Assembly: GCA_000981645.1 (NCBI GenBank)
Contig: LAQC01000035.1
Span: 1-48,608, forward strand
Direction: 5' to 3'
DNA from: Cryomorphaceae bacterium ASP10-05a
GTDB taxonomy: Bacteria; Bacteroidota; Bacteroidia; Flavobacteriales_D; Sanyastnellaceae
Length of the DNA stretch: 48,608 nucleotides
Positions 1 to 48,608 of the stretch are shown here, piece by piece. A program made the translations under genes and the position numbers. Numbering within the stretch: the first letter of the stretch is position 1; every line of letters begins with the position of its first letter. Under the pieces are notes generated by a model that was not told the DNA's origin, did no database searches, and saw only the letters and a program-made list of their open reading frames with translations.

Positions 1-1
1 C

Positions 2-496
2 GGACATCTATTTATAGGAACCACCACTGGTATGCTTATTTATAACTTAGACTCGCCTGAAAACCCGACTTTCGTTAGTGACTATCCACATGTAAACTCA
101 TGTGACCCTGTAGTGGTTTCTGGTAACAAAGCCTATGTAACGTTAAGAATTGGAAACAGGTGCCAGGGAGACATTAACGAATTAGTAATAATAGATATCA
201 GTGACTTAACTAATCCTACTGAAATAGCTACTTATCAAATGACTAACCCTCATGGGCTAGGAATAGATGGAAATACGCTTTTCTTGTGTGACGGTTCAGA
301 TGGGTTAAAAGTTTTTGACAGAACCGATGATTATGACTTAGGAAATAACATGATTAGCCATTTCCAAGAAATCAACACGTATGACGTAATTCCATACAAT
401 GACAATCTTATTATGTCTTCTGGAGAAGGCATCTACCAGTATGACTACTCCGATATTTCTAACATTACTGAGATCAGTTTAATTCCAGTTCAATAA
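2..496 (+). CDS. LVIVD-repeat-like surface protein, C-terminal part (gene truncated by window start)
   Basis: Frame is open upstream of the listed ATG at 32 back to base 2 (GHLFIGTTTG-M...). Repeats of the form LxIYNLDSPENPTFVSDY and LVIIDISDLTNPTEIATY match the LVIVD beta-propeller style. Confidence 0.75.
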   Translation, partial: GHLFIGTTTGMLIYNLDSPENPTFVSDYPHVNSCDPVVVSGNKAYVTLRIGNRCQGDINELVIIDISDLTNPTEIATYQMTNPHGLGIDGNTLFLCDGSDGLKVFDRTDDYDLGNNMISHFQEINTYDVIPYNDNLIMSSGEGIYQYDYSDISNITEISLIPVQ

Positions 497-507
497 TTTA
501 AATTCAC

Positions 508-1245
508 ATGAAAGTTAGCATTTCCCTATTTATTCTTCTGCTTTGCAATGCTTATTGCAACGCTCAACAAACAGATGTAGTCACCCTAAAAGATGGCTCC
601 ATTTTCAAAGGCATCATCTCTGAATATGTACCCGATGGAAAATTAATTATGGTCTTATCTGATGGCAGGTCTAAAGAGTTAAACTCCTCAGATGTACAGT
701 CTTTAGATGACGGCTCTAGCAAAGTATTCGTCAGTAAAGAGAAAGGATTTTATCATGGCAGTACCATCGGTTTTTTGTTAGGAAACGGAGCTTATCAAAA
801 CGATGTTAACTTTCAGTACAACATGGTTAATGGGTACAAGTGGAATAATTTTTATGTAGGATTAGGGACTGGAATAGAAACTACTCGACAGCAATTATTA
901 ACTCCGTTCTATGGTGATCTAATGTATCAGTTCTCGAAAGGAAAAACTTCTCCTTTCGTATCTGTTCAAGTAGGAAGGACTGTTAACTTTGCACATGAGG
1001 AAACCGTCCAGAATTATTACGCAGATAATTTTAAAAGTGGCAATATGGCTGGGTTGAGTTTTGGTATAAAAAATAGTTTTAATTCTAACTTAGCACTTAT
1101 AGTGTCTGCTGGTTACAGGTATTACGACTTAGAAGGAGACTATGATAACCAGTGGTGGAATGGACAGGAATGGTTTACTTACCCTGTAGAAACAAACACC
1201 TACCTCCACCGGTTTAATTTAAAATTAGGGTTGCTTTTTAATTAA
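508..1245 (+). CDS. Outer membrane beta-barrel-like protein with N-terminal 'VVTLKDGSIFKGIISE' LSm-like segment
   Basis: Signal peptide MKVSISLFILLLCNAYCNAQ; N-terminal KDGSIFKGII motif; alternating aromatic beta-strand pattern with terminal LKLGLLFN. Confidence 0.65.
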   Translation: MKVSISLFILLLCNAYCNAQQTDVVTLKDGSIFKGIISEYVPDGKLIMVLSDGRSKELNSSDVQSLDDGSSKVFVSKEKGFYHGSTIGFLLGNGAYQNDVNFQYNMVNGYKWNNFYVGLGTGIETTRQQLLTPFYGDLMYQFSKGKTSPFVSVQVGRTVNFAHEETVQNYYADNFKSGNMAGLSFGIKNSFNSNLALIVSAGYRYYDLEGDYDNQWWNGQEWFTYPVETNTYLHRFNLKLGLLFN

Positions 1246-1252
1246 AATAAAC

Positions 1253-1444
1253 ATGAAAATTATTCAATCTACAGACCTCTGATTACTTATCATGAGCTGT
1301 ACTAAAAAGGAGTCAAAACCTCTAGAAGTTTAGCTTAATGATCTTCTTTCTATCTGTATGGAAGAAAAAACAGAAGCTTTTGAACTAGATGAAAAAAACC
1401 CTTTTATTTACAAAATCACATTTATCTTTACGAACTTCTTTTAA
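1253..1444 (+). pseudogene. Remnant of a small lipoprotein gene
   Basis: In-frame reading from ATG 1253: MKIIQSTDL*LLIMSCTKKESKPLEV*LNDLLSICMEEKTEAFELDEKNPFIYKITFIFTNFF*. It has a lipobox-like LLIMSC but two internal stops. Confidence 0.5.
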
Positions 1445-1477
1445 TAAAAAGAATTATATAAATAACTAACTATAGAT

Positions 1478-2539
1478 ATGGATTTTTTAGACCGCATTTT
1501 ATTTGGAAATTCAATTAAAGATTGGGTCATAGCGATAGGGATTATAATCGTTACCTATGTCGTTACAAAAATTGTATACTGGTTGACCTCAAACATCATT
1601 AAAAAGTTCACAGCCAAGACGAAAACAAACCTCGATGATGTTTTAATCGATAAGCTTGAAAAACCTATTCAATATTCCATCTTAATACTTGGTTATTGGA
1701 TTGCTTTACATTATTTAAATATTGAGAATTCGAGTTTGCTTTTCTACCTCGAAGGAATTGCCTCTTTATCCATAATACTCACCCTTACCTCTATCGCCTC
1801 TAAAATATTTGATGCACTCGTTAAAGAAGTGGTAATTCCTTTAGTAGAAAAAACTGAAGGTGGTGGAGATAATTATATCCTCCCTGTATTATCTAAAGCA
1901 GTAAAAGGTGTGATTTGGACTTTTGGAATCATTATAGGACTCGACAATATTGGATTTGATATTACGGCCATGATTGCAGGGCTTGGGATTGGTGGATTGG
2001 CTTTAGCTTTAGCTGCCCAAGATTCTGTTAAAAATATTTTTGCTGGAGTCATGATTTTCCTGGATAAACCTTTTAAGCTAAAAGACCGGATACAAATCGA
2101 AGGGTTTGATGGTGTTGTAGAGGAGGTTGGTTTAAGAAGTACAAGAATCCGAACTTTAGACGGTCGTATCGTAACCATTCCAAACAGCACGTTTACAGAT
2201 AATAGTGTTGTAAATGTAACTTCTCAACCTGCGTTAAAAGTCGTCTTAAACTTAGGCTTAACTTATGATACCGATGCGTTAGGTATGCAAAAAGCTGTTG
2301 ATATTTTGCGTCAAATTGTTTCGGATAACACAGCTATTTTAGAAGAAGAGTGCTCCGCTGGCTTCAAAGACTTTGGAGATTTCTCTTTAGGGATTCTATT
2401 TATCTATTACGTTAAGCCTGACTCGCATTGGCTAGACTCTCAGAACGACATAAGCAAAGAGGTGCTGAAGCGATTTACAGAAGCAAAACTAGACTTTGCT
2501 TTCCCAACGCAGACATTATTGAATAAAGTGATTCATTAA
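1478..2539 (+). CDS. MscS-family mechanosensitive ion channel
   Basis: GLGIGGLALALAAQDSVKNIFAGVMIFLDKPFKLKDRIQIEGFDGVVEEVGLRSTRIRTLDGRIVTIPNS is the classic MscS TM3/beta-domain signature. Confidence 0.95.
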   Translation: MDFLDRILFGNSIKDWVIAIGIIIVTYVVTKIVYWLTSNIIKKFTAKTKTNLDDVLIDKLEKPIQYSILILGYWIALHYLNIENSSLLFYLEGIASLSIILTLTSIASKIFDALVKEVVIPLVEKTEGGGDNYILPVLSKAVKGVIWTFGIIIGLDNIGFDITAMIAGLGIGGLALALAAQDSVKNIFAGVMIFLDKPFKLKDRIQIEGFDGVVEEVGLRSTRIRTLDGRIVTIPNSTFTDNSVVNVTSQPALKVVLNLGLTYDTDALGMQKAVDILRQIVSDNTAILEEECSAGFKDFGDFSLGILFIYYVKPDSHWLDSQNDISKEVLKRFTEAKLDFAFPTQTLLNKVIH

Positions 2540-2702
2540 AGTACCTTTTTTTCGGTGCCTTCTGTATTTGTAACCAATGGTAAAGGATTTTTGAAGAGTC
2601 AAATATCACATCATAATCGGCTTCAGAAACATATATAAACGTTTATAAAGTATCTATGGGATAGATTGAATGACTCCAAAGATGAAAGCCTAGCTTGTTC
2701 AT
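2540..2702 (-). pseudogene. Short decayed ORF remnant
   Basis: Minus-strand reading MNKLGFHLWSHSIYPIDTL*TFIYVSEADYDVIFDSSKILYHWLQIQKAPKKRYF with one internal stop; the composition looks like coding sequence. Confidence 0.35.
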
Positions 2703-2940
2703 TTAAAGTTTAATTCAAGAAATAAGAAGGAGTTACTATTTTCCTTTTTTTCATTTGCACCTTAATTCAGAACTAGTCAACGGAAGTTCTCTATTTCCAA
2801 TTCCTTCTTCCAAAGATATAAATTTCTCTTTTGTAGCTAAGTATGTTCGTTGGGTCTTTATTAGACTAAGTGAGAATTGATAATGAATCTATTCTAGATG
2901 TGTCTTACTTTTATTGTTTGTATTAAGGTGTAAACTATTC

Positions 2941-3843
2941 ATGAAAAACTCACTCTTACTCTTTTGTCTATTTATACTGATTTTAGCTGTATCGTGCTCT
3001 TCGAGTAAGAGGCTTACTAGTAAGAATCTTATTCAGAAGAGTCCTCCGGGGACAGCTTTATTTGAGGGAAATCTATTGTTAGATGAAACCGAGCTAACCA
3101 ATTTAAGCTGGGGGGAATATTTATTCTGGTTGAATCATAACTATGGTTCTAATTCATCAGAATATTTAAGCTCTTTGCCTGACACAAATGTCTGGCTAAA
3201 TTTAGATTCTTGTTATCATGAAATGAACTGGTTATACCTAAGACATCCAGCTTATTCCGATCACCCTGTAGTAGGAGTTTCTAAAGAACAAGCTAAGAAA
3301 TATTCCAAATGGCGTTCTGACCGTGTGATGGAAATCATCCTAGTCCGTGACGAAAGAATCATCTATCAGCACAAAAGAGAAATCGAAGATTTATTTACGA
3401 TAGAAAAGTATTACACCGACTCTTTAGAGTACATCATAGAAGATGAAAAATTAGAGTATTACCCAGAGTACCGCCTTCCTACCTTAGCAGAAAGAGAAAG
3501 GATTTTGCAAAAGCAAGATTCAATAGCTCGCTCTGATTATAAACAAACGCGAAAAGACTGGAAACCATGGGAAGAGTATTATCTGTCTCAAATTAGAGCT
3601 GACATTCCCTCCGAAATTATCCTTAACCCAACGGCATGGGTCTTTTCCGGTGACTACCTCTCTGAGTTTTACAACCTGCGAGGAAATGTAAGTGAGTTCG
3701 TGGAAGAGGATTCCATTTCTGTGGGCGGTAGCTGGCATGATAGCAAAATAAGAATCTTTGAATGTGACACTTTTCATGTTTCTAAACCAAACGCTTGGAC
3801 CGGCTTCAGAAATGTCTGCGAATGGAAAAAATGGACTCCGTAA
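2941..3843 (+). CDS. Lipoprotein with formylglycine-generating-enzyme-like (SUMF1 / GldJ-GldK-like) domain
   Basis: Lipobox LAVSCSSS; YRLPTLAERERI, RGNVSEFVEEDSISVGGSWHDS and GFRNVCEW motifs of the FGE-sulfatase fold. The start is more likely ATG 2941 than 2914. Confidence 0.75.
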   Translation: MKNSLLLFCLFILILAVSCSSSKRLTSKNLIQKSPPGTALFEGNLLLDETELTNLSWGEYLFWLNHNYGSNSSEYLSSLPDTNVWLNLDSCYHEMNWLYLRHPAYSDHPVVGVSKEQAKKYSKWRSDRVMEIILVRDERIIYQHKREIEDLFTIEKYYTDSLEYIIEDEKLEYYPEYRLPTLAERERILQKQDSIARSDYKQTRKDWKPWEEYYLSQIRADIPSEIILNPTAWVFSGDYLSEFYNLRGNVSEFVEEDSISVGGSWHDSKIRIFECDTFHVSKPNAWTGFRNVCEWKKWTP

Positions 3844-3883
3844 TAAGAGAAGCTAAAGTTGATGGTCAGTCTTAATTTCGCTG

Positions 3884-3891
3884 TACCTTTG
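3884..3891 (+). promoter_or_regulatory. Putative Bacteroidota -7 element TACCTTTG
   Basis: Matches TAnnTTTG, 20 nt upstream of the helicase ATG at 3912. Confidence 0.5.
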
Positions 3892-3911
3892 AATTTTAGA
3901 TTCACATACCC

Positions 3912-5249
3912 ATGTTCCAAGACCTTAATATCAATAAATACCTCCTAAACGCTATAGAAGACTTAGGATTTGAGAAGCCTACACCTATTCAAGCTGAAGC
4001 TTTTCCAGTAATTAAGTCTGGAAAAGATGTGATAGGGATTTCTCAAACGGGAACTGGAAAGACGATGGCCTATATGATGCCCATCCTAAACGACCTGAAA
4101 TTTAGTAGTCAAGTCAATCCTAGAGTTCTAGTCCTTGTGCCTACCAGAGAACTCGTAGCTCAAGTGGTAGAAAACATAGAAGAGTACTCCAAGTACATTA
4201 CGCTTCGAGTAGTAGGAGTTTATGGAGGAACCAATATAAATACTCAAGCACAATCTGTAATGCAGGGCTGTGATATAGTTGTAGGAACGCCAGGAAGGCT
4301 TTACGACTTAACGCTGAATAATTCTCTTTCTCTTAAGGCTATAAAAAAACTAGTGATAGATGAAGTGGATGTAATGCTCGATTTAGGTTTTAGATTTCAG
4401 CTTACAAACATCTTTGAATTACTACCAGTAAAAAGACAAAACATAATGTTCTCTGCCACTATGACTGAGGATGTAGAGGAGTTAATAGCGGATTTCTTTG
4501 AGGAGACGCATAAGATTGCAATTGCCATCAGCGGAACACCGCTCGAAAACATTCAGCAGGTATGCTATTCCGTATGGAATTTTTACACCAAGGTTAATTT
4601 ATTAGCTCATTTACTTAGAAATAAAAAGGAGTATACCAAGGTTCTTATATTTATAGATAGTAAAGCCAAAGCAGACAGACTTCATTCTAACCTAGATGAA
4701 GTGCATTACATTAAATCTGGAGTAGTACATTCTAATAAATCTCAAAATTACAGGTTCAAGTCTATCGAGGATTTTGATTCTGGTAGAAGCAGAGTATTAA
4801 TAGCCACGGATGTTATGGCTAGAGGGTTGGATTTAGACCAGATCACTCATGTAATCTGTTTTGATACACCTGAGTATCCTGAAAACTACATGCACAGGAT
4901 AGGAAGAACTGGAAGAGCAGAGCATGAAGGAAAATCTATTCTACTTTATACTGAAAAAGAAAAAAGGTACAAGGATGACATAGAAGAGTTAATGAAAGTA
5001 ACCATTGAAGAGATTCCATTTCCAGAAGAAGAGGTAGAGATCAATCATAAGTTAACTCCAGAAGAGCGACCTAAAGTAAAGGAACTAAACACCAGAGTAA
5101 AAAGAACTGTTGGTGGGGCTTCCACTCATGAAAGGAGTGAAAAGAACAGTAAAACACCTATGGGTGGTTCTTACAGAAGAAAGCTAGCTGAGAAATATAA
5201 AAAGCCTAAAACCAGAGGGGATAAAAATCAGAATAAGAAGAAGGGTTAA
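3912..5249 (+). CDS. DEAD-box ATP-dependent RNA helicase (DEVD variant)
   Basis: Motifs SQTGTGKT, PTRELVAQ, GTPGRLYD, VIDEVD, SATM, HRIGRTGRAEHEG; basic C-terminal tail. Confidence 0.95.
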   Translation: MFQDLNINKYLLNAIEDLGFEKPTPIQAEAFPVIKSGKDVIGISQTGTGKTMAYMMPILNDLKFSSQVNPRVLVLVPTRELVAQVVENIEEYSKYITLRVVGVYGGTNINTQAQSVMQGCDIVVGTPGRLYDLTLNNSLSLKAIKKLVIDEVDVMLDLGFRFQLTNIFELLPVKRQNIMFSATMTEDVEELIADFFEETHKIAIAISGTPLENIQQVCYSVWNFYTKVNLLAHLLRNKKEYTKVLIFIDSKAKADRLHSNLDEVHYIKSGVVHSNKSQNYRFKSIEDFDSGRSRVLIATDVMARGLDLDQITHVICFDTPEYPENYMHRIGRTGRAEHEGKSILLYTEKEKRYKDDIEELMKVTIEEIPFPEEEVEINHKLTPEERPKVKELNTRVKRTVGGASTHERSEKNSKTPMGGSYRRKLAEKYKKPKTRGDKNQNKKKG

Positions 5250-5511
5250 ATACGATTGACAACCTTCAGGACTAACCTATTTCAATTATTGTCCTGGAAC
5301 TCTGGTATCCATAAAGAATACTGAATTACTATCATTCATAAAATCAGCTATTTAAAGAGGCTTACTTAAAACTAAAAAAATAAATTCAGCCGAATATTCC
5401 AAAACACGCTCATTAAATAATCACCCTGAAGAGGTTCGTCATGATGATTTCGGATACCTTAAAAAAACATAGAGTGATTGATTGAAGTTAGAAAGACAAG
5501 CCATGCTGGTT

Positions 5512-6168
5512 TTACTTCAACTCAGCGAGAATAGTCTCTATTCCACTTACCTTATCATCTATATTCACCTTTACATCTGTACCAATAGGTAAGAATATAT
5601 CTACTCGTGAACCAAACTTTATGAATCCGAATTCCTTACCCTGAAGCACTGTATCTCCTTTATCTGCATAATGACAGATTCTTCTAGCTACGGCTCCTGC
5701 TATTTGTCTGACTAATATCTCTCTTCCTTTCTCGTCCTTTATTACTAAAGTAGTTCTCTCGTTATCAGTAGATGATTTAGGATGCCACGCCACTAAGAAT
5801 AATCCCGCGTGGTATTTAAAGTATTGTACTATTCCAGAAATTGGATTCCAATTTACATGTACATTAAGTGGAGACATGAAAATAGACACTTGTATTCTTT
5901 TATCCTTGAAATATTCTGTCTCTTCAGTTTCTTCTATCACAACCACTTTTCCGTCTGCCGGACAGATTACCTGATCCAACTTAGCAGTTAAAGCACGGGT
6001 AGGCACTCTAAAAAACTGGATGACCAATCCAAACATAATGATCGATAACACTATTAAGATAACAGTTAACCATGAAGGTGCTGCGAAGGCGTAACTGAGT
6101 AACGGTGGAATCGATAATAAGAAATAGGCTATTAAAACAATTCTTTTACCCTCTCTGTGGAATTTCAT
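5512..6168 (-). CDS. psd: Phosphatidylserine decarboxylase family protein
   Basis: CPADGKVVVIEE, FMSPLNVHVNWNPISG, and the FGSRVDIFLP self-cleavage (GS) motif. Confidence 0.92.
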   Translation of the reverse strand: MKFHREGKRIVLIAYFLLSIPPLLSYAFAAPSWLTVILIVLSIIMFGLVIQFFRVPTRALTAKLDQVICPADGKVVVIEETEETEYFKDKRIQVSIFMSPLNVHVNWNPISGIVQYFKYHAGLFLVAWHPKSSTDNERTTLVIKDEKGREILVRQIAGAVARRICHYADKGDTVLQGKEFGFIKFGSRVDIFLPIGTDVKVNIDDKVSGIETILAELK

Positions 6169-6977
6169 TATGACATGATTTTAACTACGGCAAAAATAAC
6201 AGGAACACTCAATAAGACTCCATCAAATCTGTCTAATATGCCTCCATGCCCCGGCATAAAACTCCCAGAATCTTTAACCCCTTTATTTCTTTTCATTTGA
6301 GATTCAAACAAATCTCCCATAGCTCCTAATATAGAAACAAGCAACGCCAGCACATACCACGATAACCCCGGGATTTCAAACCCAAAATTCAAAAGAAAAA
6401 AGGCTCCTATTAACGCTGAGAAGACTCCTCCCGCTAATCCTTCCCATGTTTTTTTAGGAGAAACTTTAGGCAGTAGTTTATGTCTTCCTAAATACTTACC
6501 AAAGATGTAAGCTCCCGTATCACTTAACCACAAAAGAATAAAAAAAGATAAAACAACTTTATATTCATAATACCCTGATATAAAAGCAAGTAAATAGAGC
6601 ATTATAAATGGCATAGTAACATAAACTTGACTAAATATCACATGAGCCCAATCATTTAAACGAAGCCTTTCTTTGGGAAGTAGAACCGATAGAATGCAGA
6701 AAGAAGTGAACATAATCACTGCTACTAAGGCTAAATCTGCCAGCTGAAATCCTTCTAAACTAAATGCAGAGAATAATAAGATAGAGAGAGCTACCCCTAT
6801 AGATTTTTTGAACTCCGAGACTTTTTCTTGGAGGCTTGAATACTCCCAGTTTCCTATGATTACAATCACTAAAAACAACCAGAAGCATGATGTAGAATTA
6901 AATACAATTCCACTAATCATCACTAGCAAAAAAACTACGCCCGTAAGCGCTCTTACTATCACATCATTCATGACCAC
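6168..6977 (-). CDS. cdsA: Phosphatidate cytidylyltransferase
   Basis: SDTGAYIFGKYLGRHKLLPKVSPKKTWEGLAGG...GDLFESQMKRNKGVKDSGSFMPGHGGILDRFDG signature. Confidence 0.95.
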   Translation of the reverse strand: MVMNDVIVRALTGVVFLLVMISGIVFNSTSCFWLFLVIVIIGNWEYSSLQEKVSEFKKSIGVALSILLFSAFSLEGFQLADLALVAVIMFTSFCILSVLLPKERLRLNDWAHVIFSQVYVTMPFIMLYLLAFISGYYEYKVVLSFFILLWLSDTGAYIFGKYLGRHKLLPKVSPKKTWEGLAGGVFSALIGAFFLLNFGFEIPGLSWYVLALLVSILGAMGDLFESQMKRNKGVKDSGSFMPGHGGILDRFDGVLLSVPVIFAVVKIMS

Positions 6978-7171
6978 GACTCTATTAAATGCTTAGCCCT
7001 AATCACATTGTCTCGTTTCACAAATAACTCGACTTCTCCAATGTGTACATGAGCAGAATCCTTCTGATTGAGAACTAACGCAGCAATCCCATCATTCTGT
7101 AATTGAATTCGAAGCATTTCCACCTTAGGCTCAAAGGTATCTGAATAGACTTTTATCCATTCCTTATCCAT
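6968..7171 (-). CDS. DUF2007-like small protein
   Basis: 67 aa, WIKVYSDTFEPKVEMLRIQLQNDGIAALVLNQKDSAH...VELFVKRDN pattern; lies between ftsH and cdsA. Confidence 0.7.
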   Translation of the reverse strand: MDKEWIKVYSDTFEPKVEMLRIQLQNDGIAALVLNQKDSAHVHIGEVELFVKRDNVIRAKHLIESWS

Positions 7172-9222
7172 TATTCAGCTGGAGAATCTTTAGATGACTC
7201 TTCTTTCGAGTCTTCGTTAGATGGCTCTTCACTAGCATCATCTTCAGTCGCAGGAATATCGTCTTCATCCTCTGGCATATCATTTATAGACTCAGACACT
7301 CTAGCTCCTTCTGGTCTAGCTCCTATAATTTCCTCTAAGTCGTCTTTGAAAATAACTTCTTTCTCAAGTAATTTTTCAGCCAGTTTAGTTAGCTTTTCTT
7401 TATTGCTACGCAATAACTCTATAGCTCTCTGGTATGATGTTTCTATAAGCTTACTTACCTCTTCATCTATAACACGGGCAGTATCCTCACTATATGGTTT
7501 CGTGAACTGATTCTGACCAGATGAGTCATAGTAACTAATATTCCCAATCTTCTCATTCAGTCCATAAACAGTAACCATGGCGTATGCTTGCTTGGTGACT
7601 TTCTCTAAATCACTTAATGCACCAGTAGAAATTTTCCCGAAAATGACCTCTTCAGCTGCCCGACCTCCTAAAGTAGCGCACATCTCATCTAACATTTGTT
7701 CTGTAGTAGTAATCTGCCTCTCCTCTGGCAGATACCATGCCGCTCCTAAACTCTGTCCCCTAGGAACTATAGTTACTTTCACTAAAGGTGATGCATATTT
7801 CAATAACCAACTTACAGTAGCGTGACCGGCTTCATGAAATGCTATCGCTTTTTTCTCTTCTGGAGTAATTATTTTATTCTTCTTCTCTAATCCCCCTATC
7901 ACTCTATCTACAGCGTCTAAGAAATCCTGACGTGTCACTTGCTTTTTATCTTTTCTGGCAGCTATTAATGCCGCTTCATTACAGATGTTAGCTATATCGG
8001 CACCAGAAAATCCTGGAGTTTGCCTAGCCAAGAAATCAACATTAATATTGGCAGATACTTTGATAGGCTTTAAATGAACATCGAAAATTTCTTTTCTTTC
8101 GTTTAAGTCTGGCATATCTACATATATCTGACGATCAAATCTACCAGCTCTCATTAAAGCACTATCTAAAACGTCTGCTCTATTGGTAGCGGCCAAAATA
8201 ATTACACCTGAGTTAGTTCCAAAACCGTCCATCTCAGTCAAGAGTTGGTTTAATGTATTCTCTCTTTCATCATTACTGCCCATACCAGCATTCTTTCCTC
8301 TGGCTCTTCCTATAGCATCTATTTCATCTATAAATATTATAGATGGTGCCTTTTCTTTGGCTTGTTTAAATAGATCTCTTACTCTACTCGCTCCTACTCC
8401 TACAAACATTTCTACAAAATCAGACCCTGATAATGAGAAAAAAGGAACTTGAGCTTCTCCTGCTACCGCTTTCGCTAATAACGTCTTCCCTGTTCCTGGA
8501 GGACCCACTAAAAGTGCTCCTTTTGGAATCTTAGCTCCAAGCTCAGTATATTTTTTAGGATGTTTTAAAAAGGCTACAATCTCTTCTATTTCCTCCTTGG
8601 CTCCTTCTAAACCAGCTACATCATTAAATGTAACGTTAGTTCCTTTTCCTTTCTCAAACAATTTAGCCTTGGATTTCCCAATGTTGAAAATCTGACCTCC
8701 ACCTGGACCATTTCCGCCAAGTCTTCTCATCATGATTATCCATATAGCTATAAATACCCCGATGAATATTAACCAAGTAAACAGTTGCTGCATAGAGTCA
8801 TCAGTCTGAGTATTCTCTAATTCGAACTCTCTGACATTGGCTGCTGCTAATAGCTCTTTTACTGTTTCTTCAGTACCAGAAAGGACACATGTATAATGCG
8901 GCCCTTTTGGTGAGACAGAGCTAAAAAAACCGGTAGATTTGAAATCATCTTTTTTAGACTCAAATGCCGACTCAGTTAATGTGATGAGTGCTATTCGACC
9001 ATCCTGAATAGAAATGGACTTAACCATATTGGAATCTATAAGGTTGGTTAACCCTGGGACTTGACTCAGATTTCTAGCCTCTGACCTAGGACCCATTAAA
9101 TTTATTCCAATAAGTACTACTGCTATAACAGCATAAATCCAATAAAAGCTGAATCCTGATTTTTTCTTAGGATCTAATGGATTTTTTCTCTTTTTAGGAG
9201 ACTTATTCTCTTTTTCTGACAT
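7171..9222 (-). CDS. ftsH: ATP-dependent zinc metalloprotease FtsH
   Basis: GPPGTGKTLLAKAVAGEA, SGSDFVEMFVGVGASRVRDLF, and the HEAGH zinc site. Confidence 0.98.
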   Translation of the reverse strand: MSEKENKSPKKRKNPLDPKKKSGFSFYWIYAVIAVVLIGINLMGPRSEARNLSQVPGLTNLIDSNMVKSISIQDGRIALITLTESAFESKKDDFKSTGFFSSVSPKGPHYTCVLSGTEETVKELLAAANVREFELENTQTDDSMQQLFTWLIFIGVFIAIWIIMMRRLGGNGPGGGQIFNIGKSKAKLFEKGKGTNVTFNDVAGLEGAKEEIEEIVAFLKHPKKYTELGAKIPKGALLVGPPGTGKTLLAKAVAGEAQVPFFSLSGSDFVEMFVGVGASRVRDLFKQAKEKAPSIIFIDEIDAIGRARGKNAGMGSNDERENTLNQLLTEMDGFGTNSGVIILAATNRADVLDSALMRAGRFDRQIYVDMPDLNERKEIFDVHLKPIKVSANINVDFLARQTPGFSGADIANICNEAALIAARKDKKQVTRQDFLDAVDRVIGGLEKKNKIITPEEKKAIAFHEAGHATVSWLLKYASPLVKVTIVPRGQSLGAAWYLPEERQITTTEQMLDEMCATLGGRAAEEVIFGKISTGALSDLEKVTKQAYAMVTVYGLNEKIGNISYYDSSGQNQFTKPYSEDTARVIDEEVSKLIETSYQRAIELLRSNKEKLTKLAEKLLEKEVIFKDDLEEIIGARPEGARVSESINDMPEDEDDIPATEDDASEEPSNEDSKEESSKDSPAE

Positions 9223-9233
9223 ATAATGTTTTA

Positions 9234-9593
9234 TTATACTAATTCTTTTATTCTCTCTATTTTAGCATCTGCCCAAAGGTCTTCTAAAGCATAAAAATCT
9301 CTAGACTCCTCCGTAAAAATGTGCACTACTAGCTCAGAGTAATCCATTAAAATCCATTCAGCATTGTTTTTCCCTTCTACATGCCAAGGCCTATCATCCA
9401 GGCCTAATTCTGTTTCTTTAGAAACCGAATCTGCGATGGATTTAGCATTGGTACTCGATCTACCAGTGCATATAACAAAATAATCGCTTACTGAACTATC
9501 TGTTTCCCTTAAATCTAATATGGAGATGTTCTCTCCTTTAACGTCTTGAATCCCCTTAATAACGAGGTCCAATAATGATATACTTTGTGTCAA
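9234..9593 (-). CDS. rsfS: Ribosome silencing factor
   Basis: DLRETDSSVSDYFVICTGRSSTNAKSIAD...WILMDYSELVVHIFTEESRDFYALEDLWADA (Iojap/RsfS). Confidence 0.93.
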   Translation of the reverse strand: MTQSISLLDLVIKGIQDVKGENISILDLRETDSSVSDYFVICTGRSSTNAKSIADSVSKETELGLDDRPWHVEGKNNAEWILMDYSELVVHIFTEESRDFYALEDLWADAKIERIKELV

Positions 9594-9695
9594 TGTATTC
9601 CTACGCTTTAAATGAGTAATAATCTAACAAATGTAATATTTTTACCTCCTAATGTGACGTCTAAAAGTCACCTAATAATCAAGGCAATTAAGCGC

Positions 9696-10445
9696 ATGAA
9701 TACTCTGTTTATAGGTCAAAATAAAATCACTCTGCAGACCGTAGACTCAACAAACAATTATGCAGCCAAACTTATAAAAGTGTCATATGTGCCAGATGGC
9801 ACTGTAATTATGGCACAAAACCAAACCGAAGGCAGAGGGCAGCGTTCAAACGTTTGGCAGAGTGAACCTCACATGAATCTACTCTGTAGCTTTATTCTTC
9901 AGCCTAAGACTCTAGGTACAGATAAGAGTTTTTACATGAGCGCTGTGTCAGCTTTAGCCGCCAAAGAGGCTATAGAAGAGGTTTCTCCTAAATCCGATGT
10001 TAAAATAAAATGGCCTAATGACATTATTCTGAATGATAAAAAGGTAGGTGGTATATTAATAGAAAACTCCGTGGTTAAAGGCTTAATCAAATTTGGGATT
10101 ATTGGAATGGGAGTAAATGTTAACCAAAACGAATTTTCTTTTTCGCATGCTACCTCTATCAGAAATGAAACCAATAAAGTGATGGATTCAGATTTTCTTT
10201 TAAAAATCATCTCTAAAAAACTAGAAAAGTGGTATCTAATTTTGCTTAGAGAAGGCTACAATGAAATTATAACGGCCTACAATAAAACTTTATGGAGAGG
10301 AGATTCGGAGAATAAAATTGAAATGGGAGGAAAAAGCCTAATCGTCAGCTCTCTTTCTGTGAGAAAAGACGGCACTATCAGTTTTGCACATAACGGAAGT
10401 GTAAAAACAGCGAGCTTTTCAGAGGCGAAAATAAGCTACGAGTAA
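9696..10445 (+). CDS. birA: Biotin--[acetyl-CoA-carboxylase] ligase
   Basis: DGTVIMAQNQTEGRGQRSNVWQSEP, KIKWPNDIILNDKKVGGILIEN, GMGVNVNQ. The start is likely ATG 9696 (MNTLFIGQN) rather than 9612. Confidence 0.93.
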   Translation: MNTLFIGQNKITLQTVDSTNNYAAKLIKVSYVPDGTVIMAQNQTEGRGQRSNVWQSEPHMNLLCSFILQPKTLGTDKSFYMSAVSALAAKEAIEEVSPKSDVKIKWPNDIILNDKKVGGILIENSVVKGLIKFGIIGMGVNVNQNEFSFSHATSIRNETNKVMDSDFLLKIISKKLEKWYLILLREGYNEIITAYNKTLWRGDSENKIEMGGKSLIVSSLSVRKDGTISFAHNGSVKTASFSEAKISYE

Positions 10446-10840
10446 TATGCGTCTGCTTTCTTAATGATATAATCAAAGAGGCTTTTAAGAGGTTTAACTA
10501 CCATCATCTTCAACATCATATTCAGCTCAGCATCACAAATAATCTGTGCTGTAGAATTATTTTCATCTTGAGGATTAACATGAAGATTTATGGTAAAAGG
10601 AAAAGGACTCTTATCAGTGGCTACTAACTTAATATGCTCTTCTGTAGATTCCTCAGAGAACTTCAATCCGATAACATATGTTCCCATGACTTTGAAAGAA
10701 CACGTATGACCGTCTGACTGCCAATCTGAAATTTTATCAGTAGGAAGATATTTCTTAAGGTTATTTAGATCGCTTAAGTCTTCATAAACTGCCCTAGGAT
10801 TAGCTTTTAAGTCGCCTTTTTCACTTTCTATTCGAGTCAT
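10436..10840 (-). CDS. SRPBCC (START-like) family protein
   Basis: Layout NPRAVYEDLSDLNNLKKYLP...CSFKV...; ~134 aa, typical of the Bacteroidota SRPBCC gene. Confidence 0.75.
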   Translation of the reverse strand: MTRIESEKGDLKANPRAVYEDLSDLNNLKKYLPTDKISDWQSDGHTCSFKVMGTYVIGLKFSEESTEEHIKLVATDKSPFPFTINLHVNPQDENNSTAQIICDAELNMMLKMMVVKPLKSLFDYIIKKADAYYS

Positions 10841-10849
10841 CTGATTTAT

Positions 10850-11491
10850 TTAAGCGTTCCAAGTAGATGGTGATACCCTCCACTCTTTTATTCCTTCTAT
10901 TTCAGATTCATTTAAAAATCCGCTTTGAAACGCTTGGTCTACAAGGCTTTCATAATTACTCAGAGTAGTGAGCTCACAATTGGCATCGGCAAAAGCAGTT
11001 TCTGCTTTTTCAAATCCATAAGTAAAGATGGCTACCATTCCTTTAACATTGGCTCCAGCATCTCTTACAGCTTTCACAGCTTTTAAGCTACTCATCCCAG
11101 TACTTACAAGGTCTTCAATGATTACTACATTTTGCCCTTCGTTTAACACTCCTTCGATTTGGTTCTGCATCCCGTGACCTTTCATCTCTGAACGTATATA
11201 GCAGAAAGGTATCCCTAACTCCTGAGCTACTAGAGCCCCTAAAGCTATTCCACCAGTAGCCACTCCTGCTATAACATCAGGTTTAGCATATGTTTCTTCT
11301 ATAATTTTAACGAATTGCTGACGAATATATGTTCTTATCGTGGGATAAGACAGCGTTAATCTGTTATCACAATAGATAGGACTCTTCCACCCAGAGGCCC
11401 ATTCAAAAGGCTCTTTTGGAGAAAGTTTAATAGCTTTAATTTGAAGCAAAAATTCTGCTACTTTTAACGCGGATTCATCCCATACAGTCAT
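10850..11491 (-). CDS. pyrE: Orotate phosphoribosyltransferase
   Basis: WASGWKSPIYCDNR, VATGGIALGALVAQELGIPFCYIRSEMKGHG, NVVIIEDLVSTGMSSLKAVKAVRDAGA. Confidence 0.97.
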   Translation of the reverse strand: MTVWDESALKVAEFLLQIKAIKLSPKEPFEWASGWKSPIYCDNRLTLSYPTIRTYIRQQFVKIIEETYAKPDVIAGVATGGIALGALVAQELGIPFCYIRSEMKGHGMQNQIEGVLNEGQNVVIIEDLVSTGMSSLKAVKAVRDAGANVKGMVAIFTYGFEKAETAFADANCELTTLSNYESLVDQAFQSGFLNESEIEGIKEWRVSPSTWNA

Positions 11492-12119
11492 GCGCCAAAA
11501 GTATAAAGTTTTCCTGAATGAACGATATGTTTTATTAACAAATGAATGGCCTAAAAAGCTTGAGAAATCGAAGAACTTTTTAGCTCTTCATTCGAAAGAC
11601 AAATCTACTATTATCAGGGCCTTCGATAGCTTTCAGAGCAATAATAGTATTGTGAAATTAATTATTATTCACAACGACACAGGAGAACTATGGGATACTT
11701 TTAAGTCATTATTTGAGATTATTCCTGCTGCAGGTGGATTAGTCTTCAATGAGAATAATGAATGTTTAATGATTTTCAGAAAAGGAATGTGGGATTTACC
11801 CAAGGGTAAATTAGAAAAAAAAGAGAAGATAAAAGAATGTGCTGTAAGAGAGGTAGAAGAAGAGTGTGGACTTACTGATATAACCCTAGAAGATAAAATA
11901 ACAATCACTTATCATATCTACAACCTAAAAGGAACTAATAGCTTAAAACCATCTCATTGGTTTTTAATGCGGGTAGATGGCTCTCCTAAACTTATCCCCC
12001 AAGCTGAAGAAGATATAGATAAAGCTAAATGGGTGACCATGAAGAAAGCCAACGAACTTCTCGATGAGGCTTTCCCTTCTATAAGAGAAGTGTTTAAAGC
12101 TTACGGAAAGAAGGTTTAG
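11490..12119 (+). CDS. NUDIX hydrolase
   Basis: Nudix box GKLEKKEKIKECAVREVEEECGL; 209 aa. Confidence 0.93.
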   Translation: MRQKYKVFLNERYVLLTNEWPKKLEKSKNFLALHSKDKSTIIRAFDSFQSNNSIVKLIIIHNDTGELWDTFKSLFEIIPAAGGLVFNENNECLMIFRKGMWDLPKGKLEKKEKIKECAVREVEEECGLTDITLEDKITITYHIYNLKGTNSLKPSHWFLMRVDGSPKLIPQAEEDIDKAKWVTMKKANELLDEAFPSIREVFKAYGKKV

Positions 12120-13611
12120 TTCTTTACTATTTTTTTTAGCGTGTCAGTGATTCCTTCCTCTGGACTAAAAGTGTAGTCTAGCATTATTTCCCCATTTGGA
12201 TTTAGTAGGAAATACTGAGGAACAGTCACCACGTTTAATTTCTCTTTTAACAATTTGTCTCCGTTTCCGAATAGAAAAAGCCAATTATAGCTCCGGTGTG
12301 CAATTAAGAACTCCTGAAAATTAGACCAATCCTCATCCATACATATAGAAACGAACTTGATTCGATTTCCGAATTTTCGTTCTAACTCTTTTACCTTTTC
12401 CTGATGGCCACAGGACTCGGTATTCCATGAGGAAAATGCAGATATATATACAAACTGTCCTCTCCATGATTCAAGCTCGTGGCGCTGATCATCTATATCC
12501 AACAATAAAAAGTTTTCCGGAACATATCCTTTCTTTCCTTTAACCAGATCTCTTCTGAAATTAGCCGCTATAAATTTATTCTCTGCGATTCCATCCCTAA
12601 GAATCAGCTCCAACACCACCGTTACATCTCTGCTCGGAATATTCGGGAGGTTCAATCCATTTTCTATTCCTGCCAGTAACATAAACTCTATGCTTTTTAC
12701 TTTATCTCCAAGAAACAAAGGTTTAATCTCCATTATAGCACTATCTAGTTGAAGTTTGTATAACTGATTTACGAATTGGTTTCTATTATCTGATAGATAT
12801 ATCTCTTCAAATACATTTCTGTAATGAGATTTATAAAATGAAATAAACTCCAGGTTCGTTAAATACAGTTTTCCTTGACAGTATTTTTCTCGGATTTCTT
12901 TTTCATTTCTACCCAACAAGCTCTCGAGTTCAGCCATCATATATCTCGCAGAAATAGAAATGTAATCTTCCTTTTGCGCGTCTATTTGTTCTGCTAAGAG
13001 CATTTCATCAAACAAGGCTATTAACTTCTGCGCACGGTCTTTTTCTATGACTATCTCATACTGGTTTTCATCTCTTTTAGCCATATCTATTTTCTTTCCT
13101 TCAGCACTTAAGCTCTTCTGAAGGGCAGAAGATGGAGAAGATAGAATCTGATATATCTCCAGGTAATTCTCATCATAAAACTCGGCATGAATTCTATTAA
13201 GAGACTCCATCTGAACATTAATGTCATCTGGAATTAAGTCTATAAAAGATACGCTGCACCAGTTAGTATTCGTGAACTTTATAGGAGCCTGAGCTTTAGA
13301 GATATCGAACGTAACGTTGTACAAATGAGAATCACCTAGGTAAAATTGAGCATTTACAGCCCCTATTCTAAGTATAACCAGTTCATTTTCATCAGACTCT
13401 ACAGAAATCTTGAAGTCGCCATTTGGGTCTATAAGAACAGTCTCTTCTACCTTCATAGACAAAGTAAAGTACTCTTCATAAGAAAGAACAGTTAACTGTT
13501 TCCCCTCAGAGCCAGGAGCATTCCCTACTATTTCATAGGTGTTTCCATAAATCAAGTTGCTCACTAATGCTAGCAGTAAAAATGTAAAAGGACGCTGTTT
13601 TTTATTCTTCA
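12116..13611 (-). CDS. TlpA/AhpC-like thioredoxin-fold protein with degenerate active site
   Basis: C-terminal YISAFSSWNTESCGHQEKVKELERKFG...VTVPQYFLLNPNGEIMLDY thioredoxin-like pattern. The listed ATG at 13651 lies within coaD; a TTG near 13611 overlapping the coaD stop precedes a hydrophobic signal peptide (LKNKKQRPFTFLLLALVSNLIYG). Confidence 0.7.
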
Positions 13612-14066
13612 AGTTTGATTCCGTTTGGTAAAAAGTCAGAGACGTCTCCACCGTTTAGGTATATCTCACGCACTATAGATGAATTTATTGCAGAGAACTC
13701 TGGTGCATTCACTAAAAACACTGTTTCTATAGAATCATCTAACTTTTTATTCATCTGAGCTATGGGCTGCTCGAAATCTAAATCTCTAGAACTTCTTAAC
13801 CCTCTAAGAATGAATTTCGCCTCTTGAGCGTTGCAATAATCAACCGTAAGCCCACTATACGACTCTACTTTAACTTGTCCAACCCCTTTAAAAACCTCAG
13901 CTATAATAGCTTTTCTCTTCTCTAGGCTTAACATATATTTCTTCTGAGAGTTCTCCCCTATAGCCACTATGATCTCATCAAACATAAGCACAGCTCTTAA
14001 GACTATGTTTTGGTGTCCAACGGTGAATGGATCAAATGACCCTGGAAATACTGCTATTCTTTTCAT
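13602..14066 (-). CDS. coaD: Phosphopantetheine adenylyltransferase
   Basis: AVFPGSFDPFTVGHQNIVLRA, ILRGLRSSRDLDFEQPIAQMNKKL. Confidence 0.97.
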   Translation of the reverse strand: MKRIAVFPGSFDPFTVGHQNIVLRAVLMFDEIIVAIGENSQKKYMLSLEKRKAIIAEVFKGVGQVKVESYSGLTVDYCNAQEAKFILRGLRSSRDLDFEQPIAQMNKKLDDSIETVFLVNAPEFSAINSSIVREIYLNGGDVSDFLPNGIKLEE

Positions 14067-14596
14067 TATTCAAAAAAGGTAAAGAAAACTGAACCAAATT
14101 TCTTGGTCTTTACGAAGTTTTTGTGTTTTGTGAAATCTGTTTTTGCAGAATGCTCTAAAATCAGCATACCATCTTCTTTAAGAAGCTCGTTATCGAACAC
14201 TAAGTCTGGAATAGTCGTTCTCTCTTCTAAATCAAAAGGCGGGTCTGCGAATATCAGGTCATACTTATTATAATCCTGGCGCAAGTGTATAAAAACGTCA
14301 GACCTGTACACTTCTATATTCTCGATACCCCATTCACTCGCTATTCCAGAAAGGAATTTATAACTATCCTTATTAATATCTACGCTAGTTACTTCTGAAG
14401 CTCCCCTACTGATGAACTCTAGAGAGATATTCCCTGTCCCGAAAAAACAATCCAAGACTTCTAAGCCTTCTATTTCGATAGTGTTATTGAGTACATTGAA
14501 TAATCCTTCTTTAGCGAAATCTGTTGTAGGCCTTAAATCAAAGTACTTAGGAACTTTAATTCTTCTTCCTTTATGTATTCCTGATACTACCCGCAT
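14066..14596 (-). CDS. rsmD: 16S rRNA (guanine966-N2)-methyltransferase RsmD family
   Basis: MRVVSGIHKGRRIKVPK...RPTTDFAKEGLFNVL...DCFFGTGNISLEFISRGA...IFADPPFD. Confidence 0.95.
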   Translation of the reverse strand: MRVVSGIHKGRRIKVPKYFDLRPTTDFAKEGLFNVLNNTIEIEGLEVLDCFFGTGNISLEFISRGASEVTSVDINKDSYKFLSGIASEWGIENIEVYRSDVFIHLRQDYNKYDLIFADPPFDLEERTTIPDLVFDNELLKEDGMLILEHSAKTDFTKHKNFVKTKKFGSVFFTFFE

Positions 14597-15384
14597 TGAA
14601 ATGAATTTATTACTGTAAAGAATTCTTGTTTGTTAACCTCAGAAGAGTCATTCATTAATTTTTGATAATTAAACCCTTTATTAATTTGAATATCCTTCAT
14701 GTGCTTCATTAGACTTGTATAAACCACACCCGAAGCCTGAATATTTCCACTCAAGCAAATTACATCTTCTAACTGGTTTAATTTATAGGCTTCTATTCTA
14801 GCTAATAGATGGTAAATAACATCCTGACTATCATTTACCCGTTCAGTTACTGATGACAATAATTTTCCATTGGCCACCACTACTATATGTACTAATTGTT
14901 CTTTAACATCAGCATAGATTCTAGCACCTTTTAAAAACTTAGTTCTTTTCAGTACCCCTTCTATAAAGCTTGACATTCCATGCCTTAAAAAAGCACCTGG
15001 AAAAATAGACTTGACCTCAGAAGTAAGGTTCTGTTCATTATACGTTAATGAAGCATCTATGGAAGGAATAAAATCAGAATTCAAGTAAGGTTCTGCATTT
15101 ATTTCCTCCTTAATATTTAAAGGAAATAGAGCGTAGTCAGCGCAAGACTGTGTTATAAATACTTTATGGAAATCATTAGAAGGTTTTAGATAGGCATCTT
15201 CCCTAATTTCATTTTGACTTTTGCAGGACTTAAATAGTATCGCTGCAGAAGAGGATTCATCAAACAGAGCATAACGAACTACATCATAATCTGCTTCAAC
15301 AGAAAGAATACATGAACTAATGTCTAATATCATCTCTTCTCCTTCTGTAATAGTCATGTCAGAATTACTCTCTCCAATTACCAT
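14587..15384 (-). CDS. DUF3822-like family protein
   Basis: 265 aa, SFIEGVLKRTKFLKGARIYADVKEQLVHIVVVANGKLLSSV pattern immediately upstream of rsmD, the standard Bacteroidota neighbourhood. Confidence 0.75.
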   Translation of the reverse strand: MVIGESNSDMTITEGEEMILDISSCILSVEADYDVVRYALFDESSSAAILFKSCKSQNEIREDAYLKPSNDFHKVFITQSCADYALFPLNIKEEINAEPYLNSDFIPSIDASLTYNEQNLTSEVKSIFPGAFLRHGMSSFIEGVLKRTKFLKGARIYADVKEQLVHIVVVANGKLLSSVTERVNDSQDVIYHLLARIEAYKLNQLEDVICLSGNIQASGVVYTSLMKHMKDIQINKGFNYQKLMNDSSEVNKQEFFTVINSFQCG

Positions 15385-16258
15385 CTAGATTAAGAGCCTC
15401 TAATGACCCGAATGATAACGTATCTTTTTTCACCCTGTCTTCCTGATCTACTGGGAATGGAGTCGGGTCTGTAATCTTAATGTAAACATCAGCTACTCTA
15501 TCTTCTGGAGCATCCTCTGATAAAGTTTGTTCTTCATAGTCAAACCTGAACCTTTCCCCACTGTGCGGGTTAAACGGCAGTTCTTCTATTTTTACAGGAG
15601 ATATCTTTTTTCTCGCACGCATCTCATCGCTGAAAAATTTAGACGCCACGGAGATGTATGTAGTATCTCTTACCTCATAGTTGCTCTTAATGGCTTGCTC
15701 TTCAGTAAGCTCTAATTCACCTAACTGAGATTTAGAAATGATATACTCATCTCTTCTCTTCATTTCCTCTGGATTACTCTGGAAAAATTTATTCTCCATT
15801 ACGTTTCCATTTCTGTAAGGAACAGGAATCACTGGTTTCTTCATAAATGTCAACAACTCATCGAAGCTCTTAGCGTAAACATTTTCATAAAGCTTATGCT
15901 GTTCCTGAGCCAAACGTAAATCTTTCAACCGTTGAACAGTATTAGCATCAGCTAATGTTTTAAATGTCTGATGGTCATTTTTGGATGCTATTACATCATA
16001 TACTTTGTACCCAAGAGTTAACGCACCTATGAGTAAGAACAAACCCAACACTAACGATAACCCTCTTTTTAAAAATTGATTAAAAAAGGGTGTCATCATT
16101 ACACCTGCAAAAAAAAGACAAAGGCCTCCAATAAGCATCTCTGATGGCTGTGTCTCCAAACCTTTCGCGCTGGAATAAAAAATTATAGCACCTATACCCG
16201 TAGTTATTAATAACGCTGGCACCACATACTGCTCTACTGTTCTTAGAAATTGTTTCAT
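15365..16258 (-). CDS. Conserved membrane-anchored hypothetical protein
   Basis: N-terminal hydrophobic helices (VVPALLITTGIGAIIFY, LIGGLCLFFAGVMM, LVLGLFLLIGALTLG) followed by a soluble domain; same operon as DUF3822/rsmD. Confidence 0.65.
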   Translation of the reverse strand: MKQFLRTVEQYVVPALLITTGIGAIIFYSSAKGLETQPSEMLIGGLCLFFAGVMMTPFFNQFLKRGLSLVLGLFLLIGALTLGYKVYDVIASKNDHQTFKTLADANTVQRLKDLRLAQEQHKLYENVYAKSFDELLTFMKKPVIPVPYRNGNVMENKFFQSNPEEMKRRDEYIISKSQLGELELTEEQAIKSNYEVRDTTYISVASKFFSDEMRARKKISPVKIEELPFNPHSGERFRFDYEEQTLSEDAPEDRVADVYIKITDPTPFPVDQEDRVKKDTLSFGSLEALNLDGNWRE

Positions 16259-16371
16259 TTTTAAAAATAAATCTTATCTGCTGCAAAGCTAATTTTTTCT
16301 TATCACCTTTGTATAATTGGTAGCTAAAAAACGAATAAATAATTTATAATCTGACTATAGTCCTATAAATT

Positions 16372-17790
16372 TTGAACAAAAAAAATCTAAAGTTAACACC
16401 TCCAGAATCAAAGATCTATTCTACTCTACTGAAGAATATGGGCTTCACCCCCACGAAAGACCAAGATTGGTTATTTGTAGTCTTATCTAAATTCTTTCTT
16501 TCCCGTCAACCAAACTGCTCTTTAATCTTGTCTGGTTATGCAGGAACAGGAAAAACAACTTGTATTAACTCCATAGTTAAAAGTGCCGAAGGGATAGGTT
16601 TAAAACCGATACTTCTAGCTCCCACAGGCAGAGCTGCTAAAGTAATGAGCTATTACACTAAAACACCTGCCCATACCATTCATAAAAGAATTTATAAAAA
16701 ATCTAATGCGCATGGCAAAGTAACCTTCTTTCCTACTGAACACCGCATAAAGAACGCACTATTCATAATAGACGAAGCATCGATGATAAGTGCTGAGAGC
16801 TCGATGGGACAAAATTTACTAGACGACTTAATAGAACATGTCTTTTCAGTAGATTCTGCTAAATTAATTCTGGTAGGCGATGAAGCTCAATTACCTCCTG
16901 TAAATAGTGTAAAAAGTCCCGCTCTGGATTTAAATCACATGAAAGACACTTATCATCTCACTGCATTTCAGGTAAGATTAAGAGAGGTCGTTAGACAAAA
17001 AGCTGAATCTGGAATACTATATGAAGCCACTAAACTCCGCAGCCTTTTAGAGCTCACTGAACCTCAGCTACCTCAGCTAGAAAATCATGAGGACTTTAAA
17101 GTGATTGATTTCATGGATTTCCAGGAGCATTTAGAGAGCAGTATTTCTACCAATGGAATTCAAAACACACTTATCATTACTCGGTCAAATCTTATGGCCA
17201 ATAAATTTAATGATCAGATACGAATCCAAAGCTTATGGATGGAAGAAGAAATTAGCGTAGGAGACTTAGTTATGATTACTAAGAACAACTACTACTGGTC
17301 AGAAAAAAACAAATCTGCACTGAGCTTTATAGCGAATGGTGATGTAGCAGAGGTGGTGGATATAAAAAGGGAAGAAAAGCTTCATGGGTTTCGATTTGCT
17401 ACGCTCAGAATTAAATTCCCCGATTATGATAAGATATTTCCTCTCGAAGTATTGGCTAATTTAGACTCGATACATGTCAATGGTCCTAGCTTGACCTCAG
17501 CAGAAACCAATAAACTGTATACCGATTTATTAATAGAATATGCCGAAGAAAACAACCCGAAAAGAAAGGTAATGATAGATCCTCACTTTAACGCTTTGCA
17601 ATTAAAATTCGCATACGCTATTACTTGTCATAAGTCACAAGGAGGACAGTGGGACACCGTATTTATAGATGGTTCTGGAGTGCGAAACATGGAGAGCAAA
17701 ATAGAAATCATAAGATGGCTATATACTGCCGTTACTAGGGCCGTGAATAAGGTTTATTTAGTTAATTTTCCTGAAGAATTTATCGCGTAA
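16372..17790 (+). CDS. RecD-like/UvrD-C-containing AAA DNA helicase
   Basis: LSGYAGTGKTTCINSIV, LAPTGRAAKVMS, FIIDEASMI, LVGDEAQLPPV, ITCHKSQGGQWDTVFID, YTAVTRA. Start is TTG at 16372. Confidence 0.92.
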   Translation: MNKKNLKLTPPESKIYSTLLKNMGFTPTKDQDWLFVVLSKFFLSRQPNCSLILSGYAGTGKTTCINSIVKSAEGIGLKPILLAPTGRAAKVMSYYTKTPAHTIHKRIYKKSNAHGKVTFFPTEHRIKNALFIIDEASMISAESSMGQNLLDDLIEHVFSVDSAKLILVGDEAQLPPVNSVKSPALDLNHMKDTYHLTAFQVRLREVVRQKAESGILYEATKLRSLLELTEPQLPQLENHEDFKVIDFMDFQEHLESSISTNGIQNTLIITRSNLMANKFNDQIRIQSLWMEEEISVGDLVMITKNNYYWSEKNKSALSFIANGDVAEVVDIKREEKLHGFRFATLRIKFPDYDKIFPLEVLANLDSIHVNGPSLTSAETNKLYTDLLIEYAEENNPKRKVMIDPHFNALQLKFAYAITCHKSQGGQWDTVFIDGSGVRNMESKIEIIRWLYTAVTRAVNKVYLVNFPEEFIA

Positions 17791-17849
17791 AAAAAGCCCC
17801 TTCTCGGCAGAACCAAAAAGAAGCTTATTCTCTAAGAAATAGCTTTATT

Positions 17850-18833
17850 TTAGAACTTATAGCTAAATCCTAATCCGAACACCTGTCTTATCTGAAGTCT
17901 GGGAGCGCTTTTAGTGCTCGTTATGTCTCCCGCATCATCATATTTATTTAACTGAATTTTAATGTCGTCATCATAAACCATCTGAAGAATAAAGTTGACA
18001 TTAAAATACTTCGCGAATTTAACCGCAATTAAATTCTCCCAGTTAACATCTACATTTTGAGGGTTTTGTAAATAGTTTGAAAACAAGTCGATTTTGGTTT
18101 GCCATTCTGCATTTTCAGCTAATTTTCTTTTGTACGCAATTTTAGCATATCCACCTAACTCAAACCTTACTGCTTGTTCTAATTCATCTGTTCCAAAACC
18201 GTAGTTAGATCTAAGGTTAGCGTTCGCTTCATTTACGATCGTATTTTTAGCCGTAAAAGGAGAAATATAAACTGAGAAATTACCACTTGGCTTGTAATCC
18301 ATACCTATAGAAACTAAAGCAAAAGCAGGTGCTAAGAAATCAGAAATTTTATTACTCCTGTTTTCAGCTCCTTCTATTACCTCATACCCAGGGGCAAATT
18401 GACTTCTAAAGTTTATCAATGCAGAGTAATACCAATCTCCAGTAGCTTTTCGACCCGCCTTAGAGGCAAAGTCAATTTTGTCATCAATTTTAACATTATT
18501 CCCTTCAATAATCCCATTATTCAATAGTCCATAAGAAAGGTCTAGCGTATTATCCCAAGTCCAAGAATTCTTAGCGTAATTCCTAAATAAATTCACATAA
18601 GCTGTTCCTGTAATAGAACTTTGGCCACCTGCCGCCCAATTACTTAACAAAGTCTGAGAAGCGTTAAATCCTAACAGGCCACCACTTTTCCAAGTGGTAT
18701 CAACTTCAGCTACAACTAAAGTACTTTGATTTTTTTTGTCTTCGATTTCTTTAAAGTCTTTGCTAGAAAAATCTTGCCCAAAAGCATAATTAACTGCTGA
18801 GAAAGAAAGTAAAACGAGTAATAATTTTTTCAT
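17850..18833 (-). CDS. DUF3078 domain-containing protein
   Basis: GLLGFNASQTLLSNWAAGGQSSITGTAYVNLFRNYAKNSWTWDNTLDLSYGLL signature. Confidence 0.9.
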   Translation of the reverse strand: MKKLLLVLLSFSAVNYAFGQDFSSKDFKEIEDKKNQSTLVVAEVDTTWKSGGLLGFNASQTLLSNWAAGGQSSITGTAYVNLFRNYAKNSWTWDNTLDLSYGLLNNGIIEGNNVKIDDKIDFASKAGRKATGDWYYSALINFRSQFAPGYEVIEGAENRSNKISDFLAPAFALVSIGMDYKPSGNFSVYISPFTAKNTIVNEANANLRSNYGFGTDELEQAVRFELGGYAKIAYKRKLAENAEWQTKIDLFSNYLQNPQNVDVNWENLIAVKFAKYFNVNFILQMVYDDDIKIQLNKYDDAGDITSTKSAPRLQIRQVFGLGFSYKF

Positions 18834-18883
18834 TTTTAAAAATATTTATTTGGCTATTTAGCCCGGTTAAGCTGGCGTTCTTC

Positions 18884-19221
18884 TTAGGAATTAATTATTT
18901 CTACTTTATCTTCTAATAATACTCCCAAAGAAGTATATCTATACATAAATGGTTTGAGCAGTTAGAATATACTCTCTGTTTTCTGAATAGAGCCTTCAAC
19001 TTCTCCAATTTTAACTAGCCCACCTTCTTTAAAATTTCCTATCCCGTAATAAGAAGACAACTTGCTATTCTTTAACTATCTTGACGAAAACCAAAAGTAA
19101 TAAAACAGCCCTTAAAGTAAACGGACTTCTTCTTTTCAAGAATCAGATCTAAATCGGAAAGTTTCGTTTTATCGGTTCTTCTCTTTAACAAAAGCGGCTT
19201 ACAATATGGAGTTTGGATGCA
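18884..19221 (-). pseudogene. Decayed gene remnant (at least one frameshift and one internal stop)
   Basis: Minus-strand readings CIQTPYCKPLLLKRRTDKTKLSDLDLILEKKKSVYFKGCFITFGFRQDS* then, in another frame, KNSKLSSYYGIGNFKEGGLVKIGEVEGSIQKTESIF*LLKPFMYRYTSLGVLLEDKVEIINS*. Confidence 0.55.
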
Positions 19222-19317
19222 TTATTCAAATGAAAGTCACTAACACAAACATTTTTTTAAATTTCAGACATAGAGAATTGTCTTTGAGCTTATTACAAAC
19301 AGACGTTTGTTGGGGAT

Positions 19318-19896
19318 TTATAGCTCATCTTTTCTCTCATATTTGGATTGAAGACGGCCTCTGAGCCTTTTTCTTCTGGTTTTTGATCTTTGCCGCTGCT
19401 GACTATTACTGAAGTAACCTTCTTTATCCTTAATTATAACATACTTCACAGAAAAAACAGATTGAAAGGTGTACCAATTAGGATGGCTACCCATAATATG
19501 TATCGATGGGTTTATTTCGAAACCTACAGAAAATGGAATTAGTAAAATTTTATGTTCAACGCCTAGAGTCAAGTCCAGACCAGAAAAGCTGCCGTAATCC
19601 TTAAAGCTACCAAGATGGTAACCACCTCCTACAAATAAAGTTAACGATTTACCCAAGATGGGTTTATGGTATTTACCTACTGCCGAGATTTTAACCTCCT
19701 GATTTCTAAAGTCAAGATTTCCTTCGGCAGTAAGAGCATTAAAAAACCTCTGAGAATAAGTTACTCCAAACATTTGACCATCCATTCTTACACCCGCTGC
19801 ACTTTTATATTTCTGTGCTGAAGCGACTGTTACACCAATAACAAATAAAAAAACAACAGTATTTAATAATTTTCTCATGCTAACTATAATTGACAA
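19318..19896 (-). CDS. Hypothetical secreted/outer-membrane beta-barrel protein with basic C-terminal tail
   Basis: Signal peptide MRKLLNTVVFLFVIGVTVASA; beta-strand pattern; C-terminus RQRSKTRRKRLRGRLQSKYERKDEL. Confidence 0.6.
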   Translation of the reverse strand: MSIIVSMRKLLNTVVFLFVIGVTVASAQKYKSAAGVRMDGQMFGVTYSQRFFNALTAEGNLDFRNQEVKISAVGKYHKPILGKSLTLFVGGGYHLGSFKDYGSFSGLDLTLGVEHKILLIPFSVGFEINPSIHIMGSHPNWYTFQSVFSVKYVIIKDKEGYFSNSQQRQRSKTRRKRLRGRLQSKYERKDEL

Positions 19897-19899
19897 ATC

Positions 19900-21057
19900 T
19901 TAAGCCAAACTTCTTTTTCCTCTCAAATAAACTGCAGCTGATAGACTTACACCAGCCGCTATCCAATAAGATAGATAAATTTGAGAAATATCCCCATTAA
20001 AAATTAAACCGCTGACAAAAGCACCTAGAAAAATACCTAGTTCTAACCCTATTAACATAGTAGATAAGGCCAATGCTAACTTTCCCTTTACAGCTAAATC
20101 CGCAGTCCAAGCAAATATCGTAGGACGAGTGACACCAATACTAATTCCATATATCACGCCCGCTAGGGTTATCATTTCAAATGAGTGACTAAAACCCATT
20201 AGCACTAACGACAGAACACTGAGCAATATTCCAGCTTGAAGAAGTTTCACTTTATTCATCTTATCTGCTGCCCTACCAGAGAAAAATCTAGACACAATAG
20301 AACTCAAGACTACAACCAACAGAAAGCCACCCTTATAAGAATAACCTAATTCTGAAACAAAATCAGGAGAAACTGTTAAGATAGTCCCGAAACTGTATGT
20401 ATCTAAGGTAATAGCTATTAATGCAGGGTAAGCACTTTTGGCCACTAAATCACCATCACTTAGTTTTAAAAACTTCCATTTGAATTTTTCAGGATTTTCT
20501 AATGACTCAGGCAAAAGTGCTGTTAGTAATAATGCCACCACTCCAAACAAACTGGCTACAACAAACATTAATTCAAAAGAATATTCTTCTTTAATTATGC
20601 TACCTACCCAAGGACCTATGGCGCTACCCGTGCTGCCTGCAATCCCCAAAAACCCCAAAGCCTCTCCCCTTCTATTAGTTGGGATTATATCACTTAAATA
20701 GGCTGTTGTGCCTACTGGTCTCCAACCTGTACTTAGCCCATGAAAAAACCTTAAGAGCAAGAGCAGTCCCATGGTAGTGGTAAATACATATAGACAACCG
20801 CTTATAGCGGTAACTAAAGTTCCGATCATCATTACAGGTACTCTACCTATTCTGTCAGCCATTCTTCCGCTAAAAAATCTGCTCAACAAGGCACCTGCGG
20901 TAAACATGGCTATTACTACTCCTATCCAACTTTTACTAGAAAATAACTCTATATAATCTGTAAGCTCAGCCAGAGGTGTGGTGAAGCTCATCATAAAAAA
21001 AATAGAACTAAAAAAGAGTAGATTAAAATACTTATCTCTGAAAAAACTTTTTCGCAT
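19900..21057 (-). CDS. MFS transporter
   Basis: About 12 hydrophobic helices; FSGRMADRIGRVPVMM loop repeated as FSGRAADKMNKVKLL. Confidence 0.92.
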   Translation of the reverse strand: MRKSFFRDKYFNLLFFSSIFFMMSFTTPLAELTDYIELFSSKSWIGVVIAMFTAGALLSRFFSGRMADRIGRVPVMMIGTLVTAISGCLYVFTTTMGLLLLLRFFHGLSTGWRPVGTTAYLSDIIPTNRRGEALGFLGIAGSTGSAIGPWVGSIIKEEYSFELMFVVASLFGVVALLLTALLPESLENPEKFKWKFLKLSDGDLVAKSAYPALIAITLDTYSFGTILTVSPDFVSELGYSYKGGFLLVVVLSSIVSRFFSGRAADKMNKVKLLQAGILLSVLSLVLMGFSHSFEMITLAGVIYGISIGVTRPTIFAWTADLAVKGKLALALSTMLIGLELGIFLGAFVSGLIFNGDISQIYLSYWIAAGVSLSAAVYLRGKRSLA

Positions 21058-21068
21058 ATAAATGCGAA
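21051..21068. promoter_or_regulatory. Perfect inverted repeat TTCGCAT-ATAA-ATGCGAA at the MFS start codon
   Basis: 7-bp arms with 4-nt loop; one arm contains the MFS ATG. Confidence 0.4.
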
Positions 21069-21185
21069 ATTAAGCTTCGATATGCGAGTCGAATTAACGT
21101 TTCAATAAAACTTGTTAACCTTTAAATTGAAAATACAACAGGCAATTAATTTATACCATAATTTAGCCTTTCAATACCACTATTT

Positions 21186-22169
21186 ATGGAATATAGAAGA
21201 TTAGGGAAGTCTGGCCTACAAGTAAGCGAATTGTCATTTGGTTCGTGGATTACCTTTGGGAATCAAATAGGAGACAATACATCGGAGAAGCTTATGGATA
21301 TGGCTTATGAAGCAGGGGTAAACTTCTTCGATAATGCTGAAATCTATGCCAACGGAGCTTCAGAAAAAGTTATGGGAGAGATTCTTTCTAAAAAAAGCTG
21401 GAGTAGAGATTCTTATATCCTTTCCTCTAAAGTTTTCTTTGGTGCAGGCGGGAAACTACCTACTCAGAGAGGTCTTCACCGCAAGCATATAGTAGAAGCT
21501 TGTGAACAAGCTATGAAAAGAATGAAAGTGGATTATTTGGATTTATACTTTTGTCACAGGCCAGATAAAGAAACCCCTATAGCTGAAACAGTGTGGAGCA
21601 TGCATAACTTAATTCAACAAGGAAAAATCCTCTATTGGGGAACCAGTGAATGGAGCGCTCAGGAAATTATGGAAGCACACATGGTTGCAGAAAGGTATAA
21701 TCTAATAGGACCTACTATGGAACAGCCTCAATACAACATGCTTGTAAGAAGAAAAGTGGAGGTAGAGTTTAGCCAAGTATATAAAACAGTAGGATTAGGA
21801 ACTACTATATGGAGTCCTCTGGCAAGTGGATTCCTAACGGGGAAATATAAGGGAAAGCATGCAAAAGACTTTAGATTAAAAAGAGAAGAACTCGGTTGGT
21901 TAGCCGAAATTCTATTGGTGGAAGAAAATTTCAATAAAATAGATAAGCTAGATGCTTTAGCAAAAGATTTAGGAATGTCTCTGCCCCAGCTCGGTGTTTC
22001 TTGGTGCCTAAAAAATGAAAATGTAAGCACTGTGATTTTAGGTGCTTCCAAAGAATATCAACTCGAAGAAAATCTAAAAGCTTCTGAACTGAAGACTAAA
22101 CTAAATGCTCAGGTCCTAGAGGAAATAGAAAGTATTCTAGACAACAAACCTACCCATCCCCAATTCTAA
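21186..22169 (+). CDS. Aldo/keto reductase (voltage-gated K+ channel beta-subunit-like)
   Basis: [78 protein letters not shown]. Confidence 0.93.
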
Positions 22170-22173
22170 CAAA

Positions 22174-22857
22174 GTGAGATTAGACATCCTTACCATATTA
22201 CCAAAACTTTTAGAGGGTCCTTTTAGTGACTCTATATTGCAACGCGCTCAAGAAAAAGAACTGTGTGAAATCCATGTGCATGATATACGCTCTTTCTCAA
22301 CAGATAAACACCGAAAAGTAGATGACTATTCCTTCGGGGGATCTGCTGGTATGGTGATGACTATCCAGCCTATTTTAGACTGTGTGAAATCTCTGCAAAA
22401 AGAACGAGACTATGATGAAGTCATTTACATGACTCCAGACGGAGAGCAGCTTAAGCAGACAAGAGCGAACCATTTATCTCTAAAGAAAAACTTAATTGTC
22501 ATCTGTGGACATTACAAAGGGATAGATCATAGACTCAGAGAAAATATTATTACCATGGAGCTATCTATAGGCGATTATGTGCTGTCTGGAGGAGAACTTG
22601 CTGCTGCTGTATTAACAGATTCTATCATAAGGCTATTGCCTGGTGTATTAAATGATGAGACCAGCGCATTAACAGATTCTTTTCAAGATAATCTGTTGGC
22701 TCCTCCTGTATACACTAGACCTGCTGATTATAATGGATGGAAAGTTCCTGAGGTACTTAGAAGCGGTGATTTTAAAAAAATCCAAGAATGGCAGGAAAAT
22801 CAAGCTTTAGAGAGGACTAAAAAATTGAGGCCTGACCTGTTAGAAGGAGAGGATTAA
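22174..22857 (+). CDS. trmD: tRNA (guanine37-N1)-methyltransferase (GTG start)
   Basis: [81 protein letters not shown]. Confidence 0.97.
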
Positions 22858-22924
22858 AATATAGGGTAAACTAAATACTTAAAAGTATTTTGCTTACTTT
22901 AGATTTACACGATTCAACTTGATT

Positions 22925-22952
22925 AAAAACAAGCTCTAAATAGAGTGTTTTT
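22925..22952 (+). terminator. Hairpin between trmD and the sigma-factor gene
   Basis: AAAAACAAG-CTCTA-AA-TAGAG-TGTTTTT; imperfect stem followed by T-run. Confidence 0.4.
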
Positions 22953-22961
22953 CATTATAAA

Positions 22962-23543
22962 ATGACCCCTAACCAGTTACTACATAAGTTCGTGAGAGGT
23001 AACAACAAGGCCTTTCAAAAATTATACGACCAGTATAGCTCTGCTCTTATGGGGGTCTGTTTAAGATTTTCTAGGGACCGTTCTGATGCTGAAGATATGC
23101 TGCAGGAAGGGTTTATTAAGATTTATAAGGCCAGAAAAACTTTTGATATCGAAAGTGGTTTTTCTTTTTACACCTGGGCCAAAAGAATAATGATTAATAA
23201 CGCCATTAATTATTGCAAGAAAAACTACCGATATGTTTTCTCTGACCATGAACTAGAAATAGTAGACCCAGACAGCGAAAACAGGTCTATTGAAGGATAC
23301 AAATCTGAACTAGCCATTACTGAAGCCAAACTTCTAAAAATGGTTCAAGAACTACCTGACGGCTACCGAACAATTTTTAATCTTTACGTTTTTGAGAACT
23401 TAACTCACTTGGAGATTTCCGAGTATCTAGGTATCTCACCCAATACGTCAAAGAGCCAGCTTTCTAGAGCACGTAAAATATTACAAAATAAAATCGAACC
23501 TGTTCCAGTGCGTAATACCAACGAACAAATTAAAGTATTCTAG
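22962..23543 (+). CDS. RNA polymerase ECF-type sigma-70 factor
   Basis: YDQYSSALMGVCLRFSRDRSDAEDMLQEGFIKIYKARKTFD (region 2); ELPDGYRTIFNLYVFENLTHLEISEYLGISPNTSKSQLSRARKILQ (region 4). Confidence 0.95.
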   Translation: MTPNQLLHKFVRGNNKAFQKLYDQYSSALMGVCLRFSRDRSDAEDMLQEGFIKIYKARKTFDIESGFSFYTWAKRIMINNAINYCKKNYRYVFSDHELEIVDPDSENRSIEGYKSELAITEAKLLKMVQELPDGYRTIFNLYVFENLTHLEISEYLGISPNTSKSQLSRARKILQNKIEPVPVRNTNEQIKVF

Positions 23544-23545
23544 TG

Positions 23546-25198
23546 ATGAATGAAAATATAGACAACATATTCAGAGATAATCTAGGAAACGTTCAAGTGC
23601 CTCCAGCGCCTTACGTTAAGACTGGATTAGTTAAAAAGGTAAGCTCCATTATTTATAGAAAGACTCTTTTTTCAATAGCCATTATCACTACTTCTGTGGG
23701 TGTTTTAGTTATTACTTCATCTCTAGTTTTTCAAAACGAAAAGAAGGGGTCAAACGATGTACCGCATGTCCCTGATAGTCATAAAGCTGGCTTACTAAGC
23801 TTAAACAATTCGTTGGGACAACCTACTTCTATTTCTAACGCTACAAACACCAAAGATGATTGTGATTTGGAATTTATAGAAGATGATACCATTAAAGAAC
23901 TAGAGTCTAACTCATCAAAGTTACTTGCTCAAAAAACTCCTGCGTATAATGAAGGCTTAGCACTATACAGTCTATCAAACTATTCTAAGAAAGCAATCCC
24001 AGAGGAAAGGAACTCCGATGTCTTTTATTTAGAAAGCACTGACAACCAAACCAGACGAAATGACGATTCCAGAGACAATGGAATCACTGCGAATCAACTA
24101 ATTGAAATACCAAAGCCGCAGGCACACTTTGACTCAAATTCTAAAAACGAAATAATTCTAAGAGAAAACGCTAAAACCAATAATGGTTCTAGCAGGAAAT
24201 CTAAAAAAGCTAAACAACCTACGGCGAAATATCCTGAAAGCACTACCCAACGAAATTTAAGCAGTTTAGAGGAAGCTTCAGAACTAACGCATTCTAAGTT
24301 TTCTATTGAAGAAGATTTAGCAAACGAAAGCTTGCCTGTCTCTAATTTCCGTATAACTATAGGTACTTCGAATGAGCTTATAGAATTGGACAAAATTTAT
24401 AGCGAATTAGACTCTGAACTAGAGAATACTCCAACAGACATCCATAACTCTAATCCTTTCGAGATTAAATCGAATAAAAAGTTCTGGTCTATAGGAATAG
24501 CATCTGGCTATGGGGATTACTCCAACAGCCTTAATTCCTCATTACAAAACGCTGACGTGCAGCGAGCGACCACAATCAACTCTAAATCTAATTATATGGG
24601 TCTCTTTACGAGCCGAGAGTTAGGACGATTCAAGTTTTCTTTAGGCTCTGGCATTGAACGCATGAGTCAAAGCTATAGCGTGTCTACCATTTCTCGGACT
24701 GAAGAGGAAATAGGGAGCTATGTAAATTTATATGAAGTGGTTATAATCGATGGAAACCCTACAGAAGTTTACATGGGACAGGAATATGTCACTTCACTGG
24801 TAGAGAAAGAAGAAGAAATCACTTCGGGTTTAACGAATCAAATCGACTATTTACAAATTCCTTTCAGTGTAGGATATGATTTATTCAGAGGCTCTAGGTT
24901 TGATGCAGAATTTTCGGCAGGCGTTATTTTTAATCATAAACTGAATAGCACTGGTCATGTTTTGAACGAGGTAACAGGGGTCATTAGCTCTCTTGAATTA
25001 GATAAATCTCTAGTTAACAAATCCCTGTGGCACTATCAAATGGGAATCACTATCAACAGAAGTATAACAGAAAGAATAAGCGTAAGAGTTAATCCAAGAT
25101 TGAGAATAGCCTCATCTAAACAATTTGATGAGCTCCGTATTCAATCTACGAATTACTCTGGGTTAGATATTAATTTTGGCCTTCAAATAAAACTTTAA
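23546..25198 (+). CDS. Sigma-linked protein: short N-terminal segment, one TM helix, long linker, outer-membrane beta-barrel-like C-terminus
   Basis: TM helix TLFSIAIITTSVGVLVITSSLVF after ~40 residues; C-terminal GYGDYSNSL...FKFSLGSGIERMSQSYS...INFGLQIKL barrel-like strands; starts 2 nt after the sigma stop. Confidence 0.7.
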   Translation: MNENIDNIFRDNLGNVQVPPAPYVKTGLVKKVSSIIYRKTLFSIAIITTSVGVLVITSSLVFQNEKKGSNDVPHVPDSHKAGLLSLNNSLGQPTSISNATNTKDDCDLEFIEDDTIKELESNSSKLLAQKTPAYNEGLALYSLSNYSKKAIPEERNSDVFYLESTDNQTRRNDDSRDNGITANQLIEIPKPQAHFDSNSKNEIILRENAKTNNGSSRKSKKAKQPTAKYPESTTQRNLSSLEEASELTHSKFSIEEDLANESLPVSNFRITIGTSNELIELDKIYSELDSELENTPTDIHNSNPFEIKSNKKFWSIGIASGYGDYSNSLNSSLQNADVQRATTINSKSNYMGLFTSRELGRFKFSLGSGIERMSQSYSVSTISRTEEEIGSYVNLYEVVIIDGNPTEVYMGQEYVTSLVEKEEEITSGLTNQIDYLQIPFSVGYDLFRGSRFDAEFSAGVIFNHKLNSTGHVLNEVTGVISSLELDKSLVNKSLWHYQMGITINRSITERISVRVNPRLRIASSKQFDELRIQSTNYSGLDINFGLQIKL

Positions 25199-25237
25199 AA
25201 AATCTGTTCAGAAAACATGTTATCTGAATATTATTTG

Positions 25238-25245
25238 TAAATTTG
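25238..25245 (+). promoter_or_regulatory. Putative -7 element TAAATTTG for rplS
   Basis: Matches TAnnTTTG, ~33 nt upstream of rplS ATG. Confidence 0.5.
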
Positions 25246-25277
25246 CACCCTCAATTTTTTGAACAAAAAGTATTACT

Positions 25278-25640
25278 ATGGATATCTTAAGAGAAGTTTC
25301 GAAGAAGTTAGTGGAAGCTAACGATTTACCAGAATTTAGTGCAGGAGATACTGTCATCGTTAGTTATAAAATTAAGGAAGGTAGTAAAGAAAGAATACAG
25401 CAATTTCAAGGAATAGTAATACAAAAAAGGGGCTCTGGAACGAACGAGACTTTTACTGTTAGAAAAATTTCTGGTGGAATTGGTGTAGAAAGAATCTTCC
25501 CATTAAACAGTCCTTTTATCGATGATGTAAAAATTACTAAGAAAGGTCGTGTTAGAAGAGCTAGAATATTCTACCAGAGAGAAAGAACTGGTAAGTCTGC
25601 TAGAATAAAGGAAAAGAAAAGATTTATAAAGAAGGCTTAA
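25278..25640 (+). CDS. rplS: 50S ribosomal protein L19
   Basis: [63 protein letters not shown]... Confidence 0.98.
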
Positions 25641-25662
25641 GACTTTCTCTATTAAAATACTT

Positions 25663-25691
25663 AAAGCCCCATCAAATGATGGGGCTTTTTT
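25663..25691 (+). terminator. Rho-independent terminator of rplS
   Basis: AAAGCCCCATCAAATGATGGGGCTTTTTT perfect hairpin plus T-run. Confidence 0.92.
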
Positions 25692-25732
25692 AGTTCATAC
25701 TATTTCTTTAGATTATAAATCAGGCATGAATT

Positions 25733-25855
25733 CTAATAACGTATCTCCCTAATTAAACTTGATGATAATTCTAGAATCTAATCTAGCCTCTTAGGCAACC
25801 GATTCCTTAATAACTTCTTCAGCTCATCCAGTTCACTTTGCTTCAAAGACACAAG
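25733..25855 (-). pseudogene. Short coding remnant in intergenic DNA
   Basis: Minus-strand reading LVSLKQSELDELKKLLRNRLPKRLD*ILELSSSLIREIRY*; helix-rich, no flanking intact gene. Confidence 0.3.
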
Positions 25856-26215
25856 TCAATACACACTAAGCTCAGCAGACCGCCTTCAGGACGCTTAAAA
25901 AAGCCCTAACTCATAATCATCAGGTTAGTTCTCTAAAGCCTCTCGTGTCTCCCTGCTTGCCTCCCGCAGTTACTTCGTGATCCGCTCTTCACTATAGACA
26001 GCTGCTGTAATTCAAATACTTCCATCAAGACATTGAGAAAGCCTGAAATTATTATTTAGCTCCACCGTCTCTATACCCTAATTAGAATTGGCTAAATACA
26101 AATTGTCTCCCGTTTTTTTTTTGCAAAGCTCTCAGTCACTTTTCAGGAGCGTTATCTCTACCTGTGTTAGAATTTATGTTTAAAACATTCTGTTCATTGG
26201 GATAGGAATAAATAG

Positions 26216-28465
26216 CTAATTGCCGTTTATCAAAACTTTCAACTCCTTTAACGAGTTTAAGAAACTCTCTTTTTCAACCCCAGAAAGAACAGCCTCTTTT
26301 TCTAATTTAGTTAGGTGCCAGCTCAAGGTTACCTTTTTTTCATTCGCTAACTCCAACTCAAATGGAACTCTATATACAGGAACTGATAAGGATTTTCTTA
26401 AAAGATCTAACTGAAGTTCGTTATCATAATCCTGTGTTCTAATGACGTTAGAATACACACCTCCAAGTGGCGCTGTTAATTCATTTAATAGCTTTTTAGG
26501 TGGAGGTTTCTTCTGTTCATTTTTCCTAGTATCCCTCACCTCCAATAACACCACTCCACTAGTGTTTTTCTCTATCCATTCTTTTAACTCATTTATATAG
26601 TTAAAGGATAATCTTAGGCCAAAATTATCTCTTAGACCGGCATCTGCTACTTTAACTATCTCTGAAGTGGGCAATTTACTCGCTGGTAACACGTAAGGAA
26701 AAGTAGCATTCATTCTTAACACAGATGTAAATTCTGTATTGAAGGGGTTTCTATCCTTAAATAGCTTGGTATAACAAACGTTTTCTTGGAGCTCCCCTTC
26801 TTCTGTTAGACAGAGAAATGAAAAATCCTGAGCTCCAACAATAAGCCTACGTCCATCTAAATTTATAGTAGGCGAAAAAATCATTGTAGGAATTCTAGAC
26901 TCAAACTCTGGCTCCACAAAATCCGAAAGTTTTTTATTCAGTCTATTTGATGTGTTAATATTTAATTTTCTTTCGAATGAATACGCTCTATCCATTAGAT
27001 GAGACTCACCATCTACCTCAACTTTTCGATACCTTAGCGCTAAATCATGGGTAGTCATAGCTAAAATCATCGGGTTTAAAATGTCTCTAGAAATATCATC
27101 AAAGCAAGGCTCAGCGCTCAACTCAGAATAATCCAACACATTTTCTCTTACCAACTCTCTCATATAACTAGCACCTATCATTCCTCCTGAGCTACCAGTT
27201 ATAAGATGAGTGTTATTCAGCAGTTCTCCATTCATGGCGCTATCAGCTGTTAACACACTCTTCATAGTCCATAAGGCAGACCTTAAACCTCCGCCACTTA
27301 CTGATAGTATAACTAGCTTAGGCTTTTCATTCATTCCTTTGGAAACTTTGGATTTCCAATTTTCTAATGATTTAATTTGAACTTTAAGACTTCTGTCATA
27401 ATCATCAAGAGTTACAGAATTCTTTAAAACTAAAGAATTATAGTCATCCTTTTCACCTGAATAATCTAACCCATATACCCGCGTCTCCAAATTAAAGAAG
27501 CTTGTCAGAACCGGGCTGAAGTTTATGATTAAAATAATGGTTATGATTAACGGAAAAGTCCATCCTTTTACCCAGCTGTAAATAGCACTAAAAAGCATTA
27601 CTAGCACCGTAAAGAATAAAACAGCAGAAGAGGCCGCTGGAATTTCGAATACCAGGTGCTCTCTAAACAACCCAACGAGAATAAATGAAATAATTATCAT
27701 AAGCTCAAAAAGCGAAGCGTTCACGTGATGCTGTGCTAAAACCTTCTCTAACACCTCTCTAGGGTAGTGTTTGATACTTCTGGCTAAAAGAACTCTTCTA
27801 AAGCTAAATATATACGTGTCCACTCGCCAATCCTCGGTTCTTTTTTCGAGGTCCTCCCAAGAACTAGGTTTTTGCAACGCTGAAGAAGCAAGAGATTCCT
27901 CTTTACCTTCCTCTCTTACCTTCTCTGTGAAGGTTCGGATATTTTTATTAGTCAATCTGAAGTAGACAGAGCTAAACCCAGCCATCAGAAATACTCCTAA
28001 AGTAAATGACAATAAATTAAGAAATGCTTCTTTTTGAGGAACAAGCTCATTATCTACCTGAAATTGATAACTAGACCAGTAATACACTAAAATAAATGTT
28101 AGCGGAATGATGAAGTTATTGATAGAAAATTTATAGAGAGGCTTATCTAGAGTAGCTAAAAATGGAAACCTATGACTATGCATTATATAGGTATATAAAT
28201 TATAACTAACGATGAAGCCACCTATGGAAAAACCTAAAAGACTATAGGCTATGCTGTCATTACACCCTCTATATTCAGGGTATAAAAATAAATGCGAAAT
28301 ACCGTATTTAGAACCTATCCCGTCTAGAACAAAAGCGAATAGTAAAAGCCAAAAACTTAATAACAAATAATTTCTTTTCAACTGCAAGAACAGAAGCTGG
28401 AAAGGAAAGAAATATAAAATTTTGTCTAACCTGTTTCTCCATGATATGGTAGCCTGAGCATTCAC
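26216..28465 (-). CDS. Membrane-anchored patatin-like phospholipase (GTG start)
   Basis: SVSGGGLRSALW oxyanion motif, GSSGG nucleophile elbow, DAGLRDNFG catalytic Asp motif; multiple N-terminal TM helices. Confidence 0.88.
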   Translation of the reverse strand: MNAQATISWRNRLDKILYFFPFQLLFLQLKRNYLLLSFWLLLFAFVLDGIGSKYGISHLFLYPEYRGCNDSIAYSLLGFSIGGFIVSYNLYTYIMHSHRFPFLATLDKPLYKFSINNFIIPLTFILVYYWSSYQFQVDNELVPQKEAFLNLLSFTLGVFLMAGFSSVYFRLTNKNIRTFTEKVREEGKEESLASSALQKPSSWEDLEKRTEDWRVDTYIFSFRRVLLARSIKHYPREVLEKVLAQHHVNASLFELMIIISFILVGLFREHLVFEIPAASSAVLFFTVLVMLFSAIYSWVKGWTFPLIITIILIINFSPVLTSFFNLETRVYGLDYSGEKDDYNSLVLKNSVTLDDYDRSLKVQIKSLENWKSKVSKGMNEKPKLVILSVSGGGLRSALWTMKSVLTADSAMNGELLNNTHLITGSSGGMIGASYMRELVRENVLDYSELSAEPCFDDISRDILNPMILAMTTHDLALRYRKVEVDGESHLMDRAYSFERKLNINTSNRLNKKLSDFVEPEFESRIPTMIFSPTINLDGRRLIVGAQDFSFLCLTEEGELQENVCYTKLFKDRNPFNTEFTSVLRMNATFPYVLPASKLPTSEIVKVADAGLRDNFGLRLSFNYINELKEWIEKNTSGVVLLEVRDTRKNEQKKPPPKKLLNELTAPLGGVYSNVIRTQDYDNELQLDLLRKSLSVPVYRVPFELELANEKKVTLSWHLTKLEKEAVLSGVEKESFLNSLKELKVLINGN

Positions 28466-28492
28466 ACACTAATAGTACGTAAATTCACACAC
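28460..28492. repeat. 10-bp direct repeat ATTCACACAC x2, 23-bp spacing, at patatin 5' end
   Basis: Copies at 28460-28469 and 28483-28492. Confidence 0.5.
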
Positions 28493-28582
28493 AAAAAGTG
28501 TACTCCCTACCATCTATTTAAATCTTAACAAACACCACTATTCTACTATGGGGATTCTCTATAGTTTTTTGTATTTAACATC

Positions 28583-29374
28583 ATGAGAATCTTTTTAATT
28601 TCATGGTTAATCTTAATGGTGACTTCGACGCATTCTCAAGGAGTTATAGATGGCTTCTTAGATGCCCCAAAATCAAAAGCGATAGCTCTTTCAGGAAGCT
28701 ACGAAACTGCAGACACCTACTACCTATGGGACCGAGATTTAGAGCTTGGGGTTACCTACTTTACTGCTTCAGTTTATTTTAAGCATCAACTAACCAAAAG
28801 AATTGGTTACGCTATTAGTATCCCTTTGGTGAATGGGACGCCACAAGATGGCACTGCATTTTTTAAGGCAGGTGATCAGTTTAGGATTTCTAAAAACATT
28901 AAGCTCACAGGAATAGCTGCTATTGGAGGGACTCATCCATTAACTAACTACAATACAGAAACCAGCGCAGCTGTAGGACAGCAAACTAGATCTCTCGGAT
29001 TTAGGACCATAGCACAAATCACGTTTAAGAATAGCCTTTTTATAAGTGGTAGATATGGCTATAACTTAGTAGCTGAGCCTACTCCTGATAACTCAGTAGC
29101 TTCCATAAAACTAGGATTCTATAAAAACAAATGGTACCTAGATGTGTGGTTTGACAAAATTCAAGCTAACGGAGGAAAAGACTACCGGGGAATCGGAGAA
29201 AATAAAGCAGAGTCATTCCGTGAACTTGGATTCAATTCCGAAAAAATAGGCGGAGTCATTTACCATCAGGCCAAAGAAAAACTCGGCCTCTTTTTAGGAG
29301 GTGCTCAAACTATTTCAGGGAAAAACGCTTTTAAAACATGGCGAATCTCTGCAGGAATGCTACTGAAGCTTTAA
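28583..29374 (+). CDS. Hypothetical secreted/outer-membrane protein
   Basis: Signal peptide MRIFLISWLILMVTSTHSQG; alternating beta-strand pattern, terminal AGMLLKL. Confidence 0.6.
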   Translation: MRIFLISWLILMVTSTHSQGVIDGFLDAPKSKAIALSGSYETADTYYLWDRDLELGVTYFTASVYFKHQLTKRIGYAISIPLVNGTPQDGTAFFKAGDQFRISKNIKLTGIAAIGGTHPLTNYNTETSAAVGQQTRSLGFRTIAQITFKNSLFISGRYGYNLVAEPTPDNSVASIKLGFYKNKWYLDVWFDKIQANGGKDYRGIGENKAESFRELGFNSEKIGGVIYHQAKEKLGLFLGGAQTISGKNAFKTWRISAGMLLKL

Positions 29375-31071
29375 CCCGTTATCTTTTGATCTACTAGTTT
29401 TCTGATTTTCTCTTCTATTTCATGCGCTCTTCCTTCCATATCTGAGCAGTCGGCCAAAACACTATTTACGAATGTTTTATCATCCAAGTCTCCAGCGTTA
29501 ATTTTCACATTCATTACAGCTCCTAACACTCCTGTTCTAGCGCACATAGCGCCTACTCCTGCATCTGTAATTGAGTTAGGGTTTCCGAACTGAGCCATAG
29601 CTTCCATTACTTCCATAGATTTCAGACACGCTTTAGCTACTTGAAACGGAATTTCTATAGCATACTTAGTAGCCGACTGAATAGCTTGCTTCCTTAAACG
29701 CATCTCTTCTTCATTGCCCTTAGGCAAACCAAATGCTTCCATAATTTTATTAAAGGCATTGGTATCTTCATCTACTAGTGCCATTAACTCCTCTTTTAAC
29801 TCCATCCCTTTTACAGCCCAAAAACTAAACTCTTCCCATCTGTGATCCCATCCTCTTTTATGTGCTGAAAGATTGGCTACCATTGTTCCTAGGGAAACTC
29901 CTAACACCCCTACATAAGCAGAAATAGAGCCTCCTCCTGGCGCAGGTGATTCAGACGCAGTTTCATTAGCAAAATCCTCTAAAGTCATCGATACCAATGA
30001 GCTAGAATTTCTCGAATCTTCTATCATATACTCTATAACTTTCTCCTTGGCATTAAACGGAGCTAAATCATCTAACCCCAAAGATTTAACAGCAATTTTA
30101 ATCTTCTCTTCGTCTGAAATCCCGTGAGAACGTTCCTGCTTATTTAAATAGTGATGTGCAGCTTCTATTAAAACTTTTTTAGGTATCAAGCCTACTATTT
30201 CACTTCCAGTAACACGTACTCCTCTTTCTGCAGCTTTTTCGGTAGCTTCATCAAAAGCTCTGTGCACAGAACAAATATTAATATTAGTCAGATTAAGTGA
30301 GAGTTGAGCTATTCCATATTCTTCTATGTACCATCCTATTCCTTTTACAGACTTTAATGTTCCTTCTTGCCTTAAAGGTTCTCCTTTATCATCTTTCAAT
30401 ACTTTCCCTCCTGGCATTCCATCCTCTCTCAAAATCCGACCAGCTTCTCTAATATCAAAAGCGATGGCATTGGCTCTCCTTGTAGAAGTAGTATTAAGGT
30501 TAACGTTATATGCGACCAAGAAATCACGAACCCCTATGGCAGTAGCTCCTGTTTTTCTTACAGAGCTATTAAATTCTGCTGGCCCGAAATCGGGTTTCCA
30601 TTCAGGCTCTGATATTTTCGAAAGTCCTTCATACTCTCCTTTTCTGCAATAAGCTAGATTTTTCCTTTTCTCTTCTGATGCCGCTTCTTCATAAAAATAT
30701 CCTGGAATACTTAATTCTTCCCCTATTCTTTTTCCAAGTTTATGAGCGAATGGTATCAATTCTTCTAGGGTTATGTTAGCTACAGGAACTAATGGACAAA
30801 CATCCGTAGCCCCCATTCTAGGATGTTCTCCTTTTTGAGTTGTCATATCTAAAACCTCAGATGCTTTTTTAATAAGTAGGAAAGCAGCTTCCATGACAGG
30901 TTCTGGCTCACCTACGAATGTAATTACCGTTCTATTCGTGGTGCTCCCAGGATCTACATCTAATAATTTCACTCCCGGAACAGTCTCCACTACAGAGGTG
31001 ATTTCTTTGATTTTAGCACTATCTCTTCCTTCCGAAATATTGGGAACACATTCTATCAGTCTTTTGGCCAT
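29371..31071 (-). CDS. ftcD: Glutamate formimidoyltransferase fused to formimidoyltetrahydrofolate cyclodeaminase
   Basis: N-terminus LIECVPNISEGRD...NRTVITFVGEPEPV...HPRMGATDVCPLVP; C-terminus ESPAPGGGSISAYVGVLGVSLGTMVANL cyclodeaminase motif. Confidence 0.96.
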   Translation of the reverse strand: MAKRLIECVPNISEGRDSAKIKEITSVVETVPGVKLLDVDPGSTTNRTVITFVGEPEPVMEAAFLLIKKASEVLDMTTQKGEHPRMGATDVCPLVPVANITLEELIPFAHKLGKRIGEELSIPGYFYEEAASEEKRKNLAYCRKGEYEGLSKISEPEWKPDFGPAEFNSSVRKTGATAIGVRDFLVAYNVNLNTTSTRRANAIAFDIREAGRILREDGMPGGKVLKDDKGEPLRQEGTLKSVKGIGWYIEEYGIAQLSLNLTNINICSVHRAFDEATEKAAERGVRVTGSEIVGLIPKKVLIEAAHHYLNKQERSHGISDEEKIKIAVKSLGLDDLAPFNAKEKVIEYMIEDSRNSSSLVSMTLEDFANETASESPAPGGGSISAYVGVLGVSLGTMVANLSAHKRGWDHRWEEFSFWAVKGMELKEELMALVDEDTNAFNKIMEAFGLPKGNEEEMRLRKQAIQSATKYAIEIPFQVAKACLKSMEVMEAMAQFGNPNSITDAGVGAMCARTGVLGAVMNVKINAGDLDDKTFVNSVLADCSDMEGRAHEIEEKIRKLVDQKITG

Positions 31072-31238
31072 GGCGCATAAATTTATTGCGTAGCAAAACT
31101 AAAAATTACCGTTTCAGACGAGAGAAAATAAGCCAAATATTATGAACAAGTAATTCTACTTTTTTTCGAGAATAGACAGATTGAATAAATTAGCACACTG
31201 TTTTCATTTTTTTAAGATAAGTTAATGCTCGTTATGCC

Positions 31239-31246
31239 TAATTTTG
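31239..31246 (+). promoter_or_regulatory. Putative -7 element TAATTTTG for bacilliredoxin gene
   Basis: TAnnTTTG match ~38 nt upstream of ATG 31284. Confidence 0.45.
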
Positions 31247-31283
31247 CGCTATTAATAGAGTATATTAATAAAAAACAAAACGT

Positions 31284-31694
31284 ATGTATCCAGCAGAAAT
31301 GGTAGCGCCTATGAAAGGCGAATTAACAGATAAAGGCTTTAACGAGTTATTCTCTAATGAAGATGTAGACAACGCTCTAAAAGCTGAAGGAACGACATTA
31401 GTAGTTGTAAACTCAGTATGTGGATGTGCCGCAGGAAGCATGAGACCTGCAGTGAAATTATCTTTAGAAAACTCTAAGCTTCCTAGTTCATTAACGACAG
31501 CTTTTGCTGGAGTAGATAAAGAAGCAGTAGACAGAGCTAGACAATATATGCTCCCATACCCTCCGAGCTCGCCATGTATAGCTTTATTTAAGGACGGAAA
31601 ACTTGCTCATATGATAGAGCGGCATCATATTGAGGGAAGAACTGCAGAAATGATAGCTGAGAATTTAAAACTAGCGTATAACGAATTCTGCTAA
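31284..31694 (+). CDS. BrxA/BrxB-family bacilliredoxin
   Basis: MYPAEMVAPMKGELTDKGF..., VVVNSVCGCAAGSMRPA (CGC active site). Confidence 0.93.
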   Translation: MYPAEMVAPMKGELTDKGFNELFSNEDVDNALKAEGTTLVVVNSVCGCAAGSMRPAVKLSLENSKLPSSLTTAFAGVDKEAVDRARQYMLPYPPSSPCIALFKDGKLAHMIERHHIEGRTAEMIAENLKLAYNEFC

Positions 31695-31723
31695 AAATTA
31701 TTAATATCCAAAGCTAAAATTAG

Positions 31724-31757
31724 AAGCCGAGAGATTTATTTTTCTCGGCTTTTTTTA
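31724..31757 (+). terminator. Rho-independent terminator after bacilliredoxin gene
   Basis: AAGCCGAGA...TCTCGGCTTTTTTT. Confidence 0.88.
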
Positions 31758-32534
31758 CTTTACAATTTCTTGTGGAAAAATGAAATTGGTGAGTTCCACA
31801 AAGTCGTGAACTGATAATTGTTCTGGCCTTTCTGTCTGAAACTTTTCTGGTAGAATCTTTTCACCTAGAATACTCTTAAGTGAGTTCCTTAATGTCTTTC
31901 TTCTTTGGTTAAACCCTAGCTTTATTACCTGCTTGAATCTTTTCTCATCGCAGTCTAGACTCATCACTTCATTCCTAACCAACCGTATAACTCCACTTTT
32001 CACTTTAGGCGGAGGATCGAAAGCATCTTGATCCACAGTAAATAGATATTCGATATCGTAGTAGGCCTGTAAAAGCACGCTCAGAATCCCATAAGCCTTA
32101 GACCCTGGACCTATGGCTATTCTTTCTGCCACTTCCTTTTGGAACATCCCTATAACCTCAGTTACGCTTTCTCTATGATCTAGCGCATGAAATAATATTT
32201 GAGAGCTAATATTGTAAGGGAAGTTTCCGATTACTATTAGCTTTTCTCCAAATACTTTAGGGAGGTCTAACTTTAAGAAACTCTCTTCTAATATTTTCCC
32301 ATGAAGCTCATGGTAATGAACATTAAGATAATCTACAGACTCTCTATCAATCTCTACTACCTTTAAATTAATGTCTTTTTTCAGCAAGAATTTAGTAAGA
32401 GCACCGGTTCCTGGCCCTACTTCAATTACATTCTTCACCCCTTTATGAAAACGTATAGCATCTGCTATATCTTGAGAGATCTGATCATCTTTTAAAAAGT
32501 GCTGCCCTAAGGATTTTTTTGCTCTAACTTTCAC
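31755..32534 (-). CDS. rsmA: 16S rRNA (adenine1518/1519-N6)-dimethyltransferase
   Basis: VRAKKSLGQHFLKDDQI, VIEVGPGTGALTKFLL, VIGNFPYNISSQILF, GFNQRRKTLRNSLK. Confidence 0.97.
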   Translation of the reverse strand: MKVRAKKSLGQHFLKDDQISQDIADAIRFHKGVKNVIEVGPGTGALTKFLLKKDINLKVVEIDRESVDYLNVHYHELHGKILEESFLKLDLPKVFGEKLIVIGNFPYNISSQILFHALDHRESVTEVIGMFQKEVAERIAIGPGSKAYGILSVLLQAYYDIEYLFTVDQDAFDPPPKVKSGVIRLVRNEVMSLDCDEKRFKQVIKLGFNQRRKTLRNSLKSILGEKILPEKFQTERPEQLSVHDFVELTNFIFPQEIVK

Positions 32535-32878
32535 TAGTTCTTGTTTTGTGCCTGAGAATAATCTGTTTGTCTAGCTTGATACATCACTTCCAGTTCCGTT
32601 CTAAAAGCAGCTACTTTCTGCCCGTACTTGGCAGCATGACTCTGCTGCATTTTAGCTGAAAACTCCTCTTTGTATTTCTTATAATTCTCTTCTGAAGCAC
32701 ATAAGTATTGCACCGCGTATGAAATACCTCCTTCCTCTTCTGCTATTATTCTGCAAATTCTAGCCTCCAAGAATAGACTCGTTCTCATCATATCTGGGAT
32801 ATGAACCTCCCTCATCCAGTCATACCATTCTTCATGGACATCTTTATCCACGCTGCAAGTTACGTTGTATAAAATCAT
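32534..32878 (-). CDS. DUF4286-like family protein
   Basis: MILYNVTCSVDKDVHEEWYDWMREVHIPDMMRTSLFLEARICRI signature. Confidence 0.88.
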   Translation of the reverse strand: MILYNVTCSVDKDVHEEWYDWMREVHIPDMMRTSLFLEARICRIIAEEEGGISYAVQYLCASEENYKKYKEEFSAKMQQSHAAKYGQKVAAFRTELEVMYQARQTDYSQAQNKN

Positions 32879-32929
32879 GGTGTAAAAGTATAAGTTTAAA
32901 TGCAGCTGATTATCTTAGAAGATTAAGTT

Positions 32930-32937
32930 TAATTTTG
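32930..32937 (+). promoter_or_regulatory. Putative -7 element TAATTTTG for trpS
   Basis: TAnnTTTG match ~24 nt upstream of ATG 32961. Confidence 0.45.
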
Positions 32938-32960
32938 CTCACTATTCAATTTTTTACAAC

Positions 32961-33932
32961 ATGTCCAGAATTTTAACAGGAGTTCAAAGTACAGGAACAC
33001 CTCACTTGGGAAATATATTAGGAGCAATTAAGCCTGCGATTAAAATGGCTAAAGAAAGTGAGAATGAATCTTTTTTATTCATCGCGGATATGCATTCTCT
33101 TACCCAAATAAAAGATGGAGCACTATTAAGAGAAAACACATACGCCACAGCAGCTGCATGGCTGGCGTGTGGACTAGATACAACTAAGACTATTTTCTAC
33201 AGACAAAGTGATATACCTGAGACTGCAGAATTATCTTGGTATTTAAGTTGCTTTTTTCCTTATCAGCGTCTTACTCTTGCGCATTCTTTTAAAGATAAAG
33301 CTGACCATTTGGAAGATGTAAATGCTGGCCTATTTTCATACCCTATGCTTATGGCTGCAGACATTCTTTTATACGATGCTGAGCAAGTGCCTGTCGGAAA
33401 AGACCAACTCCAGCATTTAGAAATGACGAGAAAAGTGGCCAACTCGTTTAACCATATTATGGGAGAAACACTGGTAGTTCCTGAGGCTAAGACCAATGAA
33501 GACACCATGCTAATTATGGGAACGGACGGTCTAAAAATGAGCAAGTCTAAAAATAATTTCATTAATATTTTTCTTCCTGAGAAAGAATTAAAAAAATCAC
33601 TGAATAAGCAAATAGTTACTGATGACACTCCTCTAGAAGACCCTAAAGATCCTGAATCCGCAGTAGTTTACAATCTTTATAAGCTAATGGCTACCTCTGA
33701 ACAAGCTGAGGAAATGTCTAAGAAATTAAAAGCTGGTGGTTATGGATGGGGACACTGCAAGCTTGACTTGTTCAACGTTATTCTAGAGACGTTTAAAGAA
33801 GAAAGAGAAAAGTTCGATTACTACATGAGTAACAGGAAAGAACTAGATGAAATATTAGATGAAGGCGCAAAAAAGGCAAGAAATATAGCTAAAGGCGTTA
33901 TTTCTAGAGTTAGAGAGAAAGTAGGGTATTAA
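32961..33932 (+). CDS. trpS: Tryptophanyl-tRNA synthetase
   Basis: RILTGVQSTGTPHLGNILGAIKPA (HIGH-like), GTDGLKMSKSKNNFI (KMSKS). Confidence 0.97.
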   Translation: MSRILTGVQSTGTPHLGNILGAIKPAIKMAKESENESFLFIADMHSLTQIKDGALLRENTYATAAAWLACGLDTTKTIFYRQSDIPETAELSWYLSCFFPYQRLTLAHSFKDKADHLEDVNAGLFSYPMLMAADILLYDAEQVPVGKDQLQHLEMTRKVANSFNHIMGETLVVPEAKTNEDTMLIMGTDGLKMSKSKNNFINIFLPEKELKKSLNKQIVTDDTPLEDPKDPESAVVYNLYKLMATSEQAEEMSKKLKAGGYGWGHCKLDLFNVILETFKEEREKFDYYMSNRKELDEILDEGAKKARNIAKGVISRVREKVGY

Positions 33933-34777
33933 TTTATTATCACTCTTTTAGAAGCCGTGTATTGACCAGCTTTCACCATCACAGTGTAAACACCTTGTGC
34001 TAAATCTGATAAGTCTACGCTTTGAGATTGGCTTTTACCTGCATACTTTTGATTCCAAACCTGAATTCCAGTGGTACCAAAAACAACTATTTCTTCAATC
34101 CCAGAATGTGAATTCTCTAAAGTGAAAATTCCTTGAGAAGGATTAGGGAATATATTTAGCTCGACCAATTCATTACCTATTTCAGCAAGACTAACTAAGA
34201 TTTCACACTCCTCTAAAGTGGTAGGATACAACACATCATCAAGTCTAATTTGAAATTGATTGGAAGAATTATGATGATTAAAAGCTATGTAAACCTCCAT
34301 TCCCTCGTAATCAGATAAATCAATCTCTCTGAATTGAAAAATATGTGCCGCTAAGACCTCAGTTAAAAGAGTGTCTGTAAAGTCTTCAGGATTATTTCCT
34401 GTGGAAGATAACAGAACAGAATAGTTTTCTAAAAAGTAGGACGGGTCTACAGCTCCAATATAAAATGACAAGTCTTCATTTGGCTGAATATTTAACTGCG
34501 GCAGCACTAAATAATTATCAGGAGTTAATACCCCTTCAGAATTATCAAAAGAAGCGCTGGTTAAATAACCCACACCTGTATTCCCCGAAACAGTGATTCC
34601 ATTTTCATCAAGAACTTGATAAGAGACGTCCCAATTATACCCATCCTCATCCTCATCTATAAGTGACCAGCACTCTGGCAACAAAGACAATTCAAAAGAC
34701 TCTAAATTAGTAGACTCATTCTGCCCTAAACTAACTATACATACTAGGAGCGATACAATAAGTAATTCTAGTTTCAT
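33929..34777 (-). CDS. Secreted protein with choice-of-anchor/MAM-like jelly roll and T9SS type A sorting domain
   Basis: N-terminal signal peptide; C-terminal LNIFPNPSQGIFTLENSHSGIEEIVVFGTTG...LSDLAQGVYTVMVKAGQYTASKRVIIN. Confidence 0.88.
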   Translation of the reverse strand: MKLELLIVSLLVCIVSLGQNESTNLESFELSLLPECWSLIDEDEDGYNWDVSYQVLDENGITVSGNTGVGYLTSASFDNSEGVLTPDNYLVLPQLNIQPNEDLSFYIGAVDPSYFLENYSVLLSSTGNNPEDFTDTLLTEVLAAHIFQFREIDLSDYEGMEVYIAFNHHNSSNQFQIRLDDVLYPTTLEECEILVSLAEIGNELVELNIFPNPSQGIFTLENSHSGIEEIVVFGTTGIQVWNQKYAGKSQSQSVDLSDLAQGVYTVMVKAGQYTASKRVIIN

Positions 34778-34883
34778 AAGATGTCTTTTTTTCGCGAAGG
34801 TATAGAATATCTAACTGTGAACACAAAGTGACGATTTAAAAAACGCTAACACTTTAAAACTTAAAAGATATAACTATATTTAC

Positions 34884-34921
34884 AAAGTGTAATAAGTACA
34901 CTATGTGCGTATTTACACTTT
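34884..34921. promoter_or_regulatory. Large imperfect palindrome upstream of susC (candidate operator)
   Basis: Outer arms AAAGTGTAA (34884-34892) and TTACACTTT (34913-34921) are perfect 9-bp inverted repeats; inner GTACAC/GTGCGT partly symmetrical. Confidence 0.5.
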
Positions 34922-34962
34922 TAAAAAGCTCATTTTCAAACCTTAATGACCAAAACCTTTAA

Positions 34963-37900
34963 ATGAAACAGATTTATCTTTTACTAGTTCTGATGACTTT
35001 TGCCTCAGCCCACGTCTTTTCTCAAAAAATGGACGTTACTGGATCGGTACTCTCTTCAGATGATAACTCTCCTTTACCTAGTGCTACTATTTATGAAAAA
35101 GGCACAGCTAACACCAGTATTACAGATGTAAATGGAACCTACAAAATAAGCGTAGAAAACTCCCAAGCCGTTTTGGTTTTTTCATTCGTAGGTTATGTGG
35201 AGCAAGAGTTCACTGTTGGAGTAAAAAGCTCTATTAATGTCTCTCTGAACCCCAACGTAAGGGACTTAGACCAAGCCATAGTAATGGGGTACGGGAATCA
35301 GAAAAGAAGCAAGATTTCCGGATCTGTTTCAACCCTTGATTCAAAAGAAATTACTTCTATTCCAATTTTAAGAACAGAACAAGCTTTACAAGGAAGATCA
35401 GCTGGGGTTCAAGTAACTCAGAACTCTGGTCAACCGGGAAGTGCCCAATCCATAAGAATTAGAGGTACAGGTTCTATTAATAACTCAGAACCATTATTCG
35501 TAGTAGATGGAATACCAAGCTTCGGTATAGATTACTTAAATCCTGCGGATATAGAATCTATGACTATTCTTAAAGATGCCGCTTCTGCTGCAATTTATGG
35601 AGCTAGAGGAGGTAACGGAGTAGTTCTAGTAACTACTAAGAAAGGAGCTGTCAACCAGCCTGCTCAGATTACATATGACACCTATTACGGGATGCAAGAG
35701 CCTTGGAAAAAAGTAGCTTTACTAAATGCAGAACAATACGCCATTATTATGAATGAAAGCAGAGCTTCTGCTGGACTTAACCCTGACCCTGCTTTAAGTA
35801 ACCCTTCTCTCTTAGGAGAAGGAACTGATTGGCAAGATGCTATTTTCCAGAGAGCTCCTATGATTAGTCATTCTTTTAGCTTTTCTAGAGGAACCGAAAA
35901 CTCTTCTACTGCTTTAGGAGCTAGTTACTTTTTACAAGATGGTATTGTAGGTGGAGAAAAAGGGAGGTTCGAGAGATACACCTTCAGAGTAAATACTACT
36001 CAATCAGGCGGGAAAAAATTCAGACTAGGTCAAAACATCAATTACACTTATTTGACTAGAAATGCGCTGACTGAAAATAACGAATTTACCTCTCCAGTTC
36101 TAAGAGCATTAAATATGGATCCTGTAACTCCTGTTAGTAGACCTAACGGGAATTACTCTTACTCTAATTTTATAGACTCTGATATAGCGAATCCAGTAAG
36201 TGCCATCGAAAACACATTCGACAATTACACTACAAATAGAATAGTCGCTAGTGCCTATGGAGAGTACGACATTTTAGAAAACCTAACCTTCAGATCTACA
36301 TTCACCTTTGATTTATCGTTAGGCTCTCAGAACATCTTCTTTCCTGAATTTGATTTAGGTGTAGTTCCAAATGACCCGAACAGACCATCTTATGAATGGA
36401 GAGAAACTAATTCATTAGTTAGAATCGAAAATAAGTTTAGTAACTGGCAATGGGAAAATGTAGCGACTTACAATAAAGACTTCAAGACAGGAGATAAACT
36501 TACAGTAATAGCAGGTTATTCGGCATTAGCTAATAAATTTGAAAACCTATCTGGTTCTAGAGACAGTTTGGCTACTAATAGTGTAGAACAAGCATACCTA
36601 GATAACTCTTTAAATTTTGCGGAGCAATCTCCCCGTTCAGGTGGTGGAATAGGAGAATCTACCTTCCTTTCTACATTTATGAGAACGACTTACGATGTAG
36701 GTGAAGAATTCTCTTTCGCAGGAACAATTAGAAGAGATGGTTCTTCTAGATTTGGTAGAAATAATAGATACGGTATTTTCCCTTCAATTTCAGGAGCGTG
36801 GAACTTAACCGGTAAAGAATTTGTTAAATCGAATGATAAGATAGACTTCCTAAAGGTAAGGGCAAGTTGGGGTCAAAATGGTAACGCAGACGGGATAGGT
36901 AACTATGACTATACTGCACTAGTTATAAATGGCCTTAATTATACTCTTGGAGGTAACCAACAGCAAACAAACGGAGCAGGACCAGTTTTCACATCTAACC
37001 CTGATTTAAGATGGGAAACCGTTCAGCAAACTAACGTAGGTGTGGATGCTGATTTTTATAACGGGAAGATTAACATGGTATTGGATTACTTTATTAAAGA
37101 CACTAAAGACATGTTGGCTTCTGTTCCTATTCCAGGAGTTGTCGGTTTAGAACCATCTGCTACCAACGTAGCTTCGGCTAGAAACTCAGGAATAGAACTT
37201 TACTTAAACTATAGAAATAACGATAGAGATGATTTCACTTATTCTGTAGGTGGAAATATATCTTTCATCAAAAATGAAGTTACTGACTTAGGAGAAGGTG
37301 GACAGCCAATCTCTACCGGTAATGTATTTGGCTCAGGAGATTTCGTTTCTTTTACTGAAATAGGAATGCCTATCGCATATTTCTACGGTTATGAAACCAA
37401 TGGAATTTTTCAAACGGATGAAGCGGCTATATCAAATGCAGCTCAACCTAATGCTCAAGCAGGAGATGTAATCTTTGTAGATCAAAATGGAGATGGAGAA
37501 TTAGACAGTGGCGATAAAGTCATGATAGGTAACCCTCATCCCGATTTCACCTATGGATTTAATATCGAAGCGAAGTATAAGAACTTCGATATGAGTTTAT
37601 TCTTACAAGGAACTAAAGGAAACGACCTGTATAACGGAATCTTTAGATATGATTTAAATACGACCAACCTTCCTATTTCTGCATTAGAAAGATGGACTGG
37701 TGAAGGAAGTACTAATGAGAATCCTAGAATCTCAGTGTCAGATCCAAATCAAAATAATAGAGTCTCTGACAGATTCGTAGAAGATGGTTCATTTATGAGA
37801 GTAAAAAACTTACAGTTAGGGTACACTTTACCTAAGTCTGTGATGCAAAAGATTAAACTTAGAAAGATTAGAGTTTATATATCTGCATCAAACTTATTTA

Positions 37901-38025
37901 CCTTTACTAACTACAGCGGATTGGATCCAGAGATTGGTTCTAGAGGTACTTTGGAAATAGGAATAGACAGAGGATTTTATCCAGCTGCCAGAATGTTTAT
38001 GGGAGGATTAAACGTAACATTTTAA
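34963..38025 (+). CDS. SusC/RagA-family TonB-linked outer membrane protein
   Basis: N-terminal CarboxypepD-reg-like domain, FVVDGIPSFG...LNPADIESMTILKDAASAAIYGARGGNGVVLVTTKKG, terminal barrel. Confidence 0.97.
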   Translation: MKQIYLLLVLMTFASAHVFSQKMDVTGSVLSSDDNSPLPSATIYEKGTANTSITDVNGTYKISVENSQAVLVFSFVGYVEQEFTVGVKSSINVSLNPNVRDLDQAIVMGYGNQKRSKISGSVSTLDSKEITSIPILRTEQALQGRSAGVQVTQNSGQPGSAQSIRIRGTGSINNSEPLFVVDGIPSFGIDYLNPADIESMTILKDAASAAIYGARGGNGVVLVTTKKGAVNQPAQITYDTYYGMQEPWKKVALLNAEQYAIIMNESRASAGLNPDPALSNPSLLGEGTDWQDAIFQRAPMISHSFSFSRGTENSSTALGASYFLQDGIVGGEKGRFERYTFRVNTTQSGGKKFRLGQNINYTYLTRNALTENNEFTSPVLRALNMDPVTPVSRPNGNYSYSNFIDSDIANPVSAIENTFDNYTTNRIVASAYGEYDILENLTFRSTFTFDLSLGSQNIFFPEFDLGVVPNDPNRPSYEWRETNSLVRIENKFSNWQWENVATYNKDFKTGDKLTVIAGYSALANKFENLSGSRDSLATNSVEQAYLDNSLNFAEQSPRSGGGIGESTFLSTFMRTTYDVGEEFSFAGTIRRDGSSRFGRNNRYGIFPSISGAWNLTGKEFVKSNDKIDFLKVRASWGQNGNADGIGNYDYTALVINGLNYTLGGNQQQTNGAGPVFTSNPDLRWETVQQTNVGVDADFYNGKINMVLDYFIKDTKDMLASVPIPGVVGLEPSATNVASARNSGIELYLNYRNNDRDDFTYSVGGNISFIKNEVTDLGEGGQPISTGNVFGSGDFVSFTEIGMPIAYFYGYETNGIFQTDEAAISNAAQPNAQAGDVIFVDQNGDGELDSGDKVMIGNPHPDFTYGFNIEAKYKNFDMSLFLQGTKGNDLYNGIFRYDLNTTNLPISALERWTGEGSTNENPRISVSDPNQNNRVSDRFVEDGSFMRVKNLQLGYTLPKSVMQKIKLRKIRVYISASNLFTFTNYSGLDPEIGSRGTLEIGIDRGFYPAARMFMGGLNVTF

Positions 38026-38036
38026 TTAAAAAGAAA

Positions 38037-39560
38037 ATGAATAAATTAACACTAGTACTAGCACTTTTAAGCCTTTTGATTTTTTCTACATGCTCAAAAG
38101 ATTTTCTAGAAGTAGAACCATTAGTAGGTTCAACAGAAGTAAATTATTATCAAAACGGAAATGATGCTGAAGCAGCCATTATAGCCTGCTACAATCCTCT
38201 TCAACAAGAAGTAACCAATATTCAGGGAAGTGGGCAGCTATCCCCTCATTTCAGGTGGTATTTCGGAGATATTTGTTCAGACGACTCTGAAAAAGGTGGC
38301 TCAGGTGATGGAGACGAGCCAGAATTATTACAATTTGAGAACTTTAACGGAACAGCCAATTCGAAGCTCATTTTAGCCGAATGGCAAGTGGCTTACAAAG
38401 GAATAGCATACTGTAACATAGCTTTAGACAAGATTCCAGGTATAGAGATGGATGAAGACGATAAGAACCGATTTCTAGCCGAAGCTAAATTCATCAGAGC
38501 CTACAATTATTACACGTTAGTAACTATGTTTGGTGGCGTCCCCCTTATTACTGAAGCACTTTCTCCAAGTGAATATCAGCAGCCGAGAGCATCTGCTAAT
38601 GAAATTTGGAATTTAATTCAAACAGATTTATTAGAGGCCAGAAATGACCTCCCTAAAAGAAGTAGTATATCTGTTTCAGATTTAGGAAGAGCTACATGGG
38701 GAGCAGCTACCTCTTTATTAGCAAAAGCTTATGCTTATCAGAACAACTGGGGCTCAGCTTATGATATGGCTGGTGAGGTTGTTCTATCCAATGAATACTT
38801 TTTGGATCCTAACTTTAGTAATATTTTCACTCTAGCTGGAGAAAATGGATCAGGATCTATTTTTGAGATTCAATACATGAATGCATCTGGCGGAAACTGG
38901 GGGAATCAATTGGAAGGGACTTTCACTAATATCTTTCAAAGGGCTAGAGGTAATTTTAATGGTTTCGGGTTCAATATTCCTAAGGAAGGGCTAGTATCAG
39001 AGTTTGAAAACAATGACCCTAGATTAAATTTATCAATTTTCAGGGAAGGAGATGTCATGGGAGACAGAGGTGTTTTCACCCTAGAGGCTACTGGATTCTC
39101 TTATAATTATTATAATAGAAAGTACTTCTCGAACAATGCAGATGACGCCCCCTTTGGAGATTCTGCTCCAAACGGACCTTCTAACGATAGGGTAATTCGT
39201 TTAGCAGATGTAATGTTAATATACGCTGAAGCCGCTTGGCACACGGGAGACAACCTAACTGTGAGAAACATGGTTAACTTAGTAAGAGAGAGAGCTAGAG
39301 GCGGGAATAACTCAGTTTTACCAGATGTAAACGGACAAGTTATGGGAGATGCGTTACTAGCTAGAATCTATCATGAGAGAAGAGTAGAGCTAGCTATGGA
39401 AGGTCATAGATTCTTTGATTTAGTGAGACAAGGAAGAGCGGGAGATGTGTTAAGAGCACAGGGGTCTAATTTCATAGATGGTGTTCATGAAATATTCCCT
39501 ATTCCTGCAGCTGAAATTACCCTTTCAGGTGGAGAGGTAACTCAAAACCCTGGATATTAA
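38037..39560 (+). CDS. SusD/RagB-family nutrient-binding lipoprotein
   Basis: Lipobox LLIFSTCSKDFLE; LAEAKFIRAYNYYTLVTMFGGVPLITEAL; MLIYAEAAW; YHERRVELAMEGHRFFDLVRQGRA. Confidence 0.97.
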   Translation: MNKLTLVLALLSLLIFSTCSKDFLEVEPLVGSTEVNYYQNGNDAEAAIIACYNPLQQEVTNIQGSGQLSPHFRWYFGDICSDDSEKGGSGDGDEPELLQFENFNGTANSKLILAEWQVAYKGIAYCNIALDKIPGIEMDEDDKNRFLAEAKFIRAYNYYTLVTMFGGVPLITEALSPSEYQQPRASANEIWNLIQTDLLEARNDLPKRSSISVSDLGRATWGAATSLLAKAYAYQNNWGSAYDMAGEVVLSNEYFLDPNFSNIFTLAGENGSGSIFEIQYMNASGGNWGNQLEGTFTNIFQRARGNFNGFGFNIPKEGLVSEFENNDPRLNLSIFREGDVMGDRGVFTLEATGFSYNYYNRKYFSNNADDAPFGDSAPNGPSNDRVIRLADVMLIYAEAAWHTGDNLTVRNMVNLVRERARGGNNSVLPDVNGQVMGDALLARIYHERRVELAMEGHRFFDLVRQGRAGDVLRAQGSNFIDGVHEIFPIPAAEITLSGGEVTQNPGY

Positions 39561-39572
39561 TTAAAAAATAAC

Positions 39573-40394
39573 ATGAAGAATTTAATTACAACTCCCCTAT
39601 TTTTAGGGATACTTCTAACACTTTTAACTTTCTCTTGCGCGCCATACGAGAAAGAGGGAATAGATCTTCCAGATGCTCCATCGGCTTCTTTTAGCTGGCA
39701 ATATTTAGAAGGTGATGAAAATAGAGTGGTTTTTCAGAGTAATTCTGAAGATAGTTTTATCCATTTTTGGAATTTTGGTAATGGTCAAACCTCTACTCAA
39801 ACTACAGACACCATTTTTTATCCTCAAGCCGGAATATATGAAGTAACTTACTCTGTATCGAATGCAGGAGGAATGGGGACAGCTTCAGACAACCTAAATA
39901 TAGCTATCACTGTCGAACTCCCTTGCGAAGGGACACTAGCGCTGTTAACTGGATGTGCAGAAGGTAAAACCTGGAAACTTTCACAAGTAGCAGGTGCTAT
40001 TTCTGTGGGACCAGACCCCTATTCTGTAGAGTGGTATGCCTCTCCAGCTTCTGGTTTAGTGCCTGAACAATATGCTGATGAATATCAATTTTCTGAAGCC
40101 GGTGATTTTTCTTACCTCAACTATGGTTGTACTATTAACCCATGGGAAGGCTATATATGCAATGCTCTAGAAGTTCCCACCGATTTAACCTATTTACTTA
40201 ATCCAGGAACCGGAACGTCTGGTGAAGATCAGATTATTCTTCAGAACTGTTGGTTTATGGGAGTTTGGGATTCGGGACCTGTTTACGACATAGTGGAACT
40301 TACAGAAACTTCACTTATAATTCATGGTGCAGTTCAAACTGGTGAATGCTCCACAGGAGAAGGGTTTTTCACCCTTTCATTTGTAGCGCAATAA
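39573..40394 (+). CDS. PKD-domain lipoprotein (candidate surface glycan-binding protein)
   Basis: Lipobox LTFSCAP; PKD-like FIHFWNFGNGQTSTQTTDTIFYPQAGIYEVTYSVSNAGG; position directly after susD. Confidence 0.75.
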   Translation: MKNLITTPLFLGILLTLLTFSCAPYEKEGIDLPDAPSASFSWQYLEGDENRVVFQSNSEDSFIHFWNFGNGQTSTQTTDTIFYPQAGIYEVTYSVSNAGGMGTASDNLNIAITVELPCEGTLALLTGCAEGKTWKLSQVAGAISVGPDPYSVEWYASPASGLVPEQYADEYQFSEAGDFSYLNYGCTINPWEGYICNALEVPTDLTYLLNPGTGTSGEDQIILQNCWFMGVWDSGPVYDIVELTETSLIIHGAVQTGECSTGEGFFTLSFVAQ

Positions 40395-40403
40395 TTTAAA
40401 TAT

Positions 40404-41588
40404 ATGAAAATTGCTCAATACTTAATTTATACCTTTATTGGAGTTTCATTGTCGTGTTCTGGATGCAAAGAAGAAGAGGAACCTGAAATCGCTCCAGAAA
40501 TCAAGTTCGAAAGCGATAAAGCAGCGTTTGAAAGTGAGAATACTTCTACCATGGAGTTTAAAGTGAAGTTAGATAAAGCTGGAACATCAAGCCTTACTGT
40601 GGACTACGAAACAGTAGCTATGTCAGCTGAGGAAGATTTAGATTACATACCTGTAGATGGCACCTTGACCTTTACTGCTGGTCAAACAGTGAAAACAATC
40701 ACAGTGGAGATAGTAGTTGATGAATTTTTAGAAGGGGACGAAACCTTCAAGGTTGTGCTGTCTAATCCTATTAATTCTTACTTGAAGGACAATTTACAAG
40801 AAGCTACTGGTACAATTAGAAATGATGATAGCGATTTAGAAATAAATGACAATGGCTTTATGTCGGATGACTCATATCCAGGCATGAATCTAGTATGGTC
40901 AGATGAATTTAATAGTCCTTCTATAGACCCAAATAATTGGACCTATGACATTGGAAACAATGGTTGGGGAAACCAGGAATTACAGAATTATACTGCTAAT
41001 AGCGATAACTCCTACACCTCTAATGAAAAATTAGTGGTTACGGCCTTAGAAAATTCACCCGGGCAATACACCTCCGCCAGACTTAAGTCTATAGATCTAC
41101 AAGAATATCAATATGGAAGAATCGACATAAGAGCTAAACTTCCTGTAGATGCTGGTTTATGGCCTGCTATATGGATGTTAGGTGCTAACTTCCCAGAGGT
41201 AGGCTGGCCCGCATGCGGCGAAATCGATATTATGGAATTAGTAGGGAGCAACCCTAGAAGGGTTCACGGAACAGCTCATTGGGGCCCGAATAACGGGAAC
41301 CATCAATACACTGGCCAAGGAATTTCAATACCTTTTCCTGAAACTTTTGCTGATGAATTTCATGTATTTAGTATCCTTTGGGAAGAAGATAGCATTCAAT
41401 GGTTATTAGATGATGAGATTTACTATAGCATTAGTCCCTCTGATATGAATGGACAAAACTATCCGTTTAACCAACCATTCTTTTTCATTATAAATGTAGC
41501 AGTAGGTGGTCAATGGCCAGGAAACCCAACCGAAGACACTACTTTTCCTGAGTTTATGGCTGTAGATTACGTTAGAGTATTCCAATAG
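40404..41588 (+). CDS. Calx-beta + glycoside hydrolase family 16 lipoprotein (laminarinase-like)
   Basis: Calx-beta segment (DYIPVDGTLTFTAGQTVKTITVEIVVDEFLEGDETFKVVLSNP); GH16 catalytic GEIDIMELVG (ExDxxE); WPAIWMLG. Confidence 0.95.
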   Translation: MKIAQYLIYTFIGVSLSCSGCKEEEEPEIAPEIKFESDKAAFESENTSTMEFKVKLDKAGTSSLTVDYETVAMSAEEDLDYIPVDGTLTFTAGQTVKTITVEIVVDEFLEGDETFKVVLSNPINSYLKDNLQEATGTIRNDDSDLEINDNGFMSDDSYPGMNLVWSDEFNSPSIDPNNWTYDIGNNGWGNQELQNYTANSDNSYTSNEKLVVTALENSPGQYTSARLKSIDLQEYQYGRIDIRAKLPVDAGLWPAIWMLGANFPEVGWPACGEIDIMELVGSNPRRVHGTAHWGPNNGNHQYTGQGISIPFPETFADEFHVFSILWEEDSIQWLLDDEIYYSISPSDMNGQNYPFNQPFFFIINVAVGGQWPGNPTEDTTFPEFMAVDYVRVFQ

Positions 41589-41612
41589 ATTTAGCCTTTA
41601 TAGAACATTTTT

Positions 41613-41637
41613 AAAAGCCTCACTTCGAGGCTTTTTT
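41613..41637 (+). terminator. Rho-independent terminator of the susCD-GH16 operon
   Basis: AAAGCCTC-acttc-GAGGCTTTTTTT. Confidence 0.88.
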
Positions 41638-41907
41638 TGTCTCTAATAATTCGAGGTTATTTAATTATTATTTGAAAGATCCAAACACTAAAAAACTTCC
41701 TACCCCTAGCTTACTATTCCTAAGTTTAATTTGAGTATCTCAGTCTTATGGCACTCTAACAATCACCCTAAGAAAACCCATATAAGAGCGCTTAGAAGAA
41801 TGTTAAAACACAAACAGCCCTTGAAATCAAAGAGCTAAAACAATTTTAAGCACGTAACCTTTATCCTCAAATGAGAAGGGTCTGATCCTAAATTGGATGT
41901 TTGACCA

Positions 41908-41942
41908 TAAAAAAATGGTCTTTCTCATTAAAGAAAGACCAT
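41908..41942 (-). terminator. Rho-independent terminator of the GH3 gene
   Basis: ATGGTCTTTCT-cattaa-AGAAAGACCAT with T-run on the minus strand. Confidence 0.85.
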
Positions 41943-41969
41943 TAAAACTGTCTTTAGCAAGCGTTAATT

Positions 41970-44240
41970 CTATTTCAAATAGAACGGTATTTTCAAGGTA
42001 TCTACCATCAGATTGAAGTCACCTTCCTCAGTTATTCGTTCCATCTCTATGCCCACGAACTCTAAATCTTGACATGTCAAGTTAAACTGAACAAGTCTAG
42101 TTTCACCAGCAGATAAATCTATCTTGGAATATCCCTTTAGCATTTTTACAGCGGGAGTAATAGAAGCCACTTCATCTCTTACATATAATTGAATTACTTC
42201 CTTTCCTGCCAAACCTCCTATGTTTTTCACATCTACGGAAACTGTCAAGCTATCCCCACAGCTAATAGAGTCTGAAGAAATAGACAAATTACTGTATGCA
42301 AACTCGGTATAGCTTAACCCATGACCAAATTCATATTGAGGATAGAATGCATTCAATCCAAATTTAGGGTCTATTAAATCTGTAGTTTTATGATCATAAG
42401 TGCTATGAGAACTCGCATATCTCGGGTAAGTATATGGTAATTTCCCAGAAGGGTTTACCTCACCTGAAATAATATCCAGAATTGCCTGTGCTCCCTCATT
42501 ACCTGGTAAATATGCTTGCACTATAGCATCGGCTAAGGGTTCAATTTGAGAAATAATTCTAGGTCTGCCCTCCACTAACACGATAATTAAATTATCTACT
42601 GCCTCAGAAATTTGCTTCACTAATTCGTATTGTCCCTCCGGAAGATTCATATCCTCTATGTCCCCTACCGTTTCTGTGTAAGGCATTTCGCCCATACATA
42701 TTACCGCAGTTTTAATTCCTTTGGTCTTTAATACCGCCTCATAAATCTCTTTGAAATCTGGGTTTAGTGATGTCTCATGGTGCACCACTTCCAGCTTATC
42801 ACTTTCAGAAAAAGCTTGGAATATTGTTTTTTTCGAAGGATTATTAAATGAAGTATCCACTCCCTGCCATGTTCTTCCCCAACCTCCTATTAGCGCATTT
42901 AAATTATTCGTTAATGGTCCTACTAGAAGTATCCGCTCTTTCCCTAAAGGTAAAGACTGATTATTATTCTTAAGCAGTGTTATAGATTCTCTGGCGGTGT
43001 TTAATGCCGAATTAGCATGTTTCTCACTTCCAAAATCGGGGTAATCATCGAAGTTCATCACCGGATTTTCGAATAACCCCAATTGCATTTTCAATTTTAA
43101 AATCCTTCTTACTGACTCATCTAACCTAGACTCTTTTATTTCCCCTTCTTCTACTAGCTCTTTAAGAAGCACAGGGAAATCATAATCTACAGGAACCATA
43201 CTCATATCTATACCTGCATCTATGGCTAGCTTGATAGCTTCTTTATAATCCTTAGCTACTCGGTGTCTATCTCTAAGGTATTTAATATCCTCCCAATCTG
43301 TTACTACCAATCCTTCAAACCCAAGCTCATCTCTTAAAAGTGTAGTTAATATTTCATGATTAGCATGAACAGGAATACCATTCATTTCACCACTATTCAC
43401 CATCAAGGTTTTAGCACCTGCATCAATCGCACGTTTAAAAGTTGGTAAAAAATATTCTCTCATTTGTCTTTCAGGAACCCATGCTTGAGTTCTGTCTTTT
43501 CCAGTTAGTGTTACACTGTAGCCTAAGAAATGCTTTAAACAAGAAGCTACATGGTAAGGGCTAGAAACATCATCTCCTTCATATCCCTTTATCACATTCT
43601 CTCCCATATCTGAAGCCAAAAGAGGATCTTCTCCAAAAGTCTCCCAGTGCCTTGGCCATCTGGCATCTCTAGCTAAGTCTAGCACTGGAGAAAAGGTCCA
43701 TGGAATATTACTAGCTCTAGTTTCATAGGCTGAGATACATCCCATTTCATAGGCTAGCTCTGTGTTCCAGGTGGCTGCTAAACCTATTTGTTGCGGGAAA
43801 AGACTATTTCCTGTGGTATAATTAACTCCATGAATGGCATCTATACCATATAGAACTGGAATTTTAGATTTTTTTTCTTGCGTTGCAACGCGTTGAATTT
43901 CATTTATTAATTCAAACCATTTCTCTCTAGAATACGCTTGACCTCCTTGGTTAAGTATCGAACCTACTTTTAAATCAACTAAAACCTTTCTGAGTTTAGC
44001 AGAGTCTAATTTATTTGGTTTTTCCAGATTATAAGGTTCACCAACACAAACCATGTCCAAGTTAAGTTGAGTCATTTCACCACATTTATCCTCAAGAGTT
44101 AAAGTAGATAAAATATTTTCTACCCGCTGGTCTATAGTAGAATCATTACTTTCATCTGTTGCTTTATCATCAGGAGATGAAGTACATGCTACTAAAAACA
44201 TCCCGTAACAAAGAGCTAAAAGAAAACTAGTTTTTTTCAT
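41970..44240 (-). CDS. Glycoside hydrolase family 3 lipoprotein (beta-glucosidase, BglX-like)
   Basis: Lipobox FLVACTSS; WTFSPVLDLARDARWPRHWETFGEDPLLASDMG; GLVVTDWED nucleophile; C-terminal fibronectin III-like domain. Confidence 0.95.
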   Translation of the reverse strand: MKKTSFLLALCYGMFLVACTSSPDDKATDESNDSTIDQRVENILSTLTLEDKCGEMTQLNLDMVCVGEPYNLEKPNKLDSAKLRKVLVDLKVGSILNQGGQAYSREKWFELINEIQRVATQEKKSKIPVLYGIDAIHGVNYTTGNSLFPQQIGLAATWNTELAYEMGCISAYETRASNIPWTFSPVLDLARDARWPRHWETFGEDPLLASDMGENVIKGYEGDDVSSPYHVASCLKHFLGYSVTLTGKDRTQAWVPERQMREYFLPTFKRAIDAGAKTLMVNSGEMNGIPVHANHEILTTLLRDELGFEGLVVTDWEDIKYLRDRHRVAKDYKEAIKLAIDAGIDMSMVPVDYDFPVLLKELVEEGEIKESRLDESVRRILKLKMQLGLFENPVMNFDDYPDFGSEKHANSALNTARESITLLKNNNQSLPLGKERILLVGPLTNNLNALIGGWGRTWQGVDTSFNNPSKKTIFQAFSESDKLEVVHHETSLNPDFKEIYEAVLKTKGIKTAVICMGEMPYTETVGDIEDMNLPEGQYELVKQISEAVDNLIIVLVEGRPRIISQIEPLADAIVQAYLPGNEGAQAILDIISGEVNPSGKLPYTYPRYASSHSTYDHKTTDLIDPKFGLNAFYPQYEFGHGLSYTEFAYSNLSISSDSISCGDSLTVSVDVKNIGGLAGKEVIQLYVRDEVASITPAVKMLKGYSKIDLSAGETRLVQFNLTCQDLEFVGIEMERITEEGDFNLMVDTLKIPFYLK

Positions 44241-44256
44241 TTAAATAAATTTCGTA

Positions 44257-44290
44257 TAAAAATTCCCACCTAGTCAAACTAGATGGGAAT
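44257..44290 (-). terminator. Rho-independent terminator between T9SS repeat protein and GH3
   Basis: On minus strand ATTCCCATCTAG-TTTGA-CTAGGTGGGAATTTTT. Confidence 0.82.
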
Positions 44291-44339
44291 GATTTAACAG
44301 ATTAATTACTGGCAATTATAAACCAAAAAATGATTCTTA

Positions 44340-45707
44340 TTATTTCTTAATAAAGCTTCCTAATACAACTCCATTTTCACCTTTAAGGAAATATACTCCT
44401 TGTTCAAGGTCGTTTATATCTATAGAGATCTTAGTAGACCTTACATTCGGTACAGTTTTAACAATTGACCCTAAAGCGTTATATACAACTACTCCATTAT
44501 TAACTTGAATTCCCTCTATGGATAAAGCTCCCTCTGAAATAGGGTTAGGGTAGATAGATACATTTAGGCCATCTATTTCATATACAGAAACCTCACAAGC
44601 TGAACATTCTCCCCAGCATACTGATTCTAATATCACTGCAGCTTCTTGAACTACTACGAATCTATTCCAGAATCCATCAGTTTCGGCAATATCACATCCT
44701 GTAACATCTGTTAAATCTTCTTGGATATTCCAAGCATCAGCAGAATACTTAAAGTCATATGAACCTGAAGCCAACGGTATAGTAGTACTCCATATTCCAT
44801 TCCCTTCATCAGTTAAAGGAGAACAATTTCCACAGAAATCATTAAAAGTTCCGTTTACCTCAGGTAGAGTGAAGTCTTCAGCTACGTTAGTCATATCTAC
44901 CATGAATGTTACGTCATATAAAGTAGGCTCTACAACATCTCCACAAGCGCCACAAGCTTCAAAACAATTTACATCAAGTACTATATCTTCACCAGCTACA
45001 GTAACTAGTCTATTCGTAAACTCACCAGAAGTTAATGTGCAATCTCCATCCTCTATTGGATCAAAAACCTCGTCATTACCATCCCAGCCGTTAATTGTAT
45101 ACTTATACTCCACAGCACCACCATCTAATTCAAGGGTAATTTCATAGACACCGTCATTATCATCGTCAGTCATTTCAGTGCAGCTTCCACACCATCCGTC
45201 TATTGCATTCCCAGTTATATAAACTACATCTGTCTCGGCAACACCCTGCTCATTTACATCTACTCTAAATGTGACGTTTACAGCATCTGTAGGAGCTGTG
45301 CACGTGCCATCTGTAGAGCACTGAGAAAAACATGTACTGATTATTGTATCTTCAGTTACTGGGTCTAAAAGTCTATCACTAAACTCTCCAGTAGCACAGT
45401 CCTGACCTACTATGTTTTCTTTACACGTATAATCTGGACAATTTCCATTTGTAAAAGTGTATGGACATGTAAATCCCACTGGCTTAGTAACTGTTATAGT
45501 CCAAACACCATCCATATCATCGTCATTCATGGCATTTTCTCCTGGATTACCAAAACAGTCTGGACCTCCACCTGCGAGATAAACGCCAGATTCGGCTACA
45601 GTTTCATTATCCATGTTCACGTTAAAAGTGATATTGACATCTTGTGCGTTTAAACTACCAAAAGATAGTATTAAACCTAAAAAGCAAAAAGTGTATAGTT
45701 TTTTCAT
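44340..45707 (-). CDS. Secreted protein with three Cys-rich E-set/CBM-like modules and T9SS type A sorting domain
   Basis: Signal peptide; repeats such as VNGTFNDFCGNCSPLTDEGNGIWSTTIPLASGSYDFKYSADAWN...CWGECSAC; C-terminus VSIYPNPISEGALSIEG...LEQGVYFLKGENGVVLGSFIKK. Confidence 0.85.
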   Translation of the reverse strand: MKKLYTFCFLGLILSFGSLNAQDVNITFNVNMDNETVAESGVYLAGGGPDCFGNPGENAMNDDDMDGVWTITVTKPVGFTCPYTFTNGNCPDYTCKENIVGQDCATGEFSDRLLDPVTEDTIISTCFSQCSTDGTCTAPTDAVNVTFRVDVNEQGVAETDVVYITGNAIDGWCGSCTEMTDDDNDGVYEITLELDGGAVEYKYTINGWDGNDEVFDPIEDGDCTLTSGEFTNRLVTVAGEDIVLDVNCFEACGACGDVVEPTLYDVTFMVDMTNVAEDFTLPEVNGTFNDFCGNCSPLTDEGNGIWSTTIPLASGSYDFKYSADAWNIQEDLTDVTGCDIAETDGFWNRFVVVQEAAVILESVCWGECSACEVSVYEIDGLNVSIYPNPISEGALSIEGIQVNNGVVVYNALGSIVKTVPNVRSTKISIDINDLEQGVYFLKGENGVVLGSFIKK

Positions 45708-45778
45708 TTATATAAATTATTTAATTACAACCTCTATATTTTTAATTTGAATAGAAGTAAATGTTTCATTATATATAA

Positions 45779-45815
45779 AAAGAGCTCGATGAGGAGAACC
45801 TCACCAAGCTCTTCT
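45779..45815 (-). terminator. Rho-independent terminator of the large modular protein gene
   Basis: AAGAGCTC..TGAGG-AGAA-CCTCA..AAGCTCTT; T-run on minus strand. Confidence 0.82.
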
Positions 45816-45835
45816 TAGTTGTATATAGTTATATT

Positions 45836-48608
45836 TTAATCACATGCTGTACCAAATGCTCCAAGGAACCCTCCTAAATCACTTACATTCACAAAGCCAT
45901 CATCGGTGAAATCACCAGGGCAAGTTGAACCTAAAGTAAATAGACAAGAACCATCATCTGTATTCGCAGAAACGTCATAATTATCTGCATCAATATATGC
46001 ACATCCTTCCACAGCTAATACAGAACAAGAATCATCATCAACTGTAGCACTCGGATCGAATTCAACGAATAATGGATCTGTACATCCGCTAGCAACACAG
46101 TCATCACAACTGTTCCAACAAACCACATCTACTACTGTATCACCAGTTACATCAACAACACGGTTCCAGTTTCCTCCGAAATCAACAACACAACCTGTTA
46201 ATCCAGTTAAATCTTCTTGGATATTCCATGCGTCAGCAGCAAACTTATAGTCAACTTGACCATTAGGCACTGTAAATGTTCCAGTCCAAGTTCCATCACC
46301 ATTATCAGATAATTGGTTACATCCACCACACCATCCGTTGTATGTCCCGTTTATTTCAGGAGTCGTAAAAGGATCTGTTACTTGAGACATGTTTACTGTT
46401 ACCGTTAACAAATAAGTACATAACCCATCGTCAGTTTGAGCTGCAGCATTATAATTCTGAGCATTTGCATCCATACAGCCTGGTATTTGAGCCGGACATG
46501 ACGCACAAAGATTAAAGCAAACTAACTCTTGACTGGCATTTCCTGTTACTTGAATATATCTGTTGAAGTAACCTGCAGTTTCTACAACACAAGACCCAAG
46601 ACCAACTGAATTACCAGATAAGTCTTCATCAATAGTAACTGCATCTGTAGAATATTTGTATTCATAACTTCCTTCTTGAAGTTCTAATGTATTAGACCAA
46701 GTTCCGTCTCCATTATCAATCAAATCTGTTGGAGACCATCCGCTATAATTCCCTCTGATTTCTGCAGTAGTGAAAGCAGCAACTTGACTCATATCTACAA
46801 TAAAATTAATATTGAATAAGCATGAACCATCATTTACCGTAGCAGATGCATCGTAGTTATTAGCAGTTGCATCACTACATCCTGGAGTTCCTGTAGAAGC
46901 ACAATCTTGACAAGATTCCCAACAATGAACAGGCACATCATTTGACGCTATAGCACCCACACTTAATGACCTGTTTGTATTACCCCCTAGTAGCAAGAAA
47001 CAAGGATTTCCAGGACCAGTCAATAAACTCTCTTGAACCGACCAACTATCTAATTGGAACTTGTATAAATAATTACCATCAACCATAGGAAGTGTTAAGG
47101 TGTATATCCCATCTGAATTATCATCAGTCAACTGGTTACAATCAGCACACCATGAATTCCACTCTCCAGAAACATTTATAATTCCAAACATTCCATTAGC
47201 TAAAATGTAATCATTCATATTAATGCTAAATGTAGTATTATATAAACATGCAGCGTCTGAAGCAGCCATTGCATTATAATTAGTAGCATTCACATCATTA
47301 CATTCCTCAAGAGGAATACAAGCAACACAAGAACTGAAACATACTGCATCTAGAGTTTCGTCTGCTGCTCCTATGTTATGAAATCTATTGAATCCTCCTA
47401 AGCCATTGTCTAATCCGCATTCAGCAGGAACAGTTTCTTGGTATAACCAATCATTTCCATTTAAAAATATGTAAGCTATTTCAGATCCTTCTTCTGCGTT
47501 TACAGTGTAAGACCATGTCCCATCACCATTATTTGTCATTAAAGTAGCACCAGGATTCCATCCTTGGAAACTTCCTGCTACATAAACACCCAATGCATTT
47601 GGAGCCTCATTACTCAAATCAAGTACTAGCGTTACGTCATGTGTTGGATTATTTACATCCCAAAATCCACTTCCATAATCTCCAGAAGCACCATTAAATG
47701 TGTAAGGAGCTGGTCCGTCAACGAAATCTCCTACATTCCAAACTCCAGCTCCAACAGCAACAGAAGATCTAGTATGTCCAGTAGAAGCCCACTCAACATA
47801 ATCTACAATACTGGCACTATTTGTCCAAGCAGCATCAATATATAAACCTAATTCTCCATCAGCATCAACAACGTCAGCCCAGTTGATAACTTCAGACGCA
47901 CCAGCAGCTAATGATGCTGAAGCTCCTAAACTAGAGATTGTACTATACGCTGGCCAGTTACAAAATCTCCATCCTGAAATATCCTCAGCTGCATTACCTA
48001 AATTAGTTAAAGTAACATCACCCGTTGTAATATCTATAGCCGTTATTCTAACATCAGCAGCAGGCGCTGCACATGCGTCACAACTATTCCAGCAAACCTC
48101 TCCTACTACTGTATCACCAGTTACATCAACAACACGGTTCCAGTTTCCTCCGAAATCAACAACACAACCAGTCAATCCAGTTAAACTTTCTTGAATATTC
48201 CATGCGTCAGCAGCAAACTTATAGTCAACTTGACCATTAGGCACTGTAAATGTTCCAGTCCAAGTTCCATCACCATTATCAGATAATTGGTTACATCCAC
48301 CACACCATCCGTTGTATGTTCCGTTTATTTCAGGATTTGTAAAACCATCAGTTACTTGAGACATGTCTACAGTTACTGTAAGTAAGTAAGCACAACTGCC
48401 ATCATCAACAGTAGCGGCCATATCATAATTCTGAGCATCAGCATCCATACATCCTGAAATATCAGAAGTACAAGCACCACACTGACCATACACATTGGAT
48501 ACATCTCCTGAACCTGCTGTCCATTGTCTGTTTGCATATGAAAAGTAGTCTGTCAAGGGAGCACAGTCGCCTCCATCTACCATCGCTTGAATCAGATTCT
48601 CCTGAACA
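45836..48608 (-). CDS. Very large secreted modular protein: Cys-rich E-set/CBM-like modules, 'GCxDxxAxNYxxxAxxDDGSC' repeats, a lamin-tail-like domain and a C-terminal dockerin-like motif (N-terminus beyond window)
   Basis: Frame open to the window edge (VQENLIQA-M...); at least five full modules ending in CxxxCxxC; lamin-tail-like VRITAIDITTGDVTLTNLGNAAEDISGWRFCNW; C-terminus CPGDFTDDGFVNVSDLGGFLGAFGTACD. Confidence 0.85.
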   Translation of the reverse strand, partial: VQENLIQAMVDGGDCAPLTDYFSYANRQWTAGSGDVSNVYGQCGACTSDISGCMDADAQNYDMAATVDDGSCAYLLTVTVDMSQVTDGFTNPEINGTYNGWCGGCNQLSDNGDGTWTGTFTVPNGQVDYKFAADAWNIQESLTGLTGCVVDFGGNWNRVVDVTGDTVVGEVCWNSCDACAAPAADVRITAIDITTGDVTLTNLGNAAEDISGWRFCNWPAYSTISSLGASASLAAGASEVINWADVVDADGELGLYIDAAWTNSASIVDYVEWASTGHTRSSVAVGAGVWNVGDFVDGPAPYTFNGASGDYGSGFWDVNNPTHDVTLVLDLSNEAPNALGVYVAGSFQGWNPGATLMTNNGDGTWSYTVNAEEGSEIAYIFLNGNDWLYQETVPAECGLDNGLGGFNRFHNIGAADETLDAVCFSSCVACIPLEECNDVNATNYNAMAASDAACLYNTTFSINMNDYILANGMFGIINVSGEWNSWCADCNQLTDDNSDGIYTLTLPMVDGNYLYKFQLDSWSVQESLLTGPGNPCFLLLGGNTNRSLSVGAIASNDVPVHCWESCQDCASTGTPGCSDATANNYDASATVNDGSCLFNINFIVDMSQVAAFTTAEIRGNYSGWSPTDLIDNGDGTWSNTLELQEGSYEYKYSTDAVTIDEDLSGNSVGLGSCVVETAGYFNRYIQVTGNASQELVCFNLCASCPAQIPGCMDANAQNYNAAAQTDDGLCTYLLTVTVNMSQVTDPFTTPEINGTYNGWCGGCNQLSDNGDGTWTGTFTVPNGQVDYKFAADAWNIQEDLTGLTGCVVDFGGNWNRVVDVTGDTVVDVVCWNSCDDCVASGCTDPLFVEFDPSATVDDDSCSVLAVEGCAYIDADNYDVSANTDDGSCLFTLGSTCPGDFTDDGFVNVSDLGGFLGAFGTACD
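46129..46360. repeat. Near-identical intragenic duplication, copy 1
   Basis: 232 bp aligned without gaps to 48103-48334, about six mismatches by eye. Confidence 0.9.
48103..48334. repeat. Near-identical intragenic duplication, copy 2
   Basis: Offset of exactly 1974 bp (658 codons) from copy 1, so in frame. Confidence 0.9.

Follow-up and report, generated by a model that had tools for sequence, protein, structure and literature searches.

Genes of the locus and architecture of P1 and P2

The window analysed here, a stretch of 48608 bases, ends in two genes for multi-module proteins, P1 and P2, which lie beside a locus of laminarin type (Table 1). The first-pass annotation had placed these proteins next to GH16, GH3 and SusCD, and Pfam shows these neighbours to be SusC, SusD, a lipoprotein-like PKD protein, GH16 and GH3. 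SusC, SusD, GH16 and GH3 are thus found together, as in variant A of the laminarin PUL. The closest solved relatives of the GH16 enzyme are beta-1,3-glucanases and laminarinases, with E values to 6e-66. The arrangement SusC-SusD-PKD-GH16-GH3-module recurs in another family (L085) and in L105, L107 and L109, and it is found without GH3 in another order (L200). No module gene was present near the GH16 loci of G080, G098 and G115.

Table 1. Positions of the locus genes and of the parts of P1 and P2 in the window.
Feature	Position	Strand	Description	Basis
SusC	34963..38025	plus	TonB-dependent transporter; plug and carboxypeptidase-regulatory domains	
SusD	38037..39560	plus	second-best solved relative 6gcz	Pfam
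PKD-domain protein	39573..40394	plus	lipoprotein-like start	Pfam
GH16	40404..41588	plus	laminarinase-like enzyme with Calx-beta domain	Pfam
GH3	41970..44240	minus	beta-glucosidase-like enzyme; closest solved 8va3, BoGH3B	Pfam
P1	44340..45707	minus	455 aa; three modules between a signal peptide and a type IX secretion sorting domain	ORF, Pfam/NCBIfam, module HMM
P1 sorting domain	44343..44555	minus	C-terminal, type A; residues 385-455	PF18962, TIGR04183
P1 module C	44595..44918	minus	FCxxC type	module HMM
P1 module B	44943..45278	minus	WCxxC type	module HMM
P1 module A	45315..45635	minus	subtype without Trp/Lys site	module HMM
P1 signal peptide	45645..45707	minus	residues 1-21; predicted cleavage before Gln	sequence read
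P2	45836..48607	minus	923 aa; 5'-truncated multi-module protein	ORF, same-genus homologue
P2 tail	45839..45922	minus	dockerin-like, very C-terminus: CPGDFTDDGFVNVSDLGGFLGAFGTACD	
P2 linker repeats (two of five)	45944..46087	minus	short repeats GC.D..A.NYD..A..DDGSC	
P2 module 5	46097..46414	minus	WCxxC type	
P2 linker repeat	46418-46480	minus		
P2 module 4	46496..46816	minus	no WCxxC	module HMM
P2 linker repeat	46820-46882	minus		
P2 module 3	46901..47242	minus	WCxxC type	module HMM
P2 module 2	47318..47638	minus	lacks WCxxC; its Trp loop, NGNDW, is that of the GH13-locus type	
P2 insert	47648..48058	minus	lamin-tail-like domain (presumed)	module HMM coordinates
P2 module 1	48071..48388	minus	WCxxC type; structure predicted	module HMM
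P2 linker repeat	48392-48454	minus		
P2 cut module end	48467..48607	minus	residues 1-47	ORF

An iterated module HMM found eight full modules of ~107 aa each, three in P1 and five in P2. A ninth, the sixth of P2, is cut by the contig end; the window comprises the entire contig, so P2 is open there. These numbers agree with the earlier estimate of at least eight copies, three in the first protein and at least five in the second. Chance repeats were rejected, since P1 and P2 share 46% identity (E = 2.3e-29) and P2 modules 1 and 5 are 93% identical. P1 module C is the best match of the module profile within its own genome (E 7.7e-43), and module A is 60% identical to a module of the beta-glucan locus L200. 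The cut module of P2 resembles the GPWCGWC subtype of relatives, and its sequence is similar to the QENL.DDM..G..CAP.TD...YANR tails of L107 and L105.

Both proteins had been described as secreted. For P1 this is supported directly by a signal peptide, which reads LNA-QD at its predicted cleavage site, and by the sorting domain, which scored 39.7 bits with PF18962 (cut-off 27) and 33.6 with TIGR04183 (cut-off 23). Cleavage before Gln agrees with the Bacteroidetes Q-rule (PMC5837995). For P2 the claim is based on homology: a signal peptide stands at the start of its full-length, seven-module homologue of 1140 aa in the same genus (L047 2097-5519). NCBIfam and Pfam gave no type IX sorting domain in P2, which ends in the dockerin-like tail. 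The insert between P2 modules 1 and 2, whose sequence reads like a lamin-tail domain, had no Pfam match to that family at E<10.

Fold, family and cysteine plan of the modules

Both P1 and P2 exceeded the curated Pfam cut-offs of CBM_48 (PF02922; 37.5 and 50.3 bits, respectively) and AMPK1_CBM (PF16561; 28.9 and 76.8 bits), as well as that of X25 (PF22058). A single window module alone scored 21.1, below the Pfam cut-off, and AMPK1_CBM was matched by 64 of 66 sampled modules. Searches of the PDB with single proteins gave weak matches only (SEX4, E 0.008), and profiles were needed. The model of P2 module 1 (pLDDT 95.3) is a predicted E-set beta-sandwich, as in CBM48/AMPK1_CBM, and Foldseek matched it with a probability of 1.0 to 1z0n, 4yee and 8x8k; its best PDB fold matches are the AMPK glycogen-binding domain and the CBM20 of STBD1. 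A new fold was rejected on the basis of these matches. Thus, HMMs, PDB profile search and predicted fold agree with the original view of an E-set domain related to AMPK, CBM48 and CBM20, and the sequences together with the predicted fold show each module to be a CBM48/AMPK-type E-set domain. The proposal of a new CBM family was too strong, because both proteins, taken whole, lie above the cut-offs of PF02922, PF16561 and PF22058; part of what the first-pass annotation had named as refuting its proposal, a match to an existing CBM HMM, was thus observed. A literature search found no report of this module type. An earlier description is possible, as a 2024 study reportedly dealt with laminarin-binding CBMs of marine Bacteroidota.

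Four residues, which we take from the AMPK literature to be glucan contacts, are conserved across 338 modules: W28 (87%), K58 (90%), W64 (83%) and N85 (93%), the last aligning, in our own residue numbering, with N150 of AMPK-beta1. The cysteine plan first proposed for all copies was borne out for the C...C..C tail, which is present in all eight window modules; it is slightly narrower than proposed in that only five (P1 B and C; P2 1, 3 and 5) have C(x2)C following their first aromatic residue. An even number of cysteines is found in 378 of 391 modules, and C29 and C32 occur together in 277 modules and are both missing from 147, with a single one in 15. Cysteine parity and this paired presence or absence give good support to the predicted disulfides, in keeping with the initial suggestion.

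Distribution of WCxxC modules among relatives

In an unbiased count of 57 module genes in 13 genomes, 13 had GH16/GH3 within 12 kb, against an expectation of at most 1.9, and 19 had GH13 nearby, against 2.5. None was near both, and 25, some of them at contig ends, had no member of the three enzyme families close by. The first-pass annotation had missed that GH13 loci in the same bacteria also hold modules of this superfamily, but without WCxxC. The comparison of these two kinds of locus is the informative part of the analysis. Among related Bacteroidota, WCxxC was found in 228 of 291 modules (72 of 73 genes) of GH16/GH3 loci and in none of 38 modules (0 of 15 genes) of GH13 loci. The spacing from the conserved Lys to the second Trp also differs: it is 6 in 150 of 156 beta-locus modules and 7 in 26 of 28 alpha-locus modules, so that the GH13-locus type matches the AMPK spacing of 7 and the WCxxC type does not. 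Fusions follow the same division, as modules fused to GH16 are of the WCxxC type in six of six proteins (L047, L054, L075, L092, L094, L195) and those fused to GH13 in none of six (L191-193, L204-206). The phmmer marker for GH16 had scored L195 as 'none', but Pfam shows GH16 there; since its module is of the WCxxC type, the correction favours the hypothesis. We discarded an NrtR-like regulator as a marker of beta loci, as the GH13 locus L196 has one too.

Exceptions were observed: the modules of L200 lack WCxxC in a beta-glucan locus, and in that of the window, module 2 of P2 belongs to the alpha-like type. On the module tree, the locus label changes about 5 times, compared with a mean of 31.7 after shuffling. 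A correlation many times independent was sought on this tree and not found, the starred branches giving one independent pair. The tree thus shows little more than a single event behind the split, and the association is strong but not many times independent; it may reflect one ancestral event. The neighbourhood survey and the WCxxC counts by locus type provide good support for the suggested tie to beta-glucan loci, and the WCxxC branch is not found mostly away from glycan loci. What is new here is the split between WCxxC and non-WCxxC modules inside the known CBM48/AMPK superfamily.

Proposed function and comparison with known systems

Across related bacteria the disulfide type accompanies genes for beta-glucan and in no case those for starch, so that laminarin may be the new target of what was once a starch binder. 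We consider it probable that P1 and P2 serve the laminarin locus as exported, multivalent proteins for glucan capture, with the WCxxC branch re-tooled for beta-1,3-glucan. In the dominant WCxxC branch, the alignment shows that both Trp loops differ from those of the ancestral alpha-glucan site: a predicted extra disulfide, supported by the cysteine counts, pins the loop after the first Trp, and the loop before the second Trp is one residue shorter. The branch would bind beta-1,3-glucan. Type IX secretion would take P1 to the cell surface, and the modules, being in tandem, would gather laminarin there for cleavage by the GH16 endo-enzyme, import by SusCD and trimming by GH3. Since the conserved residues are those of the alpha-glucan site, the change of ligand is argued by context alone. 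That the WCxxC branch constitutes a distinct beta-1,3-glucan-specific CBM family, derived from a starch-binding CBM48-like module through a disulfide-locked loop and a one-residue deletion, is put forward tentatively.

The modules might instead no longer bind sugar and act chiefly as structural spacers or in adhesion, a loss reported for CE1-esterase CBM48; the Dysgonomonas domains bound none of the tested glycans (PMC8040265), and one or more site residues are missing from module A of P1 and from modules 2 and 4 of P2. We regard this as unlikely, since spacers would be expected to keep neither the site residues nor the fusion pattern, whereas hundreds of modules retain the exposed Trp, Lys and Asn at 83-93%, and it is the subtype that fusion to GH16 or to GH13 tracks. 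Somewhat less probable still is continued binding of alpha-glucan, as by CBM48, AMPK-beta and CBM20, in which the proteins would serve general glucan capture and the WCxxC disulfide would merely stabilise an exported protein. All four canonical alpha-glucan contacts are indeed kept, and each close HMM or fold neighbour of known ligand binds alpha-glucan. However, WCxxC modules are absent from the 15 GH13-locus genes and fused to GH16 rather than GH13, they alone depart from AMPK in the spacing within the site, and the modules of GH13 loci do without the disulfide although they are exported just as well. Binding of a beta-linked glycan other than laminarin, be it beta-1,6-glucan, mixed-linkage glucan or a glycan of algal walls, would fit the further beta-glucan substrates of GH16 and GH3 and the GH2-like TIM barrel and CBM30-like protein added in some relatives' loci, but it is very improbable given the beta-1,3-glucanase and laminarinase affinity of the window GH16 and the described laminarin-locus variant with GH3 and GH16 (PMC6794258).

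If the WCxxC branch binds beta-glucan, as we favour, annotations that equate CBM48 with starch misassign its substrate, and one fold switching between alpha- and beta-linked glucose becomes a compact test case, for which the same bacteria offer matched sister modules in their GH13 and GH16 proteins. Laminarin is a major marine carbon pool. In surveys, CBM48 is taken to mark the use of starch or glycogen (PMC4829426; PMC6794258). Should the branch prove a distinct beta-1,3-glucan family, it would represent a natural alpha-to-beta specificity switch inside one E-set lineage whose ancestral-type sisters persist in the same genomes.

The modules share with the AMPK-beta glycogen-binding domain and CBM48 the E-set fold and the conserved W, K, W and N of the glucan site. 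In contrast to these domains, window-type modules have an extra C-terminal strand carrying C76, C101, C105 and C108, a WCxxC loop and the shorter K-to-W spacing, and they are tandem, exported and located in beta-glucan loci. The starch-binding proteins SusE and SusF likewise consist of tandem E-set sugar-binding modules in a Sus-type locus, and the GH13-locus sister modules match SusF (4fe9). P1 differs from them as a type IX secretion substrate in a GH16/GH3 context; its signal peptide and sorting domain, as read from the sequence, are not those of a lipoprotein, and the SusE/SusF profile PF16411 scored 20.2 bits on P1, under its cut-off of 27.5. The CBM48 of CE1 feruloyl esterases (wtsFae1A/B, 6rzn, 8bf3) offers a precedent for a non-starch-binding CBM48 subfamily in a non-starch locus (PMC8040265), but it is a single domain packed on the esterase, without the cysteine plan and in a xylan context. 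Variant A of the marine laminarin PUL has the same enzyme set and SusCD as the window, but the description found makes no mention of multi-module CBM48-like proteins, and CBM48 appears there solely alongside GH13, in loci for alpha-glucan (PMC6794258).

Architecture of P1 and P2 and of their locus

The two module-repeat proteins, P1 and P2, carry three and five full copies, respectively, of a module of ~107 aa, the numbers given in the first-pass annotation. P1 consists of a signal peptide, its modules and a sorting domain for type IX secretion, which scores above the curated cut-offs. The 5' end of P2 is open because the window is the entire contig (48608 bases); its remaining part contains the end of a cut module, the full modules, five short repeats (GC.D..A.NYD..A..DDGSC), an insert resembling a lamin-tail domain by sequence and, finally, a dockerin-like tail. 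In the same genus (L047), a full-length P2 homologue starts with a signal peptide and has seven modules before the same tail; next to it is a GH16 enzyme with two modules.

Coordinates of module proteins and associated features
Feature	Sequence	Coordinates	Strand	Length
P1	window	44340-45707	minus	455 aa
P1 module A	window	45315-45635		
P2	window	45836-48607	minus	923 aa, 5' end open
P2 module 1	window	48071-48388		
P2 module 5	window	46097-46414		
Dockerin-like motif	window	45839-45922		
Four-module protein	L015 (own genome, contig C8)	330-2015		
Three proteins lacking Pfam matches	L066	14709-19385		650, 574 and 332 aa
NUDIX and winged-helix regulator	L066	11472-12245		
Relative of this regulator	L196	1089-1865		

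P2 modules 1 and 5 share 93% protein identity, with the other modules 27-48% identical to module 5, and the sequences suggest a recent duplication or gene conversion. Module A of P1 lacks the canonical Trp/Lys site altogether and represents a separate subtype (GFT..YTF.NG.CPD..CKE.I.GQDC), also found in L074, L080, L105, L210 and in L200, a locus of another order, where the module at residue 604 is 60% identical to it despite this absence. The dockerin-like motif at the end of P2, CPxDxxxDGxVxxxDLxxFLxxFGxxC, lies exactly one residue before the C-terminus in 16/16 non-redundant proteins found by pattern. It occurs in L047, L049, L050, L051, L077, L092, L105, L106, L193, L194, L203, L209 and L210, and the genome itself has 24 places with similar stretches. 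Many of the 16 proteins carry modules and have no type IX sorting domain; the motif may be a tag for sorting or docking that has so far gone unrecognised.

SusC, SusD, a PKD protein, GH16 and GH3 immediately precede P1, and all but the PKD protein had been named as neighbours. The nearest solved structures are beta-1,3-glucanases and laminarinases for GH16 (E to 6e-66), 9sje and 6gcz for SusD, and 8va3 and BoGH3B for GH3. A laminarin-locus variant with GH3, GH16 and SusCD has been described previously (PMC6794258). Elsewhere in the family, L049, L050, L105, L107 and L109 show the same combination of SusC-SusD-PKD-GH16, GH3 and a module protein, as does L085 from a different family of the order; in L200 SusC-SusD-PKD-GH16 accompanies a four-module protein whose modules lack WCxxC. 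In a second layout, seen in other relatives, a protein with three modules, a regulator of NrtR/NUDIX type, a long module-bearing protein and GH16 lie next to a TIM barrel resembling GH2, two or three Pfam-less proteins and GH3. In beta-glucan loci such as L066, an NrtR/AraR-like regulator of this kind lies between module genes, and a relative of it was found at a GH13 locus. Three consecutive Pfam-less proteins of L066, beside GH3 and module proteins, have homologues in L059-L062, L067, L068, L071, L083 and L086, and are possibly parts of a beta-glucan system.

Module identity and disulfides

Both P1 and P2 exceed the Pfam cut-offs for CBM_48, AMPK1_CBM and X25, matched by 58, 64 and 60 of 66 sampled modules, respectively. 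The profile of these 66 modules matches a pullulanase and AMPK beta subunits in the PDB, and the predicted structure of P2 module 1 (pLDDT 95.3) matches in fold the glycogen-binding domain of AMPK and the STBD1 CBM20. Over 338 modules, W28 (87%), K58 (90%), W64 (83%) and N85 (93%) are conserved; we take these to be AMPK-beta1 W100, K126, W133 and N150, and HMM alignment places N85 on N150. Therefore, judged by sequence and predicted fold, the modules are a branch of the CBM48/AMPK superfamily. The likeness to E-set, AMPK, CBM48 and CBM20 domains was thus upheld, and the proposed "new CBM family" was not.

Disulfide stabilisation had also been proposed. The cysteine number is even in 378/391 full modules, and C29 and C32 are both present or both absent in 424/439. 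The 24 modules without C101 all retain C76, C105 and C108; a new cysteine near the N-terminus was seen in most of those inspected. This is the pattern that paired disulfides would produce. The C...C..C tail occurs in all eight window copies, as described, but in only five does C-x2-C follow the core's first aromatic residue. The first-pass observation is confirmed and its interpretation is partly right.

Modules of GH16/GH3 and GH13 loci

The module is very common in relatives (92/120 genomes). We compared 57 module genes with every GH16, GH3 and GH13 in 13 complete or near-complete relatives. With a limit of 12 kb, 13/57 had a GH16 or GH3 neighbour (expectation no higher than 1.9) and 19/57 a GH13 neighbour (2.5 expected), six of the latter being GH13-enzyme N-terminal domains that match the profile only partly; no module gene had both kinds of neighbour, and 25 had neither. 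Taking together all loci that were read, we saw the C29-C32 pair in 228/291 GH16/GH3-locus modules, which were sampled in part for their resemblance to modules of the window, versus 0/38 GH13-locus modules. After removal of sequences >80% identical the counts were 151/192 and 0/38, and per gene 72/73 and 0/15. Module-bearing GH16 proteins had WCxxC in 6/6 cases (L047, L054, L075, L092, L094, L195) and module-bearing GH13 proteins in 0/6 (L191-193, L204-206). The spacing from Lys to the second Trp was 6 in 150/156 GH16/GH3-locus modules and 7 in 26/28 GH13-locus modules.

The two branches are clearly homologous (hhalign probability 100). The GH13-locus model (pLDDT 95.8) matches the folds of AMPK and CBM20, and the profile of this branch matches SusF in the PDB. 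P2 is of mixed type, its module 2 being of the GH13-locus kind. A four-module protein of GH13-locus type with a secretion tail also lies at a contig start in the same genome (L015). In a 114-module tree computed with the trait columns left out, the context label changes ~5 times versus 31.7 in shuffles, and well-supported branches yielded only one independent pair. The association of WCxxC with context is real but may reflect one ancestral event.

Proposed function and known systems

The analysis shows the predicted fold and the site residues of the modules, their disulfide pattern and the change in the loops, the P1 secretion signal and the locus. P1 and P2 would act as extracellular multivalent glucan traps that feed GH16 and SusCD, the altered loops moving preference toward beta-1,3-glucan; with GH16 and GH3 beside them, the modules probably capture beta-glucan. 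Loss of binding, for which the missing site of P1 module A would speak, is unlikely for modules that in general conserve W28, K58, W64 and N85. Those residues would equally serve retained alpha-glucan binding, which we consider quite improbable for modules placed beside GH16 and GH3. Binding of another beta-glycan is very improbable next to a laminarinase-like GH16.

By sequence, AMPK beta subunits have the Lys-to-Trp spacing of 7 found in GH13-locus modules, whereas GH16/GH3-locus modules differ, with 6. The CBM48 domains of CE1 esterases provide a precedent for such domains without starch binding (PMC8040265).
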